A stretch of DNA of 64,000 nucleotides, taken from assembly GCF_003853705.1 (NCBI RefSeq), contig NZ_QTQI01000014.1, forward strand, positions 1 to 64,000. The letters are read 5' to 3'. This DNA is from Burkholderia sp. Bp8992 (lineage in GTDB: Bacteria; Pseudomonadota; Gammaproteobacteria; Burkholderiales; Burkholderiaceae). Of this stretch, positions 1 through 64,000 are shown one piece after another. How positions within the stretch are numbered: the stretch's first letter is position 1; each line of letters begins with the position of its first letter. A model generated the notes under the pieces. It did no database searches. It had not been told where the DNA came from and was given only the letters and a program-made list of their open reading frames with translations. The position numbers and the translations under genes were made by a program.

Positions 1-105
1 GTGACGCTGCTGCACGAGATGGTCAAGCGCGATGCGAAGCGCGGGCTGGCGTCGCTGTGCATCGGCGGCGGGATGGGTGTCGCGCTCGCGGTCGAGCGCG
101 CCTGA
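1..105 (+). CDS. phaA: Acetyl-CoA acetyltransferase (beta-ketothiolase), C-terminal end only
   Basis: The window opens inside this gene; only the last 34 residues and the stop codon are present. The reading frame begins at base 1 and contains the thiolase C-terminal signature, with the motif CIGGGMG that carries the second catalytic cysteine of biosynthetic thiolases. The family condenses two acetyl-CoA to acetoacetyl-CoA, the first step of polyhydroxybutyrate synthesis. The acetoacetyl-CoA reductase gene follows on the same strand about 215 bases downstream, which supports the PhaA reading over a catabolic thiolase, although the rest of the protein cannot be seen. Confidence 0.85.
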
Positions 106-321
106 GCAGGATCTGACGACGCGGTTCGCCGCGGCGCCGGCCGGCGTCGCGGGCGAACCAGGCAGGTTTCGCGCACGACAGGCAGTCAATAACAAGCGCG
201 AGGTTCCGGTGCGTGCCGCGCCCGCGACGCGGGCGGCTGCGCATCGAAGCGGTGGGGCGGCAGCCGGTACGATGCCGCCGCCCCGCATTCATCGATTACT
301 TTTTTGTCGGTAATTTATAGG
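106..321 (+). other. Intergenic region between thiolase and acetoacetyl-CoA reductase
   Basis: These 216 bases separate the thiolase stop from the reductase start and show no convincing reading frame. Just before the reductase there is an AT-rich patch with a short inverted repeat (ATTAC at 295-299, GTAAT at 310-314). The ribosome-binding site of the following gene is weak. The spacing is long for two genes of one operon, so the reductase may have its own promoter. Confidence 0.4.
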
Positions 322-1065
322 ATGACTAAGCGAATTGCAGTTGTGACAGGTGGAATGGGCGGTCTTGGCGAAGCGGTCAGCATCAGGTTGAACGACGCGG
401 GCCACCGGGTAGTCGTCACGTATTCGCCGAACAACGCCGGCGCGGACCGCTGGCTGACCGAGATGCATGCGGCCGGCCGCGAGTTCCATGCGTACCCGGT
501 GGACGTGGCCGATCACGATTCGTGCCAGCAATGCATCGAGAAGATCGTGCGGGACATCGGCCCGGTCGACATTCTCGTGAACAATGCCGGCATCACGCGC
601 GACATGACGCTGCGCAAGCTCGACAAGGTCAACTGGGATGCGGTGATCCGCACGAACCTCGACTCGGTTTTCAACATGACGAAGCCCGTCTGCGAAAGCA
701 TGGTCGAGCGCGGCTGGGGCCGTATCGTCAACATCTCGTCGGTGAACGGCTCGAAGGGTTCGGTCGGCCAGACCAACTATGCGGCCGCGAAAGCCGGCAT
801 GCACGGTTTCACGAAATCGCTCGCGCTCGAGGTCGCGCGCAAGGGCGTGACGGTGAACACCGTGTCGCCGGGCTATCTCGCGACGAAGATGGTGACGGCG
901 ATCCCGCAGGACATCCTCGACTCGAAGATCCTCCCGCAGATTCCGGCGGGCCGGCTCGGCAAGCCCGAGGAAGTCGCGGCGCTGGTCGCGTACCTGTGCT
1001 CGGAGGAGGCCGGCTTCGTGACGGGCTCCAACATCGCGATCAACGGCGGCCAGCACATGCACTGA
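322..1065 (+). CDS. phaB: Acetoacetyl-CoA reductase (PhaB type, SDR family)
   Basis: The 247-residue product matches the usual PhaB length. It has the SDR cofactor motif TGGMGGLG near residue 9, the NNAG motif, the catalytic serine in ISSVNGS and the YxxxK pair in NYAAAKAG. PhaB reduces acetoacetyl-CoA to (R)-3-hydroxybutyryl-CoA with NADPH for polyhydroxybutyrate. I take the ATG at 322 (MTKRIAVVTGG) because PhaB proteins begin this way; a TTG at 304 would add six residues. The upstream thiolase supports the role. No phaR regulator or phaC synthase gene follows, unlike the classical phaCABR cluster, so this may be a second copy. Confidence 0.88.
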   Translation: MTKRIAVVTGGMGGLGEAVSIRLNDAGHRVVVTYSPNNAGADRWLTEMHAAGREFHAYPVDVADHDSCQQCIEKIVRDIGPVDILVNNAGITRDMTLRKLDKVNWDAVIRTNLDSVFNMTKPVCESMVERGWGRIVNISSVNGSKGSVGQTNYAAAKAGMHGFTKSLALEVARKGVTVNTVSPGYLATKMVTAIPQDILDSKILPQIPAGRLGKPEEVAALVAYLCSEEAGFVTGSNIAINGGQHMH

Positions 1066-1174
1066 CGCGCGGCGGCCCGCATGGCGCTCGCGCACGTGCC
1101 GGGCCGCGTTCCCCACTATCCCGTGCCGGGGCGGCGGCAGGCGCGCCGCTTCGGCCTCGCATTCCGGAGAACGC

Positions 1175-1408
1175 ATGGGCGACACCTGGATGGGACTCGC
1201 GATCGGCGGCACGGCACTGGCCGTCGCGCTGACGATGGCGGTCTCGCTCTACTGGCTCGAGCGGCGCCGCGCGCGGCTGCTGCGGAACTTCGATCACCGC
1301 GATTGCTGGCTCGTCGCGTACGGCCGGTGCTTCGCGCGCAGGCCGGCAGGCAGGCACGCCGCATGCGCGGGGCGCGTTGACGCAGGTCCGGCGCGTCGCG
1401 GCCGATGA
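1175..1408 (+). CDS. Small hypothetical membrane protein
   Basis: This 77-residue frame starts at an ATG preceded by GGAGA with good spacing. Residues about 6-27 form one hydrophobic segment followed by the positively charged ERRRAR, as expected for a single-pass inner-membrane protein. The C-terminal half is rich in Arg, Ala and Gly and could be a frame artefact of GC-rich DNA. I do not recognise a family. Only the start signal and the membrane segment support it. Confidence 0.4.
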   Translation: MGDTWMGLAIGGTALAVALTMAVSLYWLERRRARLLRNFDHRDCWLVAYGRCFARRPAGRHAACAGRVDAGPARRGR

Positions 1409-1458
1409 TTCATCACGCCCTGCGCGCATGCCTCAGGCGATGCGCGCGGGAGGCGTGA

Positions 1459-1749
1459 TCAATCGCTCTTGCCGGCCGACTCGCCCGAGTCGTTCTTGTG
1501 GAAGATCCGCTTTGTCGTGCGCTTGGTGGCATCCCAGCCTTCGCGCGACGCATGCGCGACGCCGTGCCCGACCGCCTTCGCGGCGCTCGCGGTCGCGTGG
1601 CCGAAGCTGCGTGCCGCTTCACCCGTCTTGTGCGCGGCTTCCTTCGAATCGCGCTTGATGTCCTGCTTCACTTCCGACATGTCCGCGTGCGCGATCGGGC
1701 TGATCAGCGCCAGAACGAGCGCGGTGCCAATGAACTGACGAACTTTCAC
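1459..1749 (-). CDS. Small exported hypothetical protein
   Basis: The 96-residue product begins with a clear Sec signal peptide (MKVRQFIGTALVLALISPIAHA), with likely cleavage after AHA. The mature part is short, highly charged and rich in Ala, Lys and His, with repeated KR/KD/AAHK-like units that suggest an amphipathic helix. It probably acts in the periplasm; the function is unknown. It lies on the same strand as the pigment cluster and only 27 bases after that cluster's last gene, so it could be co-transcribed, but nothing in its sequence links it to the pathway. Confidence 0.7.
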   Translation of the reverse strand: MKVRQFIGTALVLALISPIAHADMSEVKQDIKRDSKEAAHKTGEAARSFGHATASAAKAVGHGVAHASREGWDATKRTTKRIFHKNDSGESAGKSD

Positions 1750-1776
1750 GACCTGGTTTCCTTGGGGTTGGCCTCT

Positions 1777-2283
1777 TCAGCGAGGATTCGTGGTGCCGGC
1801 AGGCGCCGGTTGAAACGCGCCGGCGGCCGATGCGTCGAGCATCACCGCGGCGCGGCCGGACAGCAACAGACGATCGCCGCAGCGCAGCGTGAAGCCGTAC
1901 AGCACGGAGCGGCCGTCGCCGCTCATGCGTTCCGCGTCGACGACGAGCGGCGGCTCGAACGTGTCGAGCCGCTCGACGAACGCGTCGACGTTGCGCACGC
2001 TCGCGAGATAACCGGCGCGCGGACGCTCCTCGTGCGCACCGAGCAGCGCACCGTGTACGGCCATCGCCTGCGCCGCATATTCGATGCCGCAGACCGACGC
2101 GAGCCGGCCGTGCGCGCGCAGCGGGTTGTGCGGATCGCGATGACTCGTCGCCGTGCAGCGGATCCGTTCGGTATCCCATGCATCGACCGTATCGAGCAGG
2201 CACATCGCGCCGCCGTGCGGAATGTGCGCGGCGATCCATGCGTGGTCGAGCGGCGGCGCAAGCGGGCGCGTGGTGGTCGTCAT
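1777..2283 (-). CDS. Hotdog-fold 3-hydroxyacyl-ACP dehydratase-like protein (aryl-polyene cluster)
   Basis: The 168-residue protein has the layout of the FabZ/FabA-like dehydratases found in aryl-polyene clusters: IPHGGAMCLLD near residue 20 and CGIEYAAQAMAVHG near residue 65. The His in HGG and the Glu in IEYAAQ fit the usual hotdog catalytic pair. Its likely job is to dehydrate 3-hydroxyacyl-ACP intermediates so that conjugated double bonds accumulate. The start overlaps the stop of the upstream gene (ATGA at 2280-2283), which implies translational coupling in the minus-strand arm. Counterparts are called ApeP in enterobacteria; I infer the role by family and context. Confidence 0.82.
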   Translation of the reverse strand: MTTTTRPLAPPLDHAWIAAHIPHGGAMCLLDTVDAWDTERIRCTATSHRDPHNPLRAHGRLASVCGIEYAAQAMAVHGALLGAHEERPRAGYLASVRNVDAFVERLDTFEPPLVVDAERMSGDGRSVLYGFTLRCGDRLLLSGRAAVMLDASAAGAFQPAPAGTTNPR

Positions 2284-3095
2284 GCGCGCTCCGCGACGGG
2301 TGCAGGCATCGCGACGTCGACCTGCACGCGCGCATCGTCCAGGTAATCGAGCACGATGCGCGTCGAATGCCGCGTCGCGAGTGCGTCGAGCAACGGCAGC
2401 ACGCGCGCGGCCGGATTGCCGGCGCGCAGCGCGTCGAGTTCCGCATTCGCGAGTGTCGTCGCGGGGGCGTCGGTGAGCTGTACGTCGATGCGGGCGAGCG
2501 TGCGTTCGCTCGCATCGGGCGCGAGCACGAGTGCGACGCCGAATGCATCGTCGATCGGCCGCACCGCGCGCAGCGGTTCCGGATAGTCGGTGTCGTACGC
2601 GACCAGCAGCGTCGGCACGCGGTCGACGACGACCTGGCACAGGCTCTCGAGCAGGCCCGCGGCGAAGCTGCCGTCGTGCGCGCACAGCACGTTCGACGTC
2701 GCCATCGCGCGGGTCGCGATGCTCCAGTAGCCGGCCGGCGCGTTGTGCACGGAGTTGTGGAAACGGGTCGGCGACAGCTGGCGATCGTCGCCGGCCAGCG
2801 TTTCGCAGATCGCGTGGCAATTCTGGCCGTCGCCGCCGGATGCGCTGAACACGGTCGCGAGCGTCGCGGCATCGCGACCGCTCGCGGCCACCGCCTGGTG
2901 GCCAACCGCGAGCGCCGTGCGCACGACGGGCCCCGTGCGGCGCCGCTCGGCCGACGGCAGCCCGGCCGGCGGCGGCAGCTCGGTGCGGGCAGGGGCATAG
3001 GGCACGCGGCCCGCGAGCACGTCGGCCGCATGCGGCCAGTCGTTCAATCCGGGCCCGACGAGGCCGATGCTTTCGATGAAGGCGGTAAGTGTCAT
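2280..3095 (-). CDS. Truncated beta-ketoacyl synthase-like protein (chain-length-factor-type partner)
   Basis: The 271-residue product matches the beta-ketoacyl synthase N-terminal-like family (Pfam PF13723), about two thirds the length of a true ketosynthase. It ends before the region that would carry the two catalytic histidines, and it lacks a canonical active-site cysteine motif, having SNVLCAHDGS instead. Such half proteins are standard in aryl-polyene clusters, where a KS-like partner pairs with the full ketosynthase and influences chain length. It sits directly after the full ketosynthase gene (8-base gap), supporting a heterodimer. No enzymatic activity of its own should be assumed. 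Confidence 0.8.
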   Translation of the reverse strand: MTLTAFIESIGLVGPGLNDWPHAADVLAGRVPYAPARTELPPPAGLPSAERRRTGPVVRTALAVGHQAVAASGRDAATLATVFSASGGDGQNCHAICETLAGDDRQLSPTRFHNSVHNAPAGYWSIATRAMATSNVLCAHDGSFAAGLLESLCQVVVDRVPTLLVAYDTDYPEPLRAVRPIDDAFGVALVLAPDASERTLARIDVQLTDAPATTLANAELDALRAGNPAARVLPLLDALATRHSTRIVLDYLDDARVQVDVAMPAPVAERA

Positions 3096-3103
3096 GACGG
3101 GCC

Positions 3104-4315
3104 TCAGCGGCTGGCGTGATCGGCGCGGCCGAGGATCAGGCTGCAATTCGTGCCGCCGAAGCCGAACGAATTGGACAGGACGGCGCGCACGCGCGTGTCG
3201 CGGCTCGCGAGCACGTAGTCGGCGACGAGTGCCGGGTCGGGTTGCGTCGTGTTGACGCCGGCCGGCACGAACTGGTCGCGCAGCGCGAGCGCGGCGACGA
3301 CGGCTTCGAGCGCGCCGGCCGCGCCGAGCGTATGGCCGGTCGCGCCCTTCGTCGAGCTGCACGGCGTGCTGGCGAACAGCGCGCCGATTGCACGGCTTTC
3401 GGCTGCGTCGTTGCTCGGCGTCGCGGTGCCGTGCAGGTTCACGTAGTCGATGTCGTGCGCGCCGAGGCCGGCGGACGCGAGCGCCTGCTCGATCGCCGTG
3501 CGCGCGCCGAGCCCTTCCGGATGCGGCGACGACATGTGATGTGCGTCGCTCGATTCGCCGATGCCGAGCAGCAGGATCGCGTCGTCGTCGAGCGCGGCGG
3601 GCGGCTCGGGCAGGCGCTCGACGAGCGCGAACGCGGCGGCCTCGCCGATCGAGATGCCGTCGCGTGCGACGTCGAACGGCCGGCACGGCCGGCGCGACAG
3701 CAGTTCGAGCGAATTGAAGCCGTACAGCGTCGTCAGGCACAGCGAATCGACGCCGCCAACGACCGCCGCATCGATCAGCCCGGCCTCGATCATGCGCCGT
3801 GCGGAGCCGAACACCTTCGCGCCGGACGAACACGCGGACGAGACCGCCATCGCCGGCCCGCGCAACGCGAAATACGCACGCACGAACGCAGCCGGCGAAT
3901 ACGGGTTGTGCGTCTGCGCATAGCGGAAGCCGGCCGGCAGCGCGCCGCTGGCCGGATCGCGCCGCTGGTACGCGTGCTCGGTTTCAAGGATGCCGGCCGT
4001 GCTCGTGCCGATGAACACGCCGACGCGTGCCGCGCCGTAGCGCGCGACGGCCGCGGCGACGGCGGTGTCGAAGCCGTCCTGCGTCAGGCCGAGCTGCGCG
4101 AGGCGGTTGTTGCGGCATTCGAAGTCGGCGAGATCGTTGCGCACGGGTTGCGCGTCGACGCCGTCCACCGCGCCGATCCACGTGTCGAGGTCCGCGCGCT
4201 CGAAGTTGCACGGCGTCAGCCCGCCGCGAGCGTGGCGCAGCGCGTCGCGGGTCGCGTCGAGGCCGCGGCCGATGCAGCTGGTGGCGGTGAAGTGCGAGAG
4301 CAGGAGAGGTTTCAC
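3104..4315 (-). CDS. Beta-ketoacyl-ACP synthase of the aryl-polyene cluster (FabF-like)
   Basis: The 403-residue protein is a complete condensing enzyme. The nucleophile Cys162 lies in SSACSSGA, and the two histidines are His295 in LHGTATP and His328 in KGATGHTLGAAGA; the C-terminal SNSFGFGGTN motif is also intact. It would extend the aryl-primed chain with malonyl-ACP. It is followed within 8 bases by the truncated KS-like partner and preceded by a 63-base gap to the deacetylase gene. FabF-like enzymes also serve primary fatty-acid synthesis, but the cluster context points to polyene formation. Confidence 0.87.
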   Translation of the reverse strand: MKPLLLSHFTATSCIGRGLDATRDALRHARGGLTPCNFERADLDTWIGAVDGVDAQPVRNDLADFECRNNRLAQLGLTQDGFDTAVAAAVARYGAARVGVFIGTSTAGILETEHAYQRRDPASGALPAGFRYAQTHNPYSPAAFVRAYFALRGPAMAVSSACSSGAKVFGSARRMIEAGLIDAAVVGGVDSLCLTTLYGFNSLELLSRRPCRPFDVARDGISIGEAAAFALVERLPEPPAALDDDAILLLGIGESSDAHHMSSPHPEGLGARTAIEQALASAGLGAHDIDYVNLHGTATPSNDAAESRAIGALFASTPCSSTKGATGHTLGAAGALEAVVAALALRDQFVPAGVNTTQPDPALVADYVLASRDTRVRAVLSNSFGFGGTNCSLILGRADHASR

Positions 4316-4378
4316 GAGGGTCGCATCCGGTGGCCGGAACGGGCGCCGCAGCAGGGCTGGCGAGCGCGCCGTTCGAGG

Positions 4379-5272
4379 TCAGATTTTATCAAACGGGGGT
4401 GCCGAACCGCCCGACTGGCCCGGCTGGCCGGGCGGTTCGGGCGCGAGCGCCGCGCGCAGCGTGGTCCAGTGCAGCTGCGCATCGGCGGCTGCACGCAACA
4501 CCGCCTGCAGCACGTCGAGCACGACCGGTTCGCCGCGCGCATCGCGTGCCGCGTGACCGTCGTGCACCAGCAGGATGTCGCGCGCGTCGAGTCCGTGCAG
4601 CAGGCGGCGCGTGACGGTCGCGGCATCGCGCGCGCGCGTGTCGAAGCCGCGCCGCGTCCAGCTGGCGAGCTGCAGGCCGAGTTCGCACAGCACCGGTTCG
4701 AGAAACGGATTGCGCAGTCCGGCCGGCGCACGGAAGAACAGCGGGCGCGTGCCGGCGATCTCGGTCAGCGTCTGCTGCGCGGTCGCGATCTCGCGCCGCA
4801 GCGCGGCGGGCCCCGACAGCGAGAACGTATGCCGGTGTCGCTGGCTGTGATTCTCGATCGCATGGCCGCGCGCGACGATCGCCTCGATCCACTGCGGATG
4901 ACGGCGCGCGAGATCGCCGATGCAGAAGAACGTCGCACGCGCGTCGTGACGGTCGAGCAGGTCGAGCACGCGCGGCGTGACGTCCGGGTCGGGGCCGTCG
5001 TCGATCGTCAGTGCGATCTTGCGGCCGGTGCCCGCCGGCAGGCGCGTCCAGTTCGGGCCGAGCAGCACGCTGCGCGGCCACAGCCCGGCGGCCGTCAGCG
5101 CGAGATGCGACGCGACCACGCCGCCGACGGCCCACGGCCACGTGGCCGGTTGCGCGACGACGGCGGCCGCCGCACCCGCATGCAGCACGGCCGTCCCCGC
5201 GATCAGCGGCGTCGGTTTCCAGCGGCGCATCTCGCCGGCCGGATGCGATGGAATGGACGACGGCGCGTTCAT
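4379..5272 (-). CDS. Polysaccharide deacetylase family protein (carbohydrate esterase 4)
   Basis: The 297-residue protein has one or two N-terminal hydrophobic segments (about residues 22-65) and then a NodB-type domain. Visible motifs are TIDDGPD, with the catalytic and metal-binding aspartates, NHSQRH, with the metal-binding His pair, and RAPAG. The family removes N-acetyl groups from sugars. The ATG at 5270-5272 overlaps the exporter stop (ATGA). Such a gene is not a core part of well-studied aryl-polyene loci, so it may tailor an amino-sugar head group on the polyene lipid. This substrate is inference. Confidence 0.82.
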   Translation of the reverse strand: MNAPSSIPSHPAGEMRRWKPTPLIAGTAVLHAGAAAAVVAQPATWPWAVGGVVASHLALTAAGLWPRSVLLGPNWTRLPAGTGRKIALTIDDGPDPDVTPRVLDLLDRHDARATFFCIGDLARRHPQWIEAIVARGHAIENHSQRHRHTFSLSGPAALRREIATAQQTLTEIAGTRPLFFRAPAGLRNPFLEPVLCELGLQLASWTRRGFDTRARDAATVTRRLLHGLDARDILLVHDGHAARDARGEPVVLDVLQAVLRAAADAQLHWTTLRAALAPEPPGQPGQSGGSAPPFDKI

Positions 5273-7734
5273 GCCGGACTCCGTCGATGACGCTCGCCGG
5301 GCGCCGCCGCACGCGGCGCGAGAATCGCCGCGAATGCGAGCGCGAGCATCGCGCCGGGGCCGACGGTCAGCCCGAAGGTTTCGAGCAGCGGCACGCGCGA
5401 CAGCGCGAGCAGCCCGAAGCCGGCGACGGTCGCGAGGTTCGCGATCAGCAGCGACACGAGCGTGCAGGGCGTCACGGGCTGCGCGTCGTCGCGCTTGCAG
5501 AAGAACAGCGCGTAGTTCGAGCCGACCGCGACGATCAGCAGCATCCCGACGAGGTGCAGGATCGTCAGCTGCACGCCGGCCAGCGCGAAGCCGGCCGTCA
5601 CCACCAGCACGGCCGCGACGAGCGGCGCGAGCGCACGCACGGCCAGGCGCGGTGAACGCAGCGCGACCAGCATCAGCACGGCGATCGCGGCAAACCCTGC
5701 GAGCGACAGCCGGATGTCCTCGTGCACGTAGCTCACGTACAGGCGATCGGCTTCGGCCTTCATGTCGACGAACAGCGCATCGGGCACGCCCGCGCGCTCG
5801 ACGGCCGCGCGAATCGGCGTGGCATCGAGGCCGGACGCCGGCGGTGCGGTGCGCGCGGCATCCGGCGCGCGCAGCGACAGCATCGCGCTCCAGCGGCCGT
5901 CGCGTTCGGTCAGCAGCGCATCGACGGCGAGCGCCATCGACGTGCCGCGCAGGTCCGCGCGCGTCAGCAGCGGGGCGTGGCGCGCGGCATCGACGTCGGC
6001 GACGAACGGCGCGAACAGGTCGGGCTTCACCGCGATCGGCTGGTTCGCGACGGCGTCGCGCATCCGGGCGGCGAGCACGTTCGCATCCGGCAGGCTCGCG
6101 ATGCGCGTGCGCTGCGCGGCGTCGCTCGGCAGGTAGCGCGCGGGGCTTTCGAAACCGGCGAGCGCACCCTGGTCGACGAGCGGCTGCAACTGCGCGGCCA
6201 CTTTCTCCGCGCCTTCGAGCGCGGCTTGTTCGGTCGGCGCGGCAATCACGACGAGGTAGCGCACGTCGGGCGCGCCGACGTCGGCGCGCAGCCGCGCGTC
6301 GAGTGCCTGCGCCTGCGCCGGCACGGGGCTGAGCGCGGCGAGCTCGCGGCTCCACAGCGCGTCGCGATGCAGGACGAGCGTCACGATCGCGGCGACCACG
6401 AGCACGGCAAGCGGCCAGCGCAGCCGCGGCGCGGCATCGGCCGCGCGTGCAAGCACCGCGCCGATGCGCGACACATCGCGGATCGCGACCTGCTCGCCGC
6501 GCAGGTGCGGCAGCACGAAGCGCGTGACGAGCGCGGCGGCCGTCAGCCCGACGATCGAATACAGTCCGAGCTGCACGAGGCCCGGGAATCCGGAGAACAG
6601 CATCGACGCGAAACCGCACACGGACGTCAGCACGCCGAGCCGGATCGTCGGCCAGTACGCGGCGACCCAGGCGCGCGTCGCATCGCCCGGGCGCGTGGTG
6701 CCGCGCGTGCCGGCCTGCGCCGACTGCACGAACAGGTAGATCGAATAGTCGACGGCTTCGCCGATCAGCGTCGTGCCGAAGCCGAGCGTGAGCCCGTGGA
6801 CCGTGCCGAACGCGATGCCGACCGCCGCGATCCCGGCCGCGATGCCCGTCAGCACCGGCAGCAGCCCGAGCGCGAGCGTGCGCGGCGAACGGTACAGCGT
6901 CAGCAGCAGCGCGACGATCAGTACGACGCTCGCCGTCGACAGGCGCTCGACGTCGTGCCGGATCGTGTCGCGCGTGTCGACCGAGAACACGCCTGGGCCG
7001 GTCATCGCGAGCGCCGTCGCGGCCGCATTCGGCGTGGCCTGCTGCGCTGCGGCGAACGCGCGGCGCACCGTGTCGATCGCGCGTGCCTGCGCGTCGGTAT
7101 CGGAGCCGGCGGCGGCCGTCTGCACGACGAGCACCGCGCGCGCGCCGTCGCGCGATGCCCACACGCCGTCGCGGCTCGCCGGCTGGGCCGCGCTGTCGAG
7201 CTGGTCGACGAGCGCGCTGACTTCGCCGGTCGGGTCGTGCGGCAGCATCGCCTTGGCGACGAGGCCGGCCGACGAACTCAGCAGGTCGAGGCTGTCGCCG
7301 AGCGCCTGGTGCAGGCCGTCGGCGCTGAAGCGCTGCGGCGTGACGGCCGGGCTCAGCAGGTAGCGGTGATCGAACACGAATTGCCGGTCGCGCGCGTCGT
7401 TCGCGGCTTCGCCGTTGTGCACGGCCGCGAATTGCGGATCGGTGCGAAGTGCGCCGGCGACGCGCCGCGACAGGGCGGCGCGGGTGGCCGCATCGCCGCC
7501 GTCGATCGCGACGAGGATCAGCCGCGACACGATGCCGTCGCGCAACTGGTCGACGAGCACGCGCTGCCCGGCGCTCGGCGAACCCGGCAGGAATGCGGAC
7601 AGGTCGGCCGTGAAGTGCGCGCGCCCGATCGCGACGCCGCACGCGACGAGCGCGAGCAGCCACACGAGCACCGCACGCTGCCGCCATGCGTGCAGGCGGC
7701 GAGCGACGGGGGAGGGGCGCGTGCGTTCGTCCAT
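5269..7734 (-). CDS. MMPL/RND-superfamily exporter of the aryl-polyene cluster
   Basis: The 821-residue protein has the two-fold RND layout: an N-terminal membrane helix (about residues 21-37), a large periplasmic loop, a helix bundle from about 265, a second loop and a second bundle. The first half has the charged motif IGEAVDYS with Asp329. The matching place in the second half reads VGSNYALFF, with Asn where many relatives have Asp. The family exports lipids and lipid-linked products using the proton gradient. Its gene is coupled to the LolA-like gene upstream (1-base overlap) and the deacetylase downstream, so it most likely moves the polyene lipid across the inner membrane. Confidence 0.86.
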   Translation of the reverse strand: MDERTRPSPVARRLHAWRQRAVLVWLLALVACGVAIGRAHFTADLSAFLPGSPSAGQRVLVDQLRDGIVSRLILVAIDGGDAATRAALSRRVAGALRTDPQFAAVHNGEAANDARDRQFVFDHRYLLSPAVTPQRFSADGLHQALGDSLDLLSSSAGLVAKAMLPHDPTGEVSALVDQLDSAAQPASRDGVWASRDGARAVLVVQTAAAGSDTDAQARAIDTVRRAFAAAQQATPNAAATALAMTGPGVFSVDTRDTIRHDVERLSTASVVLIVALLLTLYRSPRTLALGLLPVLTGIAAGIAAVGIAFGTVHGLTLGFGTTLIGEAVDYSIYLFVQSAQAGTRGTTRPGDATRAWVAAYWPTIRLGVLTSVCGFASMLFSGFPGLVQLGLYSIVGLTAAALVTRFVLPHLRGEQVAIRDVSRIGAVLARAADAAPRLRWPLAVLVVAAIVTLVLHRDALWSRELAALSPVPAQAQALDARLRADVGAPDVRYLVVIAAPTEQAALEGAEKVAAQLQPLVDQGALAGFESPARYLPSDAAQRTRIASLPDANVLAARMRDAVANQPIAVKPDLFAPFVADVDAARHAPLLTRADLRGTSMALAVDALLTERDGRWSAMLSLRAPDAARTAPPASGLDATPIRAAVERAGVPDALFVDMKAEADRLYVSYVHEDIRLSLAGFAAIAVLMLVALRSPRLAVRALAPLVAAVLVVTAGFALAGVQLTILHLVGMLLIVAVGSNYALFFCKRDDAQPVTPCTLVSLLIANLATVAGFGLLALSRVPLLETFGLTVGPGAMLALAFAAILAPRAAAPGERHRRSPA

Positions 7735-8369
7735 CAGTTCGGGCTCGCGGCGACGGGTTGCAGGCGCATCACCGAATGATCGCCGTCGGCCTGCCGGATC
7801 GCGACGCTGCGCAATACGTCGCGCGTGCCGTCGAGCGTGATCGTGCTGACGACCTTCAGCATCCGCGAGTCGAGCGGCGTGAGCGTCAGCGTCCAGTCGT
7901 CGCCGCGCCCGGACAGCGCGACCTTGTACACCTGCTCGAGCGCGAACCGGTTGCCGGCGAGCGTCGCGCGGATGCTGTCGATGAACGCGCCGAGTTCCGG
8001 ATAGCGCGCGAGCGCGAGCGTGAACTTGCGGTTGTTGCGCTCGACCGTGAGCATGTCGCCGTCGACGACGAGGTGTTCGGGCTTCGGGCTCAGCGTGTGC
8101 TTTTCGAGATGATCGGGCGCGACGAACACGAGCTCGCCGGACGATTCGACCGGCTGCGTGGCGATCGACAGGTATTTCGTCTCGGTGAACGTCGCGCGTC
8201 CCGACTTGTGCTGCGCGAGCGTCGACATCAGCCGGTCGAGGTTCCATGCCGGTGCCGTATCGGCCGCGTGCGCGGGCACGGCCAGCGCGATCGCGGCGGC
8301 GGTGGCGGCGAGCAGGCGGGCGGCGCGGTGCAGCGCGAATGGAAGCGGAAGGCGGCGAGCGGCGGTCAT
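7734..8369 (-). CDS. LolA-like outer-membrane lipoprotein carrier protein
   Basis: The 211-residue product has a signal peptide (hydrophobic stretch about residues 17-32, cleavage after AHA) and then a LolA/LolB-like beta-sheet domain. The stretches FTETKYLSIATQPVESSGEL and NGDML-like VDGDMLTVERNN are typical of LolA relatives in aryl-polyene clusters. It probably carries the lipid-linked product, or a lipoprotein partner, through the periplasm. It is distinct from the housekeeping LolA. The gene overlaps the acyltransferase upstream by four bases and the exporter downstream by one base. Confidence 0.82.
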   Translation of the reverse strand: MTAARRLPLPFALHRAARLLAATAAAIALAVPAHAADTAPAWNLDRLMSTLAQHKSGRATFTETKYLSIATQPVESSGELVFVAPDHLEKHTLSPKPEHLVVDGDMLTVERNNRKFTLALARYPELGAFIDSIRATLAGNRFALEQVYKVALSGRGDDWTLTLTPLDSRMLKVVSTITLDGTRDVLRSVAIRQADGDHSVMRLQPVAASPN

Positions 8370-9343
8370 GCGTCGGAATCCCTCGTGGCGGCCAGGTCGG
8401 CACCGGCGTGCGCCGTGTCGCGGCGCGCGGCCGCGGCATCGCCGCCTTGCCAGAAATCGAAATAGTTGAACCAGTTGTACGGCGCCGCGCGGCAGTACTT
8501 GTCGAGCAGCGCGACGTAGCGCGCGAGTGCCGCGTCGACGGCCGCGGCGCGCGTGTCGCGCCGCACCTCGGAGAAGTCGGCGAGTGTCTCGAAGTGCACG
8601 TCGTAGCGGTTGCCGTCGCGATAGAGGCCCGTCATGAAGATCACCGGGCGCTTCAGCATCGCGGCCATGTACAGCGGCCCGAGCGGGAACGCGGCCGGCG
8701 CGCCGAGCAGCGGTAGCCGCCGTAGCGACGCGGCCGCGTCGTCGAGCAGCGTGCGGTCGGCGAGCATGCCGACCATGCAGTTCGCGTCGAGGCGTTCACG
8801 CACCTTCAGCATCGAGTCGACCTGCCCGAGCGGAATCACTTCCGGCTTGGCGGCCGGGTTCACCGCGGCGAGCGTCGCGTTGATCTTGCGTGCGTTCTTC
8901 TCGTACATCGTGACGACGACGCGCAGGTCCGGGTGCGTGCGGCCGATCGCGCGCACGACCTCGAAGCTGCCGAGATGCGCGCCCATCAGGAACGCGCCTC
9001 GGCCGCCCGCGAGCGCATCGTCGACGAGCGTCTCGCCGTGCAGCCGGATGTCGAACAGGTCGAAGCACCCGTTCATCAGGTAGACGCGGTCGTGGATCGT
9101 CGCCGCGAACGTGAACACGTGCCGGTACACGTCGCGCCAGCGCGCGGGGCGGCCGAGCACGCGGCGCAGGTAGTCGCGCGACGCGGCGCACGCGACCGGC
9201 GAGAACAGCACGAAGTACGTCGCGATCAGGTGCAGCACGATGCGCGCGCGCGACCGGCCAAAGCGCAGCGAAATCCACGTCATCGTGCGCAGCAAACCGG
9301 CGTTGCTGCGCTCCTGGCGTTCGGCCCACGCGGTGCGCTTCAT
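8366..9343 (-). CDS. LpxL/HtrB-like acyltransferase of the aryl-polyene cluster
   Basis: The 325-residue product resembles lysophospholipid/lipid A acyltransferases: an N-terminal hydrophobic region about residues 30-55, then MGAHLGSFEVVRA carrying the HxxxxxE-like catalytic pair (His and Glu). The C-terminal NWFNYFDFWQ is typical of these cluster enzymes. In xanthomonadin and aryl-polyene loci such enzymes attach an acyl chain to the glycerol or sugar head. It starts with an ATG that overlaps the AMP-ligase stop. The exact acyl donor cannot be read from the sequence. Confidence 0.84.
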   Translation of the reverse strand: MKRTAWAERQERSNAGLLRTMTWISLRFGRSRARIVLHLIATYFVLFSPVACAASRDYLRRVLGRPARWRDVYRHVFTFAATIHDRVYLMNGCFDLFDIRLHGETLVDDALAGGRGAFLMGAHLGSFEVVRAIGRTHPDLRVVVTMYEKNARKINATLAAVNPAAKPEVIPLGQVDSMLKVRERLDANCMVGMLADRTLLDDAAASLRRLPLLGAPAAFPLGPLYMAAMLKRPVIFMTGLYRDGNRYDVHFETLADFSEVRRDTRAAAVDAALARYVALLDKYCRAAPYNWFNYFDFWQGGDAAAARRDTAHAGADLAATRDSDA

Positions 9344-11082
9344 GGCTGCGTGCCATCCTGCGCGGCCGGCGGCGCGGACAGCACGCCGGTCGCGACCTCG
9401 CGCGACCCGGCGCGCAGCGTGAAGCGGATCGCGCCGCTGGCCGCGGCGTCGTACGCGAGATCGAGCGGTTCGCCCGGCGCGACCGGGCTCAGGAATTTCG
9501 CGGAACCGAGCCGCCACGCGTGCAGCGGGCGGTTCAGCGCCGTGCCGATCGCGTGGATCGCGTGATCGAGCAGCACGACGCCCGGCACGACCGGATGGCC
9601 GGGGAAGTGGCCGGGCAGCGCCGGATGGTCGGCGGGAACCGTGAACGCGAGTGCGGGCGCGGCGGCCGTGTCGCGTTCGGGCATCGGCGCGGCCGCGGCG
9701 CGCGCATGCTGCGCGACGAGCGCGGCCAGCACGTCGCGCGGCAGCTTGCCCGTTTCGTTGCGCGGCAGCGCGTCGACGAACACGAGCGGGCGCGGCATGA
9801 ACGCGGAGTCGATGCGCTCGCGCAGCGCACGCTGCAGATCGGCGACCGTGAGCGTCGGCGCGACGACGAGCGCGACGAGGCGCGTGACCGGCTCGAGGTG
9901 CGTGTCGCCGTGCGCCGGTGCGGCTTCGTCGGGCATGAAGAACACGCCGTCGACCACCTGGGCAATCGCGTTGAGCTGGTGGTTCAGGTACGCGAGCGAC
10001 GTGCGCTTGCCGGCGATGTTGACGAGGTCGGCCTTGCGGCCGTGCAGCAGGAACCGGCCGTCGCCGAGCAGTTCGAGCGCATCGCCCATCGGCACGGGCG
10101 CTTCCACGTGTCCGCCCGACACCCATACGGTCGGTCCGCTGTCGTCGCCGTCCGGTTCGTCGCGCGCGTCGAGGCGGATGTCCGGGAACAGCTCCCATGC
10201 TGCGCCCCGCGACGTGCGGCGGGTCGCGATCTGGCCGGTCTCGGTGCTGCCGTAGATCTCGACGAGCGGCGCGTCGAGCGCGGCCTCGGCTTCGCATGCG
10301 AGCTTTTCCGACAGCGGCGCGGTGGCCGACAGCACGAGTGCCGCCGGCGGCAGCGCATGGCCGGCGGACAGCAGCGCGCGCAGGTGGATCGGCGACGTGA
10401 CGAGCACGCGCGGTTGCGGGATCGCGTCGAGTTCGTCGCGGATGTCGACCGGGTAGAACGGCTGGCGGTTGCTGAACGCGAGCCCGCCGATCAGCGCGAG
10501 CAGCACCGTCGATTCGAAGCCGTACATGTGCTGCGCGGGCACCGTGCCGATCAGCGCGGCCGCGCGGCCGTCGAGCAGCCCGAGGCGGTCGGCCGCCGCG
10601 CGCACGCAGCCGACCAGGAAACCCCAGGTCTTGCGGTGCGGCACCGGCGCGCCGGTCGAGCCGGACGTGAACACGTAGGCCATGATCCGCGCCGCATCGA
10701 TCTGCGGGACGGCGAACGGCGCATCGCTTTCCAGCTCGCCGGGCGCGGCGTCGGGATACGCGAAGCGCGGCAGGTCGATCGCGCAGTCGGATGCGTCGTG
10801 CAGGCAGAACGCGTCGGGGGCAAACGAGGCGAGCTGGCGGACCATTTCCGGCGTGTGCGTCGACGGCAGCAGGCTGACTTTGCCGGCGACGAGCGCCGCG
10901 CACAGGCTGACCGCGAAACGGTAGCGGTCGCGGCACACGTTGAACACGTGGCCGCCGGCGGGCAGCCCGGCGGCCACGCGCGCGACGTCGGCGACGAACG
11001 TGCGCACGGTGACGGGCGTGCCGTCGCGCCAGGCGATCGTCTGGTCCGGCGAGGAATGAAATACCAGCGGGTGAGTCGGCAT
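9340..11082 (-). CDS. AMP-dependent ligase fused to a FabZ-like hotdog dehydratase
   Basis: The 580-residue product has two parts. Residues about 1-470 are an acyl/aryl-AMP ligase: the phosphate-binding motif VFTSGSTGAP at 137-146, YGSTETGQ near 305 and the C-terminal NETGKLPRD with the catalytic lysine. Residues about 480-580 are a hotdog dehydratase with HPALPGHFPGHPVVPG, the FabZ/FabA signature. In many aryl-polyene loci these are two genes (AMP ligase and thioester dehydratase). The ligase would activate hydroxybenzoate and load it on the ACP. I use the ATG at 11082 (MPTHPLVF); an upstream start adds 18 Arg-rich residues and is unlikely. Confidence 0.86.
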   Translation of the reverse strand: MPTHPLVFHSSPDQTIAWRDGTPVTVRTFVADVARVAAGLPAGGHVFNVCRDRYRFAVSLCAALVAGKVSLLPSTHTPEMVRQLASFAPDAFCLHDASDCAIDLPRFAYPDAAPGELESDAPFAVPQIDAARIMAYVFTSGSTGAPVPHRKTWGFLVGCVRAAADRLGLLDGRAAALIGTVPAQHMYGFESTVLLALIGGLAFSNRQPFYPVDIRDELDAIPQPRVLVTSPIHLRALLSAGHALPPAALVLSATAPLSEKLACEAEAALDAPLVEIYGSTETGQIATRRTSRGAAWELFPDIRLDARDEPDGDDSGPTVWVSGGHVEAPVPMGDALELLGDGRFLLHGRKADLVNIAGKRTSLAYLNHQLNAIAQVVDGVFFMPDEAAPAHGDTHLEPVTRLVALVVAPTLTVADLQRALRERIDSAFMPRPLVFVDALPRNETGKLPRDVLAALVAQHARAAAAPMPERDTAAAPALAFTVPADHPALPGHFPGHPVVPGVVLLDHAIHAIGTALNRPLHAWRLGSAKFLSPVAPGEPLDLAYDAAASGAIRFTLRAGSREVATGVLSAPPAAQDGTQP

Positions 11083-11147
11083 AAATCGGTCAAAACGGGA
11101 GCGAAGGCCGGTGCGGCCGCGTGCGCGGCGGCACACCGGTCATGAAT

Positions 11148-11801
11148 TCATCGTGACGCCTGCGACGCGTGTGTCGTCGCGCGATAGGCGCGCACCGCGT
11201 CGGCCATCCGCGGCCGCGGTTCGTGCGGCAGTGCGAAACGCCGGCACGCATGCTCGGCGGCGAACATCACGGCGACGAGCGGCAGCGACAGGTAGTTCGC
11301 GAACGTCGACCACGTGACGATCGGCGCGGTCGCGAACAGCAGCGTCGACACGGCGGCGGTCGCGACGAAGAACAGCGTCCACGCGAGCGTGATCTGCCGC
11401 GTATAACGTGCGACGGCCGGCGTGACCGTGCCGTGGATCATCGCCGCGAAGCGCGTGCACAGCGGCACCTGGCCGGCGGCGAGCGTGCGGCCGAACAGCA
11501 GCGCCATCGCGAGGTTGAAGCTCGCGTGTTCCAGATACAGGCCCCATTCGAAGTGCTGCGCGAGCGGCGCGCGCGCGGCCCACAGCGCGGCGGCCGCCAG
11601 CAGCCAAGCCGGCGCGAGCCATGCGCGCCGCGGCGAACGCAGCGCCGCGCCGAGCGCGAGCAGCAGCGGCGGCACGAGCGCCATCGCGAGGCCGAAGCCG
11701 TGCGCGCCCGGCGTCGCGGTCGCGTAGTGCGCGCCCACCTGGTAGGCCGCCACGGCGCCGACTGCCGCGGTGCCGCGCAGGACGGACAGCAGCCTGCTCA
11801 T
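11148..11801 (-). CDS. Predicted membrane protein of the aryl-polyene cluster (COG4648-like)
   Basis: The 217-residue protein is mostly hydrophobic, with about five or six membrane segments and few charged residues outside HEPRPRMADA near the C terminus. It resembles the COG4648-type membrane proteins that recur beside aryl-polyene AMP ligases. The role is unknown; position suggests a part in assembly or export of the product. It is the first gene of the minus-strand arm, and a long divergent control region separates it from the ACP gene. The next gene starts 65 bases downstream. Confidence 0.75.
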   Translation of the reverse strand: MSRLLSVLRGTAAVGAVAAYQVGAHYATATPGAHGFGLAMALVPPLLLALGAALRSPRRAWLAPAWLLAAAALWAARAPLAQHFEWGLYLEHASFNLAMALLFGRTLAAGQVPLCTRFAAMIHGTVTPAVARYTRQITLAWTLFFVATAAVSTLLFATAPIVTWSTFANYLSLPLVAVMFAAEHACRRFALPHEPRPRMADAVRAYRATTHASQASR

Positions 11802-12370
11802 CGGCTACCCCCGTGCGCATGGCGCGGGCACGGGCCGGCAGCTGCGGCACGGCGGCGGACGGGCGGGCGAACCGGAACGGAGCGGAACGGAGGACGCGGC
11901 ATGACTGGAGACATCGGGCGGATCGTGGCCGGACACGTCGTGTCGGGCCGTCAAACATCATATGAATGGCGGCCGGGACGCGGGTCCGGGCCGGTGGTCG
12001 GGCACGCTCATTTTAGGGCCGCGGCACGGCGTGTTCGGAGCCGGTGCGACCGGGTTTTGTAACCGATTGTATGGCACCGGGCGAACGGTTTCGCGGGGTC
12101 GGTCCATTTCCATCCAAAGCGGCTCAAGCGTCTCGTGCATTCGTGTGCCGAAACGGGCCGCGACGCCGGCTCGCCAGTCTGTAACCATTCGCGGTATACG
12201 GCCCGATACCCTTCGTCTAGAATCCGCGTAACTTTTACAAACAATCCCCAGATAACGCAGGCGGGGAAGCCGGCAGACGCCGGAGGGACGGAGATTTGCA
12301 CGCGCCGGGCGTGCACGACGGTTGCCGTTTCCGGGCGCCTCCCGCTGCCATGGGCCGCCTGCCCGCACGC
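11802..12370 (+). promoter_or_regulatory. Divergent control region between the two arms of the aryl-polyene cluster
   Basis: These 569 bases hold no convincing gene and separate the divergently transcribed arms. The part from about 12030 is less GC-rich. A TAGAAT hexamer at 12218-12223 is a possible -10 box for the right arm, though no good -35 is visible. The sequence TGTAACC occurs twice, each followed by an AT-richer patch (about 12058 and 12180). A GGAGG lies at 12282-12286. Regulator and transcription starts are unknown. Confidence 0.45.
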
Positions 12371-12634
12371 ATGATGAACGCACTGGAACAAGAGCTCGCC
12401 ACGCTGATCATCGGCGAACTGAATCTCGAAGACGTCCCGCTCGATACAGTGACGGCCGACACCCCGCTGTATGGCGAAGGTTTCGGGCTCGACTCCATCG
12501 ACATCCTGGAAATCGCGCTGCTGATCTCGAAGAAATACGGCTTCGAGCTGCGCTCGGACAATCCGGACAACCAGAAGATCTTTGCGACGCTCGGCGCGCT
12601 GGCTGCGTACGTCGCCGCGCATCGCACGAAGTGA
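12371..12634 (+). CDS. Acyl carrier protein of the aryl-polyene cluster
   Basis: The 87-residue product is a four-helix acyl carrier protein with the phosphopantetheine site GLDSIDILE, Ser42 being the attachment residue. It would hold the aryl starter and growing polyene chain, like XanC of the xanthomonadin locus. Starts are ambiguous: ATG at 12371 or 12374 fit the family length, but no strong ribosome-binding site precedes them. A TTG at 12296 has GGAGG nine bases upstream and would add 25 residues. It is the only ACP seen in the cluster. The ketoreductase gene follows after 95 bases. Confidence 0.87.
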   Translation: MMNALEQELATLIIGELNLEDVPLDTVTADTPLYGEGFGLDSIDILEIALLISKKYGFELRSDNPDNQKIFATLGALAAYVAAHRTK

Positions 12635-12729
12635 CGGCGGCGCGCAGTGAATGACGGTACGCGGCGGCGAGCGAAGGACGAATCGACGCCGCGTCGATCG
12701 AGGTGAAACGCGATGAACGGAGCAATTCG

Positions 12730-13446
12730 ATGCGGGCGCTCGTGACGGGCGGCAGCGGCGCACTCGGGCAGGCGATCTGCGCGGCGCTCGCGCAGGCCGG
12801 CCATGAAGTGTGGGTGCATGCGAACCGCCATCTCGCGCAGGCGGAGGCCGTCGCGCAGCAGATCGTGGCGGCCGGCGGCACCGCGCACGCGATCGCGTTC
12901 GACGTGACCGACGCCGATGCGACGCTCGCCGCGTTGAAGCCGTTCATCGACGAGTCGCCGGTGCAGATCCTCGTCAACAACGCGGGCATTCACGACGACG
13001 CGCCGATGGCCGGCATGTCGCGCGGGCAGTGGCACAGCGTGATCGACGTGACGCTCAACGGCTTTTTCAACGTCACGCAGCCGCTGCTGTTGCCGATGAT
13101 CCGCACGCGGCGCGGGCGGATCGTCAACATCGCGTCGGTGGCCGGCGTGACCGGCAACCGCGGGCAGGTCAACTACGCGGCCGCGAAGGCGGGGCTGATC
13201 GGCGCGACGAAGTCGCTGTCGCTGGAGCTCGCGTCGCGCGGCATAACCGTGAACGCGGTGGCGCCCGGCATCATCGAATCGCCGATGGCCGAACAGGCGT
13301 TCCCCGCCGAACGCATCAAGCAGCTCGTGCCCGCGCAACGCGCGGGCCGGCCCGACGAAGTCGCGGCGATGGTCGCGTATCTCGTGTCCGACGCCGCGGC
13401 CTACGTGACGGGGCAGGTGCTGTCCGTCAACGGCGGGCTCGCGTGA
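12730..13446 (+). CDS. 3-oxoacyl-ACP reductase of the aryl-polyene cluster (FabG-like SDR)
   Basis: The 238-residue SDR has TGGSGALG at the N terminus, NNAG near residue 87, the active serine in IASVAG and NYAAAKAG carrying Tyr and Lys. It would reduce the ACP-bound 3-keto group before dehydration. The ATG at 12730 is preceded by CGGAG at a good distance; the frame extends upstream to another start that has no better signal. FabG homologues exist for primary fatty-acid synthesis, but the flanking ACP and chorismatase genes assign this one to the pigment pathway. Confidence 0.86.
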   Translation: MRALVTGGSGALGQAICAALAQAGHEVWVHANRHLAQAEAVAQQIVAAGGTAHAIAFDVTDADATLAALKPFIDESPVQILVNNAGIHDDAPMAGMSRGQWHSVIDVTLNGFFNVTQPLLLPMIRTRRGRIVNIASVAGVTGNRGQVNYAAAKAGLIGATKSLSLELASRGITVNAVAPGIIESPMAEQAFPAERIKQLVPAQRAGRPDEVAAMVAYLVSDAAAYVTGQVLSVNGGLA

Positions 13447-13532
13447 CGACGCGCACCGCATCCGTCGAGTAACGCAACGCGGCACAGGGCCGCGTTGCCG
13501 CGCGGCCTGCGCCGCATAGTGAGGAAATCGAA

Positions 13533-14747
13533 GTGTCCGTGCATCCAGTCGACGCCGAACGGCGCCCGTGTTCGCTGCCGTCCGCCACCGCGCCGTTCGC
13601 GCGCGGCGGCGACCGTGCACTGCGACTCGTCCAGATGAGCCATGCGCGGCTCGTCGCGTTGCTGGACGATGCACGACTCGAGCACGTCGTGCCGGGCGCG
13701 CTGGGTGCGGTGTGCATCGGCGCGGCCGGCTCGCATGCCGATGCGGCGCAACGGTTGCTCGCCGATCGCGTGCCCCACCTGCCGGTCGCACCGGTGCAGA
13801 TGGCGCTGCTCGGCGCCGATGCCGCGCCGGACGATGCCGTCTGCGAGATCTGGCAATGCGATGCGCACGACCTGCGCAGCGAACGGCACGGCGCGCTGCA
13901 CTACCGCTACAGCGAAACGGCAGGCCTCGTGTTCGGCAGCATCGTCCTGAACGAGGCGCACGCCACGCACGACGCCCGGCACGACGGCGGTACGCCGCTC
14001 GAGCGCGCGACGTTCGATGCCTACCGCATGCTGTTCGACCTGCTCGATGCGCTCGGCATGCCGCATCCGCTGCGTATCTGGAATACGGTGCCGGCGATCA
14101 ACGCGGTGCAGTTCGGCGTCGAGCGCTATCGTCAGTTCAATATCGGCCGCCAGCATGCGTTCGACGCGTGCCGTCGTGCGTTGACGGGCGGCGTGCCGGC
14201 CGCGTGCGCGCTCGGCTCGGTCGTGCCGGTCGCCGGCGATGCGCCGCCGGCCGCGCCGCTCGCGATCCATTTCCTCGCGAGCCGCACGCCGGCCGATCCG
14301 GTCGAGAATCCGCGCCAGGTCAGCGCGTACCACTACCCGGCGCAGTATGGCCCGCGTGCGCCGACGTTCGCGCGCGCTGCCGCATGGGCCGATGGCGACG
14401 CGGCGCCGGTGCTGTTCGTATCGGGCACCGCGAGCATCGTCGGGCACCGCACCGTGCATCACGACGACGTCGTCGCGCAGACGCACGAGACGGTCGCCAA
14501 CCTCGCTGCCGTGCTCGAGCAGGCCGCGCGGCAGGGGCATGGCCCGTTCTCGCTCGCCGACCTGGGCTATCGCGTCTACGTGCGCGACGCCGGCGATGCT
14601 GCGGCGCTGGCCGCGATCGGGCGGGTGCTGCGCGACGCGGCCGGCCCTCACGTGCGGCCGCTGTTCGTTCACGCGGACGTGTGCCGCGACGACCTGCTGG
14701 TCGAGATCGAGGCCAGCGCCGGGCATGCAATGGAGTGGCTGTCATGA
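13533..14747 (+). CDS. Chorismatase (FkbO/Hyg5/XanB2-like), hydroxybenzoate-forming
   Basis: The 404-residue protein shows the features of the FkbO/Hyg5 family: RIWNTVPAINAV, the YRQFNIGRQHAF stretch, the FVSGTASIVGH motif and HADVCRDDLLVEIE near the C terminus, which includes the glutamate used in catalysis. XanB2 of Xanthomonas makes 3- and 4-hydroxybenzoate from chorismate for xanthomonadin. Here it probably supplies the aryl starter, in place of the ammonia-lyase found in other aryl-polyene loci. It starts with GTG after GAGGAA at 13521. Which hydroxybenzoate isomer is made cannot be told from the sequence alone. Confidence 0.85.
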   Translation: MSVHPVDAERRPCSLPSATAPFARGGDRALRLVQMSHARLVALLDDARLEHVVPGALGAVCIGAAGSHADAAQRLLADRVPHLPVAPVQMALLGADAAPDDAVCEIWQCDAHDLRSERHGALHYRYSETAGLVFGSIVLNEAHATHDARHDGGTPLERATFDAYRMLFDLLDALGMPHPLRIWNTVPAINAVQFGVERYRQFNIGRQHAFDACRRALTGGVPAACALGSVVPVAGDAPPAAPLAIHFLASRTPADPVENPRQVSAYHYPAQYGPRAPTFARAAAWADGDAAPVLFVSGTASIVGHRTVHHDDVVAQTHETVANLAAVLEQAARQGHGPFSLADLGYRVYVRDAGDAAALAAIGRVLRDAAGPHVRPLFVHADVCRDDLLVEIEASAGHAMEWLS

Positions 14748-15661
14748 AACGCGAGAACCTCACGATCCGGCAATCGGCGCACGGCGTCGACGATGTCCTG
14801 GTCGACGAAACCTGCCGCCGTTCGCCGGCAAGTCATAAACTTTTGTCAGGATCTCCGACTTCGCAATCGGCTGTTTCCATGTCCAAGCTGCACGCCTCGT
14901 CCACCCATCTCGTGCTGATCCCGAGCTACAACCCGGGCGTCAAGGTCGACACGACCGTGCGCGCTGCGCGCGCGCAGTGGAACCCGGTGTGGGTCGTCGT
15001 CGACGGCAGCACCGACGGCAGCGCCGAACGGCTGCAGGCGATGGCCGAGCGCGATCCCGGCCTGCGCGTGATCGTGCTGCCGGAGAATCGCGGCAAGGGC
15101 GCCGCGGTGCTCGCGGGGCTCGACGCGGCGGCCGCGAGCGGCTTCACGCACGTGCTGACGATGGATTCCGACGGCCAGCATCCGGCCGACCTGATTCCCG
15201 CCTTCATGGCCGCCTCGCAGGCCGCGCCCGACGCGATGGTGCTCGGCGTGCCGAAGTTCGACGCGAGCGCGCCGCAGTTGCGCGTGCAGGGCCGCCGGCT
15301 GTCGAACGCCTGGGCCGACCTCGAGACGCTGTGGGCCGGCATCGGCGATTCGCTTTACGGGTTTCGCGTGTATCCGGTCGCGCCGCTCGCGGCGATCATG
15401 CGGCGCCAGCCGTGGATGCGCGGTTTCGACTTCGATCCCGAAGCGGCCGTGCGGCTGTGCTGGGCCGGCGTGCGCCCGATCCGCATCGACGCGCCGGTAC
15501 GCTATTTCGGCCGGCACGAGGGCGGCGTCTCGCACTTTCACTATGGCCGTGACAACGCGCTGCTCGCGTGGATGCACCTGCGCCTGTTCACCGGCTTCGC
15601 GGTGCGGCTGCCGATGCTGGTTGCACGGCGGCTGACGCGGCGCCGCGACCAGACCGCCTGA
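14744..15661 (+). CDS. Glycosyltransferase family 2 protein
   Basis: The protein has a GT-A fold: LVLIPSYNPG, VVVDGSTDGS, the nucleotide-sugar site TMDSDGQHP (DxD-like) and the acceptor region GFDFDPEAAV. It resembles dolichyl-phosphate-mannose-synthase-like transferases found in aryl-polyene clusters and may glycosylate the polyene. I take the ATG at 14744 (305 residues), which overlaps the chorismatase stop as ATGA and has GGAG about 8 bases upstream. The alternative ATG at 14879 (MSKLHAS, 260 residues) removes a 45-residue tail without clear homology and has a poorer ribosome-binding site. Confidence 0.82.
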   Translation: MKRENLTIRQSAHGVDDVLVDETCRRSPASHKLLSGSPTSQSAVSMSKLHASSTHLVLIPSYNPGVKVDTTVRAARAQWNPVWVVVDGSTDGSAERLQAMAERDPGLRVIVLPENRGKGAAVLAGLDAAAASGFTHVLTMDSDGQHPADLIPAFMAASQAAPDAMVLGVPKFDASAPQLRVQGRRLSNAWADLETLWAGIGDSLYGFRVYPVAPLAAIMRRQPWMRGFDFDPEAAVRLCWAGVRPIRIDAPVRYFGRHEGGVSHFHYGRDNALLAWMHLRLFTGFAVRLPMLVARRLTRRRDQTA

Positions 15662-15683
15662 GCGGTAGCCCGCCCGTTTTCCT

Positions 15684-15722
15684 GCCCGATCGCCGCCCGA
15701 GCGCGGCGATTGCTGCATTTTC
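15684..15722 (+). terminator. Stem-loop after the glycosyltransferase gene
   Basis: An 8-bp stem (15689-15696 with 15703-15710, ATCGCCGC/GCGGCGAT) with a 6-base loop lies 28 bases after the stop codon. The T-rich tail is interrupted, so it is at best a weak factor-independent terminator for the right arm of the pigment cluster. Confidence 0.4.
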
Positions 15723-15863
15723 CGTCGTCAATTCGGCAGCCAAGCGCCGCATCGTTTCGATTCGTCGAGTAATGAGTGTGTCATCTGATGTAAACATCTG
15801 GTAATTTTCTGCCGGATTATGCAAAATCGCCGCTCCCAAATACAACTATCGAGGGATTCCGGG

Positions 15864-16625
15864 ATGCAACTCAAGAAAGCGGTGGCAGCGTGTGGCGTGG
15901 CGTTCCTGTTGAGCGCATGCGGCGGGGTACAGAGCCTTGACGCGAACAGCCTGGCGTCGGCGGGGACCAACCTGTACAAGGCGGCGACGCTGTCGGACAG
16001 CGACATCGCCGCACTGTCGAACGAATCGTGCAAGTCCAGCGACGCCGAGTCGAAGATCGCACCGGCGAACAGCGCGTACGCGAAGCGCCTGACGAAGGTG
16101 ATGAAGGGCTTCGGCGACATGACGCTGAACGGCCAGAAGATCAACTACAAGGTCTACATGACCAAGGACGTCAACGCGTGGGCGATGGGCAACGGCTGCG
16201 TGCGCGTGTACAGCGGCCTGATGGACATGATGAACGACGACGAGCTGCGCGGCGTGATCGGTCATGAAATGGGCCACGTTGCACTGGGTCACTCGAAGAA
16301 GGCGATGCAGACGGCGTACGCGGTGAGCGCGGCGCGCACCGCGGCCGGCGCGGCATCGCCGGGCGTGGCGGCCCTGTCGAGCTCGCAGCTCGGCGACATC
16401 ACCGAGAAGTTCATCAACGCGCAATTCTCGCAGACGCAGGAAAGCGCGGCGGACGACTACTCGTTCGACCTGATGAAGCAGAAGAGCATGAACCAGAAGG
16501 GCCTCGTCACCGCGTTCCAGAAGCTCGCGCAGCTGGACGGCGGCAAGAGCTCGATGATGAGCTCGCACCCGTCGTCGTCGAGCCGTGCGCAGCACATCCA
16601 GGATCGCATCGCGAAGGGCAGCTGA
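15864..16625 (+). CDS. M48 family metalloprotease, lipoprotein
   Basis: The 253-residue product starts with a lipoprotein signal peptide; the lipobox LLSAC puts the lipidated cysteine at residue 19. The zinc site is HEMGH at 134-138, and the third ligand is expected in QESAADD further on. This is the layout of small M48 proteases such as LoiP/YcaL, which work at the outer membrane in envelope protein quality control. The ATG at 15864 has GAGGG upstream; a start 45 bases earlier would bury the signal peptide. It is monocistronic, ending at a strong terminator. Confidence 0.87.
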   Translation: MQLKKAVAACGVAFLLSACGGVQSLDANSLASAGTNLYKAATLSDSDIAALSNESCKSSDAESKIAPANSAYAKRLTKVMKGFGDMTLNGQKINYKVYMTKDVNAWAMGNGCVRVYSGLMDMMNDDELRGVIGHEMGHVALGHSKKAMQTAYAVSAARTAAGAASPGVAALSSSQLGDITEKFINAQFSQTQESAADDYSFDLMKQKSMNQKGLVTAFQKLAQLDGGKSSMMSSHPSSSSRAQHIQDRIAKGS

Positions 16626-16683
16626 TCGCGCCACGCGCATCACGCATCGCCTGCCCGTGCCGGCGATCGCTGCGCGACAGGAA

Positions 16684-16720
16684 AAACCCCACGCTCGTCC
16701 GGGCGTGGGGTTTTGTTTTT
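16684..16720. terminator. Bidirectional rho-independent terminator
   Basis: A perfect 8-bp stem (CCCCACGC at 16687-16694 with GCGTGGGG at 16703-16710) is flanked by an A-run on the left and a T-run on the right. It can end both the M48 protease transcript and the leftward lldP transcript, which converge here. Confidence 0.88.
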
Positions 16721-16740
16721 GAGGCCTGCCTGCGCGCCGC

Positions 16741-18441
16741 TTACGGCACCATTCCCGGCAGCACATACGCCTGCACGAGCGTGATCAACCCGACGATCAC
16801 CGCGAACAGCAGGCTGTGGCGCACCGTGAAGCGGAACAGCTCGGACTCCTTGCCGACGAGGCCCGTCGCCGCGCATGCGACCGCGATCGACTGCGGCGAG
16901 ATCATCTTCGCGGTCACGCCGCCCGTCGTGTTCGCGGCGACCGCGAGCGTTTCGGGCAGGCCGAGCTGATGGGCGGTGGCCTGCTGCAGCGAGCAGAACA
17001 GCGCGTTCGACGACGTATCCGAGCCCGTCAGGAACACGCCGAGCCAGCCGAGGAACGGCGAGAAGAACGGGAAGGCGGCGCCCGTCGCGGCCAGCATCAG
17101 CGCGAGTGTCGACGACATCCCCGAGTAGTTCGCGACGAACGCGAACGCGAGCACGAGGCCGATCGACAGGATCGGGCGCGTCAGTTCCTTCAGTGTTTCG
17201 CCGAACGTGCCGAGGGCGTCGCGCGGCTTCATCCGCAACAGCGCCATCGAGATCAGCGCGGTCACGAGGATCGCGCTGCCGACCGCCGAGAGCAGATCGA
17301 TCTTCAGCACCGCTTCGAGCGCCTTCGGCGTCGCGGCGATCGGCGCGGTCTTCACGACGAGCTGGTCGAGCCCGGCCACATGGAACTTCAGCACAGTCGA
17401 CGCGAGCGCGCCGTGCGCGGCGAACAGCGCCTTGAACGGCGCGATGCTCCAGACGGTGACCACGGCCGTCAGGATCAGGAACGGCGACCACGCGCGCACC
17501 GTCTGCGCGAGCGTGTACGGCGACGCCTGCCGGCTCGCGCCGAAGCCGCTGCCGCCCGCACCGGACCAGGCCAGCGCCGCACCGCCGCCGGACGCGACGA
17601 GGCCGCCGGCCGGCTGTTTCGCGGTGCGCGGCTGCCACACCTTCAGGAACGCCGCGAGCGCGACGAGGCTGACGAGCGACGACGTGATGTCCGGCAGCTC
17701 GGGCCCGATGTGGTTCGACGTGAAGTACTGCGTGAGCGCGAAGCTGCCGCCCGCGACGAGCGCGGCCGGCCAGGTCTGCCGCACGCCGCGCAGCCCGTCC
17801 ATCATGAACACGAGCCAGAACGGCACCGCGAGCGACAGCAGCGGCAACTGGCGGCCGGCCATCGCGCCGATGTGGAACGCGTCGATGCCCGTCACCTGGC
17901 CGGCGACGATGATCGGAATGCCCATCGCGCCGAACGCGACCGGCGCGGTGTTTGCAATCAGACACAGTCCGGCCGCATGCAGCGGCTTGAAGCCGAGGCC
18001 GACGAGCAGCGCGGCCGTGATCGCGACGGGCGCGCCGAAGCCGGCGGCGCCTTCGAGGAACGCGCCGAACGAGAAACCGATCAGCAGCATCTGCAGGCGC
18101 TGGTCGTCGGTGATCGACAGCACGGACGCGCGGATGATCTCGAACTGGCCGGTCTTCACGACGATCTTGTACAGGAACACGGCCGCGACGATGATCCACG
18201 CGATCGGCCACAGGCCGTAGGCGAAGCCGAAGCCGGCTGCGGCAAGCGCCTGCGGCACGGGCATTCCGTACGCGAGGATCGCGACGCCGAGCGCCAGCAG
18301 CAGCGTGATCGCGGCCGCGACATGGCCTTTCATCCGCAGCGCGGCGAGCGCGATGAAAAAGAAGATGATCGGAATCGCGGCGACGAATGCCGACAGCCCG
18401 AGGCTGCCGAGCGGTGTGTAGATCTGATGCCAAACCTGCAT
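16741..18441 (-). CDS. lldP: L-lactate permease
   Basis: The 566-residue membrane protein has about a dozen hydrophobic segments and the LctP family motifs [16 protein letters not shown] and NTAPVAFG. It imports L-lactate (and probably D-lactate or glycolate) with protons. The start at 18441 ([12 protein letters not shown]) has GGAGGAGA eight bases upstream and aligns with LldP N termini; an in-frame ATG five codons earlier overlaps that ribosome-binding site. It is the last gene of the lut operon, 50 bases after lutB. Confidence 0.93.
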
Positions 18442-18491
18442 GGGTGTCTCCTCCATGGATTGTTAGGGGTACGGCTTTGAAAGCGGCTGCG

Positions 18492-19937
18492 CTATTCGGG
18501 CTGGCCGCGTGCGCGCAGCAGGTCGGACAGGCTGCGCGGCGCCGGTTCGAGCGGCGTGCGGTGCTGTGTCCAGCCCATCTGTCTCGCGGGCGTCAGCGCA
18601 TGCAGGCGCGTCGCGGTCCAGCGGAACGCACGGTACGCGCGCGGGTGCGCGAACGCGCCCGACCAGAAGCGCCACACGAGGTCTTCCGCGCGGTTGTAGT
18701 TCGCGCCCTGGCCGCGCAGCGGGTGCGCGACGGGTTCGTCGGGCTTGCGGTTCGCCTCGGTGCGCAGCCGCACGAGCAGTTGCGGGATCGGGATCCGCAC
18801 CGGGCAGACCTCGCCGCATGCGCCGCACAGCGTCGATGCGGTCGGCAGGTCGGCCGTCGCGTCGAGGCCGAGCAGGTGCGGCGAGATGATCTTGCCGATC
18901 GGGCCCGGGTAGGTCGTGCCGTACGCGTGGCCGCCGATGCGCGTGTAGACGGGGCAGTGGTTCATGCACGCGCCGCAGCGGATGCACTGCAGCGTCGCGC
19001 GCAGCTGTTCGTCCGCGTACGCCTGCGTGCGGCCGTTGTCGAGCAGCACGAGATGCAGCTCGCGCGGGCCGTCGCGTTCGCCGTCGCGGCGCGGGCCCGA
19101 GATCAGGTTGAAGTAGGTCGTGATCGCCTGGCCGGTGGCCGAGCGCGTGAGCAGGCTCGACAGCGGCACGATGTGCTCGAGCTTCTCGACGACCTTCTCG
19201 ATCCCCATGATCGCGATGTGCGTATCGGGCACCGTCGTCGACAGGCGGCCGTTGCCTTCGTTCTCGACGAGCCACAGCGTGCCCGTGTCGGCCGCCGCGA
19301 AATTGACGCCGGACAGGCCGATGTCCGCTTCGGCGAACGCGCGGCGCAGCGCGTGCCGGCCGGTCTGGATCAGTTCGTCGACATCTTCCGTATAGCGCGT
19401 GCCGGGGATGTGTGCCTCGAACAACTCGGCAATGTCGCCGCGCGTCTTGTGGATCGCCGGCATCACGATATGCGACGGCTTCTCGCCCGCGAGCTGCACG
19501 ATGAACTCGCCCATGTCGGATTCGATGCAGTCGACGCCGTGCTCCGCGAGGTAATGATTCAGCTCGATTTCCTCGCTCGCCATCGACTTGCCCTTGATCA
19601 CGCGGCGCGCCTTCTTCGCCTGCGCGATGCCGAGCACGATCGCGTTCGCGTCGGCGGCCGTCTCGGCCCAGTGCACGTGCACGCCGGCTTCGGTGAGCTT
19701 CGTCTCCAGCCGTTCGAGCAGCGCGGGCAGTTGCGCGAGCGCATGTTGGCGGACGGCTTCGCCGAGATCGCGCAGCTGCTGCAGTTCGGTGTCGTCGGGA
19801 AACTGCGTCGCGCGCTTGCCCTGCAGGAAGTCCATCGCGCCGCGGAAGCTCTGGCGCAACGCGGGATCGTCGAGTGCGGCGCGTGCGCGGGCCTTGAAGT
19901 CGCCGGGGGCGACGAATTGCAGTGTCTGTTCGCTCAT
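18492..19937 (-). CDS. lutB: L-lactate utilisation iron-sulfur protein LutB
   Basis: The 481-residue protein has an LUD domain (about residues 65-300) followed by two ferredoxin-type cluster sites: CIRCGACMNHCP (Cys 318, 321, 324, 328) and CGACGEVCP (Cys 371, 374, 378). Together with LutA and LutC it forms the NAD-independent system that oxidises L-lactate to pyruvate. The start overlaps the lutC stop by four bases. Length and motifs match LutB/YkgF. Regulation is probably through the GntR protein encoded at 21587-22303. Confidence 0.93.
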   Translation of the reverse strand: MSEQTLQFVAPGDFKARARAALDDPALRQSFRGAMDFLQGKRATQFPDDTELQQLRDLGEAVRQHALAQLPALLERLETKLTEAGVHVHWAETAADANAIVLGIAQAKKARRVIKGKSMASEEIELNHYLAEHGVDCIESDMGEFIVQLAGEKPSHIVMPAIHKTRGDIAELFEAHIPGTRYTEDVDELIQTGRHALRRAFAEADIGLSGVNFAAADTGTLWLVENEGNGRLSTTVPDTHIAIMGIEKVVEKLEHIVPLSSLLTRSATGQAITTYFNLISGPRRDGERDGPRELHLVLLDNGRTQAYADEQLRATLQCIRCGACMNHCPVYTRIGGHAYGTTYPGPIGKIISPHLLGLDATADLPTASTLCGACGEVCPVRIPIPQLLVRLRTEANRKPDEPVAHPLRGQGANYNRAEDLVWRFWSGAFAHPRAYRAFRWTATRLHALTPARQMGWTQHRTPLEPAPRSLSDLLRARGQPE

Positions 19938-20662
19938 CGCGGCTGCTCCTCGCTGGCGGGTGCGGCCGACGGGGCGGCCGCCGAATCGGTGACGATCACG
20001 ACCCACAGGCGGCGCGGGCCGTGTGCGCCATAGGCGAGCGTCTGCTGGATGTCGGAGGTCTTCGACGGCCCCGACACCAGCACGAGGTTGGTCGGCATGC
20101 CGGCGTGCCAGCGCTCCGCGTGCACGGCCGCGTGCAGGTCCGCATGCAGCGTGTTCGCGTGGACGAGCGCGATGTGCAGCGGCGGCACCAGCGACACCGT
20201 GCGCGGCGTGCCGGCATCGGGTGCGAGGACGACGGTGCCGGTCGCCGCGATGCCCGAGCGCGCGACGGTGAAGCCCGCGTCGATCGTGTCGAACAGTTCG
20301 GCCTTCCATGCGTCGATCGGCCGGTCGAACGGCACGAGCGCGACCGTATCGGGCAGTGCGCGGGCGAGCGCCGCGGCTTCCGCGCGGGCCGGGTCGAGCA
20401 GCAAGCGGCGCACGCGGGCGTCGGCAAGGCGCGCGGCAAGCTGCGCGGGCCATGCGTCGGCGCTTGCGCACCACACGTCCGCGTGCGACGCGGTCAGTGC
20501 GGCCTGCATGGCCTGCGCGAGCGCCTGCGGGTCGCGTTCGGCCGACGCGCGGTGCATGGCGTAATGCGTGTCGATGCGCGCGTCGAGCGCGGGGGCGGCC
20601 GTCGCGGCGACGCCCGGGGCGGCCGTGCGCAGACGCGCGAGGATGGCGGCGCGCGCGCTCAT
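19934..20662 (-). CDS. lutC: L-lactate utilisation protein LutC
   Basis: The 242-residue protein is a stand-alone LUD-domain protein: the stretches ARSGIAATGTVVL and LVSGPSKTSDIQQ match LutC/YkgG. It is the third part of the lactate-oxidising complex. The ATG at 20662 overlaps the lutA stop by four bases, and the stop overlaps the lutB start by four, so the three genes are translationally coupled. The C-terminal tail is alanine-rich and low in complexity. Confidence 0.91.
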   Translation of the reverse strand: MSARAAILARLRTAAPGVAATAAPALDARIDTHYAMHRASAERDPQALAQAMQAALTASHADVWCASADAWPAQLAARLADARVRRLLLDPARAEAAALARALPDTVALVPFDRPIDAWKAELFDTIDAGFTVARSGIAATGTVVLAPDAGTPRTVSLVPPLHIALVHANTLHADLHAAVHAERWHAGMPTNLVLVSGPSKTSDIQQTLAYGAHGPRRLWVVIVTDSAAAPSAAPASEEQPR

Positions 20663-21459
20663 TGCTTGTCTCCGCGCAACGATGCGGCGCCGGCCGTGCG
20701 GCGCCACAGGAAGCTCGCGAGATGCTCGACCGGCAGCGGCGCGCCGGCCTTGGCCGCCGCGTGGCCGATGTTCAGCAGGCAGCCGCAGTCTGCGGACACG
20801 AGCCGGTCGCAGCCGGTCGCGCAGGCCGATGCGACCTTGTCGCGCACCATCGCGCCGGAGATGTCCGGATGTTTCAGCGAGAACGTGCCGCCGAAGCCGC
20901 AGCATTCGGATTCGCGTGCGTGTTCGATGCGCGTGACGCCCGGCAGTGCGTCGACGAGCGCGACACCGTGCACGCGCGTGCCCATCTCGCGGCGTGCCGC
21001 GCACGACGTGTGCAGTACGACGCGCTCGTCGGGCCCGGCGGTGGCCGTGGCCGCGTCGAGTTGCACGTCGAGCACATGAACGAGGAATTCCGCGAGTTCG
21101 TAGGTCCGGTCGGCAATCGCACGCGCCTTCGGACCGTTGACGGGATCATCGGCGAACAGCGCCGGCCAATGGTGCCGGATCATGCCCGCGCACGAGCCGG
21201 ACGGCACGATCACGGGCCACGGCTCGGCGAACAGGTCGAGCTGCGCGGCCGCGACGCGGCGCGCTTCGTCGGGATTGCCGCTGCTGTAGGCCGGCTGCCC
21301 GCAGCAGCTCTGGCCGCGCGGATAGTGGACGGTCAACCCTTCGCGTTCCAGCAGGCGGACCGCGTCGAGCCCCGCTTCGGGGACGAACAGGTCGACCAGG
21401 CAGGTCGCGAACAGATAGACGTGCGCGGGGACGGCGGCGGGGTACTGCCTTTCGTTCAT
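20659..21459 (-). CDS. lutA: L-lactate utilisation Fe-S oxidoreductase LutA
   Basis: The 266-residue protein carries two CCG domains: SCCGQPAYSSGN near residue 52 and ECCGFGGTFSLKHP near residue 190, typical of heterodisulfide-reductase-like subunits such as LutA/YkgE. It probably passes electrons from lactate oxidation. It is the first gene of the operon lutA-lutC-lutB-lldP and lies back to back with the GntR regulator gene, with an operator-like palindrome between them. The start is an ATG at 21459. Confidence 0.92.
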   Translation of the reverse strand: MNERQYPAAVPAHVYLFATCLVDLFVPEAGLDAVRLLEREGLTVHYPRGQSCCGQPAYSSGNPDEARRVAAAQLDLFAEPWPVIVPSGSCAGMIRHHWPALFADDPVNGPKARAIADRTYELAEFLVHVLDVQLDAATATAGPDERVVLHTSCAARREMGTRVHGVALVDALPGVTRIEHARESECCGFGGTFSLKHPDISGAMVRDKVASACATGCDRLVSADCGCLLNIGHAAAKAGAPLPVEHLASFLWRRTAGAASLRGDKQ

Positions 21460-21537
21460 GTCTCGCTCCAGGGGCGACGGCCCGCATGCGGGTCGACGAT
21501 TTCGCTGCATAATTCCCGCGACGGCGCCGCAGCTCAA

Positions 21538-21552
21538 ATTGGTTGGGCCAAT
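21538..21552. promoter_or_regulatory. Operator-like inverted repeat between lutA and the GntR regulator gene
   Basis: The palindrome ATTGG-TTGGG-CCAAT lies in the 127-base divergent region. FadR-family GntR regulators such as LldR bind short inverted repeats of this kind. Its position suggests control of both the lut operon and the regulator gene, with lactate as the probable effector. Binding is inferred. Confidence 0.6.
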
Positions 21553-21586
21553 CGGTGCAACAGGCATTCCGCAGGGAGACGCGACG

Positions 21587-22303
21587 ATGGCAGCGATGAC
21601 GGCACGGGGCCGGACCGAAGTGGTGATGCGCAAGATCGAGACGGCGCTGCTCGACGGCACCTGGCCGGCCGGCGCGCGGCTGCCGGCCGAGCGCGTGCTC
21701 GCGCAGCAGTACGGTGTCGCGCGCAATACCGTGCGCGAGGCGACCCAGCGGCTCGTCGCGCGCGGGCTGCTGCAGAGCCGGCGCGGCGCGGGCGTTTACG
21801 TGACGGACCAGTTGCGCGCGGGCATTGCGTCGCCGTGGGGGCAACTGGTCGCCGATCATCCGGCGCTGCGCGACGACATCCTCGAATTCCGCCGCGTGCT
21901 CGAAGGCGCGACCGCGTATTTCGCCGCGATGCGGGCCGATGCAAACGACCGGCGCCGGATCCGCGCGCTGCTGCGCGAACTCGAAGCCGCGCACGCGAAC
22001 GACGACGCGGCCGTCGAAGCCGCGACCGACGCGAAGCTGCACGAGGCGATCGCGCTCGCGTCCCACAACACGATGTTCCTGCACCTGCATACGAGCGTGA
22101 TCGGGATGCTGCGCGAGCACATCTCGATCAACGTGGCCGGGATGACGACAGTAGACGAGCAGGCGTCCGAGCTGCTGTTGCTGCAGCATCGCGTCGTGTG
22201 CGACGCGATCTGCGCGCAGCGGCCAGAAGAGGCGCGCACCGCGATGCAGACGCATATCGACTACGTGCGCAGTCATTTCGAGCGCAATGACGGTGCGCCG
22301 TGA
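21587..22303 (+). CDS. FadR-family GntR transcriptional regulator (LldR-like)
   Basis: The 238-residue product has an N-terminal winged helix (about residues 8-75, with LPAERVLAQQYGVARNTVREAT) and a C-terminal FCD effector domain (about 90-225) with the metal-binding histidines expected in LHEAIA and HTSVIG and in the last helix. The ATG at 21587 has GGGAGA upstream; an in-frame start at 21458 would overlap lutA and the operator and is unlikely. By position it should repress lutACB-lldP in the absence of lactate, like LldR or LutR. The effector is inferred. Confidence 0.87.
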   Translation: MAAMTARGRTEVVMRKIETALLDGTWPAGARLPAERVLAQQYGVARNTVREATQRLVARGLLQSRRGAGVYVTDQLRAGIASPWGQLVADHPALRDDILEFRRVLEGATAYFAAMRADANDRRRIRALLRELEAAHANDDAAVEAATDAKLHEAIALASHNTMFLHLHTSVIGMLREHISINVAGMTTVDEQASELLLLQHRVVCDAICAQRPEEARTAMQTHIDYVRSHFERNDGAP

Positions 22304-22517
22304 GATTGGTCGGACCGCTTCCATTCGACGCCCGTCCGACGGGCGAATCGGGCGCGCCCGGGCATCGCGTGCCGGCAGCGGGCCGCGCGCGGGGCGCCAG
22401 GTGCCGCCTGCGCGATTGACCGGTTCGCCGGCCGCCCACTAGAATCGGCCGGAACCGCGCGCCAGCCGCGCGCCGCGGCGAATGCGGACCGTCGTTCCGC
22501 CAGTCGAGGAAACTCCC

Positions 22518-24140
22518 GTGCTCACGTCTTTCATCCGGCGCGCGCCGGCCGCGCCGTCGTGGCGTGCCGCATGCCGCCCGGTCCGTGCGCTGGCCGTCTG
22601 CGCACTGCTGTCGCTCGTCGCCGCGTGCGCGACGCATCCGCCCGCCACCACGCTCGATCGCCCGGTGTCCCACGCGTTGCCGCCCGATACCGCGACGCCG
22701 CTGCGCGACGCGCTGGCCGCACCCGAAGCCGCGCATCCGGGCCAGTCGGGTTTCCGGCTGCTGCCGGAAGGCGCCGAAGCGCTGCAGATGCGCATCGCGC
22801 TCGCCCGCGCTGCGACGAAGACGCTCGACATGCAGTACTACATCGCGACCGAGGACACGACGGGCAAGCTGCTGCTCGCCGCGGCGCTCTACGCGGCCGA
22901 CCGCGGCGTGCGCGTGCGGATGCTGGTCGACGACCTGAACTTCCGCGACATCGACCGCGTGATGGCCGCGCTGAACACGCACCCGAACATCGAGATCCGC
23001 GTGTTCAACCCGTTCGGCGCGTCGCAGGGCATGGTCGAGCGCACGACCGACTTCTTCACGCGCATCGACAGCTTCACGCGCCGGATGCACAACAAGGCGA
23101 TGATCGCGGACAACCAGATCGCGATCGTCGGCGGCCGCAATCTCGGCGACGAATACTTCAGCGCGAGCCCGACGCTGCAGTTCCGCGATCTCGACGTGCT
23201 CGCCGCCGGCCCGGTGACGAACGACGTCTCGGCGAGCTTCGACACGTACTGGTCGAGCGCGAGCAGCTATCCGTTGCGTGCGCTGAATCATCAGACGTTC
23301 GATCCGAAGGATCTCGATGCGATGCGCGACGAGCTGCGCGCTCATTGGCGCCAGAACGCCGAGCCGTACAACGCGAAGCCGCTGAATGCGACGCCGCTCG
23401 CGCAGCAGATCGCGCGCGACGCGCTCGAGCTCGTGTGGGCGCCGGCCGAATTCAAGGTCGACGCGCCCGACAAGGTCGCGCGGCCGACCGACGCATACGT
23501 GAGCCCGCCGATGCAGCGGCTCGCCGAGCTGACGCGTGGCGCGCAGCAGGAATTCCTCGCGTTCTCGCCGTACTTCGTGCCGCACGACGCGGGCGTGAAG
23601 ATTCTCGGCGACACGACCGCGCGCGGCGTGCGCGTCGCGATCCTGACGAATTCGCTTGCCGCGACCGACGCGGTCGCCGTGCAGGCTGGCTACGGGCCGT
23701 ACCGCGTGCCGTTGCTGCAGCGCGGCGTCGAGCTGTACGAGTTCAAGGCGCAGCCGGGCAGCCCGCGCCCGCGCCTGTTCGGGTCGCGCTCGCGTGCGAG
23801 CCTGCACGCGAAGGCGTACGTGATCGACCGGAAGATCCTCGTGATCGGCTCGATGAACCTCGACCCGCGTTCCGTGCACCTGAATACCGAACTGGCACTG
23901 GTGATCCACAGCCCGGCGCTCGCGGAGCAGGCCGCGAAGATCTTCGCGCGCGCGACGCAGCCGGACGAAAGCTATCGCGTGAGCCTCGTCACGCCGGCGG
24001 GCGGCGGGTCGCCCGGACTCGAGTGGACGGGCATCGACGACGGCAAGCCGACGACCTATCACGTCGATCCGCACGCGGGGCTGCTGCGCAACCTGATGAC
24101 GGGCATCTTCATGCTGCTGCCGGTCGACGACCAGCTTTAG
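22518..24140 (+). CDS. Phospholipase D-family lipoprotein (cardiolipin synthase-like)
   Basis: The 540-residue product begins with a long signal region ending in a lipobox (SLVAAC, about residue 37). It has two HKD motifs, MHNKAMIAD and LHAKAYVID, each followed by a glycine-rich strand and N, so both active-site halves are intact. The family includes phospholipases and the ClsC-type cardiolipin synthase. The GTG at 22518 has GAGGAAA upstream. The stop codon TAG is formed at the junction with a structured element; without the insertion the stop would read TAA at the same codon. Confidence 0.85.
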   Translation: MLTSFIRRAPAAPSWRAACRPVRALAVCALLSLVAACATHPPATTLDRPVSHALPPDTATPLRDALAAPEAAHPGQSGFRLLPEGAEALQMRIALARAATKTLDMQYYIATEDTTGKLLLAAALYAADRGVRVRMLVDDLNFRDIDRVMAALNTHPNIEIRVFNPFGASQGMVERTTDFFTRIDSFTRRMHNKAMIADNQIAIVGGRNLGDEYFSASPTLQFRDLDVLAAGPVTNDVSASFDTYWSSASSYPLRALNHQTFDPKDLDAMRDELRAHWRQNAEPYNAKPLNATPLAQQIARDALELVWAPAEFKVDAPDKVARPTDAYVSPPMQRLAELTRGAQQEFLAFSPYFVPHDAGVKILGDTTARGVRVAILTNSLAATDAVAVQAGYGPYRVPLLQRGVELYEFKAQPGSPRPRLFGSRSRASLHAKAYVIDRKILVIGSMNLDPRSVHLNTELALVIHSPALAEQAAKIFARATQPDESYRVSLVTPAGGGSPGLEWTGIDDGKPTTYHVDPHAGLLRNLMTGIFMLLPVDDQL

Positions 24141-24430
24141 GGCCTGTTCACGCTAATAACGGGCTTGCGCTGGCCCCCAGAAGGGCCGAGCGCAAGGAAT
24201 GCGACGCAGCGAATACTCGACGTATTCGCAAGGAGCATGACGCGGCGATCGGCCCTTCTGGGGGCCAGCCCCACGAATGAATTTTCCAAAAAACAGGGGA
24301 ACGTGCCTTGCCGGCCGCACTGCGGCGTCGATCGTCGCTTGTTTGGCGCGGCCAAACGGCGCTCCTCCCTCCTTGCATTGCGACCGGCAAGGCACGTTCG
24401 CAAGCCCGTTATTAGCGTGAACAGGCCCTA
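24138..24430. mobile_element. Structured MITE-like element with 30-bp perfect terminal inverted repeats and TA duplication
   Basis: The element runs from 24140 to 24428 (289 bp) with TA at both edges (24138-24139, 24429-24430). Its ends are perfect inverted repeats: 24140-24169 pairs with 24399-24428, beginning GGGCCTGTTCACGC. Two further perfect stems lie inside: 24170-24189 with 24249-24268 (20 bp) and 24300-24314 with 24384-24398 (15 bp), each with a small hairpin within. No transposase is encoded. Removing the element and one TA rejoins the upstream gene to a TAA stop, which supports insertion at a TA target, as used by several IS families. I infer a non-autonomous element; an RNA role is possible. 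Confidence 0.75.
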
Positions 24431-24577
24431 AGGGGACGGAAGCGCTCCGGCTAAACCCGCGTTAACGCGGCTCGGGGAAGGTGATATGGTTGTGTCCGCA
24501 ACCATCATGGCGGTGTGGCGATGCGCCCCGGCGGCCCGCGCCACGTGTGCTGCGCCCACCCGCAACCGGAGTTCCCC

Positions 24578-25351
24578 ATGCAACGTGTACCGAACCAGCC
24601 GTTCGCGCGTCCTTCCCGCTTCTCCGAAGCCGAATGGCAGGCGCGCGTGCAGCTTGCGGCCGCCTACCGCATCTTCGACACCCTCGGCTGGACCGAGCTG
24701 ATCTACAACCACATTTCGCTGCGCGTGCCGGGCGAGGACGGGCATTTCCTGATCAACCCGTTCGGGCTCCATTACCGCGAGGTGTGCGCGTCGAACCTCG
24801 TGAAGATCGACATCGACGGCAACGTGATCGGGCATTCCGACTGGCCGATCAATCCGGCGGGCTTCACGTTTCACAGCGCGATCCATGCGGCGCTGCCCGA
24901 CGCGCATTGCGTGATGCACGTGCACACGACGCCCACGATGGCCGTGTGCTGTTCGCGCGACGGGCTGTCGTTTTCCAACTTCTATTCGGCGCAGCTGTAC
25001 GGGAAGATCGCGTATCACGACTTCGAGGGCATCACCGTGCATCTCGAGGAGGGCAGGCGCATCGTCGAGAGCGCGGGCGGGCGGCCCGTGCTGCTGCTGC
25101 GCAACCACGGCCCGGTGACGATCGGCGCGACGCTCGCGCAGACGTTCTCGCTGATGTGGCTGCTCAACCGTGCATGCGAGGTGCAGGTCGCGACGCATGC
25201 GATCGGCGGCCCGCTGCCGATCGCGCCGCCGGTGCTCGAGGGATGCGTGCGCGATTCGCTGAATTTCGATCCGAAGCATGGCGCGGGGCAGGACGCGTTC
25301 GACGCGCTGCAGCGTATCGTCGATCGCATCGATCCCGGCTATCGCGCATGA
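24578..25351 (+). CDS. Class II aldolase/adducin family protein
   Basis: The 257-residue protein has the aldolase II fold: NHISLRVPG near residue 48, FHSAIHAALPD and the metal-binding HVHTTP near residue 115, and a further histidine in LLRNHGPVTIG. The family cleaves or epimerises phosphosugars, but members of this kind without a clear pathway are common and the substrate is unknown. The ATG at 24578 has GGAG upstream. It stands alone, with the mobile element on its left. Confidence 0.85.
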   Translation: MQRVPNQPFARPSRFSEAEWQARVQLAAAYRIFDTLGWTELIYNHISLRVPGEDGHFLINPFGLHYREVCASNLVKIDIDGNVIGHSDWPINPAGFTFHSAIHAALPDAHCVMHVHTTPTMAVCCSRDGLSFSNFYSAQLYGKIAYHDFEGITVHLEEGRRIVESAGGRPVLLLRNHGPVTIGATLAQTFSLMWLLNRACEVQVATHAIGGPLPIAPPVLEGCVRDSLNFDPKHGAGQDAFDALQRIVDRIDPGYRA

Positions 25352-25380
25352 CCTGACGTGCCGCGCGTGCCGGCGGCACA

Positions 25381-25453
25381 CGCAAAAAAACGCGGCCGGG
25401 TGGCCGCGTGAATACTCGCAGACTCCTTCGGACGAAGGAAACAAGCAACTGTG
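25381..25453 (-). ncRNA. Candidate small RNA with rho-independent terminator
   Basis: On the minus strand a TACACT hexamer (25465-25460) could be a -10 box, giving a start near 25453. The next 70 bases hold a hairpin (CTTCG/CGAAG around 25421-25440) and then a strong terminator: ACGCGGCC/GGCCGCGT stem (25390-25397 with 25402-25409) followed by seven U residues (25390-25384). No gene lies upstream on this strand, so the terminator needs another explanation. The layout fits an Hfq-type small RNA. The -35 is poor and expression is unproven. Confidence 0.4.
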
Positions 25454-25653
25454 AAACGAAGTGTAGCGAAAGGCCGCGCGCGGATTCAGCCGTCAGGTTG
25501 CAAAAGTCCGTTCCAGGTTGACGCAGACTGACGCGACGCTGCGACGATTCGCTGCATGGCCGTTCGGCGGACTCCCGCAACGGCGGCGATCGACTACCAT
25601 CCTGTCTGGCGCCCCCGTTCCGGGCGGCGTACAACGTCGTACAAGGAGAGTCC

Positions 25654-26088
25654 ATGCTCAAGCTGCGTTTGCTCCAGGTCGCGTTACTCGCGGGCGTGCT
25701 GGCCGCCGGCAGCGCTGCCGCCGAATCGGTGCGCCTGTCTGCCAATCTCCAGCCGTCGAGCGAAGTGCCGCCGACGGCGACCAAGGGTTCGGGTACTGTC
25801 GACGCCACGTACGACACGGCCACCCATACGCTGCAGTGGACGGCAACTTACGAGCACCTCACGGGGCCGGCCACCGCCGCGCACTTCCACGGGCCCGCGC
25901 CGGTCGGCCAGAACGCGGGCGTGCAGGTGCCGATTCCGAAGGACGAGCTGGCGAGCCCGATCAAGGGGGCGAAGGCGCTCACCGACGCGCAGGTCACCGA
26001 CCTGATGGGCGGCAAGTGGTACTTCAACGTCCACACGAAGGAGCACCCGGCCGGCGAGATCCGCGGCCAGGTGATGCCGGCGAACTGA
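25654..26088 (+). CDS. CHRD domain-containing exported protein
   Basis: The 144-residue product has a signal peptide (cleavage after SAAA near residue 22) and one CHRD domain: SSEVPPT, a repeated TLQWTATYEH strand, AAHFHGPA and WYFNVHTKEHPAGEIRGQV. CHRD domains are beta-rich and occur in extracellular and periplasmic proteins; their ligand in bacteria is not known. The start has a very good ribosome-binding site (AAGGAGAG). The gene seems to be monocistronic. Confidence 0.85.
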   Translation: MLKLRLLQVALLAGVLAAGSAAAESVRLSANLQPSSEVPPTATKGSGTVDATYDTATHTLQWTATYEHLTGPATAAHFHGPAPVGQNAGVQVPIPKDELASPIKGAKALTDAQVTDLMGGKWYFNVHTKEHPAGEIRGQVMPAN

Positions 26089-26177
26089 GCGCCGGCGTTT
26101 GATATAGAGGCACCTGTCGAGCGGTGCGGGAACGTTCGCACGTACCATCGTCACACTGCGAATACGGAGTGCGTCCG

Positions 26178-27140
26178 ATGAGTTGGCAAAGCAAGTTCGC
26201 CTGCTGGCTGCTGCGCTGGCAGTTTCGTCCCGAGACCACGCGCGAGGTGCTCGACCCTGCGCGTGCGCGGCGCTTTACCGACCTGCGGATGGTCGTGCCG
26301 CGCCGCGCGCCGTCGGGTTATCGGCTGCGCCAGTGCCATGGCGCGGGCGACGCGCCGCTGCGCGGCGAATGGCTCGAGCGCACCGATTCGAGCGCGGGTC
26401 GCGGGCCCGGCCGCACGCTGCTGTATATCCACGGCGGCGGTTACTACTTCTGTTCGACGAAGACCCACCGGCCGCTCGTGTTCGGCCTGACGAAGCGCGC
26501 GGGCGTGCGTTCCTTCTCGCTCGACTACCGGCTCGCGCCCGAAAACCGCTTCCCGGCCGCGCTCGACGATGCGCTCGCCGCCTACCGGCAACTGCTGGCA
26601 TTGGGCACGCCGCCCGAGTCGATCGTGCTCGGCGGCGATTCGGCGGGCGGCGGCCTCGCCCTCGCGACGCTCGTCGCCCTGCGCGACCGCGGCGAGCCGC
26701 TGCCGGCCGGTGCGATCCTGTTCTCGCCGTGGACCGATCTCGCGGCAACCGGCGAGACGCTGCGCACCAACGACGGCGCCGATCCCATGTTCGCCGGTGC
26801 GGCGCTGCCGAAGGCCGCGAAACTGTATCTCGGCGACACGCCGGCAACGCATCCGTACGCGTCGCCGCTCTATGCGGATTTCACGGGCCTGCCGCCGCTG
26901 TATATCCAGGTCGGCAGCACCGAAGTGCTGCTCGACGATTCGCGCCGCGTCGCCGAGAAGGCGAAGGCGGCCGGCGTGGCGGTGGAGATCGAGGTGTGGC
27001 CGGACATGCCGCACGTGTGGCAGCTGTACGCGCCGATGGTGCCGGAAGCGCGCGACGCGCTCGACCGCGCGGCCGCGTTCCTGCGCCGCGTCGCGGTCGA
27101 ACGCGCGGTTCAGCGCGTCGGCGAGGCGTCGATTGCCTGA
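26178..27140 (+). CDS. Alpha/beta hydrolase (hormone-sensitive-lipase-like esterase)
   Basis: The 320-residue protein has the HSL-family oxyanion motif HGGGYYF near residue 88, the nucleophile elbow GGDSAGGG near residue 158, then an acidic residue and the catalytic His in MPHVWQLY near 282. These features mark a carboxylesterase/lipase of the alpha/beta hydrolase-3 family. The ATG at 26178 has GGAG upstream. The 3' end overlaps the convergent EcsC-family gene by 31 bases. The substrate is unknown. Confidence 0.87.
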   Translation: MSWQSKFACWLLRWQFRPETTREVLDPARARRFTDLRMVVPRRAPSGYRLRQCHGAGDAPLRGEWLERTDSSAGRGPGRTLLYIHGGGYYFCSTKTHRPLVFGLTKRAGVRSFSLDYRLAPENRFPAALDDALAAYRQLLALGTPPESIVLGGDSAGGGLALATLVALRDRGEPLPAGAILFSPWTDLAATGETLRTNDGADPMFAGAALPKAAKLYLGDTPATHPYASPLYADFTGLPPLYIQVGSTEVLLDDSRRVAEKAKAAGVAVEIEVWPDMPHVWQLYAPMVPEARDALDRAAAFLRRVAVERAVQRVGEASIA

Positions 27141-27952
27141 TAGGCGGCCTTGACGGCCGCCGAGCCATACTTGCGCTCGAGCCGGCGCACGGTGAAGTGA
27201 CCGTGCGCCATCTGCTGGAAGTGGTCGATGAACAGCGTGTTGACGGTCGCGCCGAGCACGGCGCCAATCGCCGGGATCGACTTCGCGGCCATCTGCTCGG
27301 TCACCTGCACCGAGAAGCGCGACGCCACCGTCTGCACGAGCTTGAACACGGCCGCCGAGCTGTGCGCGGCGATGCCCTTCGTCGTGATGTCCGACGACGC
27401 CTTCGAGATCGCCTGCGCAAGCGCGCCGCGCAGCACGAAATAGCCGAGATCGGCGTCCTCTTCCTGCTTGTCCGGGTGGCCGCCCATGCCGAGCACGGCC
27501 AGGCATTGCAGCTGCGTATCGACCGACGTCAGGTCCTCGCCCTCGCTGCGCGCGATGTCGCACACCGAGCGGAAGATCAGCGTGGTCGTCACCGGCAACT
27601 CGACCGGCAGCGCGAGAAAGCCGAACGCGCCGCCGGCCGCGCCGGTCGTCGCGACCGCGAGCTTGTGCAGCAGGTTGCTCGGCTTGTCGGGCTCGGCGTC
27701 CGGCGCCGGCGGCTTGCCGAGCGTGCGCAGCGCGATGTTCAGGCACTTGCGCAGCGCGAGCTGCGTCGCGTCGTTGATCTTGCCGGTCGCGAAATCCGGC
27801 AGCCGCGCGATCATTTTCTCGACCGGCGCGCCGAGCATGCCGGTCAGCTTCATCGTCAGCGACGGGCTTTCCAGCACCTGCTTCGCGCGCCACAGCGCGT
27901 CCCGATCCTCCTGCGAAAGCGTCGTCGCGGGGGTGATTGAAATCGGTTCCAT
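27110..27952 (-). CDS. EcsC family protein
   Basis: The 280-residue product matches the EcsC family: the central part has hydrophobic glycine-rich stretches (VATTGAAGGAFGFLALPVELPVTT and AVLGATVNTLFIDHFQ-like segments) and the C terminus YGSAAVKAAYQ. The family takes its name from a Bacillus gene linked to an ABC transporter, but its biochemical role is not known. No such transporter lies nearby. Its end overlaps the esterase gene on the other strand. Confidence 0.82.
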   Translation of the reverse strand: MEPISITPATTLSQEDRDALWRAKQVLESPSLTMKLTGMLGAPVEKMIARLPDFATGKINDATQLALRKCLNIALRTLGKPPAPDAEPDKPSNLLHKLAVATTGAAGGAFGFLALPVELPVTTTLIFRSVCDIARSEGEDLTSVDTQLQCLAVLGMGGHPDKQEEDADLGYFVLRGALAQAISKASSDITTKGIAAHSSAAVFKLVQTVASRFSVQVTEQMAAKSIPAIGAVLGATVNTLFIDHFQQMAHGHFTVRRLERKYGSAAVKAAYQAIDASPTR

Positions 27953-28027
27953 CTCTCTCCTTGACCTGAACAGGCCCTCAACCGTCGCCCGCCTAGATTA
28001 CTCCGGCATGCTAGAATTTTGAGATTG

Positions 28028-28041
28028 TTTGACTCGTCAAA
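28028..28041. promoter_or_regulatory. Palindrome upstream of the MFS exporter gene
   Basis: TTTGACTCGTCAAA is a 6-bp inverted repeat with a 2-base centre, 17 bases before the exporter start codon. MarR-type repressors bind such short palindromes, and a MarR gene is the next gene downstream, so this is a candidate operator. A TAGAAT hexamer at 28012-28017 may be the -10 box. Confidence 0.5.
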
Positions 28042-28058
28042 AGTTGCATCAACAAAAA

Positions 28059-29654
28059 ATGGCCGTTCACACTGCCGCCCACCATTCGAGCGGGCAAGTC
28101 CTGCCGTTCCGTGAATCGCTGCTGGCGATGATCGGGATCTCGTTCGTCACCATGCTCGTCGCGCTCGACCAGACCGTCGTCGGCACGGCGTTGCCGACCA
28201 TCGTCGCCGAGCTTCGCGGATTCGACCTGTATGCGTGGGTCGCGACCTCGTACCTGCTCAGTTCCGTGATCACGGTGCCGATCTTCGGCCGCCTCGGCGA
28301 CTATTACGGCCGCAAGCCGTTCGTCATCGCGTCGATCGTCGTGTTCACCGCCGCATCCGTGCTGTGCGGGATGGCCAACGACATGCTGACCCTCGTGCTC
28401 GCGCGCGGGCTGCAGGGGATCGGCGGCGGGATGCTGGTCGGCACCGCATTCGCGTGCATTCCCGACCTGTTCCCCGATTCCGTCGTGCGGCTGCGCTGGC
28501 AGGTGCTGATGAGCTCCGCGTTCGGCATCGCGAACGCGGTCGGCCCGTCGCTCGGCGGCTTCCTGACCCAGTCGTTCGGCTGGCGCTCGGTGTTCTACGT
28601 GAATCTGCCGGTCGGCCTGCTGTCGCTGTTCTTCGTGTGGCGCTACCTGCCGCACCTGCGCCACGTCGAGCACGACCGCAAGATGCGGCTCGACTGGCCG
28701 GGCGCGCTGCTGATCGCGCTGTCGCTCGGCGCGCTGCAGCTGTTCGTCGAATGGCTGCCGAAGTACGGCGTCGCGAGCTGGGCGTCGCTGCTGCTCGTCG
28801 TCGCGGTCGCGGCCGGCGTCGGCCTGTGGCACTGGGAGAAGCGTTGCGCGCAGCCGATTCTGCCGTTCGACATGTTCGGCAACCGCGCGCTGTCGGCGCT
28901 GTTCGTGCTCGCGATCCTCGCCGGTTTCTCGATGTTCTCGCTGCTGTTCTACGCGCCGCTGCTGTTCCAGGGCGGCTTCGGGATGTCGCCGAAGGAAGCC
29001 GGGCTCGTGATCACGCCGCTCGTCGTGTTCATCACGATCGGCAGCATCATGAACGGCCGCGTCGTCACGCGCATCCGCAATCCGAACGCGATGCTGCACG
29101 TCGGCTTCGTGCTGTTCGCGATCGCGTGCGCGGGCATCGTCGTGTCGACCCACACGACGCCGGCCTGGATGCTGATGGCGCTGATGGTCGCGGGCGGCAT
29201 CGGGCTCGGCTTCGTGCTGCCGAACCTCACCGTGTTCGCGCAGCAGGCCGCCGGCCGCGAGCATCTCGGCATCGCGACGGCGCTGCTGCAGTCGCTGCGG
29301 ATGGTCGGCGGGATGCTCGGTACGGCGCTGACGGGCACGCTCGTCAACCAGATGTACTCGGGCGGCGTGCGCAACGCGCTGACGGCCGATCACGCGATGC
29401 AGTGGCATGCGCAGCTCGCCGATCCGCAGATCCTGATCGATCGCGCGGCGCAGGGCGGTCTCGTCGCGGAGCTGACGCGTGCCGGGCATAATGGCGCGCT
29501 GCTGCTGGAAGCGGCCCGCGAATCGCTCGTCGGCGCGATCCACCTGGGCGTCGCGATGGCGGCGCTCATCGCCGTGGTGTCGGTGTGGCAGTGTCGTCGC
29601 GTGCCGCCGATCGCGCTGCGGCGCAAGATCGAGCCGCACGTCGCGGCCGACTGA
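28059..29654 (+). CDS. DHA2-family MFS multidrug exporter (EmrB/QacA-like)
   Basis: The 531-residue protein has about 14 membrane segments. Visible are ALDQTVVGTALPTI in the first helix (motif D1 of 14-TMS exporters), RLGDYYGRKPF (motif A) and GNRALSA-type loops. It probably exports drugs or other toxic compounds with protons. I use the ATG at 28059; a TTG at 28029 would run across the palindrome. The MarR gene starts 51 bases downstream, so the two genes likely form an operon under MarR control. Confidence 0.9.
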   Translation: MAVHTAAHHSSGQVLPFRESLLAMIGISFVTMLVALDQTVVGTALPTIVAELRGFDLYAWVATSYLLSSVITVPIFGRLGDYYGRKPFVIASIVVFTAASVLCGMANDMLTLVLARGLQGIGGGMLVGTAFACIPDLFPDSVVRLRWQVLMSSAFGIANAVGPSLGGFLTQSFGWRSVFYVNLPVGLLSLFFVWRYLPHLRHVEHDRKMRLDWPGALLIALSLGALQLFVEWLPKYGVASWASLLLVVAVAAGVGLWHWEKRCAQPILPFDMFGNRALSALFVLAILAGFSMFSLLFYAPLLFQGGFGMSPKEAGLVITPLVVFITIGSIMNGRVVTRIRNPNAMLHVGFVLFAIACAGIVVSTHTTPAWMLMALMVAGGIGLGFVLPNLTVFAQQAAGREHLGIATALLQSLRMVGGMLGTALTGTLVNQMYSGGVRNALTADHAMQWHAQLADPQILIDRAAQGGLVAELTRAGHNGALLLEAARESLVGAIHLGVAMAALIAVVSVWQCRRVPPIALRRKIEPHVAAD

Positions 29655-29705
29655 CCGCTCGGGCGATTCAACGATTCAACGATTTACCGGAAACGAACTC
29701 AGCGC

Positions 29706-30152
29706 ATGGAAGAACAGGACCGCGTCGCGATCTTGCAGCAATTCGGACGCACGTATCGCGCGTTCATGACCGCGTTCGAAGCGCATGTCGGGCAGCCGAT
29801 GCCGCGCTGGCGCATCATGGTCGCGCTGCACACGATGGGCGGGCATTCGTCGCAGAAGAAGCTCGTCGAAGTGCTGCGCATCGATCCGGGCGCGCTCACG
29901 CGCCAGTTGAAGTCGCTCGACGCGCTCGGCTGGATCCAGCGCGAATCCGATGCACGCGACAACCGCGTGACCAACGTGACGCTGACGGACGAAGGCCGCG
30001 CGGCATTCGACGCGTGCCTGCCGCGCCGCAAGGCGTTCATCGAACAGACGATGGCGCAGTTGCCGGACGACGTGCTGAATGCGCTGTCGGGTGCGCTCGC
30101 GATGTTGGAAACGCGGATCGCGGACGTCGGTTCGGCGCCGGTCGCGCGCTGA
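29706..30152 (+). CDS. MarR family transcriptional regulator
   Basis: The 148-residue protein is a winged-helix MarR regulator: the DNA-binding region spans about residues 50-110 (QKKLVEVLRIDPGALTRQLKSL and the wing SDARDNRVTNVTLTDEG). It lies downstream of the exporter gene in the same direction and probably represses it until a small phenolic or drug ligand binds. Ligand and operator are inferred. Confidence 0.87.
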   Translation: MEEQDRVAILQQFGRTYRAFMTAFEAHVGQPMPRWRIMVALHTMGGHSSQKKLVEVLRIDPGALTRQLKSLDALGWIQRESDARDNRVTNVTLTDEGRAAFDACLPRRKAFIEQTMAQLPDDVLNALSGALAMLETRIADVGSAPVAR

Positions 30153-30222
30153 AGCGGGGAGCGGGGCGGCACGTGTGTGCCACCGGCCGCCTTGTCTCAC
30201 TCCGTCACGATTCGATTCAGGC

Positions 30223-30804
30223 TTACAACTCGATGCGCGTGCCCAGCAGCGCGAGGAACTGCGCGAGCCAGGCCGGATGCGCGGGCCACGCGGGCGCGGT
30301 GACGAACGGCGCGTCGGTCACGGCCGCGTCGACCGGGATATCGGCATATTCGCCGCCCGCGAGCTTCACTTCGGGGGCGCAGGCCGGGTAGGCCGAAATG
30401 CGCTTGCCGCGGATCACATCGGCGGCCGCGAGCAGCTGCGCCGCATGGCAGATCGCGGCGATCGGCTTGCCGGCTTCGGCGAACTCGCGCACGAGCGAGA
30501 TCACCTTCGGATCGAGTCGCAGGTATTCGGGGGCACGGCCGCCCGCGATCGCGAGCGCGTCGTAGCGCGCGGCGTCGACGTCGTCGAACGCGGCATTCAG
30601 CGTGAACTGGTGGCCGGGCTTCTCGGTGTAGGTCTGGTCGCCTTCGAAATCGTGGATGGCGGTCTTGATCTTGTCGCCCGCGCGCTTGCCCGGGCAGACT
30701 GCATCGACGTGATGGCCGACGGCCTGCAGCGCCTGGAACGGCACCATCGTTTCGTAGTCTTCGGCGAAATCGCCGGTCAGGAACAGGATCTTCTTCGCGG
30801 CCAT
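30223..30804 (-). CDS. DJ-1/PfpI family protein
   Basis: The 193-residue protein has the class I glutamine-amidotransferase-like fold. The nucleophile elbow AICHAAQLL near residue 116 contains the cysteine, and an acidic residue stands in the early DFAEDYET stretch. Members include PfpI/YhbO-type proteases and deglycases that handle glyoxal-modified proteins. It may serve in stress protection. The gene is on its own, converging with the marR gene. Confidence 0.85.
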
Positions 30805-30958
30805 GGCTTTCTCCAGTGAAGCAGCGTTGAAGGCCCGCTCGCGCCGTACGCAACGGCCGCGAGGGGCCCCGAGGACGAAAGCGCAGTGTACTCCGGCAGA
30901 TTGAAGCGCGCGTGACGGCCGCCCCGCGCGAGCGGCGGGGCGGGGCGCGCGGGGTGCG

Positions 30959-32239
30959 TCAGAAGAACGTTTCGACGACTTCCTTCACGCGGAACTGCGG
31001 ATCGAGCACGAGCACCTGGCGCCACTTGTCGAACGTCAGGCACGGGTGCGAGATGTCGAACGCGACCATGTCGCCGACCTTCACGTCCGCACCCGGCGGG
31101 ATCTGCAGGTACGCGTGCTGATCCATCATCCCGGTCACGGCCCAGCCTTCGGTCGCGGCGACGTCGCGCGGCGCGGTGTCGCGGCCCGGGCGGAAGTGGC
31201 GCGCCGGCTCGGGCAGGCCCGCGTCGAATGCCGCGTCGCGCTTGCCGAGCGCGACGATCGCACGATCGGCTTCCGGCACCGACTGCACGTAGGCCCACAG
31301 CTGCAGTGCCGGCAGCAGCCCTTCGCCCATCGATCGCGCGATCGGGTTGCGCGCGAACACGTCGGTCTGCGCCTTCTTGTAGATGCCGACGTCGTGCGTC
31401 AGGTAGCAGCCCGGACGCAGCACGACTTCCGCGAAGCCGGCGTCGGATGCCTTCCTGAATTCTTCCGCGACCACGTCGTACCACGCCGAACCGGCGCCGG
31501 ACAGGATCGCCGGCGTGCGCGCGAAGCGGCCCGCTTCTGCGAGTTCGCGCGTGAGCGCGACGGCTTCCTGCAGGAACGTGCGGATCTCGCCTTCCTCTTT
31601 CAGCACGCCTTCATAGAGTTCGATGCCGGCCAGCTTCAGCGTGTCGGGGTAGCGCGCGAGCGCGGCCAGCACGGCCTCGCGCTGCGCGGCGTCGCGTACG
31701 CCCGCACGGCCGCCCGGCACGCCGAGCTCGATCAGCACGTTCAGCGATCTCTTCGCGGCGCCGAAGAAGCGGCCGAGCTGGTCGACGCTTTCCGCCGAAT
31801 CGACGAGACAGAAGAATTCGAAATCGGGATCCGACAGCAGTCCGGCGATGATGGTCATGTTCTGGCGGCCGACCAGCTGGTTCGCGAGCAGCACGCGCCG
31901 CACGCCGCCGTGATACGCGGCCTGCGTCTGGTGCGCGGTCGCGAGCGTGATGCCCCACGCGCCGGCGTCGAGCTGGCGGCGGAACAGTTGCGGCGCCATC
32001 GTCGTCTTGCCGTGCGGCGCGAACTTGACGCCGTATTTCTGGACGAATGCCTGCATCCAGTTCAGGTTGTGCTCGACGCGGTCTTCGTAAAGCACGGCGG
32101 CCGGCAGGCTGACGTCTTCCGCGAGCAGGTTCCATTCGAGCCGGCCTGCGTCGCCGAGCGGCACGCTCGCGCTCGGCAGATTGCCCAGACCCTTGCCGAA
32201 CGGGTCGATCGTCGCTTCCTGATAGTTTGTAACTTTCAT
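30959..32239 (-). CDS. PLP-dependent amino-acid deaminase/aldolase-like enzyme (D-threonine aldolase/DSD family)
   Basis: The 426-residue protein has the alanine-racemase-like N-terminal fold: the PLP lysine is expected in [12 protein letters not shown] near residue 65, and the D-serine-dehydratase-like C-terminal domain has DQHAYLQIP and the metal-binding HPCLTFDKW. The family deaminates D-amino acids such as D-serine or cleaves D-threonine. Neighbouring D-aminoacylase and RidA genes favour a deaminase on D-amino acids. The ATG at 32239 (MKVTNYQ) follows a GGAG; two in-frame upstream starts are possible. It is transcribed away from the RpiR gene. Confidence 0.83.
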
Positions 32240-32287
32240 GTCATCCCGCTCCATCATCACTATGCATTGCACTGAAGTTGACACGCA

Positions 32288-32336
32288 GATGGTACAGAAA
32301 GTAGCATCGGCGCGGTGATGTTATTTAGTAACATCA
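32288..32336. promoter_or_regulatory. Two palindromes in the divergent promoter of the D-amino-acid genes
   Basis: The 119-base gap between the deaminase and RpiR genes holds TGATGTTA-TTTAG-TAACATCA (32316-32336, perfect 8-bp arms) and GATGGTAC-AGAAA-GTAGCATC (32288-32308, 7 of 8 matched). The half-sites share GATGNTA. These are likely RpiR operators controlling both transcripts. Confidence 0.65.
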
Positions 32337-32358
32337 AGCTCCGCACCCTTATCCGCAG

Positions 32359-33297
32359 ATGAATACGCCCGCCTCCCCGTCCGCTCCGCTCGCGGCCGAG
32401 CCTCATCCGGCCCAGGCCGCCCCGCCGGTCCTCGACATCGTCGCGCGGATCGCAGAATGCGCGCCCGAGCTGCGCGAAGCCGAGCGCAAGGTCGCCGCGT
32501 TCATCCTGGCCGATCTCGCGCGCGCCGCGCATGCGAGCATCGGCGCGCTGGCGCGCGACGCGGAGGTCAGCGTCGCGACGGTCACGCGCTTCGCGAAGGC
32601 CGTCGGCTGCCGCGACGTACGCGAACTGAAGGTGCTCGTCGCGCAGGCGGCGGCCGTCGGCCAGCGCTTCCTGGTACCGTCCGACGACGCGCCGGCCGAC
32701 GACGCGAGTCCCGCATCGATGGTCTACGACGAGATCCGCGTGGCGCTCGCGCACAACCACCAGCTGCTGCGCAACACGTCGTTCGACGCAGCGGCCGACC
32801 TGCTCGCCGGCGCGAAGATGACCTACGTGTACGGGCAGGGCGGCGGCTCGACCGCGCTCGCCGACGAGCTGCGGTTCCGGCTCGTGCGCTTCGGCCGGCC
32901 GGTCGCGAGCTACCAGGACAGCGTGCTGCAGCGGATGGTGGCCGCGACGCTGTCGCGCGACAGCGTCGTCGTCGCGCTGTCGGTGAGCGGGCGCGTGCCC
33001 GAGCTGCTCGAGAGCTGCCGGCTCGCGAAGCGCTACGGCGCGAAGCTGATCGCGATCACCGCACCGGCGTCGCCGCTCGCGAAGCTCGCCGACCACCTGA
33101 TCCCGGTCGTCGCATTCGAAACCGATTTCATTTACAAGCCTTCGACATCGCGTTACGCGATGATGATGGCGATCGACGTGCTCGTCACCGGAGTCGCATT
33201 GCGGCTCGGCGATGCGGGCCGAGAATCGCTGCGCCGCATCAAGCACGCGCTCGATGCGCACCGCGGCGGCGGAGACCGTCAACCGGTAGGAGACTGA
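32359..33297 (+). CDS. RpiR/MurR family transcriptional regulator
   Basis: The 312-residue protein has an N-terminal HTH_6 domain (about residues 25-100, with EVSVATVTRFAKAVGCRDVREL) and a C-terminal SIS domain (about 130-280, with YGQGGGSTALADEL and LSVSGRVPELLES). RpiR regulators usually sense phosphosugars, but members also control D-amino-acid genes. The gene is divergent from the deaminase gene and 2 bases before the D-aminoacylase gene, so it is in one operon with the latter. Confidence 0.9.
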   Translation: MNTPASPSAPLAAEPHPAQAAPPVLDIVARIAECAPELREAERKVAAFILADLARAAHASIGALARDAEVSVATVTRFAKAVGCRDVRELKVLVAQAAAVGQRFLVPSDDAPADDASPASMVYDEIRVALAHNHQLLRNTSFDAAADLLAGAKMTYVYGQGGGSTALADELRFRLVRFGRPVASYQDSVLQRMVAATLSRDSVVVALSVSGRVPELLESCRLAKRYGAKLIAITAPASPLAKLADHLIPVVAFETDFIYKPSTSRYAMMMAIDVLVTGVALRLGDAGRESLRRIKHALDAHRGGGDRQPVGD

Positions 33298-33299
33298 CC

Positions 33300-34781
33300 A
33301 TGCATTCGCATCCCGAAGCCGCCGATACGCTGATCGTCGGCGCGCAGCTGTACGACGGCACCGGCGCACCGCCCGTCACGCGCGACGTCGCGATCCGCAA
33401 CGGCCTGATCGCGGCGATCGGCAACCTGTCGAACTGGCTGGCCGAGAACGTCGTCGATGCGAACGGCCGCGCGCTTGCGCCGGGCTTCGTCGACGTGCAC
33501 ACGCACGACGACACGCACGTGATCCGCGCGCCGGAGATGATCCCGAAGATCTCGCAGGGCGTGACGACCGTGATCGTCGGCAACTGCGGGATCAGCGCGT
33601 CGCCGGTGACGCTCGCGGGCGACCCGCCCGACCCGATGAACTTGTTGGGCGAGCGCGGCGCGTTCCAGTATCCGACCTTCGCCGACTACGTCGCGGCCGT
33701 GAACCGTGCGCGCCCGGCCGTGAACGTCGCGGCGCTCGTCGGCCATACGGCACTGCGCAACAACCAGATGGACCGCCTCGACCGCGCGGCGACCGACGGC
33801 GAAATCGCCGGGATGCGCGCGCAGCTCGAGGAGGCGCTCGCGAACGGTGCGCTCGGCCTGTCGTCGGGCCTCGCATACGGCTCCGCGTTCGCGGCGCCGG
33901 CCGAGGAAGTGATGGCGCTCGCCGAACCGCTCGCAAAGGCCGGCGCGCTGTATACGACGCACATGCGCACCGAATTCGACGCGATCCTCGATGCGATGGA
34001 CGAGGCGTATCGCGTGGGCCGCCATGCGCAGGTGCCGGTCGTGATCTCGCACCTGAAATGCGCGGGCCCGTCGAACTGGGGGCGCAGCACCGAAGTGCTC
34101 GCGTCGCTCGAAGGCGCGCGCCGCTACCAGCCGGTCGGCTGCGACTGCTATCCGTACAGCCGCAGCTCGTCGACGCTCGACCTGAAGCAGGTGACCGGCG
34201 ACATCGACATCACGATCACGTGGTCGGAGCCGCATCCGGAAGTCGCGGGCAAGCTGCTGAAGGCGATCGCGGCCGACTGGGGCGTGACCGAGCAGGAAGC
34301 CGCGCAGCGCATCCGTCCGGCCGGCGCCGTGTACCACAACATGTCCGAGGACGACGTGCGCCGGATTCTGTCGCACCCCGCGACGATGGTCGGCTCCGAC
34401 GGGCTGCCGAACGATCCGCTGCCGCATCCGCGGCTGTGGGGCGCGTTCCCGCGCGTGCTCGGCCATTACGTGCGCGACACGAACCTGCTGCCGCTCGAGG
34501 AGGCGATCCGCAAGATGACGTCGCTGTCCGCGCGCCGCTACGGGATCGCGAAGCGCGGCGAGGTGCATGTCGGCTACCACGCCGATCTCGTGCTGTTCGA
34601 TCCGGCGAGCGTGATCGACGCCGCGACGTTCGAGAAGCCGCAACAGCCTGCACACGGGATCGACGCGGTGTGGGTGAACGGCGTGCTGACGTATGAAAAC
34701 GGCCAGCCGACCGGCGAACGGGCCGGCGGGTTCGTTGCGCGCGGAGAGCGTGTGGCGGCGAGTGCCGACGCCGCGTTCTGA
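33300..34781 (+). CDS. N-acyl-D-amino-acid deacylase (D-aminoacylase)
   Basis: The 493-residue amidohydrolase has DVHTHDDTH (metal-binding His pair), the GNCGIS motif typical of D-aminoacylases, a further His in VISHLKCAG and the metal-site Asp in GSDGLPND. It hydrolyses N-acyl-D-amino acids to free D-amino acids and a carboxylate. The ATG at 33300 follows a good GGAG overlapping the end of the regulator gene. Its product would be the substrate of the PLP enzyme encoded divergently. Confidence 0.9.
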   Translation: MHSHPEAADTLIVGAQLYDGTGAPPVTRDVAIRNGLIAAIGNLSNWLAENVVDANGRALAPGFVDVHTHDDTHVIRAPEMIPKISQGVTTVIVGNCGISASPVTLAGDPPDPMNLLGERGAFQYPTFADYVAAVNRARPAVNVAALVGHTALRNNQMDRLDRAATDGEIAGMRAQLEEALANGALGLSSGLAYGSAFAAPAEEVMALAEPLAKAGALYTTHMRTEFDAILDAMDEAYRVGRHAQVPVVISHLKCAGPSNWGRSTEVLASLEGARRYQPVGCDCYPYSRSSSTLDLKQVTGDIDITITWSEPHPEVAGKLLKAIAADWGVTEQEAAQRIRPAGAVYHNMSEDDVRRILSHPATMVGSDGLPNDPLPHPRLWGAFPRVLGHYVRDTNLLPLEEAIRKMTSLSARRYGIAKRGEVHVGYHADLVLFDPASVIDAATFEKPQQPAHGIDAVWVNGVLTYENGQPTGERAGGFVARGERVAASADAAF

Positions 34782-34859
34782 CCGTGGCCGTTGTTCCGAT
34801 CTTCCGCGTGCGCCGCAGCCGGCGCGCGCATCCGTAACCGAAATGTGAGGAGTGAAACG

Positions 34860-35246
34860 ATGAAGCGATATGGCGTAGGCGAAGCGAAGGGTACCGGCGG
34901 CCAGGTGATGCCGTTCGCGCGTGCGGTCGAGGCCGACGGCTGGCTGTACGTGTCGGGCCAGACGCCGATGGTGAACGGCGAGGTCGTCGAGGGCGGGATC
35001 GTCACGCAGTCGAAGCAGACGATCGAGAACGTGATCGCGATCCTGAAGGAAGCCGGTTACGGCCTGGAGCACGTCGTTCGGTGCGGCGTGTGGCTCGACG
35101 ACGCGCGCGATTTCGCGTCGTTCAACAAGGTGTTCGTGTCGTACTTCGGCGAAAACCCGCCGGCACGCGCGTGCGTGCAGTCGAGCATGGTCATCGACTG
35201 CAAGGTCGAGGTCGACTGTATCGCCTACAAGGCGCCGGTGAAGTAA
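34860..35246 (+). CDS. RidA family protein (enamine/imine deaminase-like)
   Basis: The 128-residue protein has the YjgF/RidA fold with VSGQTPMV, the conserved Asn-rich TKQTIENV-like helix and a C-terminal CVQSSMVIDCKVEVDCIAY strand in which RidA usually has RxxVxV; here Ser replaces the key Arg region, so it belongs to a divergent subgroup. RidA proteins hydrolyse reactive enamines released by PLP deaminases. This fits its place behind the D-aminoacylase gene, 78 bases downstream with GAGGAG before the ATG. Confidence 0.87.
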   Translation: MKRYGVGEAKGTGGQVMPFARAVEADGWLYVSGQTPMVNGEVVEGGIVTQSKQTIENVIAILKEAGYGLEHVVRCGVWLDDARDFASFNKVFVSYFGENPPARACVQSSMVIDCKVEVDCIAYKAPVK

Positions 35247-35268
35247 CGCGGCGAGGGCGGAAGCTGTA

Positions 35269-35306
35269 CAACAAGGCCGGTGCATTGACGTGCACCGGCC
35301 TTGTTG
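35269..35306 (+). terminator. Strong stem-loop after ridA-like gene
   Basis: A perfect 16-bp stem (35269-35284 with 35291-35306) with a 6-base loop lies 22 bases after the stop. Its 3' arm includes TTGTTG and is followed by CATTTG, so the T-tract is poor. It most likely ends the rpiR-D-aminoacylase-ridA transcript. Confidence 0.65.
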
Positions 35307-35521
35307 CATTTGAGGCAATCGATGCGAGGGCGAGGGCGTTCAAATACAACTCGGTTGAAGCAGGTATGAGCGCCACCGGAACTTTGCATTGTGTGACGAA
35401 GTTTTCCGACGGGCCTCAACGTGATACGCCTGTCTGAGCGGGCTGCGACGGCAAGCCGCGGATGCATGGTGCGATTCGCTCGGTACAACGGTCTTTTCTA
35501 GCCACGCGGCAAGGTACTTTG

Positions 35522-35875
35522 ATGGAAAACGTGCGTTGGGATGAGATCGAGGTCTTCGTCAGGGCAGAGGTAGGGCTTGGCAAATCGACACCGTTGTTCG
35601 CCGCCACGAGGCTTTGGGAGGATCTTGGCCAGACCGGCGACGAGGCAGACGATTTCATGGGCCGCTTTTTCGAGCGTTTTTCCGTCGAAACCGGCGACTT
35701 CGATTTTCACCGGTATTTCCTGATGGAGGGTGAGGGAGGCCTTTATTCGTTGCTACGCCGATGGGTGCTCCGAAAACCGCACGTTCTCGAACGGGAACCG
35801 ATCACGCTGGCGATGCTGTACCGCGCGGCGGTTGAACGGAAATGGGATGCCGAGCACCTGGCTAAGTTGGCGTGA
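35522..35875 (+). CDS. DUF1493 family protein
   Basis: The 117-residue acidic protein matches DUF1493 (Pfam PF07377): WDEIEVFVRAEVG, the RLWEDLGQTGDEADDFM stretch and the central FDFHRYF. The function is unknown; the helix arrangement recalls acyl carrier proteins. The ATG at 35522 follows AAGG; an upstream ATG at 35462 would add 20 residues. The region is less GC-rich than its neighbours and uses more T- and A-ending codons, suggesting acquisition. The next gene may be coupled through a GTGA overlap. Confidence 0.75.
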   Translation: MENVRWDEIEVFVRAEVGLGKSTPLFAATRLWEDLGQTGDEADDFMGRFFERFSVETGDFDFHRYFLMEGEGGLYSLLRRWVLRKPHVLEREPITLAMLYRAAVERKWDAEHLAKLA

Positions 35876-35952
35876 GAGCCGAGACGAGGGCGTGGGGACT
35901 TCCGCTATCCGACAGTATCGCGGAAGAACCGGACGGAGGCGGCGAGGGTGCA

Positions 35953-36390
35953 ATGGTGAGTCGGATCGCAATTTTGATGTTGGCGCTCGCGCTCAGCCAC
36001 AGTGCGGTCGCGGGCACGCTGTCCAATAAGTTATCGCCTGGCGGTGCGGTACCCATTGTCGTCCCGGAGTCAGTCGAAATCGTCAGGAACGGCGCATGGT
36101 CGGCTGACATCAACGGGGACGAAACGGCGGATATGTGTCGCACGTTCGTTTTTCGGCGTGCGGATGTCAGCGCATTTTTCAAGCGTGCGAGCCGCGTAAC
36201 GGAACGGGCATACAGCCATGACTTGGGCGCGGCGCGTTGCTATGCCGAAGGCGACGCGCGTCTGGCGGGCGGTGGCGTGGCGAAATGGAGGATAGACCAG
36301 GCAAGGCGAGGCATCATTACCATGCCGGATGGTCGGGCAATCTACTTGTACTGCCCGAAGTGCCGGGCCGACGTGTTCGCGCCGAATTAG
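35953..36390 (+). CDS. Exported hypothetical protein
   Basis: The 145-residue product has a signal peptide (MVSRIAILMLALALSHSAVAG, cleavage near residue 20). The mature part has a paired cysteine pattern (DMCRTF, ARCYAEG and YCPKCRAD) that could form disulfides in the periplasm. I do not recognise the family. I choose ATG 35953 because it gives a proper signal peptide and has GAGGG upstream; a GTG at 35872 overlapping the DUF1493 stop would put 27 residues before it. The pair with DUF1493 suggests a common, unknown role. Confidence 0.6.
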   Translation: MVSRIAILMLALALSHSAVAGTLSNKLSPGGAVPIVVPESVEIVRNGAWSADINGDETADMCRTFVFRRADVSAFFKRASRVTERAYSHDLGAARCYAEGDARLAGGGVAKWRIDQARRGIITMPDGRAIYLYCPKCRADVFAPN

Positions 36391-36453
36391 AGAAACGCGC
36401 CGTCGCAAGCAGGCAATGTTGGCGGACCGCAAAATGCCCGCCAACACACGCAT

Positions 36454-37284
36454 TTACTGCCGCGCCGTCCGCGCGTTATCCGGCATCGGCTGGTTGTAGT
36501 TGGTGCGGAACGGGTTGATGTCGAGCCCGCCGCGGCGTGTATAGCGCGCATACACCGCGAGCTTCACCGGTTTGCACGCATGCAGGATGTCGAGGAAGAT
36601 CCGCTCGACGCACTGCTCGTGAAAGCCCGTGTGATTGCGGAACGAGATGATGTAGCGCAGCAGGCCCGCGTGGTCGATCTGCGGCCCGACGTAGTGGATC
36701 TGCACGCTGCCCCAGTCGGGCTGGCCCGTGACCGGGCAGTTCGAGCGCAGCAGGTCCGACACGAGCGTTTCCTCGACCGGTGCTTCGTTCTCGCCGTCGG
36801 CGGCCGACAGCAGCGACGGATCGGGTTCGTAGATGTCGGTGTCGAGGTCGAGGCGGTCGAGCGACAGCCCGTCGAGCTCGTCCATCTCGAGCTTGCCGAA
36901 ATCGTGCGCCGACACGAGCTGCACCGACACGCTCGAGCCGCACGCGGCCGACACGTCGCGCTTCAGCACGTCGCGCACCGCGTCGATCGAGTCGAACTTC
37001 GACTGCGCGAACGAGCCGAGATACAGCTTGAACGACTTCGATTCGACGATGTTCGGCGATTCGGCCGGCACGTAGAACGTCGCGACCGCGACCTGCGGCT
37101 TGCCGCGCGCATTGAGCCACGACAGTTCGTATGCGTTCCAGATGTCGGTGCCGAAGAACGGCAGCGCCGACGTGATGCCGAGCTGCTCGCGCGCGCCGGC
37201 GCGCGGAATCGGGAACAGCAGCGACGCGTCGTACTGCGCCGCGTAGACGGTGGCCTTGCCGAGCGGGGATTGTTCGGGATTCAT
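36454..37284 (-). CDS. queF: NADPH-dependent 7-cyano-7-deazaguanine reductase
   Basis: The 276-residue protein is a long-type QueF with two tandem T-fold halves. The active site cysteine is in [16 protein letters not shown], and the substrate-binding Glu is expected near [10 protein letters not shown]. It reduces preQ0 to preQ1 in queuosine biosynthesis, a step in tRNA modification. The gene is 12 bases downstream of ilvA on the same strand, likely in one transcript. Confidence 0.94.
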
Positions 37285-37296
37285 CGTGTGACGCCT

Positions 37297-38820
37297 TTAC
37301 GACAGGAAGAGGCGGTAAGCCGGGTTGGCGCTCTCTTCGACATACGGATAGCCGAGTGCCGCGAGGAAGCGTTCGAATTCGGCGCGATCGGCCTGCGGCA
37401 CCTGCAGCCCAACGAGGATCGAGCTGTAGTCCGCGCCCTGGTTGCGGTAGTGGAACAGGCTGATGTTCCAGTCCGGCGCCATCGACGACAGGAACTTCAT
37501 CAGCGCGCCCGGCCGTTCGGGGAATTCGAAGCGGAACAGGCGTTCGTCGAGCGCGAGCGGCGAGCGGCCGCCGACCATGTAGCGGATGTGTTCCTTCGAC
37601 AGCTCGTCGTGCGTCAGGTCGACGCTTTTGAAGCCGTGCGACTCGAAGTTCGCGGCGATCTCCGCCGATTCGCCGCGACGCTTGATCTGCACGCCGACGA
37701 AGATGTGCGCGGACTGCGCATCGGCGATCCGGTAGTTGAACTCGGTGACGTTGCGATCGCCGACGAGCGAGCAGAAGCGCTTGAAGCTGCCGCGTTCCTC
37801 GGGGATCGTGACCGCGAACACGGCTTCGCGCGCCTCGCCGACCTCCGCGCGCTCGGCCACGAAGCGCATCCGGTCGAAGTTCATGTTCGCGCCGGACGTG
37901 ACCGCGACGAGCGTCTGGTTTTCGATGCCTTCGCGTTCCGCATACAGCTTCGCACCGGCGACCGCGAGCGCGCCGGACGGCTCGAGCACGCTGCGCGTGT
38001 CCTGGAATACGTCCTTGATCGCCGCGCACAGCGCGTCGGTGTTGACCGTCACGACGCCGTCGAGGAATTCGCGGCACAGCCGGAAGGTCTCCTCGCCGAC
38101 GAGCTTCACGGCCGTGCCGTCCGCGAACAGGCCGACTTCGCTCAGTTCGATGCGTTCGCCGGCGTCCAGCGACTGCGCCATCGCGCACGAATCCTCGGCC
38201 TGCACGCCAATGACCTTGATCTCCGGGCGCACGGCCTTCACGTACGCGGCGACGCCGGACGCGAGCCCGCCGCCGCCGATCGGCACGAAGATCGCGTGGA
38301 TCGGGCCCTGGTGCTGGCGCAGGATTTCCATTGCGATCGTGCCCTGGCCGGCGATCACGTACGGATCGTCGAACGGGTGGACGAACGTCAGGTCGCGCTC
38401 CTGCTGCACCTTGACCGCGTGCGCATACGCGTCGCTGTACGATTCGCCCGCCTGGATCACCTCGACGCTCGGGCCGCCGTGCGCACGCACCGCATCGACC
38501 TTCACCTGCGGCGTCGTGACCGGCACGACGATCACGGCCTTCACGCCCATCCGGGCCGCCGAGAACGCGACACCCTGCGCGTGATTGCCGGCCGATGCCG
38601 TGATCACGCCGCGCGCGAGCGCATCCGTCGGAATGTGCGCCATCTTGTTGTACGCGCCGCGCAGCTTGAACGAGAACACCGGCTGGTTGTCCTCGCGCTT
38701 CAGGTAAACGGCATTGCGCAGCCGGGCCGACAGGTTGCGGGCGGGTTCGAGTTCCGTCTCGATCGCGACGTCGTAGACGCGCGCGGTGAGGATTTTTTTC
38801 AGGTAATCGTGGGATGCCAT
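37297..38820 (-). CDS. ilvA: Threonine ammonia-lyase, biosynthetic
   Basis: The 507-residue protein has the PLP fold with the cofactor lysine in VFSFKLRGAYNK (Lys52), the glycine-rich phosphate loop PIGGGGLASG near residue 190, and two C-terminal ACT-like regulatory repeats (about 330-415 and 425-505, the second with FEFPERPGALMKFL). It deaminates threonine to 2-oxobutanoate, the first step of isoleucine synthesis, and the regulatory domains are those that sense isoleucine. The ATG at 38820 gives the usual IlvA N terminus. Confidence 0.94.
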   Translation of the reverse strand: MASHDYLKKILTARVYDVAIETELEPARNLSARLRNAVYLKREDNQPVFSFKLRGAYNKMAHIPTDALARGVITASAGNHAQGVAFSAARMGVKAVIVVPVTTPQVKVDAVRAHGGPSVEVIQAGESYSDAYAHAVKVQQERDLTFVHPFDDPYVIAGQGTIAMEILRQHQGPIHAIFVPIGGGGLASGVAAYVKAVRPEIKVIGVQAEDSCAMAQSLDAGERIELSEVGLFADGTAVKLVGEETFRLCREFLDGVVTVNTDALCAAIKDVFQDTRSVLEPSGALAVAGAKLYAEREGIENQTLVAVTSGANMNFDRMRFVAERAEVGEAREAVFAVTIPEERGSFKRFCSLVGDRNVTEFNYRIADAQSAHIFVGVQIKRRGESAEIAANFESHGFKSVDLTHDELSKEHIRYMVGGRSPLALDERLFRFEFPERPGALMKFLSSMAPDWNISLFHYRNQGADYSSILVGLQVPQADRAEFERFLAALGYPYVEESANPAYRLFLS

Positions 38821-39397
38821 GGGCGCTCGCGTGCAGTGCGGAAGCAGACGGTAAAGGAGCAATGATAGCGCCAAGGGTCTGCCCGCATGCAAGCGGCATG
38901 CCGGGCGAACGCGCGCGAAGGCGCATGGATCGGGCGTTCGCGGCGCGGGACGCTCCATTTTTTACCGGCTTAACCGTATGGTTACCGACCGGACGGGCGG
39001 CGAATGATCGCACGAAACCGTGCCGAACCCCGCCCGGCGCGGCTGGCGGCGATAGCCCCACGACCTGTCCGGCGTGTCACGGGCGGCGCGATCATGGGTT
39101 AGAATTCCGTTTTGAATCAAGGATTCGGAAGATGCAGAGGCACCCTCGGATCGCACCGTTGAAGCCGACGCCGCGCGCAGCCAGCCCCGCGGCCGAACGG
39201 CATGCGCGCCGCGCGCGATCGTGCTGATCGTTCCGAGTGCCGCCAGGCCCTGTCGCCGGCCAGGAGGGGCGAGTCGCCCGCTCCGGCCCCATGAAGGACA
39301 GTCGCGCGCCTGGTAACAGAACAGATTTCCCCAAGATTGCGCCCACGCGCTTGCCGACGCCCGTGCACGGTGTATCGGCCCTCCGAGTCGTCCGAAC
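38821..39397. promoter_or_regulatory. Divergent intergenic region between ilvA and the large flavoprotein gene
   Basis: These 577 bases hold no gene I can support. A palindrome TAACC-GTAT-GGTTA lies at 38971-38984 after an AT-rich stretch, and may be an operator for one of the flanking genes. A second AT-rich patch with TAGAAT near 39100 could be a -10 box for the rightward gene. Confidence 0.4.
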
Positions 39398-42300
39398 ATG
39401 AACGCACCACAAGTTTTCGATCCGCATGGCGCGGCCGCCGCCGTCGCCGCCGACCCCGCGCCCCGCTTGCGCGAGATTCCCTATAACTACACGTCCTTCT
39501 CGGATCGCGAGATCGTGATCCGCCTGCTCGGCGAAGAGGCGTGGTCGGTGCTCGACGAACTGCGTGCCGAACGCCGCACCGGCCGCTCGGCACGGATGCT
39601 GTACGAAGTGCTCGGCGACATCTGGGTCGTTCGCCGCAACCCGTACCTGCAGGACGACCTGCTCGACAACCCGAAGCGCCGCGCGCTGCTGATCGAGGCG
39701 CTGAACCACCGCCTGACCGAGATCGGCAAGCGCCGCAGCGCGGATCTCACCGAGCACCGCGACGATGCGGGCCGCGAGCGCGCGTCGCGCGTCGAGATGC
39801 TCGAAACCGCCGCGCAGCGCGCGGTCGACGAGTTCGCCGACGAATTCGAGAAGATGGCCGACTTGCGCCGCCGCGCGACCAAGGCGCTCGGCCGCTGCAC
39901 GGAGAAGGACAACATCCGCTTCGACGGGCTGTCGCGCGTGTCGCACGTGACCGACGCGACCGACTGGCGCGTCGAATACCCGTTCGTCGTGCTGACGCCC
40001 GACACCGAAGCCGAGATCGCGGCGCTGATCAAGGCGTGCTTCGAACTCGGCCTGACCGTGATCCCGCGCGGCGGCGGCACCGGCTATACGGGCGGCGCGG
40101 TGCCGCTCACGCCGTTCTCCGCCGTCATCAACACCGAAAAGCTCGAACAGCTCGGCGCGGTCGAGCTGACCGAGCTGCCCGGGGTCGCGCACAAGGTGCC
40201 GACGATCTTCTCCGGCGCGGGCGTCGTCACGCGTCGCGTGACGGAAGCGGCCGAAGCGGCCGGCTACGTGTTCGCGGTCGATCCGACGTCGCTCGACGCG
40301 TCGTGCATCGGCGGCAACGTCGCGATGAACGCGGGCGGCAAGAAGGCCGTGCTGTGGGGCACCGCGCTCGACAACCTGGCCTGGTGGCGGATGGTCGACC
40401 CGGACGGCAACTGGCTCGAAGTCACGCGCCACGAGCACAACCAGGGCAAGATCCACGACATCGCGGTCGCGCGCTTCGAGCTGAAGTGGTTCGACGGCGC
40501 GTATGCGCCGGGCGAGAAGCTGCTCAAGACCGAGATGCTCGAGATCGAAGGCCGCCGGTTCCGCAAGGAAGGGCTCGGCAAGGACGTAACCGACAAGTTC
40601 CTCGCCGGCCTGCCGGGCGTGCAGAAGGAAGGCTGCGACGGGCTCATCACGTCCGCGCGCTGGGTGCTGCACAAGATGCCCGCGCACACGCGCACCGTCT
40701 GCCTCGAATTCTTCGGCCAGGCGCGCGAGGCGATCCCGAGCATCGTCGAGATCAAGGACTACCTGTTCGAAACGTCGAAGCAGGGCGGCGCGATCCTCGC
40801 GGGTCTCGAGCACCTCGACGAGCGCTACCTGCGCGCGGTCGGCTACGCGACCAAGAGCAAGCGCAACGCGTTCCCGAAGATGGTGCTGATCGGCGACATC
40901 GTCGGCGACGACGCCGACGCGGTGGCACACGCGACCTCCGAAGTGATCCGGATGGCGAACGGCAAGAGCGGCGAAGGCTTCGTCGCGATCAGCGCGGAGG
41001 CGCGCAAGCGCTTCTGGCTCGACCGCAGCCGCACGGCCGCGATCGCGAAGCACACGAACGCGTTCAAGATCAACGAAGACGTCGTGATCCCGCTGAACCG
41101 GATGGGCGAGTACACCGACGGCATCGAGCGGATCAACATCGAGCTGTCGCTGAAGAACAAGCTGCAGCTCGTCGACGCGCTCGAGGCGTTCTTCCGCGCC
41201 GGCAACCTGCCGCTCGGCAAGACCGACGACGCGAACGAGATCCCGAGCGCGGAGCTGCTGGAAGACCGCGTGCAGCAGGCGCTGGAGTTGCTCAAGCGCG
41301 TGCGCGCACGCTGGGAATTCGTGCGCGACCGGCTCGACCAGCCGCTGCGCGAGGCGCAGCATTACCTGGTGCAGCTCGGCTACGAGGCGCTCGCCGAGAA
41401 GTTCGCGGATCGCGCGGACGAGCAGCCGGGCGCGACCGTGTTCCACGTCACGCAGGACCGCACGGTCCGCATCTCGTGGAAGCAGGAGATCCGTGCGGAG
41501 CTGCGCGCGATCTTCAACGGCGGCGCGTTCAAGCAGATCCTCGACGAGGCGCAGGCGATCCACAAGCGCGTGCTGCGCGGCCGCGTGTTCGTCGCGCTGC
41601 ACATGCACGCGGGCGACGGCAACGTCCACACGAACATCCCGGTCAACTCCGACAACTACGAGATGCTGCAGGACGCGCACGCGTCGGTCGCACGCATCAT
41701 GACGCTCGCGCGTTCGCTCGACGGCGTGATTTCCGGCGAACACGGGATCGGCATCACGAAGCTCGAGTTCCTGACCGAGGACGAGATCGCCGAATTCCGC
41801 GCGTACAAGCAGCGCGTCGACCCGAACGGCCGCTTCAACAAGGGCAAGCTGCTCGACGGCGCCGATCTGCGCAATGCCTATACGCCCAGCTTCGGGCTGA
41901 TGGGCTACGAATCGCTGATCATGCAGCAGTCCGACATCGGCGCGATCGCCGATTCGGTGAAGGACTGCCTGCGCTGCGGCAAGTGCAAGCCGGTGTGCGC
42001 GACGCACGTGCCGCGCGCGAACCTGCTGTACAGCCCGCGCAACAAGATCCTCGCGACGTCGCTGCTGGTCGAGGCGTTCCTGTACGAGGAGCAGACGCGC
42101 CGCGGCGTGTCGATCAAGCACTGGGACGAGTTCAACGACGTGGCCGACCACTGCACGGTGTGCCACAAGTGCGCGACGCCGTGCCCGGTGAAGATCGACT
42201 TCGGCGACGTCACGATGAACATGCGCAACCTGTTGCGCAAGATGGGCAAGAAGAAGTTCAACGCCGGCAATGCGGCGGGCATGTTCTTCCTGAACGCGAC

Positions 42301-43423
42301 CAACCCGCAGACGATCAACGCCGCGCGCACGGTGATGATGGGCGTCGGCTACAAGGTGCAGCGCTTCGCGAACGACATGCTGAAGAAGGTCGTGACGAAG
42401 CAGACGCAGCACCCGCCCGCGACGACCGGCAAGCCGCCCGTCGTCGAGCAGGTGATCCACTTCGTCAACAAGAAGATGCCGGGCAACCTGCCGAAGAAGA
42501 CGGCGCGCGCGCTGCTCGACATCGAGGACAACAAGATCGTGCCGATCATCCGCAACCCGAAGTCGACGACTGTCGATTCGGAAGCGGTGTTCTACTTCCC
42601 GGGCTGCGGCTCCGAGCGCCTGTTCTCGCAGGTCGGCCTCGCGACGCAGGCGATGCTGTGGGAAGCGGGCGTGCAGACGGTGCTGCCGCCGGGCTACCTG
42701 TGCTGCGGCTATCCGCAGCGCGGCTCGGGCCAGTACGACAAGGCCGAGAAGATCGTCACCGACAACCGCGTGCTGTTCCACCGCGTGGCGAACACGCTGA
42801 ACTACCTCGACATCAAGACGGTCGTGGTGTCGTGCGGCACCTGCTACGACCAGCTCGCGGGCTACGAATTCGACAAGATCTTCCCGGGCTGCCGGATCAT
42901 CGACATCCACGAGTTCCTGCTCGAGAAGGGCATGAAGCTCGACGGCGTGTCGGGCACGCGCTACATGTATCACGACCCGTGCCACACGCCGATCAAGACG
43001 ATCGACCCGGTGAAGCTCGTCAACGAGCTGATGGGCTCGGAAAAGGACGGCTACAAGATCGAGAAGAACGAGCGCTGCTGCGGCGAATCGGGCACGCTCG
43101 CGGTCACGCGCCCGGACATCTCGACGCAGGTCCGCTTCCGCAAGGAAGAGGAGATCCGCAAGGGCGCCGCGAAGCTGCGCGCGATTCCCGTGGTGGCGGG
43201 CGACGCGCCGGCGCCGGCCGCCGCCGCGGCGAACGGCCCGGACGTGAAGATCCTGACGAGCTGCCCGTCGTGCCTGCAGGGCCTGTCGCGCTACAGCGAG
43301 GACGCGAACCTCGAAGCCGACTACATCGTGGTCGAAATTGCGCGCCAGGTGCTCGGCGAGAACTGGATGGCCGATTATGTCGCACGCGCGAACAATGGCG
43401 GGATCGAGCGCGTGCTGGTCTAA
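39398..43423 (+). CDS. Large FAD-linked oxidase/Fe-S oxidoreductase fusion (DUF3683)
   Basis: The 1341-residue protein combines, in order: an N-terminal DUF3683 domain (about 25-110), an FAD-binding type-4 domain (about 190-400, with [16 protein letters not shown]), a FAD-linked oxidase C-terminal domain with [12 protein letters not shown] near 735, two Fe-S sites ([11 protein letters not shown] from Cys857 and [12 protein letters not shown] from about Cys919) and two CCG domains ([10 protein letters not shown] near 1070, CCGESGT near 1226). This is the D-lactate/2-hydroxyacid dehydrogenase type in which GlcD- and GlcF-like functions are fused. The substrate is not fixed by sequence. It is followed by a HIT gene. 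Confidence 0.87.
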
Positions 43424-43462
43424 TGCGGGCATGACGACCGCCCGACCGGGCCAGGAATGAGC

Positions 43463-43490
43463 GGGCGCCGGCGCAGCCAGGCCGGCGCCC
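43463..43490 (+). terminator. GC-rich stem-loop after the flavoprotein gene
   Basis: A perfect 10-bp stem (43463-43472 with 43481-43490) with an 8-base loop, but no T-run, lies between the flavoprotein and HIT genes. It could slow polymerase or stabilise the upstream mRNA rather than end transcription. Confidence 0.35.
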
Positions 43491-43508
43491 GTCCACATGG
43501 GAGCGACG

Positions 43509-43952
43509 ATGGAATGCGTGTTTTGCCGTGAAGACGGCGGCGAGCTGCTCTGGCAGGACGATGCGCTGCGCGTCGTCCTCGCGACGGGCGAGCACGACTA
43601 CCCGGGCTTCTGCCGGGTGATCTGGGGCGCGCACGTCGCCGAGTTCTCCGATCTCGGCGAACCCGAGCGGGCACACCTGATGCGCGTGGTCTACGCGGTC
43701 GAGCGGGCCGTGCGCCGCGTGATGCAGCCGAACAAGGTGAATCTCGCGAGCCTCGGCAACATGGTGCCGCACGTGCACTGGCACGTGATCCCGCGCTTTT
43801 CCAACGACGCCCACTTCCCGCAGCCCGTCTGGGCGCCGCGCCAGCGCAGCGTGTCCGAGGCGCTGTTGCGCACGCGCGCCGCGCAGGCCTCGCTGCTGCA
43901 CAATGCGGTGCGCGAGGAAATTCAACGCATGACCGATTCGAGGCAAGCATGA
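43509..43952 (+). CDS. HIT family protein
   Basis: The 147-residue protein starts MECVFC, as usual for bacterial HIT proteins, and has the histidine triad HVHWHVIPR near residue 93. The family hydrolyses nucleoside phosphoramidates or dinucleotides. The ATG at 43509 has GGAG upstream with good spacing, better than the in-frame ATG at 43497. The stop overlaps the start of the DUF971 gene by four bases, so the two are coupled. Confidence 0.88.
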   Translation: MECVFCREDGGELLWQDDALRVVLATGEHDYPGFCRVIWGAHVAEFSDLGEPERAHLMRVVYAVERAVRRVMQPNKVNLASLGNMVPHVHWHVIPRFSNDAHFPQPVWAPRQRSVSEALLRTRAAQASLLHNAVREEIQRMTDSRQA

Positions 43953-44362
43953 GCGGTTTGACTTCCACGACGCCGATTCCGTCCGGCGTCGTCGTGCACG
44001 CGGTGTCGCGCGTGCTCGAATTGCAGTACCCGAACGGCGACAGCTACCGGATTCCGTTCGAGCTGATGCGCGTCTATTCGCCGTCGGCCGAGGTGCGCGG
44101 CCACGGCCCCGGCCAGGAAACGCTGCAGACCGGCAAGCGCGAAGTGACGATCACGGCGCTCGAGGGCGTCGGCAACTATGCGCTGCAGCCGACGTTCTCC
44201 GACGGCCATTCGACCGGCATCTACTCGTGGGATTTCCTGTACGAGCTGGCGACGCAGCAGGACGCGCTGTGGCGCGACTATTTCGACAAACTGAAGGCGG
44301 CGGGCGTCGAGCGCGACGCCCCGATGCAGGCGGCCTCCGCGTCGCACGGCCACTGCCACTGA
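43949..44362 (+). CDS. DUF971 (gamma-butyrobetaine hydroxylase-like N-terminal domain) protein
   Basis: The 137-residue protein matches DUF971: [27 protein letters not shown] and [23 protein letters not shown]. The C terminus ends in SHGHCH, a short metal-binding-like tail. Relatives stand alone or as N-terminal domains of dioxygenases and are linked to Fe-S or quinone genes by context. Here it sits just before ubiE, which agrees with this association. Its biochemical role is not known. Confidence 0.85.
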
Positions 44363-44366
44363 AATC

Positions 44367-44389
44367 GACGGCGCCCGCTCGGCGCCGTC
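44367..44389 (+). terminator. Stem-loop between DUF971 and ubiE
   Basis: GACGGCGCC (44367-44375) pairs with GGCGCCGTC (44381-44389) around a 5-base loop, with a short T-rich tail. It is a weak terminator or processing site in the 52-base gap before ubiE. Confidence 0.4.
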
Positions 44390-44414
44390 TTGCCATTTAC
44401 TGAGGATCAACGCG

Positions 44415-45146
44415 ATGAGCAAAACCCACTTCGGCTTCGAAAGCGTCGAGGAAAACGAAAAAGCGAAGAAAGTGGCGGGAGTGTTCCATTCGGTCGCGAG
44501 CAACTACGATCTGATGAACGACCTGATGTCGGCGGGCATGCACCGCGCGTGGAAGGCGTTCACGATCGCGCAGGCGAACGTGCGCCCCGGTTTCAAGGTG
44601 CTCGATATCGCGGCCGGCACCGGCGACCTGACGAAGTCGTTCAAGAAGGCGGCCGGCCCGACGGGCGAGGTCTGGCATACGGACATCAACGAATCGATGC
44701 TGCGCGTCGGCCGCGACCGGCTGCTCGACAAGGGGATCGTGACGCCGTCACTCTTGTGCGACGCCGAGAAAATCCCGTTCCCGGACAACTACTTCGATGT
44801 GGTCACGGTCGCGTTCGGCCTGCGCAACATGACGCACAAGGACGTCGCGCTGGCCGAGATGCGCCGCGTGACCAAACCCGGCGGCCGCGTGATGGTGCTG
44901 GAATTCTCGAAAGTCTGGGATCCGCTGAAAAAAGCGTACGATCTGTATTCTTTCAAAGTATTACCGTGGCTTGGCGACAAGTTCGCGAAAGATGCTGAAA
45001 GTTACAGGTATCTTGCTGAATCTATCCGGATGCACCCCGACCAGGACACGCTGAAGACGATGATGGAACAAGCGGGCCTCGATGCCGTCAAATATTACAA
45101 TTTGTCAGGTGGCGTGGTAGCTTTACACATGGGCACCAAGTACTAA
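44415..45146 (+). CDS. ubiE: Bifunctional demethylmenaquinone/2-polyprenyl-1,4-benzoquinol methyltransferase
   Basis: The 243-residue SAM-dependent methyltransferase has [14 protein letters not shown] (SAM motif I), the UbiE signature region [17 protein letters not shown] and [15 protein letters not shown]. It adds the C-methyl group in ubiquinone synthesis. The last 220 bases use many A/T-ending codons unlike the rest of the gene. It starts a group of quinone-related genes: Tim44-like, ubiJ and ubiB follow. Confidence 0.95.
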
Positions 45147-45187
45147 GGGGCTCTTTCCATGCATTTGCCTTACATCCGGAGAAGCTG

Positions 45188-46219
45188 ATGTCCGAAACGC
45201 GTTCGTTGTTCAACCGTAGCAAGCCGTCGAAGCCGTGGGCTCGACGGGTCGGCACGCTGCTGATGGTCGGCCTGCTCACGGCCGGCACGTTCGCATCGCT
45301 CGACGCTGAAGCCAAGCGCATGGGCGGCGGGCGCAGCATCGGCCGGCAGAATTCCACCGTCACGCAGCGCCAGGCCACGCCGCCCGCGCAGCAGCCGATG
45401 CAGCAGGCCGCGCCGTCGCAGGCGCAGCGTGCGAACCCGGCCGCGCCCGCGCCGGCCGCGCAGCCCAACCGCTCGCGCTGGCTCGGGCCGATCGCCGGCC
45501 TCGCGGCCGGTCTCGGCATCGCGGCGCTGCTGTCGCACTTCGGCCTCGGCGGCGCGTTCGCGAGCATGATGGCGAACGTCATCGTGATCGCACTCCTCGC
45601 GATGGTCGGCATCTGGCTGGTCCGCAAGTTCATGAACCGCCGTCGCCCGCAGGAGCCGGCGTACTCGGTCGGTGGTTCGGCATCGTCGTCGGGCGGCTAC
45701 TCGCAAAGCCCGTCGTTCCAGCAAGGCAATGCCGGCAGCAACTACGCCGGCAGCGGCAGCAGCTATGCGAACGAAGCGCAGGGCGTGTTCGGCGGCGGCG
45801 CGGCGGCAGCCGGCGCGGCAGCGGCTGCGGCGGCACCGCTCCAGGTGCCGGCCGGCTTCGACACCGAGGCGTTCCTGCGCAGCGCGAAGGTCTACTTCGT
45901 GCGCCTGCAGGCGGCGTGGGACCAGGGCAACCTGGCCGACATCCGCGAGTTCACGACGCCCGAAATGTTCGCCGAGATCAAGATCGACCTCGATTCGCGC
46001 GGCAACGAGGCGAACCAGACCGATGTCGTGCAGCTCGACGCGGAACTGGTCGCCATCGAGGATCGCGGCATCGAGCAGTCGGCGAGCGTGCGCTTCCATG
46101 GCCTGATCCGCGAATCGGCGAGCGCGTCGGCCGCACCGTTCGACGAGGTGTGGAACCTGTCGAAGTCGGGCAGCCAGGGCTGGTTGCTCGCGGGTATCCA
46201 GCAGATCAACACGCACTGA
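45188..46219 (+). CDS. Tim44-like domain-containing membrane protein
   Basis: The 343-residue protein starts with a hydrophobic segment (about residues 21-36), a Gln/Ala/Pro-rich linker, two membrane segments (about 98-145) and another Gly/Ser-rich linker. The C-terminal part (about 220-343) is a Tim44-like domain with FLRSAKVYFVRLQAAWDQGN and DEVWNLSKSGSQGWLLAGIQ. Bacterial relatives are of unknown function; the fold is that of a membrane-associated ligand-binding domain. It lies between ubiE and ubiJ. Confidence 0.87.
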   Translation: MSETRSLFNRSKPSKPWARRVGTLLMVGLLTAGTFASLDAEAKRMGGGRSIGRQNSTVTQRQATPPAQQPMQQAAPSQAQRANPAAPAPAAQPNRSRWLGPIAGLAAGLGIAALLSHFGLGGAFASMMANVIVIALLAMVGIWLVRKFMNRRRPQEPAYSVGGSASSSGGYSQSPSFQQGNAGSNYAGSGSSYANEAQGVFGGGAAAAGAAAAAAAPLQVPAGFDTEAFLRSAKVYFVRLQAAWDQGNLADIREFTTPEMFAEIKIDLDSRGNEANQTDVVQLDAELVAIEDRGIEQSASVRFHGLIRESASASAAPFDEVWNLSKSGSQGWLLAGIQQINTH

Positions 46220-46333
46220 GCGTGACCGGCGGCCCGCGCCGCCGGCACCCGGGCGACGGCCGCCGCACTGCGACCGCTTGCCGCCCGGGTGTACGGTCAG
46301 GCACGGTCTGCCGACGATCCGACGTTACAATAG

Positions 46334-46369
46334 AAACCCGCGTGGGCGCCCGGCCTGCGCGGGTTTTTT
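46334..46369 (+). terminator. Rho-independent terminator after the Tim44-like gene
   Basis: AACCCGCG (46335-46342) pairs with CGCGGGTT (46358-46365), followed by a T-run to 46369. It ends only 13 bases before the ubiJ start codon, so ubiJ needs read-through or a promoter overlapping the hairpin; a TACAAT lies at 46326-46331. Confidence 0.75.
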
Positions 46370-46382
46370 CTTTCCCAGCCCG

Positions 46383-47009
46383 ATGACCTTTGCCGCCAAG
46401 CCTTTTGCCGCTGCCGTCAATCACCTGCTCGCGCGCGAATCATGGGCGCGCGACCGCCTGATTCCCTATGCGGGCAAGACTGCCCGGATCGACGTGCCCC
46501 CCGTCACGCTCACGCTGCTGGTGCAGCCCGACGGCTATCTGTCGGCCGTCGACGCGCACGATGCGCAGCAGGTCGACGTGTCGATCGCGCTCGCGGGCGA
46601 TACCGTCGCCGCGTTCCTGCAGGGCGGCCAGGCGGCCGTGATGAAGCATGTGAAGATCGAGGGCGACGCGGAGTTCGCGACGCAGATCGCGAAGCTGGCC
46701 GAGCATCTGCGCTGGGAACCTGAAGAAGATCTCGCGAAGCTGGTCGGCGACGCTGCGGCATACCGGATCGCGACGGTCGTGCGCGACGCCGGTGCCCGCG
46801 CGCGACGCACCGGCCGCAACGTGCTCGATTCCGTCGCCGAATACTGGCTCGACGAGAACCCGCAAGTCGTCCGGCGCGCGTCGCTCGGCGGCTTCGACGC
46901 CGAACTGGCGCGCGCACGCGATGCGCTCGCGCGGGTCGAAAAGCGGGTCGAGCGACTCGAACAAAAAATCGGCGCGCGCACGGGCCCAGGCCCGCGCGGC
47001 GCGCACTGA
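46383..47009 (+). CDS. ubiJ: Ubiquinone biosynthesis accessory factor UbiJ (SCP2 domain)
   Basis: The 208-residue protein has an SCP2 sterol-carrier-like domain (about residues 15-120, with VTLLVQPDGYL and FLQGGQAAVMKHVKIEGDAEFA) and a charged C-terminal helix ending in VEKRVERLEQKI, a short coiled coil. UbiJ binds lipid intermediates in the ubiquinone synthesis complex. Its place between ubiE and ubiB is the usual order. The ATG at 46383 gives the typical start; the frame upstream overlaps a terminator. Confidence 0.88.
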   Translation: MTFAAKPFAAAVNHLLARESWARDRLIPYAGKTARIDVPPVTLTLLVQPDGYLSAVDAHDAQQVDVSIALAGDTVAAFLQGGQAAVMKHVKIEGDAEFATQIAKLAEHLRWEPEEDLAKLVGDAAAYRIATVVRDAGARARRTGRNVLDSVAEYWLDENPQVVRRASLGGFDAELARARDALARVEKRVERLEQKIGARTGPGPRGAH

Positions 47010-47021
47010 GGGCCGCAGGGC

Positions 47022-48599
47022 ATGCGCATTTTCCGTTTCATCAAGATTGTCTACACCGTCATCCGCTTTGGTCTCGACGAAGTGATGCTGTCCCGGATCG
47101 ACGACCGGCGCGTGAAGCTGCTGTTGCGGATCACGACGATCGGCCGCCGCTATTCCGATCCGCCCGCCGTGCGGCTGCGTCACGCGCTCGAAAGCCTCGG
47201 CCCGATATTCGTGAAGTTCGGCCAGGTGCTGTCGACGCGCCGCGACCTGCTGTCGGTCGATTTCGCAAACGAACTCGCGAAGCTGCAGGACCAGGTGCCG
47301 CCGTTCGATTCGGCCGTCGCGATCTCGATCATCGAGAAGTCGCTCGGGGCGCCGGTCGACGAGCTGTTCGACGAATTCGAGCGAGAGCCGATCGCGAGCG
47401 CGTCGATCGCACAGGTGCATTTCGCGAAGCTGAAGCAGGGCGTACACGCGGGCAAGGCCGTCGCGGTGAAGGTGCTGCGCCCGAACATGCTGTCCGTGAT
47501 CGATTCGGATCTCGCGCTGATGCGCGACATCGCCATCTGGACGGAGCGCATGTGGGCCGACGGCCGCCGCCTGAAGCCGCGCGAGGTCGTCGCCGAGTTC
47601 GACAAGTACCTGCACGACGAGCTCGACCTGATGCGCGAGGCCGCGAACGGCAGCCAGCTGCGCCGCAACTTCGCGGGCCTCGACCTGCTGCTCGTGCCCG
47701 AGATGTTCTGGGATTTCTCGACGTCGCAGGTGCTCGTGATGGAGCGCATGACGGGCGTGCCGATCAGCCAGGTCGAGACGCTGCGCTCGGCCGGCGTCGA
47801 CATCAAGAAGCTCGCGCGCGAGGGTGTCGAGATCTTCTTCACGCAGGTGTTCCGCGATGGTTTCTTCCATGCGGACATGCACCCCGGCAACATCCAGGTG
47901 AGCCTCGACCCCAGCACGTTCGGGCGCTATATCGCGCTCGATTTCGGGATCGTCGGCGCGCTGTCCGATTTCGACAAGAACTACCTCGCGCAGAACTTCC
48001 TCGCGTTCTTCAAGCGCGACTATCACCGCGTCGCGACGCTGCACCTCGAATCGGGCTGGGTGCCGCCCGAGACGCGCGTCGAGGAACTCGAAAGCGCGAT
48101 TCGCGCGGTGTGCGAGCCATATTTCGACCGCGCGCTGAAGGACATCTCGCTCGGCCAGGTGCTGATGCGCCTGTTCTCGACGTCGCGCCGCTTCAACGTC
48201 GAGATCCAGCCGCAGCTCGTGCTGCTGCAGAAAACGATGCTGAACGTCGAGGGGCTTGGCCGTTCGCTCGACCCCGAACTCGACCTGTGGAAGACCGCGA
48301 AGCCGTACCTCGAGCGCTGGATGACCGAGCAGATCGGCCTGCGCGGCTGGTACGAGCGCTTCAAGGTCGAAGCGCCGCAATGGAGCAAGACGCTGCCGCA
48401 ACTGCCGCGCCTGATCCATCACGCGATGGCCGCGCGCCATGACGCGCCGCGCGCCGCGAGCGAGGACCTGATGCGCCAGATTCTCGTCGAGCAGAAACGT
48501 ACGAACCGGCTGATGCAGGCGCTGCTGATCTTCGGCCTGTCGGTCGGTGTCGGGGCGCTCGTGGCGCGCGTGCTGCTCGCGCTCGCGTACGGCGCCTGA
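47022..48599 (+). CDS. ubiB: Ubiquinone biosynthesis regulatory protein kinase UbiB
   Basis: The 525-residue protein has the ABC1/ADCK atypical kinase domain: the KxGQ motif [15 protein letters not shown] near residue 65, [12 protein letters not shown] as the modified nucleotide loop, [10 protein letters not shown] as the catalytic loop and LDFGIVG as the metal site. The C-terminal end (about 495-520) is a membrane anchor. It supports ubiquinone synthesis through an ATPase-like activity. It begins 12 bases after ubiJ. Confidence 0.95.
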
Positions 48600-48615
48600 C
48601 CGAAGGAGCATGGCG

Positions 48616-49242
48616 ATGTCCGATCCGAAGCACCCGGCCGCACCGACGGCCGCCGATTTCGCGACGCGCGACCCCGGCAACGCGTCGTTCTGGGACGAGC
48701 GCTTCGAGCGCGGCATGACGCCGTGGGAATTCGGCGGCGTGCCCGACGGCTTTCGCGGGTTCGCGCACCGGCTCGAGCCGTGCACGGTGCTGATTCCCGG
48801 CTGCGGCAGTGCGCAGGAGGCCGGGTGGCTCGCGCAGGCCGGCTGGCCCGTGCGCGCGATCGATTTCGCCGCGCAGGCGGTGGCTGCCGCGAAGGCGCAG
48901 CTCGGTGCGCATGCTGACGTCGTCGAGCAGGCCGATTTCTTTACGTACCGGCCGCCGTTCGACGTGCAGTGGGTGTACGAGCGCGCGTTCCTGTGCGCGC
49001 TGCCGCCGGCCATGCGCGCAGGCTACGCGGCACGGATGGCCGAACTGCTGCCCGCGGACGGATTGCTGGCCGGCTATTTCTTCGTGACGGCGAAACCGAA
49101 GGGGCCGCCGTTCGGAATCGAGCGTGCGGAACTCGATGCGCTGCTCGCGCCGCACTTCGAATTGATCGAGGATTTGCCCGTGACCGATTCGCTGGCCGTG
49201 TTCGAAGGACACGAGCGCTGGCTCACGTGGCGCCGCCGCTGA
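48616..49242 (+). CDS. Thiopurine S-methyltransferase-like SAM-dependent methyltransferase
   Basis: The 208-residue protein has the TPMT family layout: WDERFERGMTPWEFGGVP near residue 30, SAM motif VLIPGCGSAQEAGWLA near 62 and the YERAFLCALPP region. The family methylates thiols or inorganic selenium and tellurium compounds; the substrate here is not known. I choose the ATG at 48616 because GGAG at 48605-48608 has the right distance to it, while the ATG at 48610 is too close. Confidence 0.83.
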   Translation: MSDPKHPAAPTAADFATRDPGNASFWDERFERGMTPWEFGGVPDGFRGFAHRLEPCTVLIPGCGSAQEAGWLAQAGWPVRAIDFAAQAVAAAKAQLGAHADVVEQADFFTYRPPFDVQWVYERAFLCALPPAMRAGYAARMAELLPADGLLAGYFFVTAKPKGPPFGIERAELDALLAPHFELIEDLPVTDSLAVFEGHERWLTWRRR

Positions 49243-49338
49243 GGCCCGGGCATCGCGGCGATTGCCGGAGCGCGCCGGGGTTTCGGATATAATTCAAGGT
49301 TTTGCAAGCCGTTTCCAGTTTCTGCGGGAAAAAATATC

Positions 49339-49686
49339 ATGCCGATCTACGCCTATCGATGCGAAGCGTGCGGTTTCGCGAAGGACGTGCTCCAGAAGAT
49401 GAGCGACGCGCCGCTGTCGCAATGCCCTGAATGCGGGAAGGATGCTTTTCGCAAGCAGGTCACCGCCGCCGGTTTCCAGCTGAAGGGCTCGGGGTGGTAT
49501 GTCACCGATTTCCGCGGCGGCTCGGGCGGCACCAGCGCACCGGCGACGGCGTCGGGCGACGCGGCGCCGGCCGCAGCGGCGGAAGCCGCGCCCGCTGCAG
49601 CCGCACCGGCGGCGGCAAGCCCTTCCGCCAGCACGACGACGAGCGCAGCGCCGGCACCGGCCGCCACGCCCGCCGCCAGCAGTTGA
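49339..49686 (+). CDS. FmdB family zinc-ribbon protein
   Basis: The 115-residue protein starts MPIYAYRCEACGFA, with a zinc ribbon made of CEAC and CPEC near residues 8-33. The second half (about 60-115) is an Ala/Pro/Ser/Thr-rich low-complexity tail. FmdB-type proteins were first met next to formamidase genes and are thought to be regulators, without firm function. It lies 5' of the DUF502 and aspS genes, a common order in this group. Confidence 0.86.
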   Translation: MPIYAYRCEACGFAKDVLQKMSDAPLSQCPECGKDAFRKQVTAAGFQLKGSGWYVTDFRGGSGGTSAPATASGDAAPAAAAEAAPAAAAPAAASPSASTTTSAAPAPAATPAASS

Positions 49687-49747
49687 CCGTCGCGGCCCGG
49701 CCGGGCCGCGACCAACCCGCGCTTCCAGCGCGGTTCATTGACGGCAG

Positions 49748-50398
49748 ATGATGAAAAAGACGACCCTGAAAACGGTGTTCCTGACCGGCTTGCTGGTTCT
49801 CGTCCCGCTCGCGATCACGCTGTGGGTGCTCGGCCTCATCATCGGCACGATGGACCAGACGCTGCTCCTGCTGCCCGAATCGTGGCAGCCCGAGCGGATG
49901 CTCGGCTTCCATCTGCCGGGGATCGGCGCGGTGCTGACGCTCGCGTTCATCTTCGTCGTCGGGCTGGCCACGCAGAACTTCATCGGCCAGAAGCTCGTCA
50001 CGTGGTGGAACGCGGTCGTGCGTCACATCCCGGTCGTCGGGCCGATCTACACGAGCGTCAAGCAGGTGTCGGACACGCTGCTGTCGAGCAGCGGCAACGC
50101 GTTCCGCAAGGCGCTGCTGATCGAATACCCGCGCCGCGGCTCGTATACGATCGCGTTTCTGACCGGCACGCCCGGCGGCGACGTGGTCAACCATCTGACG
50201 GAAGAGTACGTGAGCGTGTACGTGCCCACGACGCCGAACCCGACGTCGGGCTTCTTCCTGATGCTGCCAAAGAGCGAAGTCATCGAACTCGACATGTCGG
50301 TCGATGCCGCGCTCAAGTACATCGTCTCGATGGGCGTCGTGGCGCCTCCGGCGCCGGCTCCGGCGCCCGCCCGCCGCCCCGTCGAGCCGCCGCTGTAA
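49748..50398 (+). CDS. DUF502 domain-containing membrane protein
   Basis: The 216-residue protein has two membrane segments (about residues 9-32 and 55-78) and the DUF502 motifs HIPVVGPIYTSVKQVSDTL and YVPTTPNPTSGFFLMLP. The C terminus is Pro/Ala-rich. The family is widespread and its function is unknown; homologues occur near aspS in beta-proteobacteria. Two adjacent ATG codons (49748 and 49751) are possible starts. Confidence 0.88.
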   Translation: MMKKTTLKTVFLTGLLVLVPLAITLWVLGLIIGTMDQTLLLLPESWQPERMLGFHLPGIGAVLTLAFIFVVGLATQNFIGQKLVTWWNAVVRHIPVVGPIYTSVKQVSDTLLSSSGNAFRKALLIEYPRRGSYTIAFLTGTPGGDVVNHLTEEYVSVYVPTTPNPTSGFFLMLPKSEVIELDMSVDAALKYIVSMGVVAPPAPAPAPARRPVEPPL

Positions 50399-50465
50399 GT
50401 AAAGAATCATCGCCCGGGCCGCGCGTTGCGGCACCCGTTGATCAAACCGAACGAAAGCAAACATC

Positions 50466-52268
50466 ATGTCGATGCGTACTGAATACTGCGGTCTCGTGAC
50501 CGAACACCTGCTGGGCCAAACCGTGTCGCTGTGCGGCTGGGTGCAGCGCCGCCGCGATCACGGCGGTGTGATCTTCATCGACCTGCGCGATCGTGAAGGC
50601 CTCGTGCAGGTGGTATGCGACCCGGATCGCGCGGAGATGTTCGCGACCGCCGAAGGCGTGCGCAACGAGTTCTGCGTGCAGATCAAGGGCCTCGTGCGCA
50701 ACCGTCCGGAAGGCACGGTCAACGCCGGCCTGAAGAGCGGCAAGATCGAAGTGCTGTGCCACGAACTGAACGTGCTGAACGCGTCGGTCACGCCGCCGTT
50801 CCAGCTCGACGACGACAACCTGTCGGAAACGACGCGCCTCACGCACCGCGTGCTCGACCTGCGCCGCCCGCAGATGCAGCACAACCTGCGCCTGCGCTAC
50901 CGCGTCGCGATCGAGGCACGCAAGTACCTCGACGAGCAGGGCTTCATCGACATCGAAACGCCGATGCTGACGAAGAGCACGCCGGAAGGCGCGCGCGACT
51001 ACCTCGTGCCGTCGCGCGTGAACGCGGGCCAGTTCTTCGCGCTGCCGCAGTCGCCGCAGCTGTTCAAGCAGCTGCTGATGGTCGCGAACTTCGACCGTTA
51101 CTACCAGATCACCAAGTGCTTCCGCGACGAGGACCTCCGCGCCGACCGCCAGCCGGAATTCACGCAGATCGACTGCGAAACGTCGTTCCTCGGCGAGCAG
51201 GAAATCCGTGACCTGTTCGAAGACATGATCCGTCACATCTTCAAGACGACGATCGACGTCGAGCTCGACGCCAAATTCCCGGTGATGCCGTACTCGGAAG
51301 CGATGGCGCGTTTCGGTTCGGACAAGCCGGACCTGCGCGTGCAGCTCGAATTCACCGAGCTGACCGACGCGATGAAGGACGTCGACTTCAAGGTGTTCAG
51401 CACGCCGGCCAACGCGAAGGACGGCCGTGTCGCGGCGCTGCGCGTGCCGAAGGGCAGCGAACTGTCGCGCGGCGACATCGACGGCTACACGGAATTCGTG
51501 CGCATCTACGGCGCGAAGGGCCTCGCCTGGATCAAGGTCAACGAGAAGGCGAAGGGCCGCGACGGCCTGCAAAGCCCGATCGTCAAGAACCTGCACGACG
51601 CGTCGATCGCGGCGATCCTCGAGCGCACCGGCGCTGAAGACGGCGACATCATCTTCTTCGCGGCCGACCGCGCGAAGGTCGTCAACGACAGCCTCGGCGC
51701 ACTGCGCCTGAAGATCGGCCATTCGGAATTCGGCAAGGCGAACGGCCTCGTCCAGGCCGGCTGGAAGCCGCTGTGGGTCGTCGACTTCCCGATGTTCGAA
51801 TACGACGACGAAGATGCGCGCTACGTGGCTGCGCACCACCCGTTCACGAGCCCGAAGGACGAGCACCTCGAGTACCTCGAGACCGACCCGGGCCGCTGCC
51901 TCGCGAAGGCCTACGACATGGTGCTGAACGGCTGGGAAATCGGCGGCGGCTCGGTGCGTATCCACCGCGAGGAAGTGCAGAGCAAGGTGTTCCGTGCGCT
52001 GAAGATCGGCGCGGAAGAAGCGCAGCTGAAGTTCGGCTTCCTGCTGGACGCGCTGCAGTACGGCGCGCCGCCGCACGGCGGTATCGCATTCGGTCTCGAC
52101 CGCATCGTCACGATGATGGCCGGCGCCGATTCGATCCGCGACGTGATCGCGTTCCCGAAGACGCAGCGTGCGCAGGATCTGCTCACGCAAGCGCCGAGCC
52201 CGGTCGACGAGCGCCAGCTGCGCGAACTGCACATCCGTCTGCGTCAGCCGGAGCAGCCGAAGGCGTAA
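50466..52268 (+). CDS. aspS: Aspartyl-tRNA synthetase
   Basis: The 600-residue protein is a full-length class II synthetase of the bacterial type: N-terminal OB fold (about 1-105, [24 protein letters not shown]), motif 2 region [20 protein letters not shown], the GAD insertion domain (about 290-410) and motif 3 [14 protein letters not shown]. It charges tRNA-Asp, and in organisms lacking asparaginyl-tRNA synthetase also tRNA-Asn. The gene starts 67 bases after DUF502. Confidence 0.97.
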
Positions 52269-52319
52269 CGCGTTCGGTACCCGGTCGTGTGTGCGGTCGC
52301 GCGCACACGACACCTACGA

Positions 52320-52344
52320 AAAAGGCGCAGCGATGCGCCTTTTT
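52320..52344 (+). terminator. Rho-independent terminator after aspS
   Basis: AAAAGGCGCA (52320-52329) pairs with TGCGCCTTTT (52334-52343) around a GCGA tetraloop, followed by more T residues. It ends the aspS transcript 50 bases after the stop codon. Confidence 0.88.
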
Positions 52345-52427
52345 CATTTTTTGCGGTACAGTCGCAGCACTTGCCGCACGTTCGGGGCACATGCCCGACG
52401 CACGGCCCTGTGCCGCATGAAACAACG

Positions 52428-52922
52428 ATGACGAAGCCGCCGAAAATCCCCGAATCCGTTCTTGTCGTGATCTACACGCCCGACCTCGATGTACTCGTGA
52501 TCAAGCGTGCCGACCAGCCCGATTTCTGGCAATCGGTCACCGGCTCGAAAGACGCGCTCGACGAGCCGCTCGCCGTGACGGCCGCGCGCGAAGTGGCCGA
52601 GGAAACCGGCATCGCCGTCGGCACGCCCGACGTGCCGGCCAGCGCGCTCGTCGACTGGCGCCACCGGATCGAATACACGATCTATCCGCAATACCTGCAT
52701 CGCTATGCACCGGGCGTCACGCGCAACGTCGAGCACTGGTTCGGCCTGTGCGTGCCGCGTCGCGTCGACGTGACACTGTCGCCGCGCGAGCACGTCGACC
52801 ATGCGTGGCTGCCGTTCCGCGAGGCGGCCGCGCGCTGCTTCTCGCCGTCGAATGCGGAGGCGATCCTGCAACTGCCCGCGCGCGTGGCCCTGTCGCGCGC
52901 GCCGCACGGCTCGTCCGCATGA
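52428..52922 (+). CDS. nudB: Dihydroneopterin triphosphate diphosphatase (Nudix)
   Basis: The 164-residue Nudix protein has the box from GSKDALDEPLAVTAAREVAEETGI: the G-x5-E-x7-REVxEExG pattern is complete except that Lys-Asp replaces Gly/Val around the first Glu. The start IPESVLVVIYTPDLDVL-WQSVTGS matches NudB, which removes pyrophosphate from dihydroneopterin triphosphate in folate synthesis and is often found next to aspS. Its stop overlaps the next start as ATGA. Confidence 0.88.
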   Translation: MTKPPKIPESVLVVIYTPDLDVLVIKRADQPDFWQSVTGSKDALDEPLAVTAAREVAEETGIAVGTPDVPASALVDWRHRIEYTIYPQYLHRYAPGVTRNVEHWFGLCVPRRVDVTLSPREHVDHAWLPFREAAARCFSPSNAEAILQLPARVALSRAPHGSSA

Positions 52923-54193
52923 CGGCGGAGGCCCGCAAGCGCTTCGCGCAATTGCGGCAGATGTTCCTGCAGGAACGCGGTTCCGCATCGCGGCTCGCGT
53001 TCACGGCCGGCAATACGGTGCGGCTGTGCGAAACCGGCGGCGAATTCTTCCGGGCGCTGATCGAGCGGATCGACGCCGCCCGCGAGCAGGTGATGCTCGA
53101 AACCTACATCTTCTGCGACGACGCGGCGGGGCGGCCGGTGTCGGACGCGCTGATCCGTGCGGCGCGGCGCGGCGTGCGCGTGCGCGTGATCACCGACGGC
53201 ATCGGCACCGCGCGCCTGCCGCTGTTCGACACCTGGGCCGAGGCCGGCGTCGAGCATTGCATCTACAACCGCTTCCTGTTCGGCCGCTTCGGCTTCTCGC
53301 GCACGCACCGCAAGCTCGCGGTGATCGATCATGCGGCCGCGTTCTGCGGCGGCATCAACATCGTCGACGACTATGCGCAGAACGGCACGACGCTGCCGTT
53401 TCCGCGCTGGGATTTCGCGGTCGAGATGGCGGGGCCCGCGGTGTCCGACGTGCGCGCCGCGTTCGAACTGCAGTGGCACCGGATCCAGTTCGGCCACAAG
53501 CCGTACGCGCAGTACGCGGCCGGGCTGCACGGCGGCGAAGCGTTCCCCGACATGTTCCGGCGCTGGATGCGCAGCCACCGGTGGATCAAGGCCGGTGCGC
53601 TCAGGGTCGTGACGGAGCCGAGCGTCGCGTTCGTCGCGCGCGACAACGTCGTGAACCGCCGCGCGATCGAGAAGGCCTATCTCGCCGCGATCGGCCAGGC
53701 GCGCCAGCGGATCCTGCTTGCGAATCCGTACTTCATGCCGGGCCGCAAGCTGCGCCGTGCGCTGACGGGCGCGGCACGGCGCGGCGTCGACGTGCGGATC
53801 CTGATCGGCCGCAAGGAGTTCGCGGCGCTCGATACGGCCGTGCCGTTCCTCTATCACGCGCTGCTGCGCGCGGGCGTGCGCGTTGCCGAATACGACAAGA
53901 CGATGCTGCACGGCAAGGTCGCGGTGATCGACGACAACTGGGCGACGGTCGGCTCGTCGAACCTGGACGCGCTGAGCCTGATGCTGAACAATGAAGCGAA
54001 CGTCGTGCTGGTGCGCTACGATGCAGTCACGAACGAACTGCGCGACGCGATCGCGGCCGCGTTCGCCGATGGCCGGGAGATCGACCCCGCGCGCTTCGCC
54101 GCGCGCCCGCGCGTCGAGCGGCTGCTGAACTGGCTTGCGTACACCACGTATCGTCTCGTGATGAAGGCGCTGACGGTCGGCGGTTACGACTGA
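52919..54193 (+). CDS. clsB: Cardiolipin synthase ClsB-like (phospholipase D family)
   Basis: The 424-residue protein has two HKD motifs, THRKLAVIDHAAAFCGG and LHGKVAVIDD, each with its following GS/GG residues, and LETYIFCDDAAG at the start of the domain. This fits ClsB, which makes cardiolipin from phosphatidylglycerol at the inner membrane. It lacks the lipoprotein signal of the other PLD protein in this window. It is translationally coupled to nudB through an ATGA overlap. Confidence 0.86.
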   Translation: MTAEARKRFAQLRQMFLQERGSASRLAFTAGNTVRLCETGGEFFRALIERIDAAREQVMLETYIFCDDAAGRPVSDALIRAARRGVRVRVITDGIGTARLPLFDTWAEAGVEHCIYNRFLFGRFGFSRTHRKLAVIDHAAAFCGGINIVDDYAQNGTTLPFPRWDFAVEMAGPAVSDVRAAFELQWHRIQFGHKPYAQYAAGLHGGEAFPDMFRRWMRSHRWIKAGALRVVTEPSVAFVARDNVVNRRAIEKAYLAAIGQARQRILLANPYFMPGRKLRRALTGAARRGVDVRILIGRKEFAALDTAVPFLYHALLRAGVRVAEYDKTMLHGKVAVIDDNWATVGSSNLDALSLMLNNEANVVLVRYDAVTNELRDAIAAAFADGREIDPARFAARPRVERLLNWLAYTTYRLVMKALTVGGYD

Positions 54194-54287
54194 CGCAGAC
54201 TAAGCATTCGCTTCAAAATATCTGTCCGCACGTTCGTGCGGAAAAGCCGCTCCGGTCCCGCCGGAATCGCGCAAAATAGCGGCTCGG

Positions 54288-54369
54288 TTAGACACCGGTT
54301 TCTAATAATTTCCTTGTTTCGCGAGCGGCCGCACTCAATAATAGTACGGCCGTTCGATTTTATTCGAAC
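54288..54369. promoter_or_regulatory. Operator-like inverted repeats upstream of the TetR gene
   Basis: The 200-base AT-richer gap holds two palindromes: TTAGA-N8-TCTAA (54288-54305) and GTTCGA-TTTTAT-TCGAAC (54352-54369). Either is of the size bound by TetR-family dimers. The second lies 24 bases before the TetR start codon, as expected for autoregulation. Confidence 0.5.
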
Positions 54370-54393
54370 CCCCGAACGGTTACAGAAATAGCT

Positions 54394-54993
54394 ATGCGAA
54401 AAGGCGAACAGACGCGTGCCGCGATACTTGAAGCTGCTTTGGACCTCGCCAGCCGTGACGGGCTGGAGGGGCTGACGATCGGCCTGCTGGCCGAGCGCAT
54501 GCAGATGAGCAAGAGCGGTGTGTTCGCGCACTTCGGATCGCGTGAAGACCTGCAGGTCGAGGTCGTCCGCGAGTATCACCATCGTTTCGAAAACGAGGTG
54601 TTCTTTCCGAGCCTGCGCGAACCGCGAGGCTTGCCGCGCCTTCGGGCGATGCTGGCCCGCTGGACGGAGAAGCGCATCCAGGAGGTGACGACGGGATGCA
54701 TCTACATCAGCGGTGCGGTCGAGTACGACGATCGGCCTGACAGCCCCGTGCGCGAGCAGTTGATCGCGAGCGTGACGGCCTGGCGTGCCGCGATGCTGCG
54801 TGCCATTTCGCAGGCGAAGGAAGAAGGCCATCTGCGTGCGGATACCGATCCGGACCTGATGCTCTTCGAGTTGTACAGCTTCACGCTCGGCCTGCATCAC
54901 GACGCACGCTTCCTGCATTCGCCGGACGCCGTGCGCCTCACGTGGGCCGCGCTGGAAAAGACGATTGTTTCGTATCAGAGCGAGAGCCGTTAG
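54394..54993 (+). CDS. TetR/AcrR family transcriptional regulator
   Basis: The 199-residue protein has the TetR helix-turn-helix at residues about 10-55 (LTIGLLAERMQMSKSGVFAHFGSREDL) and a larger C-terminal ligand domain. It precedes the beta-oxidation genes in the same direction, 58 bases before the acyl-CoA dehydrogenase gene, and is therefore a likely repressor of them that senses acyl-CoA. The effector is inferred. Confidence 0.86.
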   Translation: MRKGEQTRAAILEAALDLASRDGLEGLTIGLLAERMQMSKSGVFAHFGSREDLQVEVVREYHHRFENEVFFPSLREPRGLPRLRAMLARWTEKRIQEVTTGCIYISGAVEYDDRPDSPVREQLIASVTAWRAAMLRAISQAKEEGHLRADTDPDLMLFELYSFTLGLHHDARFLHSPDAVRLTWAALEKTIVSYQSESR

Positions 54994-55051
54994 CGGCGCG
55001 TGACCCGCCCGCCAGGAGCTCGAGCCGTTTTGCCCACCTTTGGAGAGAGTC

Positions 55052-56839
55052 ATGGGACAGTACGCCGCGCCGCTGCGCGACATGCAATTCGTGTTGCACG
55101 AGCTTCTGAACGTCGAAGCCGAAGTCAAGCAAATGCCCAAGCATGCGGACCTCGACGCCGACACGATCAACCAGGTCCTCGAGGAAGCGGGCAAGTTCTG
55201 CTCCGAGGTACTGTTCCCGCTGAACCAGGTCGGCGACCGCGAAGGCTGCACGTATGAAGGCGACGGCGTCGTGAAGACCCCGACCGGCTTCAAGGAGGCC
55301 TACCAGCAATACGTCGAGGCCGGCTGGCCGGCGCTCGGCTGCGATCCGGACTACGGCGGCCAGGGCCTGCCCGCGTTCGTGAACAACGCGCTCTACGAAA
55401 TGATGAACTCGGCGAACCAGGCCTGGACGATGTATCCGGGCCTGTCGCACGGCGCGTACGAATGCCTGCACGCGCACGGCGCGCCGGAACTGCAGAAGGC
55501 CTACCTGCCGAAGCTCGTGACCGGCGAATGGACCGGCACGATGTGCCTGACCGAGCCGCATTGCGGCACCGACCTCGGCATCCTGCGCACCAAGGCAGAA
55601 CCGAACGGCGACGGCTCGTACTCGATCAGCGGCACGAAGATCTTCATCTCGAGCGGCGAGCACGACATGGCCGAGAACATCATCCACCTCGTGCTCGCGC
55701 GCCTGCCGGACGCGCCGCAGGGCACGAAGGGGATCTCGCTGTTCATCGTGCCGAAGTTCATTCCCGACGCAGCGGGCGCGCCGGGCGAGCGCAACGGCAT
55801 CAAGTGCGGCTCGATCGAGCACAAGATGGGCATCCACGGCAACTCGACGTGCGTGATGAACCTCGACAACGCGAAGGGCTGGATGGTCGGCGAGCCGAAC
55901 AAGGGCTTGAACGCGATGTTCGTGATGATGAACGCGGCACGTCTCGGCGTGGGCGCGCAAGGTCTCGGCCTCACGGAAGTCGCGTACCAGAACTCGCTCG
56001 CGTATGCGAAGGATCGCCTGCAGATGCGCTCGCTGACGGGCCCGAAGGCACCGGACAAGCCGGCCGACCCGATCATCGTGCATCCGGACGTGCGCCGCAT
56101 GCTGCTCACGCAGAAGGCCTACGCGGAAGGTGCGCGTGCGTTCACGTACTGGTCCGCGCTGCAGATCGACAAGGAGCTGTCGCATGCCGACGAAGCCGTG
56201 CGCAAGGAAGCGGCCGACCTCGTCGCGCTGCTCACGCCGATCATCAAGGCGTTCCTGACCGACAACGCGTTCGAGTGCACGAACCACGCGATGCAGATCT
56301 ACGGCGGCCACGGCTTCATCTCCGAGTGGGGCATGGAGCAGTACGTGCGCGACGCGCGGATCAACATGATCTACGAAGGCACGAACTCGATCCAGTCGCT
56401 CGACCTGCTGGGCCGCAAGGTGCTCGGCGACATGGGCGCGAAGCTGAAGAAGTTCGGCAAGCTCGTGACGGAATTCGCGGAAGCCGAAGGCGTGAAGCCG
56501 GAAATGGCCGAGTTCATCAACCCGCTCGCCGACATCGGTGAAAAGGTGCAGAAGCTGACGATGGAAATCGGCATGAAGGCGATGCAGAACCCCGACGAAG
56601 TCGGTGCTGCCGCCGTGCCGTACCTGCGTACCGTCGGCCACCTGGTGTTCTCGTACTTCTGGGCGCGCATGGCACGCCTCGCCCTCGACAACGAAGCGTC
56701 GGGCGACCCGTTCTACAAGTCGAAGCTCGCCACCGCTCGCTTCTACTTCGCGCGCCTGCTGCCCGAAACGGCGTCGACGATCCGCGCCGCGCGCGCCGGT
56801 TCGAAGACGCTGATGGAAGTCGACGAATCGCTGTTCTGA
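55052..56839 (+). CDS. Acyl-CoA dehydrogenase (long-type, FadE-like)
   Basis: The 595-residue protein has the acyl-CoA dehydrogenase signatures CLTEPHCGTDLG and GGHGFISEWGMEQYVRDARINMIYEGTNSIQ; the length is that of the 600-residue subgroup with an extended N and C terminus. It introduces the trans-2 double bond in fatty acyl-CoA using FAD. The ATG at 55052 has TGGAGAGAG upstream. It leads the operon with the FadB-type and FadA-type genes. Confidence 0.92.
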   Translation: MGQYAAPLRDMQFVLHELLNVEAEVKQMPKHADLDADTINQVLEEAGKFCSEVLFPLNQVGDREGCTYEGDGVVKTPTGFKEAYQQYVEAGWPALGCDPDYGGQGLPAFVNNALYEMMNSANQAWTMYPGLSHGAYECLHAHGAPELQKAYLPKLVTGEWTGTMCLTEPHCGTDLGILRTKAEPNGDGSYSISGTKIFISSGEHDMAENIIHLVLARLPDAPQGTKGISLFIVPKFIPDAAGAPGERNGIKCGSIEHKMGIHGNSTCVMNLDNAKGWMVGEPNKGLNAMFVMMNAARLGVGAQGLGLTEVAYQNSLAYAKDRLQMRSLTGPKAPDKPADPIIVHPDVRRMLLTQKAYAEGARAFTYWSALQIDKELSHADEAVRKEAADLVALLTPIIKAFLTDNAFECTNHAMQIYGGHGFISEWGMEQYVRDARINMIYEGTNSIQSLDLLGRKVLGDMGAKLKKFGKLVTEFAEAEGVKPEMAEFINPLADIGEKVQKLTMEIGMKAMQNPDEVGAAAVPYLRTVGHLVFSYFWARMARLALDNEASGDPFYKSKLATARFYFARLLPETASTIRAARAGSKTLMEVDESLF

Positions 56840-56951
56840 CGCGAGTCCGGGCGGTGCGCGCCGCGCGCCGCCCGAACGCAACGGTTCCTGGTACTCACTT
56901 CGCCGTGCAGCCCCCACACCCGCGCTGCACGACACTATCCGGAGACATCCC

Positions 56952-59387
56952 GTGAGCAATTTCCTGATTCGCAAGGTCGCCGTGCTGGGCGCCGGCGTGA
57001 TGGGCGCGCAGATCGCCGCGCACCTCATCAACGCGCGCGTGCCGGTGCTGCTGTTCGACCTGCCGGCCAAGGAAGGCCCGAAAAACGCGATCGCGCTGAA
57101 GGCGATCGAGAACCTGAAGAAGCTGTCGCCCGCGCCGTTCGGCGTGAAGGACGACGCGAAGTACCTCGAGGCAGCGAACTACGAAGACGACATCGCGAAG
57201 CTGGCCGAATGCGACGTCGTGATCGAGGCGATCGCCGAGCGGATGGACTGGAAGCACGACCTGTACAAGAAGGTCGCGCCGCACATCGCGCCGAACGCGA
57301 TTTTCGCGACCAACACGTCGGGCCTGTCGATCACGAAGCTGTCCGAAGGTTTCTCGGACGAGCTGAAGTCGCGCTTCTGCGGCGTGCACTTCTTCAACCC
57401 GCCGCGCTACATGCACCTCGTCGAACTGATCCCGACCGCGCATACGCGTCCGGAGATCCTCGACCAGCTCGAGACGTTCCTGACGAGCATCGTCGGCAAG
57501 GGCGTCGTGCGCGCGAAGGACACGCCGAACTTCATCGCGAACCGCGTCGGCATCTTCTCGATCCTCGCGGTGATCACCGAGGCCGCGAAGTTCGGCCTGC
57601 GCTTCGACGAAGTCGACGACCTGACCGGCAGCCGCCTCGGCCGCGCGAAGTCGGCGACGTTCCGCACCGCGGACGTGGTCGGCCTCGACACGATGGCGCA
57701 CGTGATCAAGACGATGCAGGACAACCTCGCCGACGATCCGTTCTTCCCGGTCTACCAGACGCCTGCCGTGCTCGCCGAACTGGTGAAGCAGGGCGCGCTC
57801 GGCCAGAAGACGGGCGGCGGTTTCTACAAGAAGGAAGGCAAGGCGATCAAGGTGCTCGACGCGAAGACGGGCACCTACGTCGATTCGGGCGCGAAGGCTG
57901 ACGAGACGGTCGGCCGCATCCTGAAGCGTCCGCCGGCGGAGCGCCTGAAGCTGCTGCGCGAGACGGACCATCCGCACGCGCAGTTCCTGTGGTCGATCTT
58001 CCGCGACGTGTTCCACTACATCGGCGTGCATCTCGAGTCGATCGCCGACAACGCGCGCGACGTCGACCTCGCGATCCGCTGGGGCTTCGGCTGGAACGAA
58101 GGCCCGTTCGAAGGCTGGCAGGCCGCCGGCTGGAAGCAGGTCGCCGAGTGGGTGCAGGAAGACATCGCGGCCGGCAAGGCGCTGGCAAACGTGCCGCTGC
58201 CGTCGTGGGTGCTCGAAGGCCCGGTCGCCGAGAAGGGCGGCGTGCACACCGCCGAAGGCTCGTGGGCGCCGGCTGCGAAGCGCTTCGTGCCGCGTTCGGA
58301 CCTCGCGGTCTACGACAAGCAGGTATTCCGCGCGCCGCTGCTCGGCGAAGCCGGTGCCGATCCGAAGACGTACGGCAAGACGCTGTTCGAGACCGATGCC
58401 GTGCGCGCATGGGTCGACGACCGTGCCGGCGAGGACGACGTCGTGATCGTGTCGTTCAAGTCGAAGATGAACACGATCGGACCGAGCGTGATCGACGGCC
58501 TCGTGCAGGCGATCGAACTCGCGGAGAAGGACTACAAGGGCGTGGTGATCTGGCAGCCGACGTCGCTGAAGCTCGGCACGCCGGGCGGCCCGTTCTCGGC
58601 CGGCGCGAACCTCGAGGAGGCGATGCCCGCGTTCATGATGGGCGGCGCGAAGGGCATCGAGCCGTTCGTGAAGAAGTTTCAGGAAGGCATGCTGCGCGTG
58701 AAGTACGCGAACGTGCCGGTCGTCGCGGCCGTGTCGGGCATCGCGCTCGGCGGCGGGTGCGAGCTGATGCTGCACAGCGCGAAGCGTGTCGTGCACGTCG
58801 AGAGCTACATCGGTCTCGTCGAAGTGGGCGTCGGCCTCGTGCCGGCAGGCGGCGGCCTGAAGGAAGCGGCGCTGCGCGCGGCGGATGCCGCAACGGCCGC
58901 GAACGCGACCACCGACATCCTGAAGTTCGTCACGAAGTCGTTCGAGAACGCGGCGATGGCGAAGGTCTCGGCGTCCGCGCACGATGCGCGTGCGATGGGC
59001 TACGTGAAGCCGTCCGACACGATCATCTTCAACGTGTTCGAACTGCTCGACACCGCGAAGAAGGAAGCGCGTGCGCTGGCCGCCACCGGCTATCGCGCAC
59101 CGCTGCGCGCGAAGGACGTGCCGGTGGCAGGCCGTTCGGCGATCGCGACGATCAAGGCATCGCTCGTCAACATGCGTGACGGCCGCTTCATCAGCGACCA
59201 CGACTACCTGATCGCGAGCCGCATCGCCGAAGCCGTGTGCGGCGGCGACGTCGAAGCCGGCAGCCTCGTCGACGAGCAGTGGCTGCTCGCGCTGGAGCGC
59301 CGCGCGTTCGTCGAGCTGCTCGGCACGCAGAAGACGCAGGAACGGATCATGGGCATGTTGCAGACCGGCAAGCCGGTGCGTAACTGA
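56952..59387 (+). CDS. 3-hydroxyacyl-CoA dehydrogenase/enoyl-CoA hydratase fusion (FadN-type)
   Basis: The 811-residue protein starts with an NAD-binding domain (VLGAGVMGAQIAAHL), followed by 3-hydroxyacyl-CoA dehydrogenase C-terminal domains (about 190-400), and ends with an enoyl-CoA hydratase-like domain (about 480-700, SGIALGGGCELMLH). The order is the reverse of E. coli FadB and is like FadN. It performs hydration and oxidation in beta-oxidation. The start is GTG with CGGAGA upstream. The thiolase gene follows after 27 bases. Confidence 0.92.
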   Translation: MSNFLIRKVAVLGAGVMGAQIAAHLINARVPVLLFDLPAKEGPKNAIALKAIENLKKLSPAPFGVKDDAKYLEAANYEDDIAKLAECDVVIEAIAERMDWKHDLYKKVAPHIAPNAIFATNTSGLSITKLSEGFSDELKSRFCGVHFFNPPRYMHLVELIPTAHTRPEILDQLETFLTSIVGKGVVRAKDTPNFIANRVGIFSILAVITEAAKFGLRFDEVDDLTGSRLGRAKSATFRTADVVGLDTMAHVIKTMQDNLADDPFFPVYQTPAVLAELVKQGALGQKTGGGFYKKEGKAIKVLDAKTGTYVDSGAKADETVGRILKRPPAERLKLLRETDHPHAQFLWSIFRDVFHYIGVHLESIADNARDVDLAIRWGFGWNEGPFEGWQAAGWKQVAEWVQEDIAAGKALANVPLPSWVLEGPVAEKGGVHTAEGSWAPAAKRFVPRSDLAVYDKQVFRAPLLGEAGADPKTYGKTLFETDAVRAWVDDRAGEDDVVIVSFKSKMNTIGPSVIDGLVQAIELAEKDYKGVVIWQPTSLKLGTPGGPFSAGANLEEAMPAFMMGGAKGIEPFVKKFQEGMLRVKYANVPVVAAVSGIALGGGCELMLHSAKRVVHVESYIGLVEVGVGLVPAGGGLKEAALRAADAATAANATTDILKFVTKSFENAAMAKVSASAHDARAMGYVKPSDTIIFNVFELLDTAKKEARALAATGYRAPLRAKDVPVAGRSAIATIKASLVNMRDGRFISDHDYLIASRIAEAVCGGDVEAGSLVDEQWLLALERRAFVELLGTQKTQERIMGMLQTGKPVRN

Positions 59388-59414
59388 GCGAGCGGATAAG
59401 GCAAGGAGTCTCAA

Positions 59415-60614
<1,200 letters not shown>

Positions 60615-60637
60615 GCGGGACGCGACGAAAGACGACG

Positions 60638-60673
60638 ACGGTGCGCGGGCCACGAGCTCGCGCACCGTTTTTT
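60638..60673 (+). terminator. Rho-independent terminator after the thiolase gene
   Basis: ACGGTGCGCG (60638-60647) pairs with the CGCGCACCGT arm ending at 60668, followed by six T residues. It separates the thiolase from the enoyl-CoA hydratase gene, which begins 33 bases later and may thus depend on read-through or its own promoter. Confidence 0.8.
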
Positions 60674-60706
60674 CATTCCGATAGAGGAAAGTCAAAGGAG
60701 ACGGTT

Positions 60707-61474
60707 GTGGCCGAAATTCAAGTGGAACGCGCCGAAGGCGTGATGACGATCACGATCGCGCGCCCGGCGAAGAAGAACGCGCTGACGGCGGCGATGTACC
60801 AGACGATGGCCGACGCGCTCGCCGACGCGCAGGAAGACAAGGCGATCCGCGTGATCCTGCTGCGCGGCAGCGACGGCAATTTCAGCGCAGGGAACGATCT
60901 CGAGGATTTCCTGAAGGCGCCGCCGAAGGACGACACCGCGCCGGTATTCCAGTTTCTCGCGCGGATCAGCAGCGCGAGCAAGCCGATCGTGGCCGCGGTG
61001 CCGGGCATTGCGGTCGGCGTCGGCGTGACGATGCTGCTGCACTGCGATCTGGTCTACGCGGCGGACACCGCGACGTTCTCGCTGCCGTTCGCGCAGCTCG
61101 GGCTGTGCCCGGAAGCCGCGTCGAGCGTGCTGCTGCCGCGCCTGGCCGGCCATCAGGTCGCCGCCGAGAAGCTGTTGCTCGGCGAAGCGTTCGACGCGCT
61201 GGAAGCGCACCGGATCGGCATCGTCAACCGCGTGCTGCCGGCTGCCGAACTCGACGCGTTCGCGGCGAAGCAGGCGGCCAAGCTCGCGGCGCTGCCGGCG
61301 TCGTCGCTGCGCGTGACGAAGGCGCTGCTGAAGGACTCGGGCGGTGTCGCGACGTCCGCGCGGATGGCCGAGGAAGCCGGCCATTTCTCCGCGATGCTGC
61401 GTGCGCCGGAAGCGCGCGAGGCGATGACGGCGTTCTTCGAGAAGCGCAAGCCGGATTTCCGTCAGTTCGACTGA
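60707..61474 (+). CDS. Enoyl-CoA hydratase/isomerase family protein
   Basis: The 255-residue crotonase-fold protein has GNFSAGNDLEDF near residue 62 and VPGIAVGVGVTMLLHCDLVYA as the oxyanion strand. In the place of the two catalytic glutamates of true hydratases it has few acidic residues (Asp in GNDLEDF), so it may be an isomerase or other crotonase. The GTG at 60707 has AAGGAG upstream. It follows the fad genes and probably belongs to fatty-acid or acyl-CoA breakdown. Confidence 0.87.
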   Translation: MAEIQVERAEGVMTITIARPAKKNALTAAMYQTMADALADAQEDKAIRVILLRGSDGNFSAGNDLEDFLKAPPKDDTAPVFQFLARISSASKPIVAAVPGIAVGVGVTMLLHCDLVYAADTATFSLPFAQLGLCPEAASSVLLPRLAGHQVAAEKLLLGEAFDALEAHRIGIVNRVLPAAELDAFAAKQAAKLAALPASSLRVTKALLKDSGGVATSARMAEEAGHFSAMLRAPEAREAMTAFFEKRKPDFRQFD

Positions 61475-61525
61475 CGGAGCAGGGTGCGCCGACGTGTGAC
61501 CGCCGGCGCGATCCCGCGATGGCGG

Positions 61526-62374
61526 TCAGGCCGTGCCGTAGTCGACGTGGCCGGTTTCGCGGCAGAAGCTGACGAGCCGCAAGCCGGCCGCCTTCGCGAT
61601 CTCGATCGCGAGCGACGACGGCGCGGAGATGGTCGCGACCAGCGGGATGCCGACGCGCGCGGCCTTGCGCACGAGCTCGTAGCTCGCGCGGCTCGACAGG
61701 AACACGAAGCCGTCGGTCGTGTCGGCGCGCGCCAGCACGAGCGAGCCGATCAGCTTGTCGAGCGCGTTGTGGCGGCCGACATCCTCGAATGCCGTCCGGA
61801 TCGCGCCTGTTGCGTCGCACCACGCGGCCGCGTGCAGGCCGCCGGTCAGCTTCGTGAGCGCCTGGTGCGCCGGCAGCCCGTGCGCCGCGTGCGCGAGCGC
61901 GTCGGGAGCGAGGCGCGCGAGAAAGCCCGTGTCGGGCACGCGTTCGGGCGCGAGGTCGAGCAGGTCGATGCTTTCGATCCCGCACACGCCGCAGCCCGTG
62001 CGCCCCGCGAGCGCGCGGCGCCGGTCCTTCAGCGCGGCGAATGCCTGCTGGACGACCTCCAGGTGCACTTCCGCATGCGGCAGCGGCGCATCGGCGTGCA
62101 GGATTACCTCGATGTCCTTGATGTCGCTGCCGCGCGCGACGATCCCTTCCGAGATCGCGAAGCCGACCGCGAACGCTTCGAGGTCGCACGGCGTACACAT
62201 CATCACCGCGTGCGAAATGCCGTTGAACACGAGCGCGACCGGCCATTCCTGGCCCACGTAGTCGTGCGCGGTCTCGACGGCGCCGCCGCGCGTGCGCCGC
62301 ACGGACAGTTCGATCACGCCGCGCGGTTCGTCGCGCAGGTCGTCGCGCAGTCCATCGGATTGGGTCGGATTCAC
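61526..62374 (-). CDS. fdhD: Formate dehydrogenase accessory sulfurtransferase FdhD
   Basis: The 282-residue protein has the sulfur-carrying cysteine pair in RTGCGVCGIE near residue 118, GLHAAAW and the FEDVGRHNALDKLIGS motif. FdhD moves sulfur from IscS to the molybdenum cofactor of formate dehydrogenase. The start is GTG at 62374, with GGGAG five bases upstream; a second GTG two codons earlier is possible. No formate dehydrogenase gene lies in the window. It is divergent from the next gene. Confidence 0.91.
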   Translation of the reverse strand: MNPTQSDGLRDDLRDEPRGVIELSVRRTRGGAVETAHDYVGQEWPVALVFNGISHAVMMCTPCDLEAFAVGFAISEGIVARGSDIKDIEVILHADAPLPHAEVHLEVVQQAFAALKDRRRALAGRTGCGVCGIESIDLLDLAPERVPDTGFLARLAPDALAHAAHGLPAHQALTKLTGGLHAAAWCDATGAIRTAFEDVGRHNALDKLIGSLVLARADTTDGFVFLSSRASYELVRKAARVGIPLVATISAPSSLAIEIAKAAGLRLVSFCRETGHVDYGTA

Positions 62375-62494
62375 GAGCACTCCCGTTGATTCGAGGCACG
62401 GCCGGCGACAATCGTGCCGCCGCCCGCGCGCAGAGGTTCTAAAATACCTCAGGCAGGCCGGCCGCGCCGGCATCCGCCACGTCAGGTAACGACC

Positions 62495-62977
62495 ATGGGA
62501 CTCAGCGACGCTCCGTTGCTCTTCAACTTCGAACACGATTCGTCGGAAAACTTCACGTACATCCCGATGATCGTGCGTTTCAATCTCGACCGCTTCGGTT
62601 TGCGGATCTCGCTCGAACAGTGGCAGTTGCTGCCGCTCGAGGACCGCAAGCTGCTCGCGCGCTTTCCGGCCGACGACGACACCGCGATCGAGCCCAACTT
62701 CGATCACGCGCTGTTCGAAATGCTGCGCACGCATGCGGATCTGGAACCGTCATGGTTCCAGCCGGACGAGCAGCCGACCTGGCGCGCCGTCGACGCGGTG
62801 CCGGAGTCGCTCGTGCAGCAGAGCGCGCTGGCCGGACTGACGGCGCCGGCGCTCGCGCAGTGGCAGCAGCTCGCGCCGTTCCAGCGCTACGTGCTGGTCA
62901 AGCTGTCGCGCAAGCCGAAGCTGAATCACGATTTCCTGCCCGCGATGCGGGAGTTCGGGCTGACGGCCACGCACTGA
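62495..62977 (+). CDS. Nitrate reductase-associated protein
   Basis: The 160-residue protein matches a conserved family found near assimilatory nitrate reductase and fdhD genes: FNFEHDSSENFTYIPM, WQLLPLEDRKLLARFP and the C-terminal KLNHDFLPAMREFGL. The function is unknown; context links it to molybdoenzyme or nitrogen metabolism. It is divergent from fdhD, with 120 bases between them. Confidence 0.78.
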   Translation: MGLSDAPLLFNFEHDSSENFTYIPMIVRFNLDRFGLRISLEQWQLLPLEDRKLLARFPADDDTAIEPNFDHALFEMLRTHADLEPSWFQPDEQPTWRAVDAVPESLVQQSALAGLTAPALAQWQQLAPFQRYVLVKLSRKPKLNHDFLPAMREFGLTATH

Positions 62978-63020
62978 CGCGGCCGTACACGGTGCGCCGC
63001 GCGGTCGCGGCGCGTGCCGG

Positions 63021-63416
63021 TCAGAGCGGCGGCAGTTGGCGCGGCTTGCGGTCCGGGCCGGTCGCGACGTACGTGAGCGTCGCTTCGGTGACCTTCACGA
63101 TTTCGCCCATCAGGCGCATGCGCTGCGCGTACACCTCGACGTCGACCGTGATCGACGTGTTGCCGGTACGCGTGATGGTCGCGTAGAAGCTCAGCAGGTC
63201 GCCGACGAACACCGGCTGCTTGAACACGAACGAGTTGACCGCGACCGTCGCGACACGGCCGTTCGCGCGCTGGCTCGCGGGGATCGAGCCGGCGATGTCG
63301 ACCTGCGACATGATCCAGCCGCCGAACACGTCGCCGTGGACATTCGCGTCGTGCGGTTGCGGGACGACGCGCAATGCGGGCTGCTTCTGCGGGAGTTCGA
63401 GGGTCGAATCGGTCAT
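63021..63416 (-). CDS. Acyl-CoA thioesterase (YciA-like hotdog)
   Basis: The 131-residue protein has the acyl-CoA thioester hydrolase signature NVHGDVFGGWIMSQVD, with the catalytic Asp in DVFGG, and VFKQPVFVGDLLSFYA. It cleaves acyl-CoA thioesters in the cytoplasm. I take the ATG at 63416 (MTDSTLEL); an ATG at 63431 would add five residues but has its Shine-Dalgarno directly against it. Confidence 0.87.
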   Translation of the reverse strand: MTDSTLELPQKQPALRVVPQPHDANVHGDVFGGWIMSQVDIAGSIPASQRANGRVATVAVNSFVFKQPVFVGDLLSFYATITRTGNTSITVDVEVYAQRMRLMGEIVKVTEATLTYVATGPDRKPRQLPPL

Positions 63417-63590
63417 GGCGGGGGCTTTCATCCTGTAATAAATGGGCCGCCGCGCGCAGGCGGGCCGGCGAGGCCGCCGGCAGCGGCGCGAAGCGGCTTC
63501 TGCGACAATACAACGTTCGCAAATTGTACGAGAAAGCGCGCGAGCCGGCCGTCGATACACGCGTCGTGCACCGCCACCGAGACTTCCCCC

Positions 63591-64000
63591 ATGCGCCGAT
63601 TCCCTGCTTCCGGCGAGCCCGCGCCGGCTTCGACCGGGCCCCGCAACGACTGGCAGACCATCCGGTCGCTGCTGCCGTACCTGACCACCTACAAATGGCG
63701 CGTCGCGCTCGCGCTCGCCTGCCTGATCGGCGCGAAGGTCGCGAACCTCGGCGTGCCGGTCGTGATGAAGCGCATCGTCGACCACCTGTCCTACGTGCAG
63801 CAGATCACCGCGCTCGGTCGTGCCGAGCAGTCGGCCGGCATCGTGCTCGCGGGCGGCGTCGGGCTGCTGGTCGTCGCGTATGCGCTCGTGCGGCTGTCGA
63901 CGTCGCTGTTCACCGAGCTGCGCGAGATCCTGTTCTCGAAGGTCACCGAGAGCGCGGTGCGCCAGCTCGCGCTGCAGGTGTTCCGGCACCTGCACGGGCT
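63591..64000 (+). CDS. ABC transporter, permease/ATP-binding fusion, N-terminal part (Atm1-like)
   Basis: Only the first 136 residues lie in the window; the frame is open at the end. They show a short cytoplasmic N terminus, then hydrophobic segments (about residues 36-58 and 80-100) and LREILFSKVTESAVRQLALQVFRHLH. This is the start of the Atm1/HMT1-type ABC exporter, which carries glutathione- or sulfur-linked compounds out of the cytosol. The ATP-binding domain is beyond the window. The N-terminal match (LLPYLTTYKWRVALALACLIGAKVANLGVPVVMK region) favours this family over MsbA. Confidence 0.8.
   Translation, partial: MRRFPASGEPAPASTGPRNDWQTIRSLLPYLTTYKWRVALALACLIGAKVANLGVPVVMKRIVDHLSYVQQITALGRAEQSAGIVLAGGVGLLVVAYALVRLSTSLFTELREILFSKVTESAVRQLALQVFRHLHG

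Follow-up and report, generated by a model that had tools for sequence, protein, structure and literature searches.

A TA-inserted MITE family of Burkholderiales with covarying stems, possibly maintained by template switching between hairpin arms

The Correia (NEMIS) elements of Neisseria are TA-flanked MITEs with a strong single long hairpin, and the REP sequences associated with RAYT transposases are short, tetranucleotide-tagged palindromes not known to have a target duplication. The element described here resembles the former in its TA flanks and strong hairpin but forms a three-way junction with two inverted hairpins instead of a single hairpin. Identity with a REP/RAYT palindrome was rejected because the element is 289 bp long and has a TA duplication. 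Bacterial MITEs are described in PMC10969869 as short, gene-free, intergenic multicopy elements with long terminal inverted repeats, a direct target repeat, and a stable predicted transcript fold. The present family agrees with that account in all of these features but differs from it by two inner covarying stems with conserved distal motifs, by ends that, unlike the conserved core, vary from one genome and even from one copy to another, and, in the one case tested, by an element that is no deletion derivative of its partner insertion sequence (IS). Template switching homogenizes the arms of inverted repeats and inverts spacers, as reported in PMC8604942. In quasipalindrome correction, arms become identical and spacers can invert, as in our family; PMC8604942 and PMC7202029 describe the process for short repeats at single loci, whereas we are dealing with a dispersed family with three nested stems. 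No paper on this element family was found in the open-access collection searched.

The window, i.e., the whole stretch of 64,000 nucleotides that was analyzed, stems from Burkholderia sp. Bp8992 (contig NZ_QTQI01000014.1). Direct reading of the sequence places the element at positions 24140 to 24428 (289 bp), with TA on both sides at 24138 to 24139 and 24429 to 24430. The features of the locus are as follows.

22482 to 24140, plus strand: upstream gene, phospholipase D or cardiolipin-synthase-like (PLD-like), with every NCBIfam match below the curated cut-off
24138 to 24139, no strand: left TA of the target duplication, which also supplies the T and A of the upstream gene's TAG stop; a single TA in empty orthologues
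24140 to 24169, plus strand: left 30-bp terminal inverted repeat, outer stem
24169 to 24189, plus strand: stem 1, 5' arm, perfectly paired with 24249 to 24269
24190 to 24248, plus strand: distal part of hairpin 1, a conserved, partly unpaired motif with the palindrome GCGAATAC..GTATTCGC
24249 to 24269, plus strand: stem 1, 3' arm
24270 to 24298, no strand: linker joining hairpins 1 and 2, the least conserved segment
24299 to 24314, plus strand: stem 2, 5' arm, paired with 24384 to 24399
24315 to 24383, minus strand: distal part of hairpin 2; in relatives, hairpin 2 is matched by the hairpin 1 model on the opposite strand
24384 to 24399, plus strand: stem 2, 3' arm
24399 to 24428, plus strand: right 30-bp terminal inverted repeat
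24429 to 24430, no strand: right TA of the target duplication
24578 to 25351, plus strand: downstream gene, class II aldolase superfamily protein (NF005451 above cut-off)

Complementarity between the two 30-bp ends is perfect. Together with the outer stem that they form, an inner stem of about 21 bp and another of about 16 bp make up a three-way junction. The same junction results from the RNA fold of positions 24139 to 24430 (-201.2 kcal/mol; z = -16.1), which was equaled by none of 200 shuffled sequences. Covariance model R1 matches the distal part of hairpin 1 plus stem 1 (24173 to 24266), and its match to hairpin 2 of relatives on the opposite strand identifies the two hairpins as inverted homologues. 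None of the three reading frames examined contains a transposase-like ORF. With terminal inverted repeats and no transposase gene, dispersed copies, empty sites, and a TA duplication, the element is a MITE. This anatomy had been laid out in the original prediction for positions 24138 to 24430, an interval that includes both TA copies, and direct reading and the RNA fold agree with it in the 289-bp length, the perfect 30-bp ends, the flanking TA, the two inner stems, and the three-way junction.

The history of the insertion is visible from orthologous sites, which were compared for the best 30 of 61 loci: 25 are empty, 4 contain scars of 27 to 40 bp, and 1 carries a full copy in the opposite orientation. 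The distance between a fixed upstream and a fixed downstream anchor is 345 bp in the window, compared with 54 bp in 18 of these 30 orthologues. The difference of 291 bp corresponds to the 289 bp of the element plus 2 bp, hence to a clean insertion with a 2-bp TA duplication. The closest element-free relatives read ..CAGCTTTAAGGGGACGG.. at the junction and terminate the upstream gene with TAA, compared with TAG in the window, where the element begins with the G of this codon. CTT TAA stands at this position in many element-free orthologues, so that the stop codon has stayed at the same codon, as originally proposed. The proposal of a non-autonomous, replicated element that entered a TA and left the upstream protein intact likewise holds: neither a single-copy sequence nor a universally occupied site was found, since other genomic copies and empty TA sites exist in number.

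The opposite-orientation copy in genome G025 (locus L045, 1186 to 1498) is a full 313-bp family member located at the same TA as the window element. It could have arisen by spacer inversion or by independent insertion, and sequence comparison favors the latter, since its identity to the window copy (87%) is below that of many copies elsewhere (93 to 95%). With a full opposite copy in another species and scars in four other species, the window TA looks like an insertion hot spot.

Beyond this locus, the element matched 24 of 25 Burkholderia genomes and none of the 16 genomes of other genera in a first sample. Of 37 Burkholderia genomes, 31 contained its 30-bp end with up to 2 mismatches, compared with 0 of 24 others, and a reversed control pattern gave no match. 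A second subfamily with different stem sequences is equally widespread as the window type (found in 68 of 299 genomes and, at the genus level, in 9 of 25 Burkholderiaceae genera), and more stem sets are present in relatives. Altogether, 131 full-length copies were collected, and 101 distinct sites are represented. The hairpin 1 covariance model extended the range to 63 of 349 genomes and 38 of 147 genera of Burkholderiales; applied to the window, it recovered the element (E = 1.4e-23) and the reverse strand thereof, with no further match below E = 0.07. Among 29 order-wide loci inspected, inverted ends were located at a distance of 260 to 293 bp in 20 and of 191 bp in 1, and TA flanked both sides in 8 of these 21. 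The end sequences are quite different between genomes, while the fold is unchanged. No match was obtained among 50,697 phage records, and 7 of 72,556 plasmid records had one. The truncated left part of a window-type element is present on a plasmid of Cupriavidus necator (L203, 1501 to 1585), outside the Burkholderia group.

Some copies deserve separate mention. A divergent subfamily is represented in the small, 1.7-Mb genome G117 by no fewer than two intact copies (L334 and L335). Hairpin 1 of L319 (element 365 to 667) contains an additional mini-hairpin of the GTCCCCC..GGGGAC type, which measures about 26 bp and is possibly an insert of its own; hairpin 2 of L045 and L088 contains one as well. 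Exact ends were present in 67 stretches from named genomes of Burkholderia and Paraburkholderia; 44 of them have a partner end within 3.5 kb, always at 141 to 314 bp, and 23 have none. An autonomous element behind these single ends was rejected, because they represent partial copies or products of deletion and have no long element in common; the sole long stretch that recurs, between L101 and L115, is an orthologous locus. Several single ends stop at GGCCC beside TA. Solo remnants that end with GGCCC near TA (L089, L127, L094, L092, and L117) are, by their sequence, consistent with a loss between two short GGCCC repeats, one located at the stem 1 base and the other at the terminus, as is expected of deletions across palindromes.

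A clue to mobilization is provided by the relative genome G497, where opposed pairs of one and the same 18-bp end are spaced either 266 to 268 bp (22 pairs) or 855 bp apart (12 pairs). The three 855-bp copies that were read have TA on both sides, and one copy encodes an IS5-family transposase as two pieces, each in its own frame, which exceed the NF033580 cut-off and also match PF13340. These IS differ from the short element by their transposase; the two have identical 19-bp ends in common and otherwise exhibit chance-level matches of 9 to 10 bp, i.e., no homology beyond the ends. The short element had no match in plasmid records. In some regions of G497, e.g., 2571794 to 2574728 and 3285905 to 3288357, two IS copies adjoin a short element that has their ends, and these groups may be composite structures.

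IS of the NF033580/PF13340 type, which we take to be IS427-like, begin with GGG(T/C)CTGTT(T/C)AC in Burkholderiaceae, and TA is present on both sides in 18 of the 20 copies with both ends called. In Burkholderia, they share with our element the GGG(T/C)CTGTT.. end and the TA between Y and R. The Burkholderia IS5-family relatives of L138, which were detected in 11 of 65 genomes, have GGGTCTGTT(T/C)ACATT ends and the same TA target. Their first 12 to 14 bases resemble the element ends; the first 14 are those of the second subfamily, and the window's own ends fit less well. An IS-length pair with the window's outer 18 bp was not found in five Burkholderia genomes, in which none of 81 matches formed a pair of more than 314 bp within 5 kb. 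A transposase gene framed by the same ends, for which the original prediction proposed to look, was recovered in the relative G497, and the search with the window's 18-bp end in the five Burkholderia genomes was negative. The IS5-family transposases (NF033580 and PF13340; DUF4096 group) are therefore regarded as candidate mobilizers, with shared ends seen in one relative genome and a corresponding role that we infer for Burkholderia.

The two outer ends appear to change together. Two copies in G526, otherwise separated by few-base differences, deviate at four bases of the outer left end and at the complementary four of the right end. A similar pattern is seen in G496, where copies that do not differ in their 93-nt hairpin 1 and retain the inner portion of the outer stem are unlike one another in the outer blocks of both ends. 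The same core was found with many different ends.

Insertion takes place at TA, preferably YTAR. Of the 77 copies with TA on both sides, 35 reside in CTAG and 22 in TTAA, counts that are biased by an end-calling procedure that gave a positive score to TA and GGG. Complementarity extends into the flanks of the 101 sites: positions -2/+2 are complementary in 71 (shuffled, 52.7; maximum of 5000 shuffles, 67) and positions -3/+3 in 65 (shuffled, 44.4; maximum, 60), while nothing was seen at positions 4 to 15. A palindromic target preference could mimic a correction signal at -3/+3. At 8 of the 101 sites, CA on the left faces TG on the right, a pair that cannot be a direct duplication. For copy L211, which has such flanks, at least two changes must therefore have followed the insertion. 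Exactly 2 bp are missing at the junction in 2 of the 29 relatives read (L384 and L385), and the other 27 have gaps of -4, -3, or -1; the original target may have been TA. The flanks of L206 are too diverged for an empty-site comparison.

The stems of the family show massive covariation. The 131 full-length copies contain 60 different 30-bp arms, and the two arms of one copy differ on average at 0.50 positions; in a first set of 75 copies, the difference was 0.41 positions within and 8.5 between copies. In 50 diverse copies, which were chosen sequences and from which a further analysis took 33, 96.9% of the cells are paired. Both-side changes affect 49 of 105 pairs (534 cells); the shuffled mean is 148, none of 500 shuffles was as high, and slid partners gave 21 to 59. 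Across the order, 52 distinct hairpins 1 have a covariation score of 0.818 (shuffled, 0.192; slid, 0.08 to 0.12), albeit with a bias, since these copies were both found and aligned by the structure model. Covariation was also followed in 11 ortholog pairs at 10 cross-species sites (hand-chosen from 27 found; two share one site). Among 1139 base pairs, there are 35 with a one-sided change and 18 with a change in both partners, and all of the latter are still Watson-Crick pairs. Independent arms would yield 1.24 double changes, and the maximum of 10,000 shuffles was 7. Judged from these orthologs, the compensating changes arise in place; exchange between copies at different loci may be an alternative source of paired changes.

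The explanation that we consider reasonably probable combines these observations, all of which are drawn from sequence comparison. A MITE inserted at TA would be mobilized in trans by a transposase of the IS5 family (NF033580/DUF4096 group) that recognizes its outermost bases. The ends enclose an order-wide conserved core, made of two hairpins that are inverted homologues. During replication, one hairpin arm would be copied with the other as template, in a process known as quasipalindrome or template-switch correction, and a substitution in either arm would thereby be transferred to the opposite one. Such transfer would affect both ends of the element and sometimes reach 1 to 2 bases into the target duplication. 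Such arm-to-arm templating would keep the three stems nearly perfect, and it would keep both ends alike while they drift or are replaced. The two ends could thus evolve jointly and track those of various insertion sequences, with the core retained. Pairing would accordingly be kept mainly at the DNA level, and template switching and end turnover are the two processes that we infer. Several observations speak against this explanation, namely, the absence of an IS-length pair with the window ends in the five Burkholderia genomes and the occurrence of IS5 relatives in only 11 of 65 genomes, the conserved distal mismatches, the order-wide G-U excess of hairpin 1, as single-strand selection would give, and the opposite asymmetry of the distal part of hairpin 2 in the genus. 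More tentative is the extension to the whole order, according to which the elements are chassis with a two-hairpin core, whose distal motifs are selected as folded DNA, and with ends that turn over while following or switching between IS5-family transposases.

Selection on DNA structure is a related explanation, in which the hairpins extrude as a cruciform or as single-stranded DNA and the fold is kept because a putative host or transposition protein binds the distal motifs. Identities between four subfamily consensuses are in line with this, as they amount to 71 to 91% in the distal hairpin parts compared with 42 to 87% in the stems and 35 to 72% in the linker, and a GCAAGG-type motif recurs on both sides of each hairpin tip. 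The internal loops of the distal parts contain conserved mismatches that were not removed by correction, so something selects on these motifs, and we read them as being under selection. The mismatches of the long stems are symmetric between the strands, which also suits a DNA structure. This explanation, with its putative binding protein, seems rather unlikely; it is compatible with template switching and could hold beside it.

The opposite view, a structured noncoding RNA or an RNA-processing signal on a MITE, would ascribe the covariation to RNA pairing and to selection of the transcript fold. Arguments in its favor are the extreme fold stability and a pattern typical of structured RNA, in which helices covary around unpaired motifs that are conserved. 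An RNA under selection should tolerate G-U better than A-C on its strand. This is the case for the model-found copies of hairpin 1 across the order (16 versus 3 site types and 38 versus 5 cells), but the long stems of the genus have similar numbers of both, with 30 versus 25 site types and 51 versus 35 cells, 16 of the G-U cells coming from one position. In the el2 outer stem, 16 of the 20 G-U cells (versus 6 A-C) are from one position. On the plus strand in the genus, the distal helices of hairpin 1 have 11 G-U and 10 A-C site types, and the distal part of hairpin 2 has an A-C excess (23 versus 11). Since the hairpins are inverted homologues, any strand preference points to opposite strands, which one transcript cannot satisfy, and no single transcript carries both in sense. 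Moreover, the in-place double changes comprise more transversions (10) than transitions (8), and transversions cannot pass via G-U; pairing also reaches into the target duplication. A search of Rfam with positions 23800 to 24800, up to E = 1, yielded mir-431 alone (27.7 bits versus a threshold of 70), and identity with a known Rfam family was rejected, no score being above the gathering threshold.

Gene context does not help the RNA explanation either. Sufficient flank was available for 93 of the 101 sites, of which 21 are tandem in the sense of the element, 29 tandem in the opposite sense, 17 divergent, 9 convergent, and 17 undetermined; as far as a crude gene caller can tell, these 93 sites are neither concentrated at gene ends nor biased in orientation relative to the neighboring genes. 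The original idea of an exaptation in mRNA 3' end formation is therefore not supported, and of its claim about the unusual regularity of the stems, the regularity is real, while the RNA role is better replaced by arm-to-arm DNA correction. An RNA function is improbable, and DNA-level correction is the process by which the long stems would be kept. That the element is an ordinary decaying internal-deletion derivative of one insertion sequence is scarcely credible, as its small size, TA duplication, and IS-like ends would fit, but element and IS of G497 have only the outer 19 bp in common, one core carries many different ends, and the stems show no decay.

Base-pair covariation is the standard comparative evidence for functional RNA structure. 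In this family, the covariation score is about four times that of shuffled columns, yet the long-stem mismatches are strand-neutral and the pairing enters the target duplication. If template switching at the DNA level is the cause, searches for structured RNAs need to control for it. The family would then provide many loci at which natural arm-to-arm correction can be measured, and the process would be a way for a MITE to keep its ends matched while changing its transposase. If the order-wide chassis interpretation is also true, strong covariation of a family can come from DNA replication, without a functional RNA.
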